In this document: positions 1-64,000 of the stretch, piece by piece
Layout: each line of letters begins with the position of its first letter
Position numbering within the stretch: the stretch's first letter is position 1
DNA from: Nereocystis luetkeana
Taxonomy: Eukaryota > Sar > Phaeophyceae > Laminariales > Laminariaceae
Reading direction: 5' to 3'
Assembly (NCBI GenBank): GCA_031213475.1
Contig: JARUPZ010000002.1
Coordinates: 16,991,373 to 17,055,372, forward strand
Length of the DNA stretch: 64,000 nucleotides
Made by a program: the position numbers and the translations under genes
Notes under the pieces: model-generated
Database searches by the model: none
What the model saw: the letters and a program-made list of their open reading frames with translations, nothing else
Told to the model about the DNA's origin: nothing

Positions 1-200
1 TTCATTTTGGGCGAGGACCTATTGCTACCTCGGGAGGGCGAGCATCCATTGTTGGAGCTTGTCACCGAAGTGGCGGAGTTTCGGCGGCGGGGGCGGTCTC
101 CCCCGGCGTCTTTAGCGCCCCTGGACCACTGTACGCTCACGGTGGTGCCGCGGATGACGTGCGTCGATGCATCTGCTACCACAGCGTTCAGCGCGGCTGC
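1..200 (-). CDS. RRM protein gene, exon 4 (partial, runs off the window)
   Basis: This exon completes the RRM begun in the 2005-2169 exon. After the acceptor (GTCGACAG at 208-201, minus strand) the reading is an alanine-rich helix followed by IRGTTVSVQWSRG, which matches the second helix and last beta strand of an RRM. The frame joins the previous exon at phase 0. Beyond the RRM the protein becomes rich in Arg, Ser, Asn and Gly, a common low-complexity tail in RNA-binding proteins. The reading is still open at base 1, so the C-terminus lies outside the window. Confidence 0.72.
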
Positions 201-510
201 CTGTCGACGGCAGTCAGTCGTTCGTGGAGGTAATACAGCAAGGGAAGGACGGCACAAGCAACGACGGGCAAATATGAGGGAGGGAGGGCGGGCGCGGGCG
301 GGAGAGGGAGGGGTACATGTAAGAAGGTTGGAGACTCTGTTTGGGGTGAACCAAGAACAACTCAGGAGCAGAAACACGAAGAAAATATCCTGGAAGAAAA
401 CTAAAAATCGATATATATATATATTCTTCAATTAATAAGTACTCGTACGAGCAATTTGTCAATATTTCTGACTAAACATTACCAGGTACTCATTACTATT
501 GACACCAGGT

Positions 511-580
511 TTGTTGTTGTTGTTGTTCTCACATTAACTCACAATACAATGCAGTCCGTGGTCGCAGGACAGGCTCCAAT
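511..580 (+). repeat. GTT-run / AGTCCGTGGTC dispersed repeat (repeat T)
   Basis: A run of GTT is followed by TTCTCACATTAACTC, then AGTCCGTGGTCGCAGGACA and GGCTCC. The same order recurs at 26807-26890, 44970-45060 (degenerate), 46855-47003 (two inverted copies), 48120-48180 (minus), 48590-48680 (minus) and 63904-63962. This looks like a mobile-element end or a whole small element. Its family is unknown. Confidence 0.6.
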
Positions 581-1055
581 AGTATTTAATAGTGGGTCTA
601 TATTGGAGCTTTTCAATACGTACGTAGCACCGTAAAATGCGGTTGTTTAGGGACTGGTGCCTTTACTTCAACGAAGAACGGTGGACGCCAAGGGTATTTT
701 CCCCCGTCGTGGTTCTACGTGGAAGAGGCGAATCGATCCTTCAGAGCCACAACAGGAGACAAGGGGGCTTTTTGATGTTTGAGCTTTGAGGCAACGGAAA
801 TGTAGTCCGCTCGAGAGCCGTTATCCCTCACCACACTCTCTCTGATCTTGACATTAATAGTTGGAATGCCGACTGACATGCACGAGCTCACAATCGATTT
901 CATTCTTCATTCACGTACTGAGTGCATGCGCCCCGGTAATATTTACCATCACAACAACAGTCAGTCTGCTTGTTTTCAGTAGGACAAATACCAGGTGCCA
1001 GGTACTGAATATTCCCCTTATATATGGTCAACACATTAGCCACAACAACTATTAA

Positions 1056-1143
1056 CCCCTTTAGAACCGCAGTCCCGTTTGTGGACAAACGACTTGAAAT
1101 TTGAGCCGTTTGCCCCCAAAAGCGGACTGCGGTTCTAAAAGGG
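1056..1143. mobile_element. MITE-2 copy (piggyBac-like MITE, about 90 bp)
   Basis: Inverted repeat with left end CCCCTTTAGAACCGCAGTCC and right end GGACTGCGGTTCTAAAAGGG. It is preceded by TTAA (1052-1055) and followed by TTAT, a one-base variant of TTAA. A TTAA target and CCC...GGG ends are the hallmarks of piggyBac-type elements. There is no coding capacity. Confidence 0.75.
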
Positions 1144-2004
1144 TTATAATGCGAGTACGAGTATTGATGATACGTACCAGGTATCGACATTTTCGTATTA
1201 TTATTTCGGTTAAACAAACCGAAGTGAAAATGAATACCAGGTACTGAGTAATTTCATAGAGGCGCGGACAGGAGAGCGCAGTCCTCAATCACCCATCAAC
1301 CCATTAAAACATGCAAGATAGCCACTACCAGGTATTTTGTTTATTCTTTCAACGTGCAACCTCCCTGAGCTCCGAGAATTCATCTACTCGCATAGGCCAA
1401 CGGTAGGCGACAGCAGCAAGGGGGAAAGGGCAGGACCTCAAAAAAGAGGACACGACAAACCGGAGGGCAGTGCGATTATGCCCGCGAGCCAACGGAGTCA
1501 CCACAAGATGACAATGATCACGCAAAATCAGATTTGCAGTTTTACGTACACATAAAGGGCGATGAGCCAAGACGCGCACAAGGTACCCCATGAAAAACAC
1601 CCTGGTTATGACTGGACCTTCTTGAGATCTCTTCATCCCGGTCAAAATGGATGAACATCCAAATAAAATGATTAATAGTACCAGGTTTATTCGAACCAGG
1701 TACGTACGTAGACGATAAATAGGCGGGCTGCAAGACTAGCCCCTCGATCAACGCAAACGCTCACACGCCGGCATTGAAGTGAGTGGGGTGCGGGCAGGGA
1801 CCAGGGCACGTTCTGCATGGCGGAGTGACCCACGCTAGATTTCTCGGCATGTCTGGCAACGTGGCGCTTGCTGCCTTCTCTGCTGTTGCGGCGGCCGCGG
1901 CGGCCGTTGCCCTTCGTGTACTGCTACTGCTGCCGCTGCGGTAGGTTGACCGAAAGACGAGAAAGTTATTTTTAACAAAATTGTCTTGGCATGACTCCAC
2001 CGAC

Positions 2005-2169
2005 CTCTTGGAAGAACTTGACGAAAGCGAATCCGCGGCCCCGCTGCGTGCGGTCGTCTCGGTTGATGGAGACACTCTCGATCACGCCAAACTTGGCGAA
2101 ATAGGTAGCCAGCTCCTCCTCCGTTATGTGCACAGCGTCCTCGCTCTCTCGAAGCCCGCCGACGAACAC
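2005..2169 (-). CDS. RRM-domain RNA-binding protein, exon 3 (RNP2 and RNP1)
   Basis: This is the core exon of a single-RRM RNA-binding protein, 55 codons, phase 0 at both ends. It starts after TAG (2172-2170) with VFVGGL, the RNP2 strand, about residue 214 if the protein starts at 4210. Next come EEELATYFAKFG (helix 1) and RGFAFVKF, the RNP1 strand, about residues 258-265; the aromatic residues that stack on RNA are present. It ends at the donor AGAG/GTCGGT. Joined to 1-200 it gives a complete RRM, and joined to 3229-3300 the residues before RNP2 are NERE. The domain is of the hnRNP/Musashi-like general type, but I cannot tell which subfamily. It probably acts in mRNA processing or transport. 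The exon is certain as an RRM; the wider model is inference from phase matching. Confidence 0.85.
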
Positions 2170-3228
2170 CTACGAATGGAAAAATCACGAGCGGAAGTAA
2201 AAGCAAAGAGGGAGGGAAGTTCCACAACCCGAGGAGGTACGAGGCGGTGGTGATGAGCATGGTCGCAGAGTCACATCTCGGTGGAGCAGACAGCAACAAG
2301 AAAATAGTCGGGCACTGGTGTGAAGAAAAAAAAAAAAAGTCAACAGAACTAGGAACACGAAGGGCTACACATGTACACGGGGACACGAGCGGTCCATGGA
2401 AAAAACAAGAGCTTTGCTATCAATAGGCGAAGTTTCGGGTCTGTGAATGACAAAAAAGGGGAACAGCGAGCGGAACGTTGTATGGAGCGGGCGCGCGAAA
2501 TGTAACTCAACTTGGGGAGCATCGTATTGGTACGACGTAAAATATGTGTCTACAGCAGTCTATGGTGGACATCAGCTGCTTATTCTAATCAGAAGGAGAA
2601 AGAAATCGGAAACTGCGGTGAACCTAAAGGCAAGCTCGCAACCTCAACGAGACAAAAGGGCCTATTCGTTCATACCAGGTAGGAAGGGCGTGCTCGGGAA
2701 GGAACGCGGGTCATGCCCACGTCAACCGAATCAAGGCCCACAAAAGCGAAAAATGTTACCTGGTAGAAAAAAAAAAACGACCCGCTGAGAAAAAACGAAA
2801 CGAAAGTTAGACTTACTGGTATACACGTACACTTGATCTTAGTGAGCACCAACCACAAGCGTTTGCAACTACGGCAGGACCTCAGCCAGAGAAACTTACC
2901 GCCGGCTTATATTGTTGAAAATATCATTCGACCCAAAGAATGGATGAACACCAAATCTGGAGACACACTCAGCACACCCGACAGGTACCCTCCTATTTGC
3001 CCAGAAGAGGAGGACACAAGCACACGTAACTATTGCTCGATGCTACTTGATGAAGAAGTGATCCTATTAATAGATGATGCTGTCGCCGAAAATACTTGCT
3101 CTTCTTGGCGTGTGTTGTCTTCATATTTGTGTGGAAATGAAGAGGACAGGAAAGGGGAAAATAGGAGTACAGCAGTACTCGCTTCTGTTAATAGACACCG
3201 ATAGCCAGGCACAGGGCATCAACATCAC
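2170..3228. other. Intron of the RRM gene
   Basis: Interval between exons 2 and 3. It contains TACCAGGTA at 2673 and TACCTGGTA at 2757. A short minus-strand open segment near 2900-2956 has a good GTAAGT donor, but its phase does not fit the neighbouring exons, so I left it out. Confidence 0.45.
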
Positions 3229-3300
3229 CTCGCGCTCGTTGCTCGGCTCCGTGCTCGTGAGGTTGGATATTTGCTGCAGAACATCCGAGCCATCGAGTAT
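3229..3300 (-). CDS. RRM protein gene, exon 2 (24 codons)
   Basis: Short exon between acceptor GCTCAG (3306-3301) and donor GAG/GTGATG (3228-3223). It reads ILDGSDVLQQISNLTSTEPS, then NERE, and is open and phase 0 on both sides. It links the long N-terminal exon to the RRM exon without a frame break. The segment precedes the first RRM beta strand and is probably a flexible linker. Support is splice signals plus frame continuity only; no domain covers it. Confidence 0.55.
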
Positions 3301-3643
3301 CTGAGCGAACCAGTGATGAAGAGAGAGAGGGGAGAGTGAGACAGGGAGAGGCAGAGGGAGGTAACATTGCGAGAGCGGAAAACAGGCGGGGCGATGCATG
3401 CGAAATGATCTTGATCTCCGCGCAGAGAAGAGAGGCGGGCAGAGACAGACAAGAGATCCACAGGAACCAGACGAGACACCAGCAGGGTGTCGAAACCAAT
3501 CCGACAACGGATTACTACCAGAGAGATTGCTCCCTTTCGTTTTCGAGGACGCTGCAAACCCCGTCCTTCGGCCCTACTGCTGTAGGAGCAAAGCAGGCGC
3601 CCTTCTCAGCCACATCAAATCAGTCTGCAGACTATACTCTCAC

Positions 3644-4210
3644 CTCGTTGATAGGCCGGTCCTCGCGACCTCTGCGCCCGGTGCAGGCGGGGCTCGTGGA
3701 GCTCAAGCTAGTGGCCTCGTCTTTGCGCTGTTGTGAAAACGCGCGCAGGGGGGACCTTCGGCGCCCCATATCCGACGCATGCCACGACGAAGCGCGCGAG
3801 CGCGACTCTATCCTGCTTGCTGCCGATGGCTCAGGGCCAATGATACCAGTGCCCTCATCAGTGGGTAAGTGCGCGTGCCATGATGACTTTAATTCGGGCT
3901 CGGCGGGGCGAAAAAGTCGATGGGATGCGGACGACTGAGTATACGAAGGTCTCGCTGGTGATCTGTGCGCCTCGTCAGGCCCGGATCTATTCGCAATTGG
4001 TGGCACTACCAGCGAGCTCCGGCGCGCGGGCTTCGCAGTTTCCAGCTGTGCTTTCTCCTCGGCCGGCTCGCTTGTGCTGGGCGGAACGTCAAGGTCCGAG
4101 ACATCGTTGAGGGCGAGCTCGAAGCTCTGGAAGGTCAAAGTATTCTCGTAGGGCGCCGATCCGTGGAACGCCTGGAAAGTCGCAGGTTGGATGCTCCCCA
4201 GAGTCACCAT
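3644..4210 (-). CDS. RRM protein gene, first coding exon (disordered N-terminus)
   Basis: Open reading of 189 codons from ATG at 4210 to the donor GAG/GTGAGA (3643-3638). The composition is Ser/Pro/Ala/Glu/Arg-rich without a recognisable domain, as expected of a disordered N-terminal region. It ends at phase 0, matching exon 2. An in-frame TAG lies just upstream (near 4234) and a CTTCAG acceptor-like site at 4225-4220, so either the ATG at 4210 is the true start or this is an internal exon reading from 4219. The region is GC-richer than the surrounding introns. Confidence 0.55.
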
Positions 4211-4219
4211 GCCGACAGC

Positions 4220-5757
4220 CTGAAGGCTCTATCTATCCTGGAGGCGGCAGCGACCTCACCAGCAAAGGTACGGTGTCCCCGTCCTGTCGAGAATTGAGCA
4301 CGCCCGGGTCGTGTGCGCTATACGATATGCACCTCGCGGTTCAGAAAGAAGCCAGCTCCCGGGCCCCTGCACTCACTCCAGCCCTGGGGGCTGGCGGGGG
4401 TCGTATCGGTCTGTAAAGTAATTTTCCCTCGGTAGGGAAGGGGCAATTCTTGGAAAAAGAAGCTCTGGCTCGTTCACAACAACGCTCCGCCTTCGGATCC
4501 TCGAAATGGCACCCGCCCTTAGCTACTACTCAGTCGTGTGTGGGTTGCTGGGAGATCGTTCGAGCAGGCACTCGTGAGTATTGTTGCGCTACGTGTGACA
4601 CCAAGGAGAGTAGCAGCAGTGCAACCTAATACTATGTCATCGTGGAGCTTTCGCCACCCGCTGTAGACTACCGAAGGGGCTTTGAATTAAACCATTCGGA
4701 AGTTTGAGCCAATTAAAATTCACCCGAGATTCATCATATTTCGTAGTTATGACATCATTTATACACAATGGTTGATAGAAGGCGAGGGAAAAACTTTCTC
4801 AGGGAGCATCTCCTTTTCTGAACACTGGGTTGTACTCGTGGTACCGCGGCAACGGTACGGTACGACGGTACGCAGCAGTATGTTTCTGCTTCCTGTCATA
4901 TACGAGGTATACGTCCCTTTTTCTTCTGTCTCTTTTATTGCAGACAGACAGGTTGCTCGTTTGTCGTTTGTCCTTTTATTTATTTGTTGGTTTGCTATGT
5001 CCGCGAGAACACAGGCAGAAGAAGGAGGGAGGAGCGAAAAAGATTTTCGCCATCATCATCGTCATCAACATCCATCGCCATCATCGTCATCATGTCTTTT
5101 TATAGTCTTTCTTGCAGTGTGTTCGGACAATCACAGCTGTTTTACAAGTACTACAAGTGAGCACAGCAACCCCACATCATCACCAATCTACATCACCACC
5201 ACCACCACCACCACCACCACCACATCATCGTCGCATCATCATCTATTTTTTATGTTTCATCGACTCACCACACCACACCATCACAATCGATCAGCAATCA
5301 TTCATCATCGCCAACAACAACACCGCCGTGCATATATAGACAGGGAGAGGCACCTCGTCGTATGATATGACGAAGCTAAATTAATGCCATGATGTTATTT
5401 TTAGTGTGCAGATACCAGGTACCAGGTATGCATTACCAGGTATATCAGATACACTTACTGGGTGTGATATGTACACAAAAAAAAGATCGCGCATATATAT
5501 AGAGCCGCATGGAGCTGTATAGGAACGTTACGTTCGGTTCGTTCGTCCCAAAACATGTGCTGCTTGCTGCTGGCTGTATACAGCTGTCGCTAGAAAAAGA
5601 AAGCACTGGTACATACATCTATGTGGTGACAAGGTGCCAGAGGTTACGAGGGGAGTGGGGGGGGCATGATAATATGCAAAATCAAGTACCAGGTATATAT
5701 TGATTGATTTATTATTGTAGTACAAAAAAACTTTTTACGCCAGTAGGTACGTACTCA
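4220..5757. other. Intergenic stretch upstream of the RRM gene
   Basis: No gene recognised. It holds a CAC/CAT-rich microsatellite (about 5045-5310, with a CAC run at 5190-5222) and three TACCAGGTA words at 5413, 5420 and 5434, the first two overlapping to share TA, plus one at 5687. The minus-strand promoter of the RRM gene should lie at the left edge, but I saw no clear core element. Confidence 0.4.
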
Positions 5758-5970
5758 TTTTTTTTTTTTTTTTTTTCAATCATCACTTACTTTCATTTTC
5801 CAGCCTAACTCGTGGGAACGAGGTTTTACCCTCGACGACCTTCCGGACAAGCCGTGGTCACAGGTGTCTACCCTTCTCCCCCCCGGTACGTGCCTTTCTT
5901 TTTTTGTCGCGCATAGGGTTCAGCATTCCCACTGCTCGTCGATTTTCATCGAATGTAGCTCACTCACTAT
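5758..5970 (-). mobile_element. SINE-B, 5'-truncated copy
   Basis: Starts with a T run (5760-5777, the poly-A tail on the minus strand). It then matches the body of the full copy at 60293-60626: shared blocks include GAGGTTTTACCCTCG, ACAAGCCGTGGTCACAGGTG and GGGTTCAGCATT. The tRNA-like head is missing, a typical 5' truncation of a retroposed copy. Confidence 0.72.
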
Positions 5971-6004
5971 CAACTACTGGTACCAGGTAAAAGGTTCACA
6001 ATTA

Positions 6005-6108
6005 TTACGGGGGATCATAGTTAATAGGACCTATGGCATAGGTAAAACCTATATATTGAACCATTTTTACACACAATATTTGGTCCTATTAACTATGGCC
6101 CCCCGTAA
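6005..6108. mobile_element. MITE-1 copy (TA-target MITE, about 105 bp)
   Basis: Inverted repeat with left end TTACGGGGGATCATAGTTAA and right end ACTATGGCCCCCCGTAA, with TA at 6003-6004 on the left and GA on the right. About 104 bp, non-coding, A+T-rich centre. Twelve copies occur in the window, seven of them 104 or 105 bp by count. Confidence 0.85.
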
Positions 6109-6957
6109 GAGTAAGTATTTTTGCGTTGCGGCGTCACCATCATCACAAGTCTATTTTGCTCTCTGTTGAACATGATGTATATGTACGTATGTACGAGTAT
6201 GTATGTGTATCGTAAGTAACAACTCTGCAGGAGAAGTAGTACCAGGTATTAATAGTTCTTTGGTTTTTGTCATGGGCCCTACCTGATGTATACTCTGTGC
6301 TGCTGCTGTACTTTACACAGAGTATCTCTTGTTACTTTTGTTCGGCACATACATAGTATTGTATGATACAATACGACGCGACGCTACGTAAAAAGGTTTG
6401 TCCGTACGTACCTGAAAGAACGGTTTAATGTGAAGAACAGAAAGGCATTACTTACTCGTGGAAGGAGGCATCATGCTGACTCTCAATGACATGCGATGTG
6501 CTCCCTCTTGTCGTGCTGCTTGCTGCTGCTGCTGCTGTGTGCTGTTGTTCTGTTTATTATACGCTCATCACGATAAAATATACCCGTCCGTCTCGTTTTT
6601 TTTGTACCAGGTACCCGCAGTATATTTAGTATACGATTATTACACATATAATATACGTATACGCGTATCGGCATTTATTAATATGTGTACCACAGATATC
6701 CAATCAAAACGTCCCACGTATATGTTTCTTTCACGCTACTCTGTACGAAGTGTGTGTTTCTTTCACACTACACTGTACAGCAGTAACTCTGTACTCTGTA
6801 CACCAATCTGCGGCAAAAATCTGAAAGCTAAAAAGTCGAAATAACTTTTCGCGCTTGGGCGTGAGAGATTGAGAAAAAGTATTCGTAGGTAATGGCCCGC
6901 AGGAAAAATCGCGGGGAAACGATCCTCCTCTTCTGCCCCATATTAAATTGATAAGAT
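6109..6957. other. Intergenic, no gene seen
   Basis: A+T-rich unique sequence. Contains the compound word TACCAGGTATTAATA at 6240-6254, a TACCAGGTA at 6605, and short GCT and TA runs. No open frame with coding character. Confidence 0.35.
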
Positions 6958-7336
6958 GGTGCCCCCCCCCACCCCTTCCAACCCCCCCCCCCGCCGTCTA
7001 TATCCCTCCCACCCCCCCTCTCTTCTACCTCTTCTCCCCCCCTGCCCCCCTCCCCCTCCCTCCCCTGTTCTACCCCCCTCCCCCCCCCGTACCCCTGCCC
7101 CCTCTCTACCCCTCCTTCTACCCCCCCCTCCCCCCCCTCTACCCCCCCGTATCGAGTACCCCCCCCCCCCTACCCCCCCACTCTACCCCCCCGTACCGAG
7201 TACCCCCCCCCTACCCCCCCTCCTATACTCCCCCCCCTTTACCCCCCCCCCCTACCCCCCCCTACCCCCCCCTTCCCCCTCCCTCTGCCCCCCTCCCATT
7301 CTCCCCTCTACCCCCCCTCCCCCCCCCCCCCCCCCT
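6958..7336. repeat. Poly-C / C-rich tract (about 380 bp)
   Basis: An almost purine-free plus strand of C runs broken by T, AC and TACC, with repeated blocks such as TACCCCCCC and CGAGTACCCCCCC. On the minus strand it is a long run of closely spaced G tracts, able in principle to form stacked quadruplexes. The proline-rich open frames across it are compositional artefacts. Confidence 0.9.
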
Positions 7337-7584
7337 GTACTATACACCTGGTATATATAGGTTGGGTTGGCGTCGGTGGGCGACGACGCTGCAAAACACG
7401 CCTCTCACTGCGCGAGCTAGACAGGCAGGGTAACGTTTTTTTTTTTTTTTTTTGGCGGTTACCACGGCTGGCGATCGAGTTAGATCATTTTTGTGCGGGT
7501 AGAACCTTCCCTCCGCACAAGGGGGGTGATCGTATCACGTAGTGTGTATATGGTGAGGCACCCAAGAGGCAGTTACATAGTAAA
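7337..7584. other. Short spacer between C tract and tandem array
   Basis: Contains ACACCTGGTATA (7345) and a T run (7437-7455). No gene. Confidence 0.4.
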
Positions 7585-8422
7585 CCCATTGCTGTCTCTG
7601 GAAGTGGCCACACCAGAAATTAATTAAATTCATTGATCCTGTCATCTATGTGCAAGTCCACCTCACAAGCGGTTCTTAGTAGGATGCAGCTCACCCTTCA
7701 TGCGGCTCGCCGAACACCTCACGGCGCTTCGCGCTTGGTGCAAGCCATGTCTACCTGGTCCGTGAAAACCCGACATGCTCCGTCCCGGCATTGTAGGGAT
7801 GCGAGGGTCTATGGCCATATACGACTACGGCCGTGCATGATGCCCCCTCCCCCCCCCCTTCCCCCCTCCCTCCCCCCCATTGCTGTCTCTGGAAGTGGCC
7901 ACACCAGAAATTAACTCAATTCATTGATCCTGTCATCTATGTGCAAGTCCGCCTCACAAGCGGTTCTTAGTAGGATGCAGCTCACCCTTCATGCTACTCG
8001 CCGAACACCTCAAGGCGCTTCGCGCTTGGTGCAAGCCATGTCTACCTGGTCCGTGAAAACCCGACATGCTCCGTCACGGTATTGTAGGGATGCGAGGGTC
8101 TATGGTCATATACGACTACGGCCATGCATGATACCCCCTCCCCCCCCCCTTCCCCCCTCCCTCCCCCCCATTGCTGTCTCTGGAAGTGGCCACACCAGAA
8201 ATTAACTCAATTCATTGATCCTGTCATCTATGTGCAAGTCCGCCTCACAAGCGGTTCTTAGTAGGATGCAGCTCGCCCTTCATGCTACTCGCCGAACATC
8301 TCAAGGCGCTTCGCGCTTGGTGCAAGCCATGTCTATCTGGTCCGTGAAAACCCGACATGCTCCGTCCCGGCATTGTAGGGATGCGAGGGTCTATGGTCAT
8401 ATACGACTACGGCCATGCATGA

Positions 8423-8423
<1 letters not shown>
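7585..8423. repeat. Tandem array, 291-bp unit, three copies
   Basis: The start GCTGTCTCTGG appears at 7591, 7882 and 8173, an exact 291-base period, with only a few substitutions between units. Each unit ends at CGGCCATGCATGATG or a close variant, then a C-rich linker of CCCTCCC type. Each carries the same open frame of 90-odd codons starting MILSSMCKS, but that frame runs into the C tract and lacks any domain, so I do not call it a gene. Diverged partial copies lie at 25445-25680 and, inverted, at 32925-33150. Confidence 0.92.
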
Positions 8424-8455
<32 letters not shown>

Positions 8456-8553
8456 CTCCCCCTCCCTCCCCCTCCCTCCCCCCCCCCCCCCCTCCCCCTC
8501 CCCCCCTCTTTCCCCCCCCTCCCCCCTCCTCCCCCCCCCCTCTCCCCTATAGA
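8424..8553. repeat. Poly-C tract ending the 291-bp array
   Basis: A run of about 28 C is followed by CCTCCC repeats and further C runs. It replaces the normal linker of the third unit, so the linker itself has expanded. Confidence 0.9.
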
Positions 8554-8846
8554 GAAGGAGATGAGGAAAATATGCGAATGTGACATGGAGGAGCGTGGTG
8601 CACTAGATAATAATAGCGAGAAAGCGATTGACATCCTAGGAGATAGCTGGTAGCCTCAGGGGGCGAAACAGGAAGGGAATTGTTTCCGAGGTTTTCTTCT
8701 TTCGGGAAAGTTATGAGTGATCAATGCTGAAGACCATGCTGCATATTGTCGGATGGCAAGAGAAATAGCAATAATAATAGCAAAGAGGTTCGACGCAATA
8801 TATGGAAACAACGTAATAATGAGCGCCCAACTGACCTTGGAGGCGT

Positions 8847-8940
8847 CTCTACACTAGTAGGAGTAGGAACCGTGCTCCGTCTCGAAAGGGGTGCGTGGTC
8901 ATTGGTCAAATGACTAAGGCAAATCACGAATGAGTACCCC
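8847..8940 (-). repeat. GTACTCATTTG module (dispersed, C-tract associated)
   Basis: On the minus strand it reads GTACTCATTCGTGATTTGCC, then AGTCATTTGACCAATGACCA, CGTCTCGAAAGG-type sequence and AGTAGAGACGCC. The same module recurs at 15958-16100, 23790-23880, 30245-30395 and 44043-44160. In every copy it abuts, or lies close to, a run of C or G on the GTACTC side. Confidence 0.75.
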
Positions 8941-9596
8941 CTCCCTCCTCTCCCCCCGCCTACCTCTCCACCCGCACAGAGTCTCTATCATGAACATGAA
9001 ACGATGTACCAATCAATGTTCATGTTGTATTTGCAGTGAAATTAGTAAATCTCATTTATTTACGCAACAAATATGGCCGCCGTTGTTGCATGCATACATA
9101 TCCACGTGACATCATAGTACTATACAATAAAAATCACTGTAGTTCTTATTCTCTGGTCGTAAGTACAACAACAACAACAACAACAACAGCAGCAGCATCA
9201 TGCAGGGAACAAGCAAAGCAGTCAGTCTTCGACGACTGAACCCCGAATTTGATCACAATAAATGAAATACCGCATACTTTTTTCAGGGTGTCGGGTGTGA
9301 TGTATACACCTAGGTGTACAGTAGTAGGCCCGTTGTGTACGTGTATGATAAAGTGTATATTCAACGAGTAAGAAAGTAGTCGAGATTCGAGGGAGTTTTT
9401 TTTCATACCATTAACAAAATGGGACACCGTGATGGCCTTTTTTTGTCGCCGATGGATGTATTATCTACATATTAGAGTAGTCAGGGAGTGAAAAAAAGTG
9501 GAGGCGCGTACTCACTTGTTTATTGCTTGTCGTATTTTCGTTTATTTGACCATTCATAGACCACCTGAGTCCCTATCGAGACGGAGCAGGTGGGGG

Positions 9597-9740
9597 ACGG
9601 AGCAGGGGGGGGGGTATGCCACCCCCTCCCTGCTAGTGGCATAATGATACGACGACGGCCATACCCCCCCCCAGGGCCCTGCTGGTGGCATAACCATACC
9701 ACTACGGCCATGCATGACGATAATATGATGAACGCCCCCC
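9597..9740. repeat. Short duplicated piece of the 291-bp family
   Basis: Two diverged copies of a block containing GGTGGCATAACCATAC... CTACGGCCATGCATGA, each beside a C run. This is the 3' end of the 291-bp unit (shared ACGGCCATGCATGA). TACCTGGTA follows at 9765. Confidence 0.55.
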
Positions 9741-9960
9741 CCCGCGCGCGCTTGACTTCCCAGCTACCTGGTACAAGTTCCTCGTGGTTCTTGTGTTTTT
9801 TTTTGCCGTTCGCGTTTTCTAGATTGACTGTGCGTGTGTGCCATTCGCGCAGCACTTCATCCAGACAGGCTGACTGATTGCCGTTCCTCTCTTATCTGTT
9901 ATTGTTGCCTCTCGGTTTCGCTCCTCATCGGTCTGTGCTTCTTGAGCAGGCTCCATCATC

Positions 9961-9963
9961 ATC

Positions 9964-10001
<38 letters not shown>

Positions 10002-10104
10002 CAGCAGTAGTATACTGTAGTAGTAGTAGTAGTAGTAGTAGTAGTTGTAGTAGTGTAGTATTAATAGTAGTAGTAGTAGTAGTAGTAGTAGTTGTTGTAG
10101 TAGT

Positions 10105-10152
<48 letters not shown>

Positions 10153-10170
10153 TAGTAGTAGTTAAACTTG
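9961..10170. repeat. (TAG)n microsatellite
   Basis: About 200 bases of TAG repeat with occasional CAG and TTG variants and a TATTAATAG at about 10061. It lies directly left of a SINE-A copy. Confidence 0.95.
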
Positions 10171-10199
10171 TAGTAGTACACGAGCAAGTAGTGATACTT

Positions 10200-10530
10200 G
10201 TCGCCCCGGTGGTTCAAGTGGTTAACCTCGAATTCTACTTGTTTGAGTCCTGGGTTCGAGCCCCAGGTGGGTCGGACTTTGACTTTATTTATTTGCAAAA
10301 AATTGTTGAGAGCGCCTTGCAGCGTGGGTAGGCACAATTCGATGCGAGTCGACGAGGGAAGAAAAGGCTGAAATCTTCTCGCGATAAAAATGAAGGCACG
10401 TGCCGTAGCGGGAAGGGGGGAGAAGAGCCTGCTACGTGACCCCGGATCTGAGTTACGAGTTGGAAGGAGAGATAAAAGAAGATGGGCGAAGATAATAAAT
10501 GGGATGAGCGAAAAAAAAAAAAAAAAAAAA
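10200..10530 (+). mobile_element. SINE-A copy 1 (tRNA-headed, poly-A tail)
   Basis: The head contains TGGTTCAAGTGG (box A-like) and GGTTCGAGCCC (box B), the internal promoter of RNA polymerase III, so the element is tRNA-derived. A body of about 240 bp follows (GAGAGCGCCTTGCAGCGTGG, ATTCGATGCGAGTCGACGAG) and a tail of 20 A. No protein is encoded; such elements rely on a LINE reverse transcriptase supplied in trans. Confidence 0.9.
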
Positions 10531-10603
10531 GTAGCAGAAACAAACACACAGCAGGCAGCATTCCTTCAGAGAGTCAGTGAGTAGCTTCTACGAGGAATAC
10601 GCA

Positions 10604-10628
10604 TATTAATAGTAGCAGTAATAGTAGC

Positions 10629-10675
<47 letters not shown>

Positions 10676-10696
10676 CAGTAGTAGTAGTAGTATTAA

Positions 10697-10740
<44 letters not shown>

Positions 10741-10741
10741 C

Positions 10742-10780
<39 letters not shown>

Positions 10781-10790
10781 CGTAGCAATA
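10604..10790. repeat. (TAG)n microsatellite
   Basis: TAG repeat of about 185 bp with two CGTAG interruptions and TATTAATA at 10604 and 10691. It lies just right of SINE-A copy 1, so the SINE appears to split or join one TAG array. Confidence 0.95.
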
Positions 10791-11208
10791 GTGGCGCCCG
10801 GCAATAGTAATAGTGATGGCGATGAAAACTGACATCACTCCACAGCATGCAGCAGCAGCAGCAGTGCAGATCCGGGATTGGTCTTCGACTGTTTGTTGTT
10901 GATGTTATTGTTACTGCCTACTGTACATCCGAAGCCATACATATGCCGGTATATCGAGCGCTCGTACATGGTCCAGCAGTGACATTGTTCTCCACGATGT
11001 TGTTCTACTACAGCAGCAGCAGCTAGCTGTGTTTTATCTGGTCGCACGTGACATGCATCCATTCATTCCTCTTTGTGTGTGTTTTCGGTTGCACAATGGT
11101 AATACAACAGGTCGCGGACCTGGGTGTCGTCCTGGCACAGCACAGAAGAAGCTGGACTTTGACTTTGACTTTTTCGTTTCGTTTTCCTATAGGTACCACA
11201 TAAGAATA

Positions 11209-11313
11209 TTACGGGTGACCATAGTTAATAGGACCAAAAGTTGTTTGTAAAAATGGTTAAATATATAGGTTTTTATCTATACCATAGGTCCTATTAACTA
11301 TGGTCCCCCGTAA
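11209..11313. mobile_element. MITE-1 copy
   Basis: 105 bp, flanked by TA on both sides (11207-11208 and 11314-11315). Ends TTACGGGTGACCATAG and CTATGGTCCCCCGTAA. The centre contains AAATATATAGGTTTTTAT, the uninterrupted form of the site that carries a footprint in other copies. Confidence 0.9.
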
Positions 11314-11435
11314 TAGTAATACGACATGATAGTAATAGTAATACCAGGTACCAGGTATAACGTATGCCTGTACCCTTCTGTTGACGCCTATTAATAGTTT
11401 GTGCCTTTTCGTGACCATGGGATTATAGAATAATA

Positions 11436-11579
11436 TTACGGGGGACCCTAGTTAATAGGACCAAATATTGTTAGTAAAAATGGTTAAATATATACCAGGT
11501 ATATATATATATTGTGTGGTTTATATATATATATTGTGTATGCCATATCGTAGGTCCTATTAACTATGGTCCCCCGTGA
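11436..11579. mobile_element. MITE-1 copy with internal insertion
   Basis: Same ends as the other copies but 144 bp long. The central AAATATA is followed by TACCAGGTA (11493) and a duplicated TA/TTGTGT segment. The right end reads CGTGA instead of CGTAA, so the flanking TA is damaged. Confidence 0.88.
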
Positions 11580-12024
11580 TGATAGTATTCGTGCAGAAGG
11601 ATACGAGTATATATACATGTATAGGTTATATATTACTTCCCATGTATATCTCTGTTATACATGGCAATTAATAGTGCATACCGGTATAGAAATAGTGCAT
11701 AATATGATACCAGGTATCAACAATAGAACAACAACAACAGCAGCAACAAAACAATAATACGAGCATGCAGTCTATGATGAACAAAAATTGCAAATATTAG
11801 CTTCCCGATACAACCACATCCACCCACCACGCACGCACGCACGCACGCACATACAGCAGTACATAGATTCACCTATATTCATATAATACGATATGTATAT
11901 ATATAATATACATATATAAACATATATACGTTCTGGCAGCAGTGCATGCATCCACAACCCACAAATAAGACATTCCAATATAAATGTCAGTCGGCGCTTA
12001 CTTCCTTTCAATCCACCCTTCCTT

Positions 12025-12238
12025 CCATCCATCGATCCATCCATCCCCATCCATGTCCATCCATCCATCCATCCATCCATCCATCCATCCACACATCCAT
12101 CCATCCATCCATCCACACATCCATCCATCCATCCATCCATCCATCCATCCATCCATCCATCCATCCATCCATCCATCCATCCATCCATCCATCCATCCAT
12201 GCATCCACGCATCCAGCCATCCTCCATCCACCCATCCA
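12025..12238. repeat. (ATCC)n microsatellite
   Basis: About 210 bases of CATC/ATCC repeat with ACATCC variants at two places. A CGCA repeat lies nearby at 11828-11850. Confidence 0.95.
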
Positions 12239-12582
12239 CCCTCGCTGCGTTTTAGGTAGAGCAGTACGTCACATGCACATAAGCCTCTATAGATGAGTGA
12301 AGGACTCCGCCATTATCTCCACTTTCGGGAGAAACTCACACAACAAATACTATTATTCATAATAATAATATTAATTATTGATAATAACGCAACAAAAAAG
12401 TACCGGCAATCGGCAATGATACCGCCCTCCTACTATTATTGGGAAAAACATGTATTATTATAGTAATAATGGTTGCGGCTGCTGGTGACTTGTAGTGACT
12501 GACAATTGCTGTGGCGCGGCTGACTGATGATGACGATATGAAATACCAGGTACCAGTATAATATTATATATAAATAGTAGTA

Positions 12583-12699
12583 TTACGGGGGACCATGTTA
12601 AATAGGACCAAATATTGTGAGTAAAAATAGGTAAATATATACCAGGAAGGTTTTTGTCTTTACCGTATCGTAGGTCCTATTTACTATGGTCCCCCGTAA
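12583..12699. mobile_element. MITE-1 copy (GTAAATAGG subfamily) with a decayed footprint
   Basis: 117 bp, TA on both sides (12581-12582, 12700-12701). Its inner termini read TAAATAGGACC rather than TTAATAGGACC, marking a second subfamily also seen at 26699 and 34063. At 12640 it has TACCAGGAA exactly where other copies have TA, so it seems to be TACCAGGTA with one substitution. Confidence 0.9.
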
Positions 12700-12777
12700 T
12701 AGTAATATAATGTTAACCTTGACATTAAATTTTAGTACTGCGCTGCACATGTACCTAATTTTGAATCTAATTCCAAA

Positions 12778-12970
12778 TCTTTTGTCCCCACAACCGGAAT
12801 GCGGTCTTGATGACCCTTTCAGGGCAAACTGCAGTCTGACTGTCACAGTCCCGTTTCGGAGACAAACCAGTCAAATTCCGAGTAGTTTGTCCTCGAAACC
12901 GGACTGCAGTAGTAGTAGTAGTATTCGAGTGGTTTGTCTCCAAGACAAAGGACTGTGCAGTCCTAAAAGG
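12778..12970. mobile_element. MITE-2 cluster (broken or nested copies)
   Basis: Several half-copies follow one another: TTGTCCCCACAACCGGAATG, then ACTGCAGTCTGAC, CAGTCCCGTTTCGGAGACAA, AAACCGGACTGCAG and a right end CAGTCCTAAAAGG. A TAG run (12909-12922) interrupts one half. Confidence 0.65.
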
Positions 12971-13162
12971 CAATAATAGCACAAAAAGAAGTAGGCACAA
13001 CAGATAGATAGAATAGATAGACTTTGTGCATCATAGATAGGTTTCCTTTGTTTACGGAGATTTCTTCTTTCAGGAATGAATGCTTCTGCTTTGATATATC
13101 AAAGTGGAAGCTCATGCTGCACATTGTTGTCGGATGGCAAAACCTATTAATAACAAGAATAA

Positions 13163-13260
13163 CCCATTTACTATCGGACTGCTTCACGTAACCAACCTGT
13201 CTGATCACTAATTTCCAGTGATCTGTCTCCAGAACGGGAGCGGACTGCAGTCCCGAAAGG
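13163..13260. mobile_element. MITE-2, degenerate copy
   Basis: Left end AACCCATTTAC and right half AACGGGAGCGGACTGCAGTC, CCGAAAGGTTA. Diverged, with no clean TTAA on either side. Confidence 0.55.
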
Positions 13261-13751
13261 TTACACTGCTGTAAAACACCATACTGGTACAACAGCAGCA
13301 GTAGTTACACCACTAGTTACTGCTGCAGAGTCGATATTACAGCAGTATAATCGATACCACCGGTTGGGATAAGTTCCGCCGCGTTTCGTTGAGAAGGAAG
13401 GCAAGCAAAAGTTCAAAAAGTTAGTGTCTGAAGTGGTTACTACTTACTGTTGTTGTGGGTCGGAAGTACAAATTAGAAATGCATGATGTGAGGCCTCTCC
13501 CGCCGCCGCCTCGGCTCAGGCTGGTGGTCCCACCCCCACCACCTATTCTTCTGCCGTCTCCGCCGCCTGTTTTTTCTCCTCTCTTCTTGACGACATTCCA
13601 CGGTTGGTCGTGTGTCTCTCGCAAATTCTTGCCGTGCGTATACGCTTCGTTTAGTGTATGTGCTCCTCGAGGCTCTCACGGTTCTCCCCTCCACTCTATG
13701 GGGCCGCACTCCTGTTTTGGGGACTGGTTGTTGATACTTGGAATTAGGGTC

Positions 13752-13849
13752 ACCCTTTCAGAACTGTACTGCAGTCACGTTTGGGGGCAGACTTACTCGG
13801 AATTAGAGTGGTTTGCCCCCCATAATGGGACTGCATTCCTAACAGCCCT
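13752..13849. mobile_element. MITE-2 copy
   Basis: CCCTTTCAGAACTGTACTGC at the left, CATAATGGGACTGCATTCC at the right, and GAATTAGAGTGG in the middle. That middle word matches the unit of the 27.1-28.3 kb minisatellite. Confidence 0.68.
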
Positions 13850-15957
13850 AATAAAAGGATTCAGGGGCAACTGTTGTGCAACCAGTACTGCAATACTACT
13901 CTTCTACTTGTAATATCATACTATACTGCTGTAATTGAAGATATGATCCTCTTTTTTTTACTGCCATATACCGGTATATACGGGTAGCCCGTGGGTTCGC
14001 AGCTTCTTCCTGCGGTAATTCCGGACTCTGGCCATCCAACCGCCGCCGCCGGGGGTATTCTGCCTGTCGTAGTCACCAGGTGTAAGTACTGACAGAAGGC
14101 GCCCGCTAAGAAGTGAGAAACGTCAAGTTGACGTTCAAGCCCCAATTCTTATTGTGTTGCTGCCATGGAGCACAGGCTACTTTCATTGGCTATCATACGT
14201 TGGAGGCTTACCAGAGTACATGGTATGGCGCCCGACTCTGAGCACCGTTTGATCGGTCAGAAATCTTATTTATCGTGATAAAACGGGCCTCAGTTTCTTG
14301 GTTTCCTTCGACCGAGATTCTTAAGGGCGGAGCGCCCTCTGTATATTCGGCAAACGCCTCCAACATTGGTGGTGGCAGCATGCTGTTACGGTCTTCATCC
14401 GTTAGGGTAAAGGTAGAAGGTTGTGATCAATCACCTGGCCAATCTAAGCCTAGTAATAACACTCTCCCCCCCTTCGGAATAGCGGGGTCCTCGGCCTTCA
14501 GGTGGGGCCGCGTACGTGCCTACAGCAGGCCGATGTTCTCATGCGGGAACCCAGGAAGAGAGTGTTTTATCAGATTCTTGGCATACATGAGGAAACCCGC
14601 GTTTCTTTTCACCGTGGACGTGAGATTCGATCTCACGACCAACGCGCCATGTCCTGCCGATAGACGCCATGTATGTTTTGAGGTCTTTGTCCGTTGGGCT
14701 ACACCGGTACTTCGATATCAAGTTAACCAATCGCCTACCCCATCTAAGCCTTACAACAAGGGGGCTCTGTTCTACTCTCTGTGTTTGGCTGTTACTGCAG
14801 TATCGTATCAACCTGTCGGTGATGGTGGTGGTGATGGAAACCGTGGCCGCTGCCACCCCCCGTTAACCCTAGTTATAGTACGAGAGGACGGATCAGGGCT
14901 CTCGCTTCCTCGTGGTAACCTCCGTATGCGGTACTTACTACTGCGGTTGCTGCGCTATGTTGCATGCAGTGGATACGGTACGACCAAAAGCCGCACCAAC
15001 GAAAGCCAAGGCCGAACTGCATCAATGCATGGTAGGGCTGAGCTGCAATAATAGTGCATGGTAACCCCAAGCTGCAAGGAAAACATGGTGAGGCCACGTC
15101 TACTGGCTGAGCACCCGCAAAAAAAAGGCAATGTGCACCTCGGTCTGCCTGGCCGAGGGGCACTTTCGAACCAGTCGACAGGATAATGCATCATAAAACA
15201 ACATGCGCTTGGTCTTGCAGGTTCGAGCGACGTATGTTGGAGGCAGTCTTTGAGACTGGTTGCGGTTGTCTGGGCGGTCATCGAGGGACCTCCCGCGCCC
15301 CCCCCCCTCCCCCCCTCTGACAAAACCGGGGGGGAAGAGGCACACGTTCTATGGGAATGTTATTTAACAGTTGTTTTTTTGTTTAGGTAGTGAGATCCTA
15401 GGCCGTGTGGGAATGATCTTTAGACCTGCTTCCGACCATCTGCCTCTGGGGCATGCATGGTATGATGACCGTGTGCAAGTGTGCGTTTAAATGTTGACGT
15501 GCGAAACGGATTGCTGCGGAAGCCGAAGTGATAAATAGATCCGTGTACCCACACTAAATAGGGCCACGTTGGATCGAGCCCGAGCAATGCTCACAACAAC
15601 AACCTGCACAACCTATATGGTCGAACCCATCAAGCCCCCTGCAGTAACACCCTTGTGGCGCATTGGCTGGCGGATGAAACATGCGCGAGACGGGCCACAT
15701 CGTGTTCAACGCGATGCACTCACCACGACAACAGCAGGCATCCTACGTCAAGATCGGGACGACGGTGCGTATGCATAATTGTTTGCAGACGATTACAGAT
15801 GGAGGGTATGTTGTTCACGGGGTTTCGACAGCACGCATGGGATAAGGGGCGCCTGCCCCAAGACGGAAGCGTTTTGGGGGAGAAGCGCCACCACCCCGAA
15901 AGAGCAGGTGGAATTCGGTATCAAGGCTCTGGGTGGGACGGAGCGGGGGGGGGGGGG
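13850..15957. other. Long stretch without an assigned gene
   Basis: The plus strand has an open frame of 258 codons at 14275-15051 with no domain or splice support, and the minus strand is also partly open, so I do not call a gene. A tRNA-like piece lies at 14630-14703. C/G runs occur at 15300. Confidence 0.3.
14630..14703 (-). other. tRNA-like sequence (possible SINE head)
   Basis: On the minus strand GTGAG, ATCGAAT, CTCAC forms a five-pair arm with a seven-base loop like a T-arm, about 60 bases after TAGCCCAACGGA, a box A-like word. The distance is long and the acceptor stem does not pair well, so it is more likely a decayed tRNA-derived SINE head than a working tRNA. Confidence 0.25.
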
Positions 15958-16100
15958 AGTGGGCGTACTCGTCTGTTGCTCTTGCCTTAGTCATTTGAAC
16001 ATTGACCACGCATCCCTTCGAGACAGAGCATCGTTCCTACTCCTAATAGAGACACACTTCCAACAATTGGGCGTTCATCGCGGGGGGCGGCGGGGGGGGT
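15958..16100 (+). repeat. GTACTC module, plus strand, flanked by G runs on both sides
   Basis: After a G run (15946-15957) comes GCGTACTCGTCTGTTGC, then AGTCATTTGAACATTGACCA, CCTACTCCTAATAGAGACAC and CCAACAATTGGGCG, followed by another G run (16082-16099). It is the fullest version of the module. Confidence 0.75.
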
Positions 16101-16300
16101 AAGGATACGGTTGGAGACCAGACAGTTGACATCTTCTGGCACGGGCCATCATCAAAATCGTGATGGGCACCACCTCGCCTAGCCATAACCAGTAGCGTCC
16201 GTCCGCTTGAAGTTTCTTCGCTCGACCCTCCCTGTACTGCCAAGAGTAATGAATGGCAATGTTTATCCGTATTTCCGGCTTTTCTGTTGATTCCTCTCTG

Positions 16301-16322
16301 GCACCAGGTAGGTACCTGGTGC
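16301..16322. repeat. Two opposed footprint words forming a palindrome
   Basis: GCACCAGGTA, then GG, then TACCTGGTGC: ten-base arms that are exact reverse complements. Each arm is a TACCWGGTA word with its outer T changed to C or G. Confidence 0.8.
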
Positions 16323-16961
16323 TGATTTTTAGGCCAACCGCAAAAAAAGTCATTCGCCGGCCAGCATCAAAAGCAACCTCGACGACATATCTTTCGTTCC
16401 GAGCCTGCGCGCGTATGTTCCGTACACCGTTGATGCTAGCCTCGTAATTGATTGTAGCGCACGTTCCTACGAGAGCTGCGAGCATTGTCATGAAATCGTA
16501 TCAGCTGTGTTTTTTTGTGCGCTTTACAGTCTTTCGTCGGGCTCGATATATATATATATATATTCAAGTATTTTTTTGTTCCCTCTCATTTTCCAATGTT
16601 CCTTCTATTCATAGAACGTTGAGTCTGTTAGCGACCACAACGGGCGATATTTTTTGGCCTGAAGACGATGTGAGAAAGGCATCACCAATAAAACGACGAA
16701 ATCGAACAAAAAACAATAACAACGGCTCCACTCGATGGCGCAAACATACGCCGCAAAAATTTGTGACATTCGAGATCTGGACACGTGCTGCTGCATACGT
16801 TGCATCTCTGCCCCATCCGTCAGCAGTAAGTCGTGGAAGTCGGTGAAGTCATACCGAGCATCGATGTTGAAGACGATAGTCCCTTTTCGTGCTGCCGCAA
16901 TACTTACTTGCGCTCTGAGCATGAATGGCCGGTCGAAGTCAAGTCGCATGATCTCGGAACG

Positions 16962-16962
<1 letters not shown>

Positions 16963-16992
<30 letters not shown>

Positions 16993-17230
16993 CATACATA
17001 CATACATACATACATACATACATACATACATACATACATACATACATACATACATACATACATACATACATACATACATACATACATACATACATACATA
17101 CATACATACATACACACACATACATACATACACACATACATACATACATACATACATACATACATACATACATACATACATACATACATACATACATACA
17201 TACATACATACATACATGCATACATACATA
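16963..17230. repeat. (CATA)n microsatellite
   Basis: About 268 bases of TACA/CATA repeat with two CACACA interruptions near 17114 and 17130. The His/Thr/Tyr and Met/Tyr/Val/Cys frames across it are artefacts. Confidence 0.97.
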
Positions 17231-18359
17231 CGCAGAAGAGAATGATGTCTCGCCCGATAGAGGGTGACGCTGCTTCGCAACACTAGGTATCTTTTTGATC
17301 CCGGAACCAGGCGAACGAGGCGAGGTGATGTGACAACTTCGGGAGGCCCGCAGCAGTACCCGGTAGGCTCAAATGACGCTGCTTATCAGTGGTCCGGTGT
17401 GTCTGAGGTAGTATTAATAGTACGCTGTAGTCGCCTTAGAGACCGTTGGATGCGGGATTCAGGTGGCGCTCGATCGGTTCCCATCTCGTCACACCCTATT
17501 AATAGCCTAGCCACTGCCGTTGTGTGATGTCGTGCAATATCTGCTGCACGTAGTACAGATCCAACCCAGCAGGAAGAATGTTGCCAGATCATGCGGATTT
17601 TGGTATGGGTGCCACCAACAACATGATGAGCTATTTACTACCAGGTATCGTACTAGCAGATCATATCTACAAGATGGGAAATAGATCTGCCCTCAAAAGA
17701 TAGTGGATCAAGAGGTGGGTTCGAAGGCGAGAAAAACCGCGCACGTTGCCCGTGGCGAGGGGTTTCGAAAACGAGGCCAGGCGTGCAACGGTAGGGATGC
17801 GTGTGTCAAATATTACGCTCGAACATATCACGCTTTCAATATATTCTCTGCGTACATGTATGTGTTGAAGCTCATTCATTGGTGCAGGTTGCACCGCATT
17901 TGGATCAGGCTGCACTGCGCTTGGATCAGGTTACACCGCATGTTGTGTGTGGCGTATCTTTCTTTTCATATATCGAGAGTATAAGGTTCTATTAGTAGGA
18001 GGGATAGCCCTCCCGCGGCTGTAGCGTCGGCAACGTATAAAGCGGTGACAGCAGTGGGCGGCGACAGTGCAGCTAACCGTTCGTTCCTCTGTGCGGCGAA
18101 ACTCGCGCTTTTTTCCACCAATTCCTTCTTAGGTGTCTACTTCGACTCCTCGCATTTTGTGCGCAGGTATATTTATAGACTACAGACTACATACTAATTC
18201 GTACCGATGTGCTCTCCCCGCCACGCCGCCGTACCGAGTGGATAGTCGACCGTTCGATATGAGTCTGCTACTACCACACGCAGCGTGACACTCTGGTACG
18301 TAGGCGCCATCAAATATACTATTAATAAGGCCACGAGGACGACGATGATGCTGGAAAAG
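17231..18359. other. No gene assigned
   Basis: Mostly unique sequence. TATTAATA occurs at 17413, 17497 and 18317, TACCAGGTA at 17639, and a short tandem of TTGGATCAGG/TGCACCGCA near 17885-17940. No frame has both splice sites and coding composition. Confidence 0.3.
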
Positions 18360-18740
18360 CTAAACCCGAACGCTTGAGCCTCCGACCGCGAATGGAAGTT
18401 TTCTTGGACACGTTTGGCGTGAAGAGAACCATATCGGATGAGGCAGAAAACGATTTACCGAGGAAAGAGTGTCAAGCGTTTCTCGACGCGTGTCGCACAC
18501 AGAGCAAGGCAAGCATGAGTAGCGATGACTCAGCGGACGCCGTATAACCAATGTCAAACTTCCCAGATGCTCGGCAAAAGTCTTGCCGGCACCGTCGTGC
18601 GAACAATCTCGTCTCTCGAGCCGGGTGACCCGGCGCCAGCCGGAGGGTAATGTATGTCGTGGAAGCCCATCTCAACGACAGCCAGAGACGGTGGGTAGTT
18701 CACAGGAAACAGCAGCTTGACCAGTAAGGAATGCGTATAT
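18360..18740. other. Coding-like segment, strand unresolved
   Basis: Plus strand: ATG at 18392 opens 51 codons starting MEVFLDTFGVKRTISDEAEN and ends at 18547. Minus strand: 18554-18740 reads VKLLFPVNYPPSLAVVEMGF and continues openly. Both have protein-like composition, and neither has a strong splice site. It may belong to the minus-strand gene whose exons lie at 19.7-20.1 kb. Confidence 0.25.
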
Positions 18741-19204
18741 AGGTATGTGGGTCTCTGCTCCGGCCCTTGCCAAAAACTCGCGAACCTAGAATCGCGGATT
18801 GATTGCCACCTTCCGTCACAAGGATTTGCTTTTATTTTTACCCCGCCTTGGCGAAACGCGTGGGTGTGTCCCTGACCGGTTGTCAACGTCTGCTAAATGG
18901 CCTGGGCTCGCTTGAAGCTACCTCGGAGTGTTTTTGCTGGTGATCGAGCACCTCGCACACCCACCGCCGGATGCTCTCTTGCTGTTGCGATGGGTGTACG
19001 TCATGGCAGCAGCCATCCCGGAAAGAAAGGCCGCCGCCGGCGAGGAGCGGGCCGGTCTACACGGTGTCGAGAGACCCCCACGCGATAGAAGACGCGTCCA
19101 TCAAACCCACGGGTATGCGGGTGTTGTTGGTGTTCCTGGTGGTGGTGGTTTTGGTATAGTTGTGGGTTTTGTGGTGGGGGCGTGGAGTGATTATGTTCGT
19201 ATCA

Positions 19205-19440
19205 CACGGGTGTGATAGAATAACACACCCCCTGGGACGATTTTCAGAGTAGAGTTTCTCCAACCCCAGGGGGCGGGGGGGGGGGCACGCACAACTAAAA
19301 TGGTGGCTTTGGAAATATCTCGCCGAGATATTTCCCGCGAGATATTTCCCATAGATGCGTTGCTCGGCGTTTGAACCTTCCCCCCACCGGCAAGAAAATC
19401 AGCTTTGAAATTTGCCCCCGAGGGGGTGTGTTGCCTTGCA
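19205..19440. repeat. Repeat with CACACCCCCT ends and a perfect-arm hairpin
   Basis: ATCACACGGGTGTGATAG and AACACACCCCCTGGGAC at the left recur at 25256-25310 and, inverted, at 44550-44605. At 19311-19335 GGAAATATCTCG, C, CGAGATATTTCC is a 12-base perfect hairpin, followed by a further CGAGATATTTCCC. The right end GAGGGGGTGTGTTGC mirrors the left end, so the whole may be an inverted-repeat element. Confidence 0.55.
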
Positions 19441-19740
19441 TGCGTGTTCCTGCTGCGGTAGCAGCCCACCGTGTAGTGGTGCACTTTGTGCCACGGACCC
19501 TCGGGGTGCGCCTTCGAAAATAGCCCGAGGTGTTTTGGTCGAGTCGTCGCCCCGAGCGGTCAAGCTCGAGCGACGTGTTGCAACCTACAGTAGTCGCTAT
19601 TAATAGAATACTTCGAGAAGTTTAAAGTGCGTGAAACATCTCTCACAGAAATTGTAAATTAGTAAAGAGCCAAAACACTAAAAACGTGATGAATTCGATA
19701 ACGGTGAATTAAACTGGAAAAGCCTTGTTGCTACTAATTT

Positions 19741-19906
19741 ACCAAATATTTTCTTGGTGCCTCAACAATTGAAGAAGCTATTTGGTTAGCCTTTGCCTTT
19801 TGAGGCCAGGATTTCCTAAGAGTGCCGAACAACAGCGGAATTTTCGTGCATCCAAAGCGGATGTGGGTCAAAGTGGCCGCTGACGTATCTGTGCAACCCC
19901 CGAAAA
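19741..19906 (-). CDS. Candidate exon of an unidentified minus-strand gene
   Basis: After a pyrimidine-rich stretch and TTGCACAG the minus strand is open, reading TSAATLTHIRFGCTKIPLLF and onward to a donor TTG/GTAAAT near 19740. The composition is protein-like. Its starting phase does not match the end of the 19955-20092 exon, so the pair is not proven to be spliced together. No domain recognised. Confidence 0.38.
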
Positions 19907-19954
19907 AAACTCGGCTCGTTGCGTCCACGCTGAAATCGGTGACCTATGTGATAC

Positions 19955-20092
19955 CTGGTACAACTGATCATAAGTGACAGATGGTGGGTTCGCAAGTTTG
20001 TCGCCAGGCAATGGAATATCGACGTTCCCGAGACGTAATCGCAATTTCCAGATACGCCCGTTCAACCCGCGTCGGCCCCAGCTTGCATTCCG
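19955..20092 (-). CDS. Candidate exon of an unidentified minus-strand gene
   Basis: A good acceptor (CTTCTCGTGTCTCCAG ending at 20093) precedes 46 open codons that end WKLRLRLGNVDIPLPGDKL... VTYDQLYQ at a donor CAG/GTATCA. The donor lies inside the word TACCAGGTA (19952-19960 on the plus strand as TACCTGGTA). Composition and both splice sites support a real exon. The family is unknown. The motif at the junction is unusual and is discussed in the findings. Confidence 0.48.
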
Positions 20093-20167
20093 CTGGAGAC
20101 ACGAGAAGCACAAAACACCCACGCAAAGTAGGAGGCCGGTATTAAAATGCCGACTACTTAGGCCGCC

Positions 20168-20536
20168 TCAAGACAATACTGCTTCGGGCCGGACAGGTGT
20201 AGTTTCCCCCTCCTCGAAAGTTGGCTGACCGTAGATCGTTGATATGCGCCAAACCTCGGGATCTCCGTACGTAATTGTTTTGGTTTCGGCTTTGCTCAAG
20301 CTGTGGGATATGAAAACCGGCATCAACACCCCCCAAACGGGAAGACGACCCACGGTTAATTGCGGCCCCCCACCAAATAGTGCGCGCCAAACGAGAGGGG
20401 CTACGAGGCTAGTTGATAGCAAAAGTACTGTGGAAACCCGATAGCACATCTTCCAACGATGTGCTTGGTGGCCTCCTGCAGATGCCACGTGTATGGTACG
20501 CCACGCGCGCGACCGTGTCCATTGCAAGCGGGCCAT
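20168..20536 (-). CDS. Coding-like segment, possible membrane protein part
   Basis: On the minus strand the frame ending at 20168 reads YRVSTVLLLSTSLVAPLVW, then GRLPVWGVLMPVFISHSL, two hydrophobic stretches that could be membrane segments. It continues to EEGETTPVRPEAVLS and a stop. A second frame from acceptor TTTTCATATCCCACAG (about 20318) is also open and natural-looking. Exact exon limits are unresolved; it may be upstream sequence of the gene with exons at 19.7-20.1 kb. Confidence 0.35.
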   Translation of the reverse strand: MARLQWTRSRAWRTIHVASAGGHQAHRWKMCYRVSTVLLLSTSLVAPLVWRALFGGGPQLTVGRLPVWGVLMPVFISHSLSKAETKTITYGDPEVWRISTIYGQPTFEEGETTPVRPEAVLS

Positions 20537-21442
20537 GTTGTACAGAACGCACGCAGCGTCAGTGCCTCACAAATCAGCCCCCAAGGTTTAGGCGATTCGA
20601 CTGTGACAGTACCCGAGCTAACCACGACCGATCGGGGCTCGCGGGCCGTCGGACCTCGTGCCACGGGACCAATCGCCTCCGCGCCACATGGGTTTCGCCT
20701 ATTTCCATAGCCGTGAGGGCGGCGTGCTAGGGCTGGCACCCAATGAGGGCTAACAATCTCCAAGGATAACTCGTCGCCGGGCAGGGGGATGACGGGGGAA
20801 CGGACAACCCTTTTGTACGGCGCCGTTGTAAAGCCGAAAGCCCTTCACTGCGTGCCGGGTCTGTCCGTCACTTACGCACTAAATCAGCAGCGTTAGATAA
20901 TGCGCGGCGTGGCCGGGATCCACTTTCCACGGTGGCGCCGATGGAAATCGTGGCGGGCTAAGTAGCCGTGGCGACGTCGACGGCGGCGGCGGCGGCTGCG
21001 GGGTATGAACTAGGCCATCGCTCAAGGGATCTAAGAGGCGTCTGCGCGGGTGGATGGGGTAGGCACCGTCGGAATTGGCGTGCGACCGGGAACATGGCGA
21101 GAGTCTGCGGAGGCGGCCGGGGCCATTCACTATCGATAAAATGTCTTTACACAAGCGCAAGGGCAGGGGCCAAGCGGCCGGGAGTACAGGAGCCCTACAG
21201 AGTATCGAAACCGCAGTCACTGGCGGCTGTATAGGAATGGCGGCCTGTGGACGTCTGAGCCACTCTACATCCCAGAGGGCTTACTACTGGTATGCAGCCA
21301 TGCCTACCACAGGCCATTCGACGGTGGATTCGAGACGATTTGAGGTCTGAAGATGCGCGGGCGAAATCGGAGGAGGTGGAGGAGTCAAAGATTTAAACAA
21401 GGGAGGCCCCGGACTCATAAAAAAACCGATGCGTCGAGACTA
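20537..21442. other. GC-rich region, coding status unclear
   Basis: Minus strand 20401-20763 and plus strand 20968-21350 are open but lack splice or domain support. It may contain the first exons of the minus-strand gene and of the plus-strand gene on either side. Confidence 0.25.
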
Positions 21443-21481
21443 AAGTGGTGTCCGCGTCATTCGAAGCATGCATCGGCGACG
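21443..21481 (+). CDS. Candidate gene at 21.4-22.2 kb, exon a (3' part)
   Basis: Open reading VSASFEACIGD ending one base into a codon at donor GACG/GTGAGG. The phase (one base carried) fits the next exon. The true left end is not resolved; an in-frame TAA lies about 40 bases upstream. Confidence 0.35.
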
Positions 21482-21547
21482 GTGAGGGAAAAGAGGGCGG
21501 AAGTAAAACCCGACCCCGTAGCTTTGTGCTGAATTTCATACCCTCAG

Positions 21548-21659
21548 GTTTCGACTATCAGATGTTACCCTCGGGGGAATGGAATGTCTCTAGCGTGTCA
21601 ATCAGCGCGTCCAAAACCAAGAAGGGCATCGTGGGCACTGCTGCGGAAACGACGTACAG
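21548..21659 (+). CDS. Candidate gene at 21.4-22.2 kb, exon b
   Basis: Acceptor ATACCCTCAG before 21548, donor ACAG/GTATGG after 21659. It reads FDYQMLPSGEWNVSSVSISA, then SKTKKGIVGTAAETTY. It starts needing two bases and ends two bases into a codon, which match exons a and c. The intron to exon a would be 66 bp; reading straight through it is also open, so exons a and b may be one. No family recognised. Confidence 0.45.
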
Positions 21660-21911
21660 GTATGGCGGCGACGCCTCGCGATGGTCCCATTGACAGCGAT
21701 GTTGTTGGTTCAAGAAGTATTGTTCGGGGGGCGGATGGATGGATGGATGGATGGTTGTGTCACGCGCGGAAAATCTTACTGGAGAAGGCCGGCGAACTTT
21801 ACGGTGGGAGAGAATGGTCGTCATCTTTTTTTAATCGTGGCTATTTAGGTGCGCGAAAAAAAAGCGAAAACATGATAGAATGGGAATGAGCCAGAGCGCA
21901 TCCTGCTTCAG

Positions 21912-22143
21912 TTCTGCTGCGGGGGGACACCGGCCCACACAAACCGACGTTTTGAGTCGTCCCGCCGCGAGCGCAGAAGCAGCAGATGGTCGAATCATGG
22001 GTGGTGATGTCGTGGTGATGTCCTTCCACGAAGTCCTCTACGATCGTACTCGGTGGCCGGTTGCGGCGGACGGGACAAATACAACCAGTGTTGATTTGGT
22101 GCGGCCATGTATTTTCGGAGCCGTCGAGGAAAAAACGCTCGCG
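21912..22143 (+). CDS. Candidate gene at 21.4-22.2 kb, exon c
   Basis: Acceptor CCTGCTTCAG, then one base completing the codon left by exon b. The reading SAAGGHRPTQTDVLSRPAAS... GDVVVMSFHEVLYDRTRWPV... DLVRPCIFGAVEEKTLA ends at a donor-like GCG/GTAAAA (phase 0). If that donor is not used the frame runs on to a stop at 22215. Three exons in agreeing phase give fair support for a gene, but no domain was recognised. Confidence 0.45.
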
Positions 22144-23209
22144 GTAAAAAAAACTGTCCTAAAACGTTTTTTAGCGGATCCGGGGGGGGGGGAGGAAACG
22201 GTCGACGAATACTGAGCAGAGGAGAGCGACAAGTCTGAGCACCTTCGTTGTGTGTGTGCTCATCCCTCGGTGGATCGGTTCGATTGCGTGCATTGGGATT
22301 GTGCTATGTTGCTACAGACACAGGTGTAAGAAGAGGAGGGGCCCGTACCCAGGGGAGGACGGGGGGGGGGGGGCATCACAGTACTGCCTGGTACTTGGCA
22401 TACCACGTTCGCTCGTCGTCACCAACAAAAAAGAAGAAACAAACGCTCTCCTGGGGCATCTACATAAAAAAAAAAACGCGGAGTTCAACGAACCACACCA
22501 AGTACCGTCGAGGTGCCTCTCAAGGTTCGGCAACCGGGGCTCTCGTTCTCTAGGTTGCAGGGGCAATCATATGTAAGGGTGATGTTTGTGTGAGCTGTCT
22601 ACCATTATTACTCGGGGTTAAAAAATCGGATAAATAAATATGATAGCATGATTGATCACGACCCAGAGTCGAAAGGAGTCACGCCGGCAGGTGGTCGGGG
22701 GGCTTTTTGGGCTCAAAAATGTTCTGCCAGATGGGTCTCCTCAAATCCTTAGGAATTATACCCAATATGGTTTGCTGCAATAATAATCCCGTTTTTTTGT
22801 TGTTGTTGCTTTCAGAAAATGATTTGCAAAATGCGCCGGCAGGCAAGTTCGACCGATTGGTTAGTCGGACCTATTATTCCCCGAGATCCGTGATATACAC
22901 CACACCGCACATATTCTACAAGCTCTTGCTCGTCGTACGCCTGAGCTAAAACTCTTGGGATCGCCCTCCCGTGGGTTCGCTTGCGCGCACAACTCAGCTC
23001 TAAATCAAAAGTCGGTATTATCTAACCTTTTTGATTTATTTATTTTTGTATGCCAAGCCCACGGGTCAGTTTTTTTTTTGTTTGTTTCGGGTTGCGCGCG
23101 TGCCTGAAGTTGTTTTTACATAAACAAAGTCGGCGGTTGTGCCGAGACAGAGAGCTAACTTGTTCCGTTACGTGGGGGGTATCATAGAAACAGAGATAGC
23201 CTATCGCAA
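22144..23209. other. Downstream of the 21-22 kb candidate, no exon resolved
   Basis: A G run lies at 22361-22373 and several acceptor-like sites follow (for example TTGCAG at 22560). I could not connect any further exon with confidence. Confidence 0.3.
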
Positions 23210-23300
23210 CCCTTTTACTGCGGCAGTCTCGTTTCGGGAAGAAGCCACTCAAATGTCATAAGTAGCTTGTCCACGAAACGGGGCTGCGGCCCTAAAAGGG
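23210..23300. mobile_element. MITE-2 copy
   Basis: Left CCCTTTTACTGCGGCAGTC, right GGGGCTGCGGCCCTAAAAGGG. TTAA on the right (23301-23304), GCAA on the left. Confidence 0.8.
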
Positions 23301-23789
23301 TTAACAGCGAACGGCTTAGTCATACTGCTGGATAGATCTTCCAAGGGTCTCGGCAGGAATGTTGAACTTTTCACGATTACGCCGACGGGAGCTAGCTGGC
23401 TTTTCCCGCACTAACCAACTATCATCGGGGATAAATGTCTGCGATTGAGCCACCACGTCACTGAAAATAACGGCCGCGCGTAGGGGGTGGGGTGGGGGGC
23501 AGCGCACCGCGGCACTTTACGATGGTGGTGTGGATCATGGTTAGGGCGGCATAGACCCCACAGAAACCCCTGAACCCAGCCCGAACTCTATACAACCCTG
23601 AACTCAACCCGCGGACCCAAGGTGAACTGACGAAATCTAAAATGTACTCGTTGCGCTATGGCAGCATGATTCTCCTATAACGAACGCTTGCCTCGGCTTT
23701 GTTCGCTCTCTTTTCCTGGGTTCCATGCCTGCGAGTAAAGTGACAGCATCGACCCGAGTGAGGAATACCGACAGCGGGGGGGGGAGGGC

Positions 23790-23880
23790 GCGGGGCGTAC
23801 TCATTTATTTGTTGCTTGCCTGAGTCATTTGACCATTGACCACGCATGCATCCCTCTCGAGACGGATTGATGGACGGGGG
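23790..23880 (+). repeat. GTACTC module copy
   Basis: Begins after a G run (23777-23785) with GCGTACTCATTTATTTGTTG, continues GAGTCATTTGACCATTGACC, and breaks off after CTCGAGACGGA. Confidence 0.72.
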
Positions 23881-25255
23881 CTCTCTGAGAGTGGTGTGGT
23901 TGTACGTATGAACGTCGATTGCTTCGGTGATCGGCGCCACCTAAACTGAGAGTTTTTTTTTTAATTATTTGGAGCTTATGAGTAATGACGTCAATCGAGA
24001 CATGTATCATTTTTGAGCGCCATGCAAGCATTCCGGGTCGGCAGTACATAGGTTGTTTTTTCAATTTTAGAATGGTACCTGGTACGTTGGCTAGACTCTA
24101 CGTTTTATCCATTTATTTCGATGTGTTTTGTTTTGGTGTAAACATGGCATTGCTATTGAATGAAGTCCTGGCAGCAAAACCCTAGAACAGTTACTTTCGT
24201 TCGCTGTGCTTGTGCGTTGTTGAACTTGGACACCACTACCAGCTATCGAGGCATGTTCGTATGCAAGTACTCCGTTATAGCGCCGTTGCTGTCCCTCCTG
24301 TGGGGGAGACGCTGCTGACACTCTGGAAGGGAGTATATACATATCCTTGCCACTGTTCTTGTTCAGATGTAGTTCAGAGGACTTCGGAGCGAGGCCCAAA
24401 AAACAACAAACAAACCTACCAAGATCTGTGCAATCCCTAATGCCAAGCCAGGAGCACATCGGCATGACCATTCACAATGTCTCCAGCGCGCACGCTCGAA
24501 GATATCAAATCTAATTTCTGCGAGATTCGAACCCACTCGAAAACATATGCTGTGTAGGTTATACAAGCACTACCCACCATGAATAGTCTACTGGAGTCAC
24601 TGAGTCACGTGACCCAGAATAGGTTAGTTAGTGGGTAGTGCTATATATAGAACCAACTACATAGAGCCAACGCGTGCGTAGCCACTGTTGTCAAATTGTC
24701 ATTCAGAGATCTGACCACAACCACAACCCCAGTTCGAACTCTGATGTCATCATAAAACGGTGGTTACGTTTACGGGCTGAGTGGTACCAAGCATCCCTAA
24801 TGCCTAGCACCACCTGTAGCGCAAAGCAGACGCGTGCTTACGGTGGTAGAGATCAGCAGGCGTTTTTTTTTTCAGAGGCTCCTTCCTCCTCACACGAGAC
24901 GCTCTTCACCTCTCGCTCCAAAAGCCTGTGGCTTTTGAAAAAAACATGGAAAGAAGAAAGAGCAACAAAACCGCCACGGCTCTAGTTGTACTTCGAAGTA
25001 TATATAGAACGAAAAATGAAGTGAAAACAAAAAATATTGGGTACGCACGTACGTACGTACGTACGTAGTTACTCAGACGAAGGCAACACCGCAGTACACC
25101 GCTCTGTGAAGGTGTTACCTACTGAGCTAGAGGGGTAAAAGGCCGATCGATTACCCAGCCCAGGGCAGTCCTTATAACAGCTCTGCGCCTTTACACAAGA
25201 ACGGTTTGAGTCGATAGTATTGCAACAAACAACCCTTATAGTTGGGGGCATATCG
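23881..25255. other. Intergenic with a tRNA-like remnant
   Basis: On the minus strand near 24511-24600, GAGTGGGTTCGAATCTCG is a box B/T-arm-like word. Nearby, AGCACTACCCA (24568) and TGGGTAGTGCT (24634) are inverted copies. Another box A-like word TAGCTCAGTAGG lies on the minus strand near 25120. These look like decayed tRNA-derived SINE heads. TACCTGGTA at 24076. No gene called. Confidence 0.3.
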
Positions 25256-25310
25256 GTACCGCTTATCACACCGGGTGATGAGACAACACACCCCCTCGGA
25301 CAATTTTCCA
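25256..25310 (+). repeat. CACACCCCCT-end repeat, partial
   Basis: CTTATCACACCGGGTGATGA followed by GACAACACACCCCCTCGGAC matches, inverted, the sequence at 44550-44605, and more loosely 19200-19245. Confidence 0.6.
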
Positions 25311-25444
25311 AGCTGAACTTATCTTCAACGACGGGAAGAGAGAGGGTGCAAACACCGAGCGATGATGTCTTTGTATGGAGGGAAGGTCTCGACGAGATCT
25401 TCTTCCCAACGCCGACGCCTTTTTCGTTTGTGTGTGTGCCCTGC

Positions 25445-25680
25445 CCCCCTCAAATAAATTCACCCATTGAAGCTGTCATCCATGTTCAAGTCCGCCGCCT
25501 CACAAAGTGGTTCTTAGTAGGATGCAGCTCACCCTTCGTGCGACTCGCCGAACACCTCAAGGCGCTTTTTGCTTGGTGCAACCAATGTCTGCCTGGTAGG
25601 TGAAACCCCGACGTGCTCCGCCTCGGCATTGTAGGGATGCGAGGGTCTACAGTCATACGGCTACGGCCATGCATCAGATC
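25445..25680 (+). repeat. Diverged single copy of the 291-bp unit
   Basis: Shares CTCACAA-GTGGTTCTTAGTAGGATGC, ACCTCAAGGCGCTT, GGTGCAACCA and GGCATTGTAGGGATGCGAGG with the array at 7585-8423. It ends at CTACGGCCATGCATCAGATC. Confidence 0.85.
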
Positions 25681-26218
25681 GGGTACTCTAGGACATAGCC
25701 GTTGCTCATAGTCGCGCAAATGTCTGATGGAGCACCTGATCGATCCAACAAGTACACCTCCCCCCCTACCACTGCTGTAGTTTCGGAGAAAACAACCCCC
25801 GTTGTGTCATAAACTCTTCCCCTTGGGGGTGATTGTATCATTTTTGTTGCGTGTTAGATACACGTTGAAAACAAAACCGGCCAAAAAGCGCCGCTCGGAT
25901 CCCCGATCCCTTATATATCGCACCTCCAAATACCACCGTGTCCTTATATGAGGACCGTCTTGATTGAATGTTAGTGTGCAAACGGTCTGCATATTATGGG
26001 ACATTCATAGCTAGTACTACAGTAAATACCAATCCCTAAACACTACTGGTAAATACCAAGCACGCGTGCGTGTGAGTGAGTGAGTGAGTGAGTGAGTATT
26101 TGCCAGATATGTGCAATACGTAACCTACATGATGGCGGAAGGTAGTAGCGGCCGGTCTACGACGCACGGCGGCGGGCTGCTGTATTCGAGTAGAGTTCAG
26201 GGAAATGAGCCACAAGAA
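25681..26218. other. Intergenic, no gene seen
   Basis: Contains a GTGA run (26071-26097). Nothing else recognised. Confidence 0.35.
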
Positions 26219-26272
26219 CAACAACTACTACTACTACTACTACTGCTAGTACTACTACTACTAGTACTACTG

Positions 26273-26319
<47 letters not shown>

Positions 26320-26398
26320 GCTACTACTATTATTACTACTGCTACTACAATTAATACTACTACTACTACTACTACTGCTATTAATACCACTACTATAG
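26219..26398. repeat. (CTA)n microsatellite
   Basis: About 175 bases of ACT/CTA repeat with CTG and ATT variants, and a TATTAATA at 26390. Poly-Leu, poly-Val and poly-Ser frames here are artefacts. Confidence 0.95.
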
Positions 26399-26565
26399 TC
26401 ACGTAATGTGGTCTCGGAGACGTGGACACACATCGAGATGTGAAACCTCACGAAGGGTTGGTTGTGCCTGCGCCCGACCCTCCGATCCGAAACCCTAAAC
26501 CCAACACGAACAATAATGCATGCCAATGATCACTGCGATATAGGATACTATACATTGATGAGAAC

Positions 26566-26662
26566 TCCATAGGTTGATCCGGTTGGCTTGGATTCGCAAA
26601 CGTCTACCCCAGGATCCATAGGTTGATCCGGTTGGCTTGGATTCGCAAACGTCTACCGCAGG
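26566..26662. repeat. 49-bp tandem duplication
   Basis: TCCATAGGTTGATCCGGTTG and the following 23 bases occur twice, 49 bases apart, with no change in the first 43 bases. A recent duplication. Confidence 0.93.
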
Positions 26663-26698
26663 AAGATTCAAAATCAATACCATGGTATGCAACTACTA

Positions 26699-26803
26699 TT
26701 ACGGGGGAACATAGTAAATAGAACCAAAGATTGTTAGTAAAAATAGCGAAATATATAAGTTTTTGTGTGTACCGTAGGTCCTATTTAATATGGTCCCCCG
26801 AAA
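26699..26803. mobile_element. MITE-1 copy (GTAAATAG subfamily)
   Basis: 105 bp, TA on both sides (26697-26698, 26804-26805). Ends TTACGGGGGAACATAGTAAA and ATATGGTCCCCCGAAA. The right half of repeat T follows directly (26807-26890). Confidence 0.9.
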
Positions 26804-26806
26804 TAG

Positions 26807-26890
26807 TGTTGTTGTTGGATTGATATTGTTATTGCCGTTCGTTGCCGTTCTCATATTAACTCGTGTCAGCGGTCACAGGACAGGTTCCCG
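26807..26890 (+). repeat. Repeat T copy
   Basis: GTTGTTGTTGGATTGATATT, then TCTCATATTAACTCGTGTCA and CGGTCACAGGACAGGTTCCC, matching 511-580 and 63904-63962. Confidence 0.6.
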
Positions 26891-26994
26891 AAAAAAACCC
26901 CATCGATACTACTGGCAATGTAAGAACATCGCCGTCAGGCATCAGGCCCACATACTGGACCGTTCCCGTATCTCACCCTTTCAACCCTTTTTGT

Positions 26995-27086
26995 ACTTAC
27001 TGCAGTCCGGTTTCGGGGGCAAGCTACTTTCGTAGAAGTTGAATGATTTGCCCCCCAAAACGGGGCTGCGGTCGTCCTGAAAAAGG
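26995..27086. mobile_element. MITE-2 copy bordering the minisatellite
   Basis: Left CCCTTTTTGTACTTACTGCA, right CGGGGCTGCGGTCGTCCTGA and AAAAAGG, TTAA on the right (27087-27090), TCAA on the left. The minisatellite begins immediately after it. Confidence 0.78.
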
Positions 27087-27090
27087 TTAA

Positions 27091-28340
27091 CTAACCCCCT
27101 TTAGGCCTTAAGTACTGCTCTTCCGTTGCGGCGACAAAACGCTTGCTAGGAGCGTCAGAGAGCCTTCGGGACTGCACTCCGCTTGCGGGGACAAACACAC
27201 TTGCTATTAAAGTCAGAAGGCCCCAACTGTTGCTCTCCGGTTGGGGGGACTAAACACTTGGAAATAGAGTCATGAGGCCTTAAGGGCTGCGCTCTGGTTG
27301 CGGAGGAAAAACCCTTGCAATAAGAGGTAGAAAGCTTTACGGGCTGCGCTCCCGTTGGGGGATGAAACAGTTGCAATGAGAGTCAGAAGGCCTCAAGGAC
27401 TGCACTCTGGTTGCGGGGACGAAACAGTTGCAATGAGAGTCTGAAGGCCCTGGGGACTACATTCCGGTTGCGAGGGCAAGACGCTTGCAACTAGAGTCAG
27501 AAGGCGTTAAGGACTGAGGTCACGTTACCGGGGCAAAAACGCTTGCAATTAGGGCCAGAAGGCCTCAAGCGTTGCTCTCCGGTTGCAGGGACAAAACACT
27601 CGCTATTAAATGCAGTAGACCTTAAGGGCTGCACTCCGGTTGCGGGGACAAGTTGTTACTACTTGCAATTAGAGTCAGAGGACTTCAAGGACTGCACTCC
27701 GGTTGCGGGGGCAAAGCGCTTGCAGTTGGAGTGAGAAGGCCGTGAGGGCTGCGCTCCGGTTATGGGGACAAAATGCTTGCAATTTAGAGTCAGAGGGCCT
27801 TAAAAGGACTGCGCTCCCGTTCGGGGACAAAACGCTTGCAATGAGAGTCGGAAGGCGTCAAGGACTGTGGTCACGTTACTGGGACAAAACCCTTGCAACT
27901 AGGGTCAGAAGGCCTTAAAAGGACTGCGCTCCCGTTGGGGGACAAAACGCTTGCAATGAGAGTCGGAAGGCGTCAAGGACTGTGGTCACGCTACTGGGAC
28001 AAAACCCTTGCAACTAGGGTCAGAAGGCCTTTACGGACTGCGCTCCGGTTTCAGGAACCAAACACTTGCTATTAAATGCAGTAGGCCTTAAGGGCTGCAC
28101 TCCGGTTGCGGGGGCAAGTTCTTAACACTTGCGATTAGAGTCAAAAGGCCTCAAGGACTGTACTCCCGTTGCGGGACAAAACGTTTGCAGTTAGAGTCAG
28201 AGGACTTCAAGGACTGCACTCCGGTTGCGGGGTCAAGGCGTTTGGAATTAGAGTGAGAAGGCCATAAGGGCTGCACTCCGGTTGCGAGGACAGAACACTC
28301 GCGAAACAGAGTCAGGCTTAGGTACTGTTTGTAGAACGTT
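27091..28340. repeat. Minisatellite of about 58-bp units (about 20 copies)
   Basis: Head-to-tail units of the type GGACTGCACTCCGGTTGCGG, GGACAAAACGCTTGCAATTA, GAGTCAGAAGGCCTTAA. Units are mostly 57-61 bp and diverged. A larger block of two units is itself duplicated (about 27806-27918 and 27918-28032 nearly identical). The unit resembles the left half of MITE-2 (GGACTGCAGTCCCGTTTTGG, GGACAAAC, then AATTAGAGT). Confidence 0.9.
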
Positions 28341-28348
28341 TGGCTAGA

Positions 28349-28443
28349 CCCTTTTAGGACTGCAGTCCCGTTTCGAGGACAGACCACTCAAATTTCCAGT
28401 AGTTTGTGCCCAAAACGGGACTGCGGTCCTACAGAGTAAAAGG
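28349..28443. mobile_element. MITE-2 copy closing the minisatellite
   Basis: Left CCCTTTTAGGACTGCAGTCC, right GGACTGCGGTCCTACAGAGT, AAAAGGG, TCAA on the right. Its left half is the best match to the minisatellite unit. Confidence 0.8.
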
Positions 28444-28605
28444 GTCAACACTGATGACGCAGTACACGTCGATCGAACTACTGTTTCTTTCATGGTTTCT
28501 GCTGCTCCGCAAATAAAATAGAGTTATAGACCGCTTTTCGCGAGGGGTGTTTGCTGTGGGTTTGTTTGGGTTACTGGCAGGTTGTGTGTACTCTTTTCTG
28601 GTCAA

Positions 28606-28700
28606 CCCTTTCATTAATAGTGCTGTACTGTACAAAAAACGTATGTATGGCTCCAATTCCTTGTCATTTGTCCCACAAGGGAAGTGCGGTCCTAGAGAGG
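28606..28700. mobile_element. MITE-2 copy with TATTAATA-like insertion
   Basis: TCAA on the left, TTGA on the right. The left end reads CCCTTTCATTAATAGTGCTG where other copies read CCCTTTTAG followed by ACTG-type sequence. The extra ATTAAT is consistent with TA changed to TATTAATA plus one substitution. Confidence 0.72.
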
Positions 28701-28745
28701 TTGACTGCTTGCTGATTTCATGCTGTCTTCTCACGCACGGTGTAG

Positions 28746-28777
<32 letters not shown>

Positions 28778-29235
28778 TAGTAAGAGTATTGATATCAGTG
28801 GAGACCATGGAATGATTCACAGTGACGTGCTTGTGCACACACTACGTATATAAGACACGGCGAGTAAAATAAACGCCAATAAGCTAGGTACAGTTCTTCA
28901 GTATTTTCAATATTATGGGGCTTTCTTGAAAATACACTGGTTCCTATTTCTGCGTATATGTTGTTTGTTGTTGTGTCAGTGCTTGTGCTGTTTGCTGTTG
29001 TGTCAGTACTTCCTCGCTCGTTTGGGTGCCCAGGTCGTCCACCACCGTCTGTGAGTCACGGAAAACTGACAATCGTGGAGTTGAATCCTACCAGGCTCAG
29101 AAGAAATGGGTGCTACGTAACCCTGCATTATCGTACCACGCCTCACATCGACAACCAGCAACCAGCAACAAAGCACCTTTCACCCACCACGTCGGTCTAT
29201 TCTTCACCGGAGTGGTCCCGACCTGAACAGGAGAC
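28701..29235. other. Intergenic, no gene seen
   Basis: A TAG run at 28747-28782. The plus-strand frame at 28958-29431 overlaps the duplicated repeat and has no domain, so I do not call it a gene. Confidence 0.35.
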
Positions 29236-29500
29236 TGTGTTAAGGTATCCCCTCTCCCCTGCTGCGGCATTCTGGTTAGCAGCAATCGTCCCCTCATCAT
29301 ATCTGGAAGGCGTTATCGCCTCCCTTTCTGATGAGCGCCTCGCCCCTTCGTTTAGAAGACATCTGGCGGGGCAAGCAGCAACTAAGTACAAGAGCTTGGT
29401 AACTTCTAACGTCGTCAATCACCTCGTGTGAGTGACCAGATCAGAGCCAGAAGCGCACCTGCAAGCGGTAGTCGGTCCCTATAGGCCCATACTGCCTTAC
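29236..29500 (+). repeat. Diverged duplication, copy 1 (no MITE)
   Basis: Aligns with 29742-30107: shared GGTATCCCCTCTCCC, GTCCCCTCATCATA, GGCGTTATCGCC, GCGTCTCGCCCCTTCG-like and AGTGACCAGATCA. At the position where copy 2 holds a MITE-1, copy 1 reads GCAACTAAGTACAAGAGCTT with a single TA. Confidence 0.88.
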
Positions 29501-29741
29501 GCTTAACACGGGCGTCATGGGCATGACGCTTTTGGCACCTGTTCGAGGTCTGATTATTTCCGGAGTTGTTATTGTCTATTCGCGGTGTCCGCGTGTAATC
29601 GGCTACAGCCTTGCAAGTTAGAGGTGTGGGAGCGGGTACTGAAGTGCCGCATCTCCGACCCATTCTCCGAATTCTCGGGATAGGTTTGGTTCGTGTCTGA
29701 GTTTTATGTGAGTATTCATATACGGTCCTTCAGGGTGGGCT

Positions 29742-30107
29742 AGTGTTATGGTATCCCCTCTCCCATGTTGCAGTATTATATTTTGTAGCAACCGCCCCCT
29801 CATCATACCTGGCAGGCGTTATCGCCCCCCTTTCTGGTGAGCGTCTCGCCCCTTCGTTCAGAAAACATCTGGCGAGGCAAACAACAACTATTACGGGGGA
29901 CCATATTATATAGGACCTACGGTAGACACGAAAACCCTATATATTTCCTTTTTTTACGAACAATATTTGGTCCTTTTAACTAGGGTCCCCCGTAATAATA
30001 CAAAGAGCTTATACCTTCGTCAAGCACCTCGTGCGAGTGACCAGATCAAAGCCATAGGCATCAACCTGCCATCAGTAGCCGGTCCCAGGTCCATACTGCC
30101 CTAAAAT
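29742..30107 (+). repeat. Diverged duplication, copy 2 (with MITE-1)
   Basis: Same sequence as 29236-29500 but split by the MITE-1 at 29891-29995, which is flanked here by TA on both sides. The pair is a natural empty/filled site comparison. Confidence 0.88.
29891..29995. mobile_element. MITE-1 copy with an empty-site partner
   Basis: 105 bp from TTACGGGGGACCATATTATA to CTAGGGTCCCCCGTAA. Flanks: CAAC-TA before, TA-ATACAAAGAGCTT after; the empty partner reads CAAC-TA-AGTACAAGAGCTT. Insertion therefore duplicated TA, as in Tc1/mariner-type elements. Confidence 0.93.
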
Positions 30108-30244
30108 AACCACTGCGACAAATTACGTATTTACGCACCGAGTCAAACCTCAGCAAAGAGATGTCGGTTGGCGTAAGGAAGTACGACAAAAACAAAAATA
30201 AAAACGACGTCACACACCTCACGAGGTCAACATGAAGAATAAAT

Positions 30245-30395
30245 CAGCCGGCGGGGGGGGGGGGGCGTACTCGTTTGTTCCTCCTTGCGTTCGTCATTTG
30301 ACCATTGACCACGCATCCCTTTCGAGACGGGGAACCCTTCCTATATCTGATAGAGACAGCTCCAACATTTGGGCTCCCATCACGCTTTTTTTCCA
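30245..30395 (+). repeat. GTACTC module copy
   Basis: A G run (30249-30264), then CGTACTCGTTTGTTCC, GTCATTTGACCATTGACCAC, CTTTCGAGACGG and TGATAGAGACAGCTCCAACA. Confidence 0.75.
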
Positions 30396-31300
30396 TATAT
30401 ATACGTACCAGGTATAATATAACACGAACGGTGGGGTGGGAGTTCTGGACGAATTTTACTAAAAAGCTCTTCTTTTTTAGAGGCTTTTGTTTTCACTAAG
30501 GTTTTTGTATACCCCTCTCCTCTCCCTGCTCGGGTCTCAAAAAATTTGGTACGATCGTATCGGTATGCAGTGTCGAGACGGATTCTGTTTTTTTCACGTC
30601 CTCTCTCATGGTTGGCGGTCTATTTTCGTTTTCTTAGGTAGGCGCGCTACACGGTAGGGGCAGCACTTTTTGCCTTGCCATGCAGGGCAAATATTTCTGA
30701 CTGACGGGGGGGGACTCTTAAGGGCAACCGAGGAGCAACCATTACCACCTAATAAAGGCATGCCTAATCGTTGGAACACAGGTAGCGCTTTTACAACATC
30801 ATTCGCCAAAGGTGGTGGTCATCAAGCCAAGGCGAAATCAGTTTCTGGGCGAGCGAGGTACCATGCTCGTCAAGCGTGGAGGAGCCTCACAACAATCAAG
30901 GTGCGACTCTGCGTTACAGCGCGCATCTTTTTACCCGTCGAAGTCTCTTTCTGTAGACATGCTGTGACGAGCACTGAGGCAGGGGTACACCCGCATTTTT
31001 CTGGGTCTTCAAGTCTTGAGGAGCGCTCTATGTCTCGAGCCAATAAACTGGCTGTACAACAACAACAAAAAATGCGGATGTAACCCGGTGAGTAGTTTCA
31101 TGCTTGAGCCTCAGTCATTAATAAAACCGATCGATAAAAACAAACGATGTTGGGGGAGTTCCCCAGTTGGGAACCCCCCTCGATCAGCAGCATTTTTTGC
31201 CAATAAAGTGCCGACTTTCATCGTAGAACGCGTCATATACTAGTTTTAGTGTGGAGCGGACGCACGCTACTGCTGTAGGGGCAGCAGGGCCTGCCTGGTG
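30396..31300. other. No gene assigned
   Basis: A 137-codon plus-strand open frame at 30670-31083 has protein-like composition but no domain and no clear splice sites. TACCAGGTA at 30406. Confidence 0.25.
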
Positions 31301-31411
31301 TTACGGGGGATCATGGTAAATAACACCAAATATTGTTGTTTAAAAATATCGAAATATCCGGGGTTTTGTGTTCACCGTAGGTCCTATTTAATATCGTATG
31401 GTCCCCCGTAA
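31301..31411. mobile_element. MITE-1 copy
   Basis: 111 bp. TG on the left, TA on the right. Ends TTACGGGGGATCATGGTAAA and ATGGTCCCCCGTAA. The extra length is near the right end (ATATCGT inserted). Confidence 0.86.
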
Positions 31412-32739
31412 TAGTTGTTTCTGAGGTTCCTCCTGACTTGAAGAGCTCCACCACTCTGTGCCCGAATGTAAGGACCGTTTCAATATAATATTTAAATACA
31501 GAAAGTTATAATATTTAGGTACAGAGCCGTACGCTTTTGGTAAGTCATCAGTACCGTTACAGCAGTGGGTACCCCGATTTAAGAGCATTCGGGATTTAGA
31601 AGCGGACGAATCGGCATGTCCCGCCTGTCCTAAAAACCGTGTGTTACCCACTGCAGACAAGAGCGTTGTGCGTAGAGACAAGAGCGTTGTGTAGTAAAGA
31701 GCGCCTGTTTTGGCTTATCACGCAGGGCGTTCTCAACTCGCGGGGTACCCCACTGTTGTAGTAAGTCACCCTCCCTCCCAAAAACAAACGAAAAGTAAAA
31801 AAAAATGAAAGAACAAACAACCTCCGATGGCTTAACGTGTAGGTATAACGAATACCCTGTAAAACACAAACGGGTGTTCCAACGGCATTGGTAGGGTATA
31901 TATATATATATATATACGGCCTTGTCCGAGGAGCCCCTCCGGCAATCGATAAATGTTTTTTTTTTTGGCCGAAAACAAAAGCTGCCCCTATCGTACGTAG
32001 CAACGCGTCTGTCTGTCCAGGGTGGCAACTTTTGTTGACACCTCTTCACGTATAGCTAGCTTACTACTGTGACCCTTTTGAGACTTCAGAGGAGGAAAAC
32101 GACGATCAGATAGTGACGACTGCAGCGACTGCAACTAACTGCGCGATCGAGATACGATATTCTACAACATGGTGTCCGATTTACAACGGTTGATGCAAGG
32201 AGCCGTACGGCGGCTCGTAGATGGTTGATAAACATCAAACTTACCAACCATTGTTTTTTTTGTCTCTACCTCGGGATCCCCCAAGGGAGCTAAGCTTCGA
32301 AACGAACAAGTACGTACAGGATCGGCAGGGCGATATTTTTCTTTCTTTCCCAGTTTGTGTTGGCACCCTTCACTGCTTAAAAACTTAAAAACCAAAGGAG
32401 CGAGAGTGCCGCGTCGACCGACGACTTTATCCCCCCTCACCGAGCGAAATCAGCGAGTCGATTTCACCGACCACGCGGGAGATCCCGCTCCGCGCGAAGG
32501 TGGCAGGTAGCGGGGAGCGCTCTCCTCTTCAGCAAGCGCGGCGCCTGAGCTCGGAGGTTCATCGGCCCACCCGCCTTGCCTTTGCCAGGTGGAGCCCTTC
32601 GCTCTGATCGTCAGGAAATTTCCTTTGCCGAGGAAATACCACAATATATACTGATGCCTGCGTGGGTTTTTAAAGAGAGGACCGGGCACATGTATGTGTG
32701 GATGTTAACGTGGGGTGAAGATGTCGGGGTGGGCGGGAA
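31412..32739. other. No gene assigned
   Basis: Unique sequence with a TA run near 31898-31915. Minus-strand frames at 31644-32049 and 32162-32440 are open but without domain or splice support. Confidence 0.25.
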
Positions 32740-32940
32740 AAAAGGGGGGGGGGGGGGGGGGGTAAGTGGGTGTTCGAGAGAAAATGAAACATTTGTGGAC
32801 GTGGACGTGGGATGAAAATGTGGGAACGTGCGGAGAAAGAGGTAGGTAGATGGGAGGTGGCGGGAGGAGAGCGGGGGGGCGTACTGGGGGGGGCGGGGGG
32901 CGGGTGTACTCGATAGGAGAGATGTACTCGATCTCATGTA
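32740..32940. repeat. G-rich tract with CGTACTGG/TGTACTCG pieces
   Basis: G runs at 32743-32762, 32873-32879, 32885-32892 and 32894-32900, then GTGTACTCGATAGGAGAGAT and GTACTCGATCTCATGTATGG. These words recur inverted at 44180-44215. Confidence 0.75.
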
Positions 32941-33150
32941 TGGCCATAGTCGTATGACCATAGAGCCTCGCACCCCTACAATGACGGGACGGAGCATGTC
33001 GGGTTTTCACCGAGGGGGTGTGTGTTCGATGCATGGCCGTGGTCGTATGACCGTAGACCCTCGCATCTCTACAACACCGGGACGAAACACGCCCGGTTTT
33101 CACCGACCAAGCACACATTGATTGCTTGCACCAAGCGCATATATATATCG
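32941..33150 (-). repeat. Two partial copies of the 291-bp family, inverted
   Basis: On the minus strand the 3' third of the unit (CATGTTGTAGGGATGCGAGG-type, TACGGTCATACGACCACGGC, CATGCAT) appears twice in tandem about 80 bases apart, preceded by GCTTGGTGCAAGC-like sequence at 33130. Confidence 0.7.
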
Positions 33151-34062
33151 TACAGCACTGCTGAGGCGCACGAGTACTTTCGATAGAGTATGGTGGTTGG
33201 TTCAAATCAACACTCCCCAAGCTCGTCGAAATGCGTAAAAGTCGGGCTTACTCGCGAGTGGGGCTTTTCGCGCGGAATCCTCTCAATTACGCTACCCGCA
33301 GCACTTCCAGAGACGCTTGACATGACCCCCAGCGGTAATCGACCTCATGTTCACCTCGCTCAAAATATTGTGTGGCTCAAACTTCATCAAAACGGGGCAA
33401 TAGGGTGTAACAAAGCAGGATACCTAAAGCCTAAAGCGATGCCCGATTGGAAGCAAACATGCCCTATTCGTACATGGGAGAACGGTATATTTTGGTGCCA
33501 AAACGTCTCTTTAGGCCTTACAATACTGTTTTATAGTGTAGGGGAGCGGTCAGAGACGTTCTACGATAGAGTTTCAACCTAAATTTTCTGAGGCTCCTCA
33601 CTTAAGGGGCTCCATACCTCCTCCGAAAACTGACTTCATCAAAAATCAAACTGCAACCCGATGAATAATCCCATGGCCCAAGCATACGAACATAGCGTTT
33701 TTTCGAAACAAGATTGGCATTCCGACGATTTTGGGCTAAGGAACCTCGTCATTCAGAAAACATTTTAGAGGAAATGTGTTACCTCTATCGTAGAACGCGT
33801 CGTCAGTCAAGGAAGGGGGTCGAACCGCGGTCTCCTCAATAGGATCTCTGATCGAAGAACATGAACGAAAAACATACAAGCAGGCCACCATGCACCGCTA
33901 CACCCCAGAGAAAAAACGGGTCCGGCAATGGTGCAAAGACAAAGCATCCCTCCAAGCGTTACATCCGTCGAAAAAAGACGAATTTTCAGGTGTGGGGAAG
34001 GGTCGTCAAGAAGGGAAAGTGGGAGGTTCGTTGGTTCAGAGTGACAAGAAGAGAGGCTGATA
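33151..34062. other. No gene assigned
   Basis: The word CGTAGAACGCGTC occurs at 33790 and also at 31222, hinting at an old dispersed repeat. A 130-codon open frame at 33190-33582 has no domain. Confidence 0.25.
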
Positions 34063-34166
34063 CTACGGGGACCATACTAAATAGGACCAAATATAGTTAG
34101 TAAAAATAGGTAAGTATATAGTTTTTTGTGTATACCGTAGGTCCTATTTACTGTGCCCCCCCGTAA
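34063..34166. mobile_element. MITE-1 copy (GTAAATAGG subfamily)
   Basis: About 104 bp. TA on both sides (34061-34062, 34167-34168). Ends CTACGGGGACCATACTAAAT and GTGCCCCCCCGTAA. Confidence 0.88.
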
Positions 34167-34391
34167 TACTACCTACAAGACTACTGCTGCGGTACTAGAG
34201 GATACTCGAGTCACGTCGGACCGACCGAGCCATGTACGATACCTTAACGGAGGGCAAACAAATATCCTCTAGAGTGGACCTCTTAGGTTTTCCAGGCGCA
34301 CTAAATCTCAGGCTAGTGAAACAAAAATTGACCCCCTTTTTTAGAGCAAGTTCTTGACCCCCCCCCCCCCCCGTGTTTTAAGCAAATCCCC

Positions 34392-34853
34392 TTATTCCGT
34401 CGACGAGATATCGTAGCCAACGTCTTCAGCGTTACTGCCAGAGGAGAAACTACAAAAATTGCGGAGATCCCGCGCGCACGTGCATGAACTACTGGTATTT
34501 AAGTTAATTTCTTTCACCGACTTCGTTTTTCCATCGACCCTACTGCCACCATCGGCGCCGACATTTTCCGGAAGCATCCATCTATCTAACTACACACGAC
34601 CGCTCCGCTGTATGCAATCAAAACGAATGGAAGGACCGTTTCTTTCTAGCCTTTCAAAAATAAGCTCTCGAGATTCTAGTTCGTCCCCAGACTGGCGTCG
34701 CTTCGAGCTTTGGCACGTGCAAATAAGCATGGTTCTAAGGGGCGAACGGGTTGGCTTACGAAGAGTGCGGTACTTCGTTAGGTGTAACTGGAAGGTCTTT
34801 CTATGAGCGGAAACGGTGAAATGCCTTGCTGATGTCCTCGTGCGAGCGTCCAA
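34392..34853 (-). pseudogene. Possible coding remnant with one in-frame stop
   Basis: On the minus strand one frame is open from 34853 to 34593 (SKRRQSGDELESRELIFERL and onward), meets TAG at 34592-34590, and then stays open in the same frame from 34577 (MLPENVGADGGSRVDGKTKS) to 34392. Both halves have protein-like composition. A pseudogene, a missed intron or chance are all possible. Confidence 0.25.
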
Positions 34854-37170
34854 CCCTCATCGATGAGCAGGACACCGCGGAACAGCAGAGCAGCACATAT
34901 ACTTATATATATATATACATATATATATGCATATATATATACTAAGTATATCCTTGTCTCTGCCCTACATGCCATGATATGCTTCATCCGTCCAACTTTG
35001 AAAATGAACACCTGTAGGGAACAGCAGAGCAACGCGTGGAATTGGTTATGCTTTCTACATATCAATAAATATGTACCAGGTATGATGAACACAATAATGA
35101 AGGTGAGCTTCGAAAGGCAACGAAGATAAAGCCGGTAACAGTCAATCAATGGTGGAATCGACAACCAACGAGAACGGCCGGTATAACCAACACCACGAGG
35201 AAGAAAGGTGTACGGGTACAATGAGAGGTCAGCCGCATCCGATGAAAATATCAACCAAACAAGTGCCTTATGAGGCAAGATACGGGGGTATATGTATCGT
35301 TAAGGTGGCGGTACATAGGTTACGGTGGTGGTATAGGTATTATTCCATCGAGCGTTGACGACTACCTAGCGAACGCAGTAAACAAGCCGTAGAACCCTTA
35401 ACCCAGCCTTTTCCATGTTGGGCTCCGCGTAGAGCTTTCTGTTGGGCCTGAAGGCTACACGTCCACGTGGTGAGTACTGGGGACGGTGTACGAAAAGTGT
35501 ACCAAAAACTGGTATGATAGGGCGACAGATGCCCGTCGCCCACCTTATAGACCATTACGCCCACGCAAGGTTCAACTTTCCGTGTTTCCAAAAACTCACA
35601 TACAGCACCTCTTTAGTGCCGGTATGCGCCAGGCAACATTACCGGCACTATGGTGGCAACCGGTCCTACTCCGCACACTATGATGCCACACTGGAGGATC
35701 TAATCTGTGCTGGAGGATCTAATCTGTGCCCAGCAATTCTGCAGACACTATAGAGGGCTACCGGCACTATCCAACCTACACTAAAGAGGAACCACTGCAA
35801 TATACCAGGTAACCGTTAGTATTCGTTGCAAACCCTGTGGGTGTTCGAGGGCATCCGGGATCCAGCTGGTTTAAGATATGCCATTAGATCTAAATATCTG
35901 AAATATCCAAACTCACACAAGATACCGGTGCATTTTAAAGATCTTCACGTACGAATGCTGCTGCAGTTGTACTGTCCACATGATACGTACGAGGACCGTT
36001 TTCTCTGCTGCTGTGCGCAGATGAGCTTCGCACACTTATCGTACGTAGCTCTGCAGAGCAAGTGTTTCGTCCGTTACTTTTGAAGCACAGAGAGTAACAA
36101 GACAGACAGGCTCTTACGTAAAAAAAATGTACGAAGGCCCACAGCTCGTCTCTCCCTGCCATATACCATGCTGAATGATTAGTAGATACCGGCACAACAG
36201 TACTCGTACAGTAGAAGATATCTATAGGAAACACGATACACGCTCCCGAACGCCCGGCTCGGGCATCAGCCTTCACAGACAGGGTATGCCGGATGGCACA
36301 GAATGAGGTACGTGCCAAGTACCGATCGATGCTCTAGATATATCAGGTACGTATATACGTGTACAAGTACAGCAGTAGAGCCTGTGTACGAGTAAAAAGG
36401 TTGCTTCGTTTTCAACTACTGTTGTAGAGATACAGCTATTAGTATGATTTCCCCTTACATGCTGAAAATCCACGAAGGTTCCAGAAGGCCATCCCACAGA
36501 CAAACCACGATTTCTTAGTATAGGCGAGATGGTACAGGCGAGATGCCAACTTTCCCACCACGAATATGCGTAGCAAGCTCCCGTGCATTTCACGAGGCAG
36601 CACGACACGCCACACCATCTACAGATGTGTCTACGCCTACATCGTAGAGCTGTGAAGTTTCCTGCCTATCTATAAGGGTCGTCTTTAGCCACACCTAAAA
36701 CAGTTTTTGGCAAGTTTTTTAGAAAGTTTCAATTCAAGTCTCGAAATTGCAAGTAAGTCCAAATAGCAAATACCTGGTAGCGTACGTATAAAAAAATCCA
36801 TAAACTCGCCAACGAAGGACTGCAGAAGTATCCAAGATGAAATTTGGGAAGAATCTTGCCATTATGGCAAGCCCATTTTTTTCATAAACTTGCCAATTAT
36901 AATTGAGCAAAAACACCTTGCTAAATATGTGTCGTTAATAAAAGGGCCTCATCACGACTATCACACAGCAAGAACAACGTTGTTCAAAGCGTTCGTTGGC
37001 AATGCACTACGAGTACATGTGACGTTTCGCCACAACACTCCTGCCCCGTTTTTGAGCAGGGCAGTGAACTAGCTGAAGCGCTGCGATGCTGGGCTCGTTC
37101 GATCACCACGGATAATGCGCATGATAGGCTCCGCCGGAATATCTCGAGCAGTGCGACCCCACAGAACGGG
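34854..37170. other. Intergenic upstream of the 37 kb gene
   Basis: A+T-rich. A TATA/CATA run lies near 34905-34945, a 19-base tandem duplication of CTGGAGGATCTAATCTGTG at 35691-35729, TACCAGGTA at 35074 and 35803, and TACCTGGTA at 36771. The promoter of the plus-strand gene should lie at the right edge; I saw no clear TATA element. Confidence 0.35.
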
Positions 37171-38418
37171 ATGAACGGTGATGATCTGGCAACGCCCGTC
37201 GCGATGCGTTCGCCTCTCGCCTTAAATGATGCACAATCAGAGAAACAATTACCCTTCTATCTGTCTCCGCCGGTTAGCGGCTTATCACCATCTGAGGTTT
37301 GGCTTGAGAAGCTGGCCGACGAGCGCCGTAAGTGGATGATCGCTTTGTATCGCGCCGGAAACTACAACCGTCCCGTCGACAAGCGCCTCCAATTAGCTCA
37401 GGAACCCAGTTCGATGGGACCCAGTTCAACGCAACGGATCATCGTGCAGGCTGCTGACTTTTGTCGTCGTTGCGGCTCGATCGTGGATGTTGGGCTGGAA
37501 AGCATTGCTACTGCAGGGGAGGGCGCGTTTGTTACCGAGCACCGCAATGGATGCTCCTCGTGCGAGAACGAGCAGCACAACAGGCGCGCGATCAACAGCA
37601 GCAGCACGGAAGCACCGCGTTTCTGCCGGAAGGGCAGCCTTCACCACTGCCACGTTTACCGCAGCAAGCAGTTAGGGCAGGCGAACGCATACGCGAATCC
37701 CGCCACTCCTCTTCGACCGCGGCTATCAAGCGATCAGTCGAGAAGATCGTCAGACGCCTCCCTGAACGACGGTCACAGCCTATCTTCTGCACCACCAACA
37801 ACAACAACAACAACAACCACAACAACAGGTCGGAGTCGCACCTCGTCGCACAAATACCGCCAACAAGAGCGTCGCCGGGCATCCGCACCACCGCCATCAG
37901 CCGTCGCCGATTCGCGTCCGACAACGTGTGAAGGGTTCCGGACTGGTTCCGCCACGCAGTTGCGTACACCATCCGGAGCTGGTGGTGCCACACGGCTGCG
38001 AGGGGGGAGTGAACCCAATCGGCGCCAGTCAGCATCGCAGGAGGGGCCGATCGGCTTCCCTCTGGAGCACGGCTTATGTCCCCGTGAAACTCCTGGTCGT
38101 TGGAGTAAACCACCGCGAAGCTTCCAAACGTTGCTTACCGCAGACAACTCCGAGCGCGCCCGGGGGGAAGGAATGCCCGGAAAAACATCGAGGAAGCAGG
38201 CAAACGCAGAAGCAGTCGGCAATAGTTCAATCACAGGCTCGGGTCGGGCTTCAACGAACGAAGTTGCTGTGTCGCCGGGGGATGGAGGCTTGCCCCCGGT
38301 CGGTGGAAACTGGGCAAAAGAAATCAGAAGAAAGGACGAGCAGATACGGGTACTGAAGCAGAGGCTAGCGTCACTACGGCTAGCTGAACAACCCGTCGCA
38401 GAGATGGTTGATCTACGG
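37171..38418 (+). CDS. Unknown multi-exon gene, exon 1 (416 codons)
   Basis: The longest convincing reading in the window. It starts at ATG 37171 (an acceptor-like CCACAG just upstream leaves open an earlier exon) and ends at donor CGG/GTGAGT (38419). Residues 98 and 101 (FCRRC), 128 and 131 (CSSC), 152, 160 and His 158/159/161 (SLHHCH) could bind zinc, though the spacing fits no family I know. A run of about ten Thr (near residues 209-218) comes from an ACA/ACC repeat. The middle is Ser/Arg/Pro-rich and probably disordered. The end, KEIRRKDEQIRVLKQRLASL, is a short coiled coil. The next exon continues in phase 0. A scaffold or regulatory protein is possible, but no function can be assigned. 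Confidence 0.7.
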
Positions 38419-38786
38419 GTGAGTACACGTCCAATATCTGGATAGATTTTGCCAGATGAATGTAAGAGGCCGTGCACCCTCACCGCACTAAACCGCTCCC
38501 TTCTTGCTGTAATGGGAAATTGGCCAGCAGCACCACCTGCAGCACCGCTAGCAGCACCACCAGCAGCACCACCAGCAGCACTACAGTGGCATCAGGGTTG
38601 GTAGAGAGGTCTCAACCCATCGTTTTTTCCCCGTAAAAAATCCGGCTGGCTATATATAACCTCGTTGCTGAATCGTGCCTCTTCGGTGTGACGGGTCGCG
38701 TGTGACGTGGCGTAGCCTCGTTCGGGGCTTTTCTGTCCCTAAGAAAAAGTCGCCACCTATTAATAGTAACTGCTTTCATTTCAAAG

Positions 38787-39009
38787 TGTCGACCAAAAGA
38801 GTTGCGTCTGGGTGAGGAGATGCCACAGACGAAGAGAGAGGCCTCGCGACCTACGAGGACGCCGATTGCCGCCACGGGGGTGCTAGACCCGGGGCCTATA
38901 CAACGTCAACGCCGAATAGTTCCTGTTCTGGGCCGGCTTGGTCCGTTCGCAAGGAAAACGCCTGACACGCCCTCACCACCAAATATATTAGAACAACGAC
39001 AGTTTTTTG
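38787..39009 (+). CDS. Unknown multi-exon gene, exon 2
   Basis: Acceptor CTTTCATTTCAAAG before 38787, donor TTTG/GTGTCG after 39009. It starts in phase 0 (after exon 1) reading CRPKELRLGEEMPQTKREAS and ends one base into a codon, as exon 3 requires. Charged and proline-rich, no domain. The donor is weak, so the right boundary is tentative. Confidence 0.5.
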
Positions 39010-39097
39010 GTGTCGTCAAATCACGCCTTTAGAACTACACTAAAACTATTGTAGTACAGGAGGGCTCTTACTGCTGTAGTACATTAGGGGTCTTTAC

Positions 39098-39292
39098 AGG
39101 GTCATGACCCGACCCGCGGGTCAGGACAGAATGTTTTTTGAAACCGCACAGGTCGTCGAGGGGCGGGTCTGGTCAGGAGCTTTTTTAAAGTCTCACGGGT
39201 CGAGGGTAGGGTCACCCCTTTTACCCTACACCCGGCCCGACCCGACTCGACCTGGCTCGCGAGGTTTGACACGACTCGCGAACAGCCCTGTA
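39098..39292 (-). mobile_element. hAT-like MITE rich in GACCCG, in an intron
   Basis: On the minus strand it begins CAGGGCTGTTCGCGAGTCGT and ends GGGTCATGACCCTG, with many CGGGT/ACCCG words between. It is related to 51500-51683. CAGGG-type ends suggest the hAT superfamily; I could not see an 8-bp target duplication. Confidence 0.6.
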
Positions 39293-39402
39293 AACTGCCG
39301 TCTCCTGAATTATTTGCTCCCCACACGGATGACTCGCCCACGTTCCCTTGGTTACGAGCGTTCGGCCTTCGCAACCGAAGGGAGCCAACAAACAAAGCCC
39401 AG

Positions 39403-39734
39403 AGGTAATCGACACCCTCACTATGGACGGTGACGTGTCAGCCGAAAAAGAGCGACCTCTGGAAAAGCAGGACCGCCACGTCTCAAACAACCGCTCCTAT
39501 CACACCGAAGAGCAGGCGGGGGGGGGGGAGAAGAAGAAGGAGGAGGACGAGGAGGAGGGAGAGGAGGAGGGGGAGGAGCGGAAGTGGGAGAGCGGGAACG
39601 CGCACACAAACGCCGAAGCACTCCGGCTCATAAGAACTTTCGAGCCGCCGGACATATTTCGCGCCGGCCTCGAGGGACTACCCGATGGGAAAAGCCTCTC
39701 GCCTGCGGTTGCGAAACGCCGCTTTTCTCGAAAG
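39403..39734 (+). CDS. Unknown multi-exon gene, exon 3
   Basis: Acceptor AAAGCCCAG, two bases completing the codon left by exon 2, then VIDTLTMDGDVSAEKERPLE. A G/GAG-rich stretch encodes Gly, Lys and a long Glu-rich run (about 39520-39585), followed by LRLIRTFEPPDIFRAGLEGL and SPAVAKRRFSRK, ending at donor AAAG/GTAACA in phase 0. The acidic run may vary in length between alleles because it is microsatellite-like. Confidence 0.6.
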
Positions 39735-40037
39735 GTAACATCGCGGTGGAACGTGTCGGACAGGAGCTTCAGACACGCGATTGTGACTGAAACCACCCAA
39801 ACATGTCATACATGTATATATATTTATATTTTCATCCATTTTTTTCGAAATTGAGTAGTTATTGAACCCGTTCCCACTCGCCCAATCTCTACTTACACAT
39901 ATTGATGTTGTTTCAATAATAATATATACTAAATACCTACTGTATACATCGGATACTGGTATATATTACCACTCTAGGCTTAAGTATAAGGAACGCTTGG
40001 TCTTCACATTAATGTCTAAACGGTACTTATATTTCAG

Positions 40038-40277
40038 AACAGAGTGATATCAGATATACCAACACATACACCAGGTATACATGCACGATATCATAGTATA
40101 ATCGAGCTTGAGCGATCACTCGCAGCGTTAATACAAATTCTGGGGGTTGAAAGCCGAAAACGGGGAAGACCACAAAAAAAACAACGACCGTATCGGCCAC
40201 ACGCGTGTATATGTAGCAACTCGGCACTTCCGGGTGGGAGGGTGATCTGTTTATACAGCACCGGAACAACGCTGTAA
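40038..40277 (+). CDS. Unknown multi-exon gene, exon 4 (possible last exon)
   Basis: Strong acceptor TTATATTTCAG, phase 0 as required by exon 3. It reads NRVISDIPTHTPGIHARYHS, then IIELERSLAALIQIL, an amphipathic helix, and a basic patch RKRGRPQKKQ, and ends at TAA 40275-40277. ACACCAGGTATAC inside the exon is one base away from the dispersed footprint word. If donor AGG/GTGATC at 40242 is used instead, the exon would stop at 40241 and join 40613 in phase 0. Confidence 0.5.
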   Translation, partial: NRVISDIPTHTPGIHARYHSIIELERSLAALIQILGVESRKRGRPQKKQRPYRPHACICSNSALPGGRVICLYSTGTTL

Positions 40278-40612
40278 GGAGTTAGGAGTCGCACGACACG
40301 ACACGCTCGTAACGCATGGTATTGCTCGAACTATAGGTCGATCACCCTTACATGGACGGTCAGGTGAGCTCGTCCTCTTGCAAATGTTTCGGGTCGTTTT
40401 CGTTGTGCGCCTGGGTGACAAAAGGAAAGGGTAAACCGGGACCAGCCGACACGGCGTGCTACGCTTCTGCTCCTTCGTGTTGATGGCGATTTCCGATTGT
40501 AGGAGTCGCCTCGTCTTAAATTTTCGCCGTCCGACCACACAGTGCTGTTGCCAGCTACACCCTCTGCCTCACCCCGTACCACCCTTCAACTAACCGAATG
40601 GGTATATAATAG

Positions 40613-40849
40613 GATTTGATGCGCGGGTCGTTGGACCCCGATGATGCCGCGGCCGAGGAGCCGGAAAGCACAAGCTGCACAGCTTTTTACGCGGCCGTAA
40701 GGCGATCGGGGTCCAACGGGAGGGAACCTTTGAAGAAACCGGTAATACGCGCAGGAATGACCACGGGGCTATATCTTGGTGTGCAACCGCCGACAGCCGT
40801 TTCAGGCCCACGCGTGGACCCTCCCCTCTCCGATGGAATCCCTGCCGTG
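40613..40849 (+). CDS. Candidate further exon of the 37 kb gene
   Basis: Acceptor TATATAATAG, donor GTG/GTGAGA, open throughout in phase 0: MRGSLDPDDAAAEEPESTSC and onward to PPLSDGIPAVV. The composition is clearly protein-like. It may be exon 5 of the gene at 37.2-40.2 kb (through the alternative donor at 40242) or part of a separate gene; an ATG lies at 40619. Confidence 0.45.
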
Positions 40850-41828
40850 GTGAGATAACGGGGCATATCAGACCCAAGAAAATAATATTAAGTAAAGAAG
40901 TAGATACGAGTAGAGAAAGGAGTTGTATAGAGTTCGTGCGTAGGTTTTCCCCTTTTTAGGCTGGTTCCCCTTTGTTTTCTTCCTTTTTCCGGGGGATGTT
41001 TATGAGTTATAAACTTTGAAGCTACTGTAGTCCAACAGGCTATTGTAAATCCAATAGTCTACTGTAGGCCAATAGGTTTGTTTTTTGTTGTTATTTCCCT
41101 TGGTTTTCTTCTTTCGGGGAACCACTGTTTACGAGTGGTCAACGTGGAAGCTCATGCCGCACATTATAACAAATTTTGTCGGGTGGCAAACGCAAACGCA
41201 ATCACAATGAAAGCAGTAAAATGGTCATTATTTTTATGTAGTTATTTCACCCCCGACTAAACGGGCACCACTCTGGCCATAAATATAAGGTACGTTTGAT
41301 ATTGAGATGAGAGCCCAAACAGGGATGGCATTCCCGGAAGAGGCCAACGTGATACCAATATGACAGTGCATACCAGGTAGATACGGCTGTGGTGTGATAC
41401 CAACGTGCTCTGATACCAACCATGGTGTGCGTTTTTGGAGGGGCGTTTTAGTAATCGGGGTTCGATGATAGTGAGGCTTGCTTCTATTCGCCGCCAGACG
41501 GGAAATTGGCAAGAATTTCACAGCACGTGTGAGGGGTGGGTGGCAACGCGGGAATGATAAGGTTGGCGCTCTCCGCCTGTAGCGATGGGACACCTTGGCG
41601 GAAAACGCATATACTATTACAACGAAACATTGTCAAGGTTGATACTCTTAGTGGGAGGACACCCTAACGTAGAGCGGGAATGCTATCCGGTTGTTTCTTG
41701 CCCTCGTGAGGTTCGCGCCGTTTTGTTTTTTTGTTTTTGTCATTCTGAGAGCCACCTACACGTACACCGGAAATACGTTTAACCGCAACCAAGTCCAGCA
41801 GTCTTGATGTGCCCTGTTTCTGCACCAG

Positions 41829-42229
41829 GTCCACACCCAAAACCTGCGCTGTGGCGGTCACACCCAGCAGCTCTAGGGTGGAGGATCACTTGAAACATTA
41901 TCTATCTCTGCTTACAATGATAAAAATCCCTCCTCCAAAAATGAAGTGCGTCCTCGGCCGCGTCGGAGCCCCCACCCGCCGGTGTCCAAGTGCCGGCGCA
42001 AGGGCTACGCGCCGTCGAGAGGCCAACCGACGACAGCGCAACTCCCAGGAAGAACACCATGGCTGAGCTAGCTGGGATGGGGAAGCTGACCAAAATGAAG
42101 ACCGCGCGCTCCCCACGTCGCCCGGAGAATGGGTTCGCTGCTGATTCGGTACTTCTAACTCGTGCGCGCGCCCCCCCCCCCCCCCCCTCTCCTGCCCGTC
42201 CGCTCGCCGGACCCAGCTCAAGTTCGTGA
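41829..42229 (+). CDS. Coding-like segment, two overlapping open frames
   Basis: After TTTCTGCACCAG one frame reads STPKTCAVAVTPSSSRVEDH to a stop at 42066. A second frame, from 41990, reads MAELAGMGKLTKMKTARSPR and reaches a C run at 42160-42186. One is probably an exon of the gene ending at 43070, but I cannot tell which. Confidence 0.3.
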
Positions 42230-42341
42230 ATTTTCTAAGGAAAAACGCGTATTGTGATTAAAGGGGGGGGGGGGGTAACGATGACCCCGGAGATGACCCC
42301 GGACGGAGGCGTTTCGGCAACGGGTGCAAGAACTGCTGTAG

Positions 42342-42680
42342 ATGTTTGGACACTGCAGGAGTCGATGCCGGCGTTGTCCCCGGGTCTGGATGACCGTGGC
42401 GCCCATCACAATCGAGAGTTCAGTGATGCAACGACGCGTGTGGATTGGTATTGCTTTCAAATACGACTGCAAGCTGCTCGGCGCATGGTCAAGCCCCCCA
42501 GGACAGCACCAGTGCATATCGCTGGAAACCATCTCGTTTTTTTACGACAACTGTCCGGGGGGAAGTTTAGGTTGCCGGCGAAAAAGTGCGAAGGACGTGT
42601 TGATCGAGCGATCGGGTGGCCAAGGCCAACGCAACGTGGGGGGTTCCTTGTTATTTCTCCTGATATTTACGCCGCTAGTA
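42342..42680 (+). CDS. Coding-like segment, frame unresolved
   Basis: Two plus-strand frames are open over this stretch; the one starting near 42430 reads MQRRVWIGIAFKYDCKLLGA and on to AKDVLIERSGG. It runs into a C run at 42684-42710. No splice sites I trust. Confidence 0.25.
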
Positions 42681-42931
42681 CCACCCCCCCCCCCCCCCCC
42701 CCCCCCCCCGACCCTTGCTCCTGGACGAGGGCAAGGCAGGAGGTAGGCGGAGTCGCGAAGAAACTTCCCGGAATGATGGGGGGGCACGCAAGCCGGTGGA
42801 GAATGAGGGGCATGATGGTTGAGGTATCGCAGCCAGAAAGAAGGCGCGACAGGAACGACTTATTTTGTTGTTGTTATTGTTGTCGTTGTTGTTGTTGTTG
42901 GTGGTGGTGGTGGTGGTGTTGTTGTTGTCAG

Positions 42932-43070
42932 GTCCAGCAGCGCAACGGTCGCAGAAATTAAATTGTTGCAAATGCAGCGGTCACCGCCCGTCCGCCCCCA
43001 ACGCCGCCCAACTTTCGGGTCGAATTTAAGCGGACGTGCGGCGTGGGGAGGAAGGAACACGAAGGCGTGA
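42932..43070 (+). CDS. Candidate terminal exon
   Basis: Acceptor GTTGTTGTTGTCAG, preceded by a long GTT/GGT run that acts as the pyrimidine-poor but T-rich tract. The reading SSSATVAEIKLLQMQRSPPV, then RPQRRPTFGSNLSGRAAWGG, ends at TGA 43068-43070. It needs two bases from the previous exon. It may close the gene that starts at 37171 or a separate one. Confidence 0.38.
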
Positions 43071-44030
43071 ACAAAGACGCGCCATGGGCTTAGGAAAGCG
43101 ACCCGTGGTCAAGGTCAGAACGAACGAGAAGCATAGGGTGGTGGTTGAGCTCGCGGCTGCGCCAAAGGAGTTTGGGGGGGGGGGGGGTAGATGCACCGCG
43201 AAACCGTTATCGCCCACGTTCAACACTACTGTACTACTACTGCCGCCCAGGTGTTTTTTGGCGGAAACTCGTGAGCAGGGTAAAAGGCGAGCGAAGTCCT
43301 AAAGAGGGCTTCTGGAGGGGGCAAATTTAGGACATGAGGCATGTACTACTCATGGAGCAGCCCGCATAGCAAGACGAAGCAGGGCGAGAATGGAGCGCAG
43401 GGGGCGGGGGCGAAGAGCGGTTCACGGGTTTGACTAAAAAAAACAACATATTTTTGAGCAGGCTTGCGCAACGCTTGTTGTTTGTTTGCGCTACTGTAGG
43501 TCAGGCAATACTCGTGTTTCTCGGCGAACGAATGTTGACAGCCTCCAAGCCATGTGGAGTATATACCAGTACAAAATTATGTAGTGCTGTAAACTGCCGT
43601 GTATGCATAAATATATGTATCTGCTCGCTTTGCCGATCTTCATGATTCAACAGAAATGCCTTCGGTGTGGTGGCGATTTCACGACCACCCTGATGAACGA
43701 ACAATCCCTCAATCATCTCCTATCTCCTACGAGTATGATCCACTCGTAGGTACACATGATGCAGTGAGGATGATCTGATCTCCCTCCCGCCGCTGCAATC
43801 TTATTCATACCATACTTGTAGAGTACGGTACATAACGTACATGTGAGTTTCGAGCAATGTTTTGATCCCACAGTTTTTTTTTTTTGTTCTATTTTCATTT
43901 TTTTCTTCGTATATTTGATCAGGCCGAACTACTGCTTGCTGCTGTTGTACATGCATGCGTCTGATACAAACAAAAGACGTGATCATCATGCTATCTGCAG
44001 CATTACCGCTCAATTCACACGCAAGATAAC
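43071..44030. other. No gene assigned
   Basis: A short plus-strand open frame follows ATG at 43084 (MGLGKRPVVKVRTNEKHRVV) and runs into a G run at 43174-43187. Its status is unclear. The rest is A+T-rich and empty. Confidence 0.25.
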
Positions 44031-44240
44031 CCCCCCCCCCCCCCCATGCACGCCCAATTGTTGGAGGTGTCTCTATTAGGAGTAGGAACGGTGCTCCGTC
44101 TCGAAAGGGATGCGTGGTCAATGGTCAAATGACTAAGGCAAGCAACAAATGAGTACGCCCCCCCCCCCCCCCACCCCCCCATGCATGAGATCGAGTGCAT
44201 CTCTCCTATCGAGTACCCCCCCCCCCCCCCCCCCCCCCGC
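44031..44240 (-). repeat. GTACTC module between three C tracts
   Basis: C runs at 44031-44045, 44158-44178 and 44216-44238. Between the first two lies the module (minus strand), with CCCAATTGTTGGAGGTGTC and AATGGTCAAATGACTAAGGC on the plus strand. Between the second and third lies ATGCATGAGATCGAGTGCAT and CTCTCCTATCGAGTAC. Confidence 0.82.
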
Positions 44241-44287
44241 TGTCATAACTTTCAGAGCCGGTATTCTAAAAAAAAAACACGTCTCAG

Positions 44288-44365
44288 CCCTTTTAGAACT
44301 GCAGTCCCGTTTTCGCTTTCGGGACAAACCACCCAATATTCCAAGTACTCTGTACCCAAAAAGGG
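44288..44365. mobile_element. MITE-2 copy, shortened
   Basis: Left CCCTTTTAGAACTGCAGTCC, right CCAAAAAGGG then TCAA. The inner right half has lost GGGACTGC. Confidence 0.7.
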
Positions 44366-44530
44366 TCAAGGGAGGCAGCACACCCCACAAAAATGGCGGC
44401 TTTGGCGGCTTTTTGGGAATATCTCGTCATAATCTCCGCGGTAAACATACAGCAGTAGACTACGCGTCGCAAGGTGTTTGTATGCGCTCACTCCCCGTCG
44501 TCGGAAAAAAAAAAAACGACAGAGAAATTC

Positions 44531-44605
44531 GTCGCAGGGGGGGGGGGTGTTATCTTATCATCACAGGGGGTGTGTTGTCTCACCACCCGGTGTGATAAGA
44601 TACGG
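44531..44605. repeat. CACACCCCCT-end repeat, inverted copy
   Basis: TCATCACAGGGGGTGTGTTG, TCTCACCACCCGGTGTGATA, AGATAC. Reverse complement of 25256-25310. It lies right of a G run. Confidence 0.65.
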
Positions 44606-44635
44606 GGGCACGTTCCGCACCGGGACAATACTTAA

Positions 44636-44730
44636 CCCTTTTAGCACTGCAGTACCGTTTTGGGGGCGAGGTACGTAGGACTTGAGTGGTTTGTCCCCAA
44701 AACGGGACTGCTTGTAGTCGTACGAACGGG
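44636..44730. mobile_element. MITE-2 copy
   Basis: TTAA left (44632-44635), TTGA right. CCCTTTTAGCACTGCAGTAC to GTACGAACGGG, with TAGTCGTAC inserted in the right end. Confidence 0.8.
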
Positions 44731-45347
44731 TTGATTGATTAAGCCGGCGGGCCCCCCTCTAGCGCTGGGAGCGAGAATCTCAGGGTCTCTCCAGGAAATG
44801 CGTCTCTTGAAGATCGGTTGGCGGGTTAGTGGTGGGTTGAATGAACTCTTGCGGGATGAAACACCGGCGTGCGTCCGTTGCCCGTATGATACGACATACC
44901 AAGGTACGGCGTATACAGGTGCGTACTGCGTAGCGGGCCGAAAGAAATGTGCGATGTTTCTGGAACTTGTTGTTGTTGTTGTTGTCGCTCATGTTAGCTA
45001 CAAGGTACGAAGCAATGTTCAAAATATTGAGTTCGTGGGCACAGGACAGACAGGCTCCAAAAACTTGACAGGATGTGGATCACGTGAGGGGTGGAGTGTA
45101 AACAAACGCTGGGCGATAAAGCTTCTTCCGTACTGGTATGTATGAATATATGAAATTATCTCGACGAGAGCTTTCCAAAGCCCCACCTTTTTTCGTTTGT
45201 ATTCCCCCCTTATACGATGTAAAGGCATGTTTTTTGAGAGAAAAATCGGATCAGAAATTCGTGCCAGGAGGGTGTGGTATTTGTTATCTCGCGGGTTATA
45301 TTTATATACATACATACCCCCGGTGGCTTTAGTAGGTGGTCCGCGTG

Positions 45348-45437
45348 CCCTTTTAGAACCCCAGTCCCGTTTTGGGGACAGACTACTTATAATTTGAGTC
45401 ATTTGTCCCCACATATGGGACTGCGGTGCTAAACGGG
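45348..45437. mobile_element. MITE-2 copy
   Basis: CCCTTTTAGAACCCCAGTCC to GGGACTGCGGTGCTAAACGG, G. It touches a SINE-B copy on its right. Confidence 0.8.
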
Positions 45438-45717
45438 TTGCAATCTCGTGGGTTCAAGTCTCGAACCGAGTGTCATGCTCGTAGGGACTATTTGTTGCAT
45501 AAAAAATCGATAAGCGGAAAGCGCGAGAGCGCGAGTTAGCTGCATTCGATGATAATCGACGAGCACAGTGGGAATGCTAAACCCTATGCACGACAAAAAA
45601 GAAAGGCACGTATCGGGGGGGAGAAGGGACGACTCCTGTGACCACGCGGCTTGTCCACAAGATCGCTGAGGGGGAAAACCTCCTATTAGTACGAGCTTGG
45701 CTGAAGAGTAAAAGTGA
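45438..45717 (+). mobile_element. SINE-B, copy with truncated head
   Basis: Begins in box B (GTGGGTTCAAGTCTCGAACC) and continues ATGCTCGTAGGGAC, GCGAGAGCGCGAGTTAGCTG, AGTGGGAATGCTAAACCC and GACAAGCCGCGTGGTCACAG-type sequence inverted relative to 5758-5970. Head box A and the poly-A tail are absent. Confidence 0.78.
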
Positions 45718-45729
45718 TACCAGGTACTA

Positions 45730-45841
45730 TTACGGGGGACCATAGTTAATAGGACCTATGGTGTACATAAAAACCTACCAGGTATATATTTAACCATTTT
45801 TACTAAAAATATTTGGTCCTATTAACTATGGTCCCCCGTAA
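45730..45841. mobile_element. MITE-1 copy carrying a TACCAGGTA footprint
   Basis: 112 bp, which is 105 + 7. TA on both sides (45728-45729, 45842-45843). The inner sequence reads AAAAACCTACCAGGTATATA where the uninterrupted copy at 57463 reads AAAAACCTATATA, an exact 7-base gain. Further footprint words lie just outside at 45718 and 45846. Confidence 0.93.
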
Positions 45842-45843
45842 TA

Positions 45844-46239
45844 GGTACCTGGTATATAATTAAGAAGAAAAAAACGCAGCCCCCCCCCCCCCGCGTCGTC
45901 GAGCGAAAAAAAAAAAAAAAAAATGAAATTCGTCCGAGGGTAGCAAGGAGAGTAGAGAGGAGAGGTGCATATATCATGGGCGTTATACGTACGGTTACCG
46001 TACGTGTTGGTCTGGTATTATTGCTGCTGTACATCCTATACGATGCTGTACGTACGTGCTGACCGTCATCTGGAATTTGGAGAGAAGGTTGTTGGAGACC
46101 ACGGGACCACACACAACAACGTAACGTACGTACCTGGTGCGTATACATTTTGTATGCGTATGTATATCGTACAGACGCGCGCAGACGGAAATTGGAGATC
46201 GAGGCGACGGCTGAAGGGGCCACCCGCTATTATCGTCAT
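45844..46239. other. Unique sequence, no gene
   Basis: A C run (45880-45891) and an A run (45906-45922). Nothing coding recognised. Confidence 0.35.
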
Positions 46240-46930
46240 GGGGAATAAATAACCCCCGCAATTATCAGGGGCGTGGGGTATCATAGCTGTCCTGCACCTT
46301 TTTGTGCCAGACAGCCCAGGAAGAGATAGATGGCGATCGTTTATATTCGTGTGGTAGTAAGGTTCGATTGCTCCTTTTTCACAGCATATATATGCATGCG
46401 TGGGAGTCTTCATTCTGACAGCACTTCAGATAGCAGGCAGGTGTGCTCCTCTCTTCCTTGTGTTCACGACTACCGTGCGTTTCGTACGGTGCAGACAGCA
46501 CTCCAGACAACAGCCGCTGTAGCCAGCAGCCACAACTTGCTCTAGTGGTGTGTGTGTTCTTCACATTAAACCGTTATTCTTACCCGTCGACATCCAGCAC
46601 AACAACCAGTGTCCGTGCCGATTCTTCAATCCTAGAAGAGATACAAGTTCTGTTGTCACAAAGCTACGCCACAGAGTGGGAACGGGGGAATTCTATGTGG
46701 TAGTTGAGAGGATATACCCGTGGCCATGTTATTAATACCTGGTAGTTCAATTTGCGCTTTGGTTTTTATCTTGTGTGCGCTTTCTCCGTCTCGTGTATTT
46801 TTAGGCAGCCGAATTTCGATTTTTTAAGGGTTTTTCGGATCTTCCTATAATAGGGTTCCAGCACCTTTGTGTGACCACGGACTCCTTCGTCTGAGAGTTA
46901 ATGTGAGAACAACAACAACAACAACAATAA
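46240..46930 (+). repeat. Duplicated segment, copy 1 (order A-B-C)
   Basis: Block A: ATGGGGAATAA to CAGCAGCCAC (46240-46535). Block B: TGTTCTTCACAT to GTGCCGATTCTTC (46555-46630). Block C: AGTGGGAACGGGG to GTTAATGTGAGAACAACAAC (46674-46920). Copy 1 holds TATTAATACCTGGTAG at 46730-46745 where copy 2 has TAG. Confidence 0.88.
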
Positions 46931-47003
46931 TAGTCTAAACGTACACGTTGTTGTTGTTGTTTTCACAATACAGCGCAGTCCGTGGTCGCAGAACAGGCTC
47001 CAG
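46855..47003. repeat. Repeat T, two inverted copies (hairpin element)
   Basis: Left arm: TCCAGCACCTTTGTGTGACC, ACGGACTCC, GTTAATGTGAGAACAACAAC. Right arm: GTTGTTGTTGTTTTCACAAT, AGTCCGTGGTCGCAGAACAG, GCTCC. A short loop of about 25 bases separates them. The pair could be a complete inverted-repeat element of about 150 bp. Confidence 0.7.
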
Positions 47004-47146
47004 TAATACGTCGTGTTGGGTGTGCGCTATAAAAAAGAGGACCTTTAACAATCTGGGAGAAGGGATCTTTAGGTTGGTAGGCTGTTCGGATGTTTTGGTT
47101 CCTGTTGGGATCAAGGCACGGGCGGAGACCCAACCCAACCCCTGAC

Positions 47147-47176
47147 TCTAACCCTAACCCTAACCCTAACCCTGAT
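47147..47176. repeat. Interstitial telomere-like repeat (CCCTAA)n
   Basis: Four tandem CTAACC units followed by CTGATCC. Matches the TTAGGG telomere type common in eukaryotes. Too short to be a chromosome end. Confidence 0.85.
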
Positions 47177-47542
47177 CCCAAACCGCAGCCGAAACGGGCC
47201 AAAACTCGCCATAAACGAGGCTACGCCGAGTTTGCATCGAACCAGGAACTTTCTCAGATAGATATAGATAGATGCGGACGACGATTCCGATTTAAGTGCA
47301 GACCACGCTAGACATTTTTCAAGTGAAAAACACCCCTAAAGATCCCTTCTCCCAGACTGCTAAACCTACTCGAGCATAAAAAAAGGCGCTATTATTGTTG
47401 GGTTGTACTTGTGTAGGGTTGGGGGACCACAAGTAAGCGAGAGACCACACCCAAACCACAGGCTCAAAAGATTCAACGTACCAAGCAAAGAGACCTGACA
47501 CACGGTAAACGGGCAAAAGTATACGCAGCAAGCAGCAGCAGT

Positions 47543-48180
47543 GGGTTCTTCACATCATTGAACCGCCGTTCTTTTTTGGTTCTTTCTACCCCGTCGACAT
47601 CCCGCACAACCAGCGTCCGTGCCGATTCTTTAGTCCATACTGGTATATTCATGGGGAATAACCTACGCAATTATCAGGGACGTGGTATCATAACTGCTGT
47701 GCTGCACTTTTTTGTGTCAGACAGTCCAGGAAGAGATTATGGCGATCGTTGATATTCGTGTGGTAGTAAGGTTCGATTGCTCCTTTTTTGACTGCATATA
47801 TATCCGCGAGTCTTCACTCTGACAGCACCCCAGATAGCAGGCAGGTGTGTTCCTCTTTCGTTTTCACGACTACCGTGCGTTTCGTACGGTGCAGGCAGCA
47901 CTTCAGACAGCATCCGCTGTAGTCAGCAGCCACGAGTTGGTTAGTGGTGGGAACGGGGGTACTCTTCTATGTTATAGTTGAGAGGATATACCCGCGGCCA
48001 TGTTAGTTCAGTTTTGCACATTGGTTTTATCTTGTGTGCGCTTTTTTCGTCTCGTGTATTTTGAGGCAGCCGAATTTTCGTTTTTTTTTTGGTTTTTCGG
48101 ATCTTCCTAGGGCTCCAGCACCTTTGTGTGACCACGGACTCCTTCGTCAGAGAGTTAATGTGAGAACAACAACAACAACA
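47543..48180 (+). repeat. Duplicated segment, copy 2 (order B-A-C)
   Basis: Block B (47543-47640: GGGTTCTTCACATCATTGAA, CCGTCGACATCC), block A (47650-47940: TTCATGGGGAATAACCTACG, TCACGACTACCGTGCGTTTC), block C (47945-48180: GTGGGAACGGGGGTA to GTTAATGTGAGAAC). Compared with copy 1, B has moved from between A and C to before A. Confidence 0.88.
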
Positions 48181-48196
48181 AACAACAATATAGCCG

Positions 48197-48546
48197 GTCG
48201 CCCCGGTGGGTCGAGTGGTTAACCCCGAATTCTGCTTGAGTTTGAGTCCTGGGTTCGAGCCCCAGGTGGGTCGGACATTTGACTTTATTTGCAGAAATAA
48301 AAATAAAAAGGATTCAATTGTTGAGAGCGCCTTGCAGCGTGGGTAGGCACAATTCGATGCGAGTCGACGAGGGAAGAAAAGGCTGAAATATTCTCGCGAT
48401 AAAAATGAAGGTACGTACCGTAGCGGGAAGGGGGTAGAAGAAGAGCCTGCTATGTGACCCCGGATCTGAGTTACGAGTTGGAAGGAGAGAGAGAAGAAGA
48501 TGTGCGAAGATAATATATGGGATGAGCAACAAAAAAAAAAAAAAAA
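48197..48546 (+). mobile_element. SINE-A copy 2
   Basis: Full length: GTCGCCCCGGTGGGTCGAGT, box B GGTTCGAGCCCC, body as in copy 1, A tail 48531-48546. Preceded by TATAGCCG, which also precedes the copy ending at 59143. Confidence 0.92.
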
Positions 48547-48589
48547 TGATGAGAGAGATACACAAGCTCTGTGGTCACGAGACTTTATA

Positions 48590-48680
48590 TACTACCGAGG
48601 TATTTCTTCCACTCCAGAGTTATTGGAGCCTGTCCTGCGACCTCGGACTGCATTGTATTGTGAGTTAATGTGAGAACAAC
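48590..48680 (-). repeat. Repeat T copy
   Basis: TATTGGAGCCTGTCCTGCGA, CCTCGGACTGCATTGTATTG, GAGTTAATGTGAGAACAACA on the plus strand; the reverse complement matches 511-580. Confidence 0.7.
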
Positions 48681-48957
48681 AGCAATACCCCATAGAGATG
48701 CAGCATCAAGCAGTGTCGCACAGCAGTATTAATAGTAATAGTAACAGTAGTAAGAGGGGTAGACAATGCAACGCCATGCTCATCGTACTGGATACGACAG
48801 GCACACGACATACACATTATTTTTATTATTATGCTTGCCATCCGACAATTATGTACGTAGTGTTGTTCTAAAAAAAGGAAGTAACAGAACTCTCCAGACC
48901 AAAAGCGCGGCGGTATCATACGACAAATCAAAACTGATGTGACGCACATGAAGACTA

Positions 48958-49062
48958 CTACCGGGGACCATAGTTAATGGAACCTATGGTCTACATAAAA
49001 ACCTACATATTTCGCTATTTTTACTAACAATATTTGGTGCTATTGACTATGATCCCCCGCAA
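48958..49062. mobile_element. MITE-1 copy
   Basis: 105 bp, TA on both sides (48956-48957, 49063-49064). Ends CTACCGGGGACCATAGTTAA and GACTATGATCCCCCGCAA; more diverged than most. Confidence 0.88.
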
Positions 49063-49130
49063 TACTACAACTGTGCAACCCACATCCCACATCCCTCCAT
49101 ATCATCCACAAAAAAACGGCCGCTCCTTAA

Positions 49131-49219
49131 CCCCTTTAGTACGGCAGTGCCGAATTGGGGACAAACCAGTCTAATTCCGGGTGATTTGTCCCCCAAACGG
49201 CACTGCGGTAATAAAAGGG
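49131..49219. mobile_element. MITE-2 copy, tandem partner 1
   Basis: TTAA at 49127-49130 and 49220-49223. CCCCTTTAGTACGGCAGTGC to GCACTGCGGTAATAAAAGGG. The right TTAA is shared with the next copy. Confidence 0.9.
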
Positions 49220-49223
49220 TTAA

Positions 49224-49320
49224 CCCTTTTAGAACTCCAGTCCCGTTTTGGGGACAAACAACTCAAATTCAAAGTACTCGTCCCCAATTGTCCCGAAAAC
49301 GAGACTGCAGTGCTAAAACC
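49224..49320. mobile_element. MITE-2 copy, tandem partner 2
   Basis: Begins directly at the shared TTAA (49220-49223): CCCTTTTAGAACTCCAGTCC to GAGACTGCAGTGCTAAAACC. The right end has lost GGGTTAA and runs into a C run. Confidence 0.85.
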
Positions 49321-50277
49321 CCCCCTAAGAAGCATCTATTAATACCAAAAACCCGCTGTCCATCAAAATGGCCCTGGTAGTTAATAAGTGTTGTTGTTAT
49401 GCGCATCTTTCAACGCGCAGAAAAGGTCGTGAATTCTATAAAAGAGTAGAAGAGAGAAAGCGAAACACACTAAAACACGAAAGGATCTGGACGAGAGGGT
49501 CTGTAATCTGAAACCGACGCAGCCGAGCCGACTCTCTGGCATCCTTGGCGGGCGGGACGAATAGCAAGATGAAACATATTACCTGGTATGAATGAAGCTG
49601 GAAGGGGACAGAGAAGCACGGCGGCCAGACCTTACTCCTTACTCCTGACTGTATGGACAACAACGAAAACAACAACCTGATCGATCGTCGGTCGACCCTT
49701 CGTGCGCGAACCAACGAGAAAGAGGACGGGAAGAACATAGCATCATCATCGATCTATGTATCGTGCGCGGCGGCCAATAGGAATAAACAACGAAAAAAAC
49801 TACCAGGTACCAGGTACGCTGCTGCTGCTGCTGCTGCTGCTGCTTGCTGCAGTTTACTACTACTACTGTACGTGCAACGCCTTTCGACCCTTTTGTATAT
49901 TTTTTTGTCTCTCTCTCGCCGACGCACTCCTTTTTTTCAGGAAATACAAAACCCCTCCTACTTTTATTACTGCGAGTGAGTATGTGTACCTCTGCAGAGA
50001 GAGGTAAACGCAAAAAAAAAAGAAGAGAAAACGGAACCACACCGAGTACTCGCCGCCATGTCGGAATTGAAACCAAACTACGCTACTCGTATTAATGATA
50101 GGATCACTCTGACCTTTGGGTCAGAATGGGAGCGGGTTGGGGCTTTTGTCAAAAAGTTAAAAAAAAATATCCAGGTTTGTTTTACTTGATTTTAGTATAC
50201 CCCTCCCCCCTTGTCTAGGACTGCCCCAATAAAGGTTGGGGTGCCGATATTTTTTTTCGTGTACCCTTCCGGCCTGT
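49321..50277. other. No gene assigned
   Basis: Contains TACCTGGTA at 49580, the overlapping double word TACCAGGTACCAGGTA at 49801 and a GCT run (49818-49845). Open frames on both strands are compositional. Confidence 0.3.
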
Positions 50278-50414
50278 GTTTTTTTTTTTTTTTTTTTTTT
50301 TTGCTCATCCCATCCATTATCTTCGCACATCTTCTTCTCTCTCTCCTTCCAACTCGTAACTCAGATCCGGGGTCACATAGCAGGCTCTTCTCCCTACCCC
50401 CTTCCCGCTACGGT
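50278..50414 (-). mobile_element. SINE-A copy, 5'-truncated
   Basis: T run (50279-50302, the A tail) then TGCTCATCCCATCCATTATC to CCCTTCCCGCTACGGTA. The tRNA head and the first part of the body are missing. Confidence 0.88.
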
Positions 50415-50522
50415 ATGGTATGTATCATACCTAGTATTAATACCAGTAATATGTACCAGGTATCGTTCGTTCGTTCGTACACATCACGGCACGTTTTTTT
50501 TTTTTTGGTAGAATGTTCCCAG

Positions 50523-50699
50523 GTTGTGTTTCCATACAAAAACTCGAGGTTGCAAATTGATATGCTCGCTGTCTCCGGTCAACCCTTTTGCTTCAATTAT
50601 TCGAGTGTCGACATATCTATCGAAGGTCTCCCTCCAGCAGGCAAGCCAAAGAGACGAATCAACCCCCTCCCCCCCCTTCTCCACATGCGTTTTTTTTTT
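50523..50699 (+). CDS. Candidate exon, unknown protein
   Basis: A T run followed by GGTAGAATGTTCCCAG gives a good acceptor. Phase-0 reading VVFPYKNSRLQIDMLAVSGQ, then PFCFNYSSVDISIEGLPPAG. The minus strand is also open and protein-like over the same bases, so the strand is not certain. A second T-rich acceptor lies at 50701. Confidence 0.35.
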
Positions 50700-50873
50700 A
50701 GCGCATGCTATCACGGGTGGGCCTATGTATGAAGAATCAGAACCCACAACGGACCCCAAAGTCCATTTATCCCCCTGTGTTCACACATCATATTTGGTTA
50801 TGATTGCTATGTTCTCGTGTCAGTAGCCGCCACCGACACCCCGGAAAAAAAAAAAGAGCTGCGGAAAAGGCCA

Positions 50874-51020
50874 CTAAAACCGTGATAAATGCGAAGATAC
50901 TAAATCTGGTGCATGCAGCCAGAAACCCCACAGAGGCTTTCTCGTTATCGTCCCGCGTACTTTTAGCTCGTCCTGTGGGACCCGCATGCCGGGCGTGCCC
51001 ATTGATCCACCAGCAACTGA
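50874..51020 (-). CDS. Candidate terminal exon, unknown protein
   Basis: Minus-strand acceptor GCCTTTTTTTTTAG (51030-51021), then 48 open codons: SVAGGSMGTPGMRVPQDELK, VRGTITRKPLWGFWLHAPDL and a TAG stop at 50876-50874. The composition is natural. The plus strand is open too (ending at 51067), so this is one of two readings. Confidence 0.35.
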   Translation of the reverse strand, partial: SVAGGSMGTPGMRVPQDELKVRGTITRKPLWGFWLHAPDLVSSHLSRF

Positions 51021-51381
51021 CTAAAAAAAAAGGCGTTCCTCCCAACAATCTTGTTGACGGCGCCTGACTTTTCTACATCTGTCGTCGATGCTATTGGTAA
51101 AGGGCCGAGGCGGGGCGCGAAGAGCGTACACAGCGAGACTCCCCTGTTCCCCCGACTCGAACCCCGGTCCTTTACCCTTACACCACTCTTTTTGCTACTG
51201 CAAACATTATCCTGTACTAATTCCAAGTAGTTTGTCCGACACAAACACGCGGGTGCAGGCAGCGATTCCACAGAGGCCTGACGCGTAAAACCTTTGTTTT
51301 ACTACTGCAAAAAATGGACGCGCACTAGTTCCAGGCAGGTGATCCCCAAAACACGGGCACAGAGTTCTAAAGCGGCGTGAA

Positions 51382-51470
51382 CCTTTTAGCACCCCAGTCC
51401 CGTTTTGGGGACAAACTGCTCAGAATTCGAGTGGTTCGTCCCCGAAACGGGACTGCTGTCTTAAAAGTGT
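51382..51470. mobile_element. MITE-2 copy
   Basis: CCTTTTAGCACCCCAGTCCC to CGGGACTGCTGTCTTAAAAG. Degenerate fragments of the same family precede (51200-51375) and follow (51694-51735). Confidence 0.72.
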
Positions 51471-51499
51471 CAACTCCTCTTGTAACTACTCCGAATGAT

Positions 51500-51683
51500 C
51501 AGGGCTGTTCACGGGTCGTGTCGAGCCTCGCGGGCCGGGTCGGGTCGGGTCGGGTATAACAGTGACCGGGCCCGATCCGTGAGAATTAAAAAACCTCCTG
51601 ACCCGACCCGAGCCGACCCGTGATATTTCGAAATTTTTCTGACCCGACCAGTGGATTGGGGTCATGACCCGTGCAGAGCCCTG
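51500..51683 (+). mobile_element. hAT-like MITE rich in GACCCG
   Basis: CAGGGCTGTTCACGGGTCGT at the left and GACCCGTGCAGAGCCCTG at the right form terminal inverted repeats. CGGGT and ACCCG repeats fill the inside, so the whole can fold on itself. Flanks CGAATGAT and CGAAAAAA share only CGAA. Confidence 0.68.
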
Positions 51684-53534
51684 CGAAAAAAATCCTACTC
51701 TGATTTCAAGTAGTTTATCCCCAAAAACGAGGGTAGGTGCACTTTCTGAAGGGGGCACGGTTGCAGCATTCAACTCCCCTTATACCTGTACAACATCCAT
51801 CGATTTTGGCCTATCACCACTACTGCTTGCTGTGAGTCGACTTTCTCTCTTCTTCGTCTGTCGCTGTAGCTTTTGCTTTTTTTCCCGGAAAGGGAAGCTG
51901 TTTATACAGTACACACCCTCCTCTGTCTTCCCAAAGGAAAGCTGTACAATCAAAATAAAACGGGGAGCGGAGCGGAGCCCCTCAAAAAACAAAGACACAA
52001 ACGTCGCCCCCGCCAACTACGAGTGAGTTTGTTACATTTTACAGTAGCGAGCGTCACCCCGGCGCTACTACTGTCCCTCATACTATGATATGAACAAATA
52101 CTATTATGCCACGCGAACAATCTATCTAAACAACCGAAGAAATAATAAAAAAACGCTCGACGGTTTCATTTTTTTTCGAGGGGCTGACCAACAACAACAG
52201 GCATCGACTGGAACTCCGAAGTCTTCTCCTCTCCCCCCGGGTGGGTGTGGGACACGTACGGCTGTGCCTGGCCGACATAGGGCTGTGGGTTGTCTTGGTG
52301 TGCGTGTTGGGCTCCCCCTCCTCCTCCTCCTCCTCCTCCTCCTCCTCCTGCGAACGAGCCAACGGGGAGTTGCACGTGGTCGATTCTTGGTTTGCATTTG
52401 GGGATGTTGCGGTCAGTAGACGCCACGGATCTCGGCTCGACCCACCGCTACTGCTTAGTATTACCAGTGTGTCAACTGGTGCTCGAATGCATGTATCACT
52501 CCACCGTGTATAGATGTACTACAAACAATCGAAAACAGACGTCGACGTCATTCCAACCCGCCCTTCCCCTGTACCATACCAGATAAGAAATCAACTGAAG
52601 AGCAAACGACTGAGCATGTGTGGTACAATCTTATAAAAGGGCAAAAATGTCATCACCAGCAAACTATTATGCAAAAGAAATGAGATGAGCAAAACGCAAG
52701 AACATAAAATAAATACCGTGATGGCGTAGTATCAGAACCGGGGGAAGGAAAAATCCCAGAAATTCCAGAGGTACACAGCCCCCATCGCACGTGTACACAT
52801 ATAAGAGCCAGTAGAATGAACAGCGAAGCCCAGTTCGCTCAGTCAGGAAGCTCTCGGAAGGTCGACAAATAAACACAAGAGACAAGGGGAAAGGCTGTGA
52901 GTGTGTGTCTTAACCCCCCCCAGAGAGCATTGGAACGAACCGAATGGAATACTATTTGCCGCATGATTTGGTGTTGATTGGTTGTGGGAAACGAATAGAT
53001 TCAGCTCAGCCCGAGAAAAACAGTATATCTAGGAAGAGGAAGAAGAAGTGTTGCACCCCTTTTTCTTGTTCGGGAGGACCGAACGGCCCGACCGAAAGGG
53101 AACAAATATCAGATTATTTGATGTAGATGGACACCACCGAAGATGGGTTCGGACACCAATTTGCTTTGGCATGTGCAAAGGACACCGTTCGTGCCGATTC
53201 GGCTGGCGAGGCCCAGGATTCTTCTGCATGGACCCAAACACGTTTTTTTTTAGGTAGGAACGGAACGAATGACCACGAAGAGCCTCGTTCCGTTCCGCTC
53301 GTTTCCATGCTCTTTGGTGGGAGTTAAGACACGCCCTGAAGGCGCCATCCACTTTCCCCCCACTTGGCACTCAGAAAAACCGAATCAGTCTCGCTTCTCG
53401 CAGACACACGTGGCACGTAGAGAAACGGTGATAAATCCACAATTTCTCCATCAAGTTCGAAGATATGGTCACCCAACCCGCCTTCCGACGTATTCGCAGC
53501 GGGTGACCTCACCGGCGGCGTTCGCGGGAGGCTA
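51684..53534. other. No gene assigned with confidence
   Basis: A CTC run at 52315-52350 encodes poly-Glu on the minus strand (artefact likely). Plus-strand frames at 53127-53327 and 53269-53550 have protein-like composition and a T-rich acceptor at 53253, but no domain; the second ends inside the MITE-1 that follows. Confidence 0.28.
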
Positions 53535-53639
53535 TTACGGGGGACCATAGTTAATAGGACCAAATATTGTTAGTAAAAATGGTCAAGTATATAGGTTTTT
53601 ATGTATACCATAGGTCCTATTAACTATGGTCCCCCGTAA
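53535..53639. mobile_element. MITE-1 copy (near consensus)
   Basis: 105 bp, TA on both sides (53533-53534, 53640-53641). TTACGGGGGACCATAGTTAA to TAACTATGGTCCCCCGTAA, with perfect 29-base termini. Confidence 0.95.
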
Positions 53640-54065
53640 TAGGCCACCGGTTCGTCCCAAGCTATTTATAACCATACGCGTGGAATCCTTGACCTCATAG
53701 CTGATCGAAAATATATCATGCCACTCCGTCCCTCGTAAATCAGGGGCCGTACTGATTCAATAAAAATATACAGAAGTTCCAGATGTTTAGGAAAAGACTA
53801 TAGTGCTCACATCATAGTTGAGAGGAATAACTGACAGGCAATATACTGCTGTCTGTGGTACGTGTACACCGTTTCTTCTGTTGATGATCACCTCTCTCGC
53901 CCGCGAGGCTTTAAGCCGTATCGCCAACCCTCCGACGCGCACGTAAAAGGCGCAGTACCTGGCATCATACAAGGCACGGGGAACCTAGGAACTAGGAACC
54001 CCTCCCCGACGACACTTGTGGCCGTCCCGAACAAGCCGCTCGACTGCGAGATCATGCCCAGCAGC
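53640..54065. other. Intergenic, no gene seen
   Basis: Nothing recognised beyond AGTACCTGGCA at 53956, a one-base variant of the footprint word. Confidence 0.35.
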
Positions 54066-54121
<56 letters not shown>

Positions 54122-54123
54122 GG
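54066..54123. repeat. (GTT)n microsatellite
   Basis: About 19 GTT units, uninterrupted until TTGGTTG. Confidence 0.95.
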
Positions 54124-54467
54124 TTGTTCGTTTATCTCACATAAGCTCATGGCCGCGATCTATGAATAACACGTGGTCCTGAGACGAAGCGGCACGATGT
54201 GCACGACGCCTACAGGTGCTACGTCTAGCTGCAATAATAGTAGATACAGGAGGTGTACAGAGTAAACCGGACCCCATCAAATTTCAGTCGGGGGGGGACC
54301 AGGGTGACAGCCAGTACCACCACCCGCTGCACATACACTTAAGCAGTGCTGGCATCCACAGCAGTATACTTCGTACTGCCGTAAGCATAGGCAAAGAATT
54401 CCCTTTCGATAAAAATAGTGACGCAGCAAGTCCGACAAGCTTGGCCAGCCGTCGCCGGTCGCCCCGG

Positions 54468-54803
54468 TGGTTCAAGTGGTTAACCTCGAATTCTACTTGT
54501 TTGAGTCCTGGGTTCGAGCCCCAGGTGGGTCGGACTTTGACTTTATTTGCAAAAATAAGAAATAAAAAGGATTCAATTGTTGAGAGCGCCTTGCAGCGTG
54601 GGTAGGCACAATTCGATGCGAGTCGACGAGGGAAGAAAAGGTTGAAATCTTCTCGCGATAAAAATGAAGGCACGTACCGTAGCGGGAAGGGGGGAGAAGA
54701 GCCTGCTATGTGACCCCGGATCTGAGCTACGAGTTGGAAAGAGAGAGAGAACAAGATGTGCGAAGATAATGGATGGGATGAGAAAAAAAAAAAGAAAAAA
54801 AAA
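54468..54803 (+). mobile_element. SINE-A copy 3
   Basis: Full length, box A-like TGGTTCAAGTGG, box B GGTTCGAGCCCC, A-rich tail 54783-54803 with two G interruptions. The closest relative is copy 1. Confidence 0.93.
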
Positions 54804-54952
54804 GGGGCAATGTATGCTGGTACCAAGTACTAGGCAAGGAAAAAACCGAATGGTGCTCTTGGGCCGACGAGCGAGGTACGCACTTCGTAAAGGAGTGCAT
54901 CGTGGAATCGGGTTCACTGGAGGAAAATTTCGAGTTGGCCCTTTACAGGAGT

Positions 54953-55033
54953 CCATTTTGGGGGAGAAACAAATCGCACTTAGAATTTGAGTGGTTTTGT
55001 CCCCAAAACGGGACTGCAGTTTGCCCTAAAAGA
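54953..55033. mobile_element. MITE-2, right half
   Basis: TTTTGGGGGAGAAACAAATC... GAATTTGAGTGG, GTCCCCAAAACGGGACTGCA, then GCCCTAAAAG. The left terminus is lost. Confidence 0.6.
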
Positions 55034-55289
55034 ATTGAAGCATCTGGTATTGCACCAACTTTAGTCTGCAACTCCCTCAGAGTGGCATCGTCGGCAGCTG
55101 GGTTTTTGAGTACCAGGTAGTAGTCAGGTTGTGTTCACGAGAGTGACAGCAGGCCGTTTCCTGATAGCTGAAAGGTGTAATTGGGGTTTCCGTCGAAGTA
55201 GGAAGGCATGTTCAGTGAGACTAACTTTCTGACGGAGGCTAGGTTCTACTGCCTGATATCGGCCTTGCAGTCCTTCCTATTTGAACCCC

Positions 55290-55650
55290 GTCCGGTATGA
55301 CTGTAAGTCAGCGGGAGTGTCACGACTCCTACTAATGGGTAAGTGCCGATAGCCAACTAACTGACATTAGTCGGCAAGTCGGCTGCCAAAGCTAGCTGAC
55401 GGCCAGCCGACTCGCCGACTTAACTAATAAATCAAGCCTCCTCGGCCGCGGGGGTCCCCCGCCAAAAGAGGAAGAAAATGCATCCCGCATTCAACAATCC
55501 TTCCTACAAGTATGGAAAACCCAAGCAAGTCGGATAGTCGGCACCTCGTACGGAAAGCGGCCACGTATTAGTCCGACTAATAACTAGTTGGCGACTCAAG
55601 TCGTGCCGACTCGCAGTTCTACCGACGGGACTTCAGAGGGAAAGCATTGC
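55290..55650. repeat. Cluster of AGTCGGC / GCCGACT words
   Basis: At least ten copies of AGTCGG, CGACT or GCCGAC in both orientations within 360 bases (for example TTAGTCGGCAAGTCGGCTGC at 55367 and GACGGCCAGCCGACTCGCCG at 55399). Strong self-pairing is possible. This resembles the inside of a foldback element. Confidence 0.6.
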
Positions 55651-57462
55651 GAAAGGTAAAACGACGGTCACAGCAGCGGCCACAAGAAGCAGCAGCCCGA
55701 GATATCGGCGTACATTGTGTGTCCGAAGCTTGATGTAAGGAGCTGTAGCACCCGCGCGCAGCATGGCGATTCTTGTACTGCTGCAAGCTCTACCTACTAC
55801 AACTGCTGGACCGTATTAGACGGCTGATAGGGTCGCACCCATGTCTTTTTGGTCGCTATGCATGGATGGATCCCCAAATACTGCAGGAAAAAACCGTCGG
55901 GTGATTTAGCACTATTAATAGGTCGTACGCAAAATATATACCAGTACTAGGTATATGCGTAGTATCTCTAAGTTCACGTGAGATGCCTGTTTTGTTCACG
56001 ACCGACGGAATTAATTATTCACAGTCATGGGCTCTACCGACGGAACCTAATAGTTTAAGTTACCCAGAGGCAGAGAGAAGAGAAGAACGGCCACACCCGT
56101 ACCGTACCCCCTCCTAGCTTCTCGTGACAGGTGCCCAAGCAGAACACGGCACTGCTCGCTGCCGATTGATAGGCCTAGAGGCTAGGTCTACTGTTGTGGT
56201 TTCTCCCGCCCACCCGCCCCTTTCTTCTTTCGAGGGCGGATGGGACGGAGCGGCCACATGGTGCTGGCCACACCGTATTATACTTTTATTGCTATCTGTG
56301 ATTAACTGGTAGCGATTCGGGGCTCTCACCAGGAGAGTGGAGTTGGGGTATGTCAATGGTTTTCTACCATTGGGGGTCTCGGTCGTCCGGGACTGCGTTT
56401 GTTTGAGCCCCGGCCAGTCGGCTGGGGGGGGGAACTCCCGGTTACTGGCAGTACGATAGGCAACGAGAGTCAGCGGCCGGTGCCGTGGCTCTCATACCAC
56501 GCCAGTAGACTCCCCCCCCCGACATCGCAGAGAATAATAATAACATGACAATTCGAAGGATATACAACAAAATTGGTACTTTTCCTTCTCTCTTCATTTA
56601 TTTATTTTTGTTTCTTTCTTTCATTCTCTCCTTCAATTTTTTTTGGATCATCTTTCGTTTTTCTCTACTTCAAAAGTGTACCAAACATCTTGGTTGTTCG
56701 CGTGTACGATATGAAATATAAAATATTTTGTGCTTGCCCTATCCAGCACGATGGCGTATGAACAGCCATGCATTGTCTACTCTCCGTACGGCACTCTGAT
56801 TTACCTGAGGCGTATATCTGTGTCGTCGTTTGGTGGTCACAAAGCTTGTACAGCAGCAGTACCGGTTATCTCGTCATCTCTCTAAGAAGAAGAGGAACCA
56901 GCACATCACCATGGACACAGGGTGTACTGGATGTCGACAGGTGTAAGAACGGTTAAATGTGAAGAACGCACACAACACACACTCAAGCCACATGGTGCCT
57001 TCGATGCGGACACAGCAGAGCTCAACGTACAAGACGATGGAAGTTCCGAAAACATGAAAACATGCGTGATATACGTGGGCAGTTACACACACACGAAACA
57101 GTCGTAGGCCAGCGGCGCGTCCCATCTCAACGTTTACGACTGCTGCTGTTCACTGGTAGGTTTTACGTACGTGTGAGGGTCAGCGCATACTCAGTGGCTG
57201 CATTGGCTGCCGGCTGCACGTGGATCTTCACGACACCAACCACAGAGTAGAAACTCTTGTGTACCAGCGCCCAGGCACAGCGGTACGTACTACAGCAGTG
57301 CAACTTGTAGTACCAGGTACGTAGGAGCGTTGATTTCCATTCCAACATCAGATATTTTTCACCAGTTTCACCATGTTCTCGGGTACACTGACACACTGAC
57401 ACACGGACACGAACGCCTACTACAGGGAATAACTGCTACCTGTTACTTACAAAACAGCAGTA
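55651..57462. other. Intergenic, no gene seen
   Basis: An inverted pair of GGCACCGGCC/GGGG-like words lies near 56430-56520. TACCAGGTA at 57311, TATTAATA at 55912. No convincing exon. Confidence 0.3.
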
Positions 57463-57567
57463 TTACGGGGGACCATAGTTAATAGGACCTATGGTATACA
57501 TAAAAACCTATATATTTAACCATTTTTACTAACAATATTCGGTCCTATTAACTATGGTCCCCCGTAA
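57463..57567. mobile_element. MITE-1 copy (near consensus)
   Basis: 105 bp, TA on both sides (57461-57462, 57568-57569). It is the uninterrupted reference for the copy at 45730-45841: AACCTATATATTTAACC in its centre. Confidence 0.95.
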
Positions 57568-57962
57568 TAGTAGTTGCACGACCCTCGGCAACACAATCCT
57601 GAGGTCGGCCCCGGGTCGGTGCCTCGATTGTGTAACATGTAAATACTGCTGCTGCTCTTGTTGCCGTTGGCTGCTGATATAATCCCGGCGTGTGTCCGTA
57701 CAGCCGTACAGATTACCGACCACCAACCTTTACGTACGTACCTGGTACTGCTGTAGTGACAAAGTCCAGTCCCACAAGGCACACGACAGCACACTTTTGA
57801 CGATTACGATTTCAAGCGAGGCAACGGAACCCACGGGGCCTTCATAAAATACATCCCCTGCAAAACTCATCACGCCTGCATCCAGAGGTGTTTTCCGGGC
57901 AAGGGGAAAACCCACTCTGTCATCTCCGCGCTCGTCCACACCCCAGGGAGGCATTGACTAAC

Positions 57963-58587
57963 CTTGCTTCTTATGCTTGTTCTTCTTCTTTCCGCACCCC
58001 ATCCGTCTGGAGAGAAAACGGAACGCGAAAAACAGCATTCCGAGACGACCGCACCCGAACGTGCCTGGTCCGACATGACTGCCCCTCATCCTCGGGCCCT
58101 TTCCGCCACCTTTGCTGTAGACCCCCCCTCCGTGGTCCACGCCATGACCGGCCCTCCTCCCTCCCTTACCCGCGCCTTTGCCCCTCCCTCCTCCTCCTCG
58201 TCCTCCTCGTCCTCCTCGTCCTCCTCTACCTTTCCCTCCTTTCCCCCTCCCCCCTTTGTTGTTTCCCCCGCCATTGTGCTGATTGCCTCCCTTGTTGTTG
58301 TTGTTGTTGTTGTTGCTCTGGTGCGCGGCCGCGGGGGCGGCGGCGTCACCTTTTACGGGAACGGCAACCGCAACGGATGGTTGCGACTCCTTCTCCATTG
58401 CGCACGATGCAATCGCTCGCCACGAAGATACTACTACTGGCTGTTGTGCTGCTGTGCAAGGTAGTTGGTTACAGCAGTTCACAGCAGCAGCGGCAGCAGC
58501 AGTAGCAGACGGATGAACTTTACCAAGGAGTTCATGGGACTTGAAGTAGCGTTTTTTTTCACGAAAAGGGTCGGGGGTAGGGGACAA
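57963..58587 (-). CDS. Candidate RGG-rich (RNA-binding type) protein exon
   Basis: Minus-strand open frame of about 208 codons from ATG 58587 to a donor-like CAAG/GTTAGT (57962-57957). From the N-terminus: HELLGKVHPSATAAAAAAVN, an Ala-rich stretch, seven Asn, then about 60 residues of RGG/GKGGRG repeats, GSHVGPGTFGCGRLG, and a basic tail GCGKKKNKHKKQ. RGG boxes bind RNA and are methylated on Arg in many nucleolar and mRNP proteins (for example fibrillarin-like N-termini). I see no catalytic domain. Part of the repeat comes from GAG/CCT microsatellite, so chance expansion of a shorter frame is possible. The true 5' end may be an acceptor near 58540. Confidence 0.42.
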
Positions 58588-58791
58588 AGTTCTTGTTTGA
58601 ATTTTTTGAGAATCGAATGCATGTACAATGATGTACTCCGGACATACTCCCTTGTCTGGTACGAGTATTCTGTATTTATGTGGACTTGGTGCTTAGCGTA
58701 CAGCTTTTCGCTGCTCTTCCCCCCCAGCAGGAAACAGAACACTCCATGGAACGAACTTCCGGTACGTTTGCTCAGCACGCCTCTATGCCTA
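58588..58791. other. Spacer, no gene seen
   Basis: Unique sequence between the RGG frame and a SINE-A copy. Confidence 0.35.
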
Positions 58792-59143
58792 TATTTTTTT
58801 ATTTATTTTTTTTGCTCATCCCATTCATTATCTTCGCACATCTTCTTCTCTCTCTCCTTCCAACTCGTAACTCAGATCCGGGGTCACATAGCAGGCTCTT
58901 CTACCCCCTTCCCGCTACGGTACGTGCCTTCATTTTTATCGCGAGAAGATTTCAGCATTTTCTTCCCTCGTCGACTCGCATCGAATTGTGCCTACCCACG
59001 CTGCAAGGCGCTCTCAACAATTGAATCCTTTTTTTTTTTTTTTTTTTTTCAAATAAAGTCGAAGTCCGACCCACCTGGGGCTCGAACCCAGGACTCAAAC
59101 ACAAGTAGAATTCGAGGTTAACCACTTGAACCACCGGGGCGAC
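58792..59143 (-). mobile_element. SINE-A copy 4 (full length)
   Basis: T-rich tail 58792-58813, body, long T run 59029-59050 where other copies have an A-rich spacer, then box B (GGGGCTCGAACCC on the plus strand) and box A. It ends at GACC, reading GTCGCCCCGG on the minus strand. Confidence 0.92.
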
Positions 59144-60292
59144 CGGCTATATATCGAATATCGAGGGCAAACGCGCAAAGCATCATCACAGGCGGCCATC
59201 CCTTTGGAAGAATTTCGGAATCCGAAAAATCGATCCGAAGCTGTCATATATATGTGCTCCACCGCCACGCGTGCTTTCGCCTGTTTTCGACCAGGGGTCC
59301 GGCAGGATCGGGCTCGCTTTTCTTAGAACACTTGCGGCGCTTTGGTGAGACTTCAGACCCGCTTTTTTCTTCAGCAGGGGCGTCGTACGGAGTTTGAGAA
59401 ATAAAAACGGGAAGAGGCTACCAGATAATATATACCCTCGGGTATATACCGGTATCGACGACTATCTATGGCTTCTTTTTAGGATCAATCGCGTCCGAAA
59501 CCCATTCAGCGGAATGGTAACATCGTAGTAGGGCAGTGAAGCAGAGGCAAAGCTACAGGTCCAAGGTGTGTGATGCAAAGTGCAAACCTCGTTTCAAATA
59601 TCAAAATCTTCGAGGAAACTCGCTGTAATTATTTATTTTCCGGTTTGGAAATGCTATCTGATGACCAAAACAATTAAATAACTTGACCTCGGTTTCAATT
59701 TAATTATTTCGTACTGGAAATAGAGGTAATTATTTATTTTCCGTCTTCGGTCTTCGGGCACATGAAATGGAAACTGCAGTATATACGTATCGACATTTTT
59801 TCGAAAAGAAATCGCAAACGGCGTGGGATGCCTCTCGCGAGATGGCTGGTGGGACTTCCAGAAAAGCCGGCCCGATATAGGCCGGTTCCTTCGGTCAAAG
59901 ATGCCTGCGAAGGTTCTGACGTCTCATTTTTCAAGGTTTCAAAATCAGTTTGGTATAAGAGATGGCCCACAGCTGACGTGTGACGTGTGACATACTAAGT
60001 ATTTTTTTCGACGTAGTAAGTAAGCAGCAGCAGCAGCAGTCAGTCGTAGCAACACGTATACCTGGTACAATAGGAGGGCAAGCTCACCAAAAAGAAGAGA
60101 AAAAATCGACGCGTTTTGGGTTGCCTTATTTGCTCGATCGAATCGTCCGGCCATTTTGACCTACGGATTGTAGTTTGCCACACTTTTATTGTGGCCGGGA
60201 CGAGGAGGTTGGCGGGGTGTCGAAAGTCCCGAGAGGCGCGGAATGACAGTGAGCAGGTTTCGGTATTTAATACGGAGTACGAAGTTACTAGT
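59144..60292. other. Intergenic, no gene seen
   Basis: A tandem-like pair of TAATTATTTATTTTCCG words (59626 and 59727). TACCTGGTA at 60059. No convincing exon. Confidence 0.3.
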
Positions 60293-60626
60293 TTTTTTGT
60301 TTTTTTTTTTAACATCACTTTTACTTTCCAGCCTAGCTCGTAGGAGGTTTTACCCTCGGCGATCTTCTGGACAAGCCGTGGTCACAGGTGTTGTCCCTTC
60401 TCCCCCCCGGCACGTGTGCCTTTTTTTTGTCGCGCACAGGGTTCAGCATTCTCACTGCTCGTCGATTTTCATTCAATGTAGCTAACTCACGCTCTCGCGC
60501 TTTTCGCTGATCATTTTTTTTATGCAAGAAAAAGTCCCTACGAGCATGCACTCGGTGAGACTTGAACCCACGAAAATGATCTTGATAGGCACGCGGATCA
60601 CCTACCAAGCCACCGGGGACGCCGGC
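60293..60626 (-). mobile_element. SINE-B, full-length copy
   Basis: On the minus strand: CCGGCGTCCCCGGTGGCTTG, box A-like GGCTTGGTAGGTG, box B GTGGGTTCAAGTCTC, CTCGTAGGGAC, body, GAGGGTAAAACCTCC and an A-rich tail (T run 60295-60315 on the plus strand). A tRNA-derived SINE distinct from SINE-A, though the CCCCGGTGG start is shared. Confidence 0.88.
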
Positions 60627-61632
60627 ATTTCTTATGGAGGACAACTGCTCTATTAATGGGAGCACACTTATCGCTCAGGACGTGTATACGCATGTCTGCC
60701 CGCCAACTAAGTTCTCGCAAAATTGGAATCACCAAAATCACAAGCAGGCGCGATATTATGACTATTCATAGCACCAGAGGTTTGTTCTTGCGATGAACCT
60801 CTGATTGCCCAGGAGGGTGATCAGCAGTTAATAGCGCGTCCGGTCGAGGTGTCCTCCAGAAACATGGTGCGTCGTAGGCGGCTCGTCATTCCCAAGGAAC
60901 GTCTCCTGGCCTTCGAGAAATCAGCGCCACGTGACATGTCTCGTTGATTGTGTGTCACAAATCAACGACCGGGAACCGAGGTCAGAGGCGGCTAAATACG
61001 TAGCGCCTGCCATCCCTTTTGTCCTCCACAACTATATCGTGCCCCCCCCTTCGACAACTACAGGAACCCGAATGGAGAGCGGCACAGCTATGCTACTGCT
61101 GCAGCTTGTTCGGGGGTCTGCTGTATTCAGCCTTGCAACTGGGGGAAGCCGGAGTGAACGCCGCTTGACCTAACATCAACTCGGTCCATGAGCGGAAAAG
61201 AAAAAGACTTGACAAAAAAAAACAATTTTACACAGTGTCTGGACGCGCGGATTACGGCCCAAGACACCATACCACACACCCCTAACCGCATCACACGCGC
61301 AAGGCTCCACATATGACAAACACACGCAAAATAATTCGCTCAAACACACCCAAAATGAGACTGGCTCTGCACGCCAACAGACAGGGGACACCGATTGTGT
61401 TTCGCTGCCACTACCATAAGAAGTGTAACGAGAACCGTCGCCACAGGCGGGGTGCAGTCCAGTCAACCCGCAATTACCGTAATCAGTACGGCGTGATATT
61501 TCAAGACTCATCGTTCTCTGCATTGCGCTGAGGTATGATAACGATTTGATACCGCTTGCAGCGCGTGAACAGATCGGCCGAGACATTTTCTGCGGCCTGA
61601 GGTCCACTGCTGGGCGATCGCATCGTCTTTAA
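60627..61632. other. No gene assigned
   Basis: Plus-strand frames at 60931-61173 and 61313-61531 are open with moderate protein-like composition but no domain or reliable splice sites. Confidence 0.25.
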
Positions 61633-61722
61633 CCCCTTTAGCACCGCACTCCCATATGTGGGGACAATTCACTCTAATTATAAGTAGTTTGTCCCCAAAA
61701 CGGGACTGGGGTCCTAAGAGGG
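61633..61722. mobile_element. MITE-2 copy with clean TTAA on both sides
   Basis: TTAA at 61629-61632 and 61723-61726. CCCCTTTAGCACCGCACTCC to GGACTGGGGTCCTAAGAGGG. One of the best examples of the TTAA target duplication. Confidence 0.92.
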
Positions 61723-62832
61723 TTAATAGCAGCCAAAAGAAGACCAAACCGCGACACAAAAAAAAGGAGAAAACAAAAATATTCGCCCCACCCTCGCCAC
61801 GAAAACCAAACATCTACAGAGCAGGGGCACGCTCCGAGACTCAAACACAAGACATGCTCCAATACTGCTATTAAAAAAACATATGGTCCCCACGTACACG
61901 AGGGCTAAGTTACCGATGTGATCCCAGCAAGGCACCAGCGGACGCGGCACCAAGACACGCCATTTCCTCGTAGCTAAAAACATAACCGCAATGCCTAACA
62001 CACCTTTTTAATTTTCATGCAATACACGATCACTTTTTGCATAGCGACGCAATTGATTAGGGAGAGCCTCGCCGCCGCTGCCGCCCCTCCTCCGTCACTG
62101 CCCTCCCCTCCCTCTCCCAAGGCAGCGATGCTCTCTGCTCGCACGAAGCTGAGATACAAAACATGATATGAACATCTACCGCAGCCATCGCCGCGCCGCG
62201 CTAATCATCTCCCGTCGGTGGGGGCGTCTAAGCGCGGCATTTGCTCCCTGTTCTTGACTGCAGTCTCACAAAACTCGAGGTGTCTCTCCAAGGATCCCAC
62301 GCGCTCCGCTAAGGTTGATAGCTTGTAGCGCACGGACACCTCAAACTCGTTCAAAAACTTGGTGATCTGTTCACGTGTTCCCGAAGGTTAGCGGGGCGGG
62401 GAGGGGAGGGGGGGGGGGTAGACGGGGGGGGGGGGGGGGGATTGGAGAGCACGAAAGCCAACATGCACCGGGGGGGATCAGCGTCGGAGAGATCGCCGTT
62501 GTCGATTTGTCGTGTTGACTTCGCTGAGTTATGGTCTCCGTGAGGTCGCTGATGGATGACCCAAATACCAATGCTGCGAGCAACATACCAGGTAGGTGAC
62601 ACATCCACGGTTTGCAGACACTTATTAATACGTACCACGGAAAGGTAGTTGTTATTACTGTAGTAGTGATATACGGGCTTAAGACCTATGCCAATGGAAA
62701 CGGGAAGTTCAAAACTTTTTTTTCAAATATATTGCTTTCAAAGAACAGCCGAAAAATTCCTCGTACCGCCGCTATGGGAAAAAAAGAGAAAAATGTTTGA
62801 TTTTTCTTTTTTTTTTTCCCCAACTGCTGCAG
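61723..62832. other. No gene assigned
   Basis: G runs at 62410-62442 form the centre of a G-rich tract. TACCAGGTA at 62586, TATTAATA at 62624. Nothing coding recognised. Confidence 0.3.
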
Positions 62833-63193
62833 GCGGCGCTATTTGTTTTTTCTGGTTGCAAATTGTCAACACGGTGATAGAAACCAGCTCGTGCGACGAT
62901 CGACGCTCGATCTCGACATAGACTCAACCCACGGCCAACCCGCTCGGTATCTGGCAAGGCCAACGAATATAGATGACGGTCTCGAAGATAACAGGTGGAT
63001 CCGTGGTCTAGGGGGCGAGAGCTTGCCGGCGGCGTCCTACGGTATCGTCCCAAACCTGAAAAAAAAACTATTTTTTGCCATTCGAGACGGATGGAGAACT
63101 TTTGTCTTCTGTTTTGTGCACACCAGCGGCCAAATGTTTTTTTTTATCATACGCCTGGTCCGCTCCCGCCACATGACACCGGCCATGGTGTGA
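62833..63193 (+). CDS. Candidate exon, unknown protein
   Basis: A very good acceptor: a T run, then CCCCAACTGCTGCAG. The frame starting one base in is open for about 120 codons: LVRRSTLDLDIDSTHGQPAR, then NIDDGLEDNRWIRGLGGESL, to a stop at 63193. A different frame is open from 62995 to 63324 and a third from 63393, so several exons or frameshifts may be present. No domain recognised. Confidence 0.35.
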
Positions 63194-63903
63194 AGACGGT
63201 GACCCTAGGGTGGGTCGGAGCCCCTAATGAGCGCATTCTGTTCAGAATTCATGACGCAGTCATTGGTATTGTTGGCCCAACATCGGCCCCAGATTTGCTT
63301 TTTTCGGGGTTTTTCAAAAGTTAAGAACTTTTTATTTATTCTTCTAAACGTGCCCATAGGAAGCGTGTTCTATTTTTTTTTGGAGGGTATCTTTGAAATT
63401 CAAACTTTTTATTGATACTTCGCTGTCCCATTGGCATAGGTCTAAGTCGGCCAGTTTTAGTATTACACCGATGGTGTGTCGGAAGAGGGCGCTATTCTCC
63501 CTGGCACCTGATACCGAACACACCATACTGCTGTTTGACCCCGCCCCGAGCCTGGGGTCGCATTGCTGCAAAGGTGAAAGAAAATCACGAGGTTGCATTT
63601 ACTTGGTACCTGGTATATACTCACAAGCATTGTGAATGTTCGTCTTCTAAAAACATGGTGAATGTTTGTTTTCTAGTACCGAGTTAGGGGGGCGCATCTG
63701 GGGAGGAACGATAGGCACCTTCAAGAAGTCTTTCACGGGCGAAACTTCTCAGCCACGAGGCGTAGCGATCACAACGGCAGCCATGCGCATATGAAAACTG
63801 TCCGCCCACTTCTGCATCTTTGCTGCAATCGTCAGTATTCTGGTAACATTTCGTCTCTTCGCGATCGGCGATCATAGCATACCAAGCGATGCTGTTTTTG
63901 CTG
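63194..63903. other. Possible further coding sequence, unresolved
   Basis: Open plus-strand frames at 63140-63324 and 63393-63635 have natural composition. TACCTGGTA at 63607 lies inside the second. No reliable splice sites. Confidence 0.25.
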
Positions 63904-63962
63904 TACTCACATCAACTCATGTCCAAAATGTTGAGTCCGTGGTCACAGGACAGGCTCCCAAA
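63904..63962 (+). repeat. Repeat T copy
   Basis: TACTCACATCAACTCATGTC, then TTGAGTCCGTGGTCACAGGA and CAGGCTCCC, matching 511-580 and 45010-45060. Confidence 0.62.
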
Positions 63963-64000
63963 ACTGGGGCGGAAGAACGAAGAAAACCTCAGGGAAAAAA

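Follow-up and report, generated by a model that had tools for sequence, protein, structure and literature searches.

Footprints of Tc1/mariner transposons are well known (PMC8151067, PMC4505599, PMC2874221, PMC1925063), and these and related papers describe several close systems. Sleeping Beauty/Tc1 leaves a CAG footprint, giving TA-CAG-TA (PMC8151067), while Stowaway MITEs of the Triticeae leave footprints of 1–4 bp end remnants and can re-insert at the same TA (PMC1925063). The mariner element Mos1, which targets TA, is cleaved in a staggered manner with a 3-nt 3' overhang (PMC4505599). In a genome-wide survey of DNA-transposon excisions in rice, only 8 of 94 were perfect, and most involved deletions or filler (PMC4423477). 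In Blepharisma, a pogo transposon is the source of the most abundant MITE (PMC9942856).

Here we analyze two short words, TACCWGGTA and TATTAATA, in a 64,000-nucleotide stretch of the Nereocystis luetkeana genome (the window) and in the remainder of the assembly. We propose, with a probability of roughly 0.87, that both are footprints left by the excision of cut-and-paste transposons of Tc1/mariner-pogo type. Such an element would enter at a TA and duplicate it, a few bases of each terminal repeat would remain on the flanks at excision, and end joining would shut the gap to give TA-(left remnant + right remnant)-TA.

The TA target, the short terminal-repeat remnant between two TAs, and the end-joining repair resemble what is reported for Sleeping Beauty/Tc1 (PMC8151067), and the variable-length remnants of both ends and the repeated insertion at one TA resemble what is likewise reported for Stowaway (PMC1925063). 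In contrast to Sleeping Beauty/Tc1, the remnants here are mainly CCWGG and TTAA, with words counted in the 100,000s. The Stowaway account concerns a single intron locus, whereas the present scars are genome-wide and those of the CCWGG type occur without a resident element having been found. Unlike the rice footprints, the present ones are clean and uniform, although messy excisions would escape word counts. The mechanism is of a known kind, and what is unusual is the number of the scars, their uniformity, and the absent maker of the commonest one. In the cited papers, footprints are counted at single loci or in hundreds, compared to more than 100,000 uniform scars here. No earlier description of such scars in large numbers was found in the literature searched, which is no proof of absence; TACCAGGTA occurs in 119 papers, of which the 20 listed had unrelated titles.

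Abundance of the Words

TACCWGGTA occurs 41 times in the window, against 0.46 expected, and TATTAATA 20 times, against 0.81. Over the whole genome (465 Mb, 1,987 contigs), the counts are 182,395 and 93,112, respectively, the reversed-spelling controls giving 1,744 and 10,689. A sample set was composed of 20 10-kb pieces at round coordinates of contigs C1–C8 together with the window (264 kb, simple repeats masked). In this set, the CCWGG core is found between TAs 122 times (2.5 expected) and the TTAA core 64 times (1.6 expected), while the identical cores occur 0–3 and 1–9 times, respectively, between seven other flank pairs. The enrichment of CCAGG/CCTGG and TTAA is thus limited to TA flanks. 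The word TA-CAG-TA is mildly enriched in the same 264 kb (85 vs 43 expected, with one of seven control flank pairs reaching 87), and one unscarred allele was seen for it (L019:8782).

The parity of CCAGG and CCTGG (41:40 in the samples) is no evidence, because strand symmetry forces equality. GGWCC between TAs, considered as a third word, belongs to the terminal repeat of the MITE discussed below. TWA (TATTATA/TATAATA) is enriched, but its flanks mismatch the MITE profile (p = 0.47), and it was not retained as a MITE footprint. Separately, TA-CTCG-TA/TA-CGAG-TA is enriched in the 20 samples and the window, occurring 44 times against 10 expected. The base ahead of the TA is preferentially G, and this is perhaps another scar family.

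The Composite Locus and Its Duplicate

The word TATTAATACCTGGTA, at positions 46730–46744 of the window, is set inside CCATGT-...-GTTCA, while a duplicate located ca. 1.3 kb downstream reads CCATGT-TA-GTTCA. The two copies are 84% identical, and their alignment shows a clean gap of 13 bp here, for which a placement between two TAs is possible (Table 1). A first-pass annotation of this DNA had stated that the copies differ by exactly TTAATA plus CCTGGTA, and both the direct reads and the alignment agree with this. A second TA-x-TA difference between the copies, with x = TAA, lies 116 bp beyond the gap.

Table 1. Scars, Duplicate Segments, and MITE Copies in the Window
Feature	Position	Strand	Basis or remark
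TATTAATA, TA-TTAA-TA scar	46730–46737		one of 20 in window; missing from duplicate
TACCTGGTA, TA-CCTGG-TA scar, TA common with TTAA scar	46736–46744		one of 41 in window; missing from duplicate
Lone TA of unscarred duplicate	48004–48005		direct read and alignment
TA-x-TA insertion, x = TAA, copy 1 relative to copy 2	46846–46850		alignment
Duplicate segment, copy 1, scarred	46676–46932	+	84% identity to 47947–48190
Duplicate segment, copy 2, unscarred	47947–48190	+	alignment
TACCAGGTATTAATA, second site where TTAA and CCWGG scars have a common TA	6240–6254		word scan
Double scar TACCAGGTACCAGGTA	5413–5428		word scan; others at 11342–11357 and 49801–49816
TATTAATA scar, homologue L010 with one TA only	49337–49344		74% alignment
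MITE copy with CCAGG scar at 45776–45784	45728–45843	+	unscarred copies have one TA there
Unscarred MITE copy, terminal repeat TTACGGGGGACCATAGTTAATAGGACC	57461–57569	+	TA + 105 bp + TA
Unscarred MITE copy	53533–53641	-	sampled-copy comparison
Partial MITE copy, CCWGG scar at 11493–11501, same hot spot	11434–11511	-	sampled-copy comparison
MITE copy, decayed CCWGG scar near 12640, TCG insert at 12664	12581–12701	-	copy comparison

Genome-wide, TATTAATACCTGGTA is found 846 times. If one scar falls randomly on either TA belonging to the other, the sampled scar density predicts ca. 850 occurrences per event order, and the same formula with the genome count of TATTAATA predicts ca. 690; if both orders were equally free, 1,400–1,700 would be expected. 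By these expectations, the composite at 46730 represents two common events meeting at about the chance rate or below. As to their order, the scar-site preference gives a score of 0.5 for TTAA first and CCTGG second, against −3.9 for the other order, and on these scores we favor TTAA before CCTGG. The path proposed in the first-pass annotation, from TA through the TTAA scar to CCTGG, agrees with this preference, which is no proof of it, but its view of one two-step event has to be given up, the two words being separate scar families with differing site preferences.

A telomere-like interstitial run of CCCTAA units is located between the two duplicate copies (ca. 47149–47173). At 48199–48274 of the window, ARAGORN detects a tRNA-Ser-like sequence (anticodon gct) that heads a dispersed SINE-like repeat, with related stretches at 54454–54500 and 59101–59147; both orientations occur.

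Insertion at TA in Repeat Copies

When 288 kb were compared all against all, 181 distinct insertions of 4–40 bp relative to a copy were obtained, of which 35 are flanked by TA and 24 by AT. The preference for TA depends on length. Among the distinct 7-bp insertions, 7 of 18 are TA-flanked, six of them being CCWGG, and 7 of 33 are so among the 5-bp ones, the next dinucleotide reaching 2 in each case. TA does not lead at 4 bp, where it flanks 8 insertions and AT 16, or at 8–12 bp, where it flanks 3 and TG 6.

The CCWGG x-TA insertions at one TA amount to six distinct 7-bp events, with doubles besides, and three clean TTAATA insertions at TA were located (49337 vs L010; L021:3784 vs its own array units; L006:2867 vs L009). 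Insertion at TA is thus shown, and these separate clean events bear out the earlier proposal that each word is a unit turning one TA into TA-x-TA. A homologous copy was available for only 21 of 93 TTAA and 28 of 157 CCWGG sites in that set. That the alternative allele should contain a single TA and nothing else is seen in the clean cases; in several alignments of 61–81% identity, a single clean TA is not recovered from the unscarred copy.

A 105-bp MITE as Landing Pad

Many scars lie in a MITE composed of TA + 105 bp + TA, with terminal inverted repeats and ends TTACGGGGGACC..., which carries no gene and is too short for a transposase gene. It duplicates its TA on insertion, as seen from one-TA empty sites for three insertions, the third from an alignment of 79%. 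The 356 kb examined, part of which was selected or represented twice, contain 42 MITE regions, and 1,332 first-look candidates were found genome-wide, the 40 that were scored being 96–100% identical. A scan of the MITE end against viral contigs gave no match.

Of 40 distinct copies sampled, 7 have a scar, CCWGG or CTGG, at the MITE motif AAAAACC-TA-TATATTT, and the other 33 lack it. For the MITE cases, the polarity is therefore that of an insertion. The scarred copies differ in sequence, involve both W letters and two neighboring TAs, and have scars of two lengths, and we accordingly take several scars as independent, although copies with a common scar may have it partly by descent. The scarred copies are also less similar to the reference MITE copy (p = 0.04, 7 vs 33 rows), as if older.

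TACCWGGTA is found exactly at this motif in 1,212 places genome-wide, and any insert of 1–25 bp in 2,136 places, the reversed control giving 1. Among the first 100 of the 2,136 inserts, all on contigs C1–C2, 58 are CCAGG or CCTGG and 7 are CCGG; rarer ones in the same 100 listed are CCAGGG, CCCTGG, CCATGG, CCAG, CTGG, and CCA, with double or triple scars accounting for 10. A first base other than C occurs in just 130 of the 2,136, and many of those shown resemble decayed CCWGG or TA-repeat growth. An insert fixed at exactly one x-TA unit, with no more and no fewer bases, as the first-pass annotation had required, is contradicted by the CCAG, CCGG, CCAGGG, and CCATGG variants, which exist even at the same TA. 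Such variation breaks that strict rule, yet it is what end joining predicts.

Two MITE copies in the window carry TA-TCG-TA insertions (12664 and 31392), which are three bases long and scar-like. Elsewhere, L014:9519-9871 contains TACTCCGAGTA/TACTCGGAGTA units in a local array, the unit being a near-palindrome of 7 bases flanked by TAs, and one of the inserts at the MITE hot spot is CTCCGGAG; from these two observations, a CTCC-ended element family may exist.

Origin of the TTAA and CCWGG Scars

The flanks of TATTAATA and the insertion sites of the MITE have a common profile, with A at −5, T at −3, A at −2, and C at −1. The log-odds correlation with the MITE target profile is 0.82 for TTAA and −0.04 for CCWGG. 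Scored by this profile against random TAs, the TTAA scars exceed the background (p = 1.5e-21, 61 of 65 sites used), whereas the CCWGG scars show no excess (p = 0.94, 120 of 122 sites used), the sites left out being microsatellite contexts and ends. The C at −1 persists when CTA-like contexts are removed (45/83 vs 19%, p = 1.4e-12). The 5' end of the MITE is TTA, its ends reading 5'-TTAC. On the basis of the common site preference and this end sequence, the TATTAATA scars are probably MITE footprints, and TTAA would arise either as TT+AA or as TTA/TAA overlapped at TA. When the joined flanks of 39 MITE copies were compared with the 356 kb, no locus with a MITE allele beside a TATTAATA allele was found.

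Judged by the same site preference, the CCWGG scars do not appear to come from the MITE. Their terminal sequence was deduced with a remnant model, in which an insert joins i leading bases of CCAGG to j leading bases in reverse complement. The model can yield 77 of the 100 listed hot-spot inserts from contigs C1–C2. Of all 1,024 5-mers, CCAGG ranks first, with 76 of 84 alleles of 2–7 bases, and it is still first when the two main alleles are removed (18 of 26). CCAGT, CCAGC, and CCAGA follow at 75 of 84; the evidence is therefore for CCAG, with the fifth base perhaps G. The short variants in the 264 kb are one-sided, CCAG occurring 35 times (8.8 expected) and CCAGGG 8 times (0.8 expected), compared to 9 for CCTG (12 expected) and 0 for CCTGGG in the opposite sense, and this asymmetry orients the missing end as 5'-CCAG. 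The observed remnant spectrum is consistent with end joining of two CCAG-ended termini, and CCWGG would then be the footprint of a putative CCAG-ended element, usually as CCA+GG or CC+TGG. The ends of Mos1 also begin with CCAGG. TTAA and CCWGG alike would be explained by a 3-base 3' overhang of the sort described for Mos1.

Search for the Maker of the CCWGG Scars

No element ending in 5'-CCAG was found in 288 kb, where no 20-base extension past TACCWGG recurs more than twice. Those that do recur, as three pairs of identical and one of near-identical sequence, were rejected as element ends, because they are inside longer repeats whose likeness continues upstream. Among the first 100 of 378 hot-spot junctions, variant and tandem scars were seen along with a few extensions occurring once each, and no non-scar sequence recurred. 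Scar flanks split by long inserts gave 96 rows, which we read as repeat cross-matches, none having TA-CCAG at both ends.

Pogo-type DDE_1 transposases give 28 matches in the genome, and we infer that the scars may be linked to transposases of this type. Two DDE_1 elements have TA-flanked terminal repeats, which match over 93 of 97 bases from TACCGTAATCATGCG at L040 and over 21 of 22 bases (CGCGACAKCACTTAAGAAT) at L041; neither begins with CCAG or TTAC. No convincing terminal repeats were found at the other DDE_1 loci examined (L029–L039). A weak 16/20 terminal-repeat pair around the DDE_1 gene at L039:3062-9191 was considered as a CCAG-ended element and dropped after a genome count, since 6 of the 47 genome matches of its pattern are without the scar's A, which is about chance by our estimate, and it is not a multicopy end. 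A first-look search for the Tc1-type DDE_3 transposase gave no matches. The mariner-type PF01359 gave none either, with the controls equally silent, so that, in the comparison with Mos1, a mariner-type transposase was not found here and the search could not exclude one. The Pfam scan of a 506-aa frame at 36925–38442 of the window gave no match. We also note inverted copies of a pogo-like element at L040:1615-8591, with TA-flanked ends CCGTAATCATGCG..., which are more than 99% alike along 1.9 kb.

Alternative Explanations

The 182,395 scars, for which no element appeared in what was searched, could suggest that CCWGG is made directly, by a nuclease or an abortive transposase that adds five bases at TA during break repair, with no resident transposon involved. 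We consider this improbable. The inserts can be described by nested remnants from a pair of opposed CCAG ends, the one-sided short variants indicate a single terminal sequence, and direct making offers no evident reason for retaining 2–4 bases per end.

Marginally less probable still is the almost complete removal of CCAG-ended elements by a developmental program, like the excision of IESs in ciliates, such that the sequenced nuclei show scars only. This would account for scars whose makers are not visible, and MITE-rich, TA-bounded programmed elimination is known in Blepharisma (PMC9942856). Against it stands the decay of the scars. One-substitution relatives of TACCWGGTA number 131, against 55 expected, and the decay is even over its nine positions (chi-square p = 0.62, background uncorrected). 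The mean decay is estimated at roughly 7%, and even mutation of this extent implies that the scars are inherited and not remade every generation.

The even decay also suggests no constraint on TACCWGGTA. Strong over-representation and near-palindromic form would suit a conserved binding site or another functional motif, but the one-TA alleles, the even decay, and the more than 1,000 copies at one place in the MITE leave this with a negligible probability, and the first-pass annotation's reading of the words as scars, not as a conserved binding site, is supported. An origin by microsatellite slippage or point mutation is equally negligible. Tandem (TACCAGG)n exists and some TATTAATA lie within (GTA)n arrays, but 61 of 65 TTAA and 120 of 122 CCWGG sites survive removal of microsatellite contexts.

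Returning to excision footprints, we find it conceivable, if rather doubtful, that the CCAG-ended element left ca. 200,000 scars and kept almost no resident copies, either because it self-excised to extinction or because its insertions were nearly always removed, possibly developmentally. If true, the genome would be a readable record of visits by an otherwise invisible element. These scars may be the trace of an element that has since become rare or disappeared, and they indicate a transposon family that could escape repeat annotation, no copy of it having been found. Their measurable site preference, repair spectrum, and decay could make transposon traffic and end-joining outcomes readable as a time series. 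They also call for caution, since over-represented short near-palindromes can be scars rather than regulatory motifs.

Finally, among the junctions listed, eleven identical scar-bearing ones are located on contig C4 (G000:C4:7852811-8757060), ca. 65–140 kb apart, six on one strand followed by five on the other. This arrangement suggests a large array that has been duplicated and inverted.
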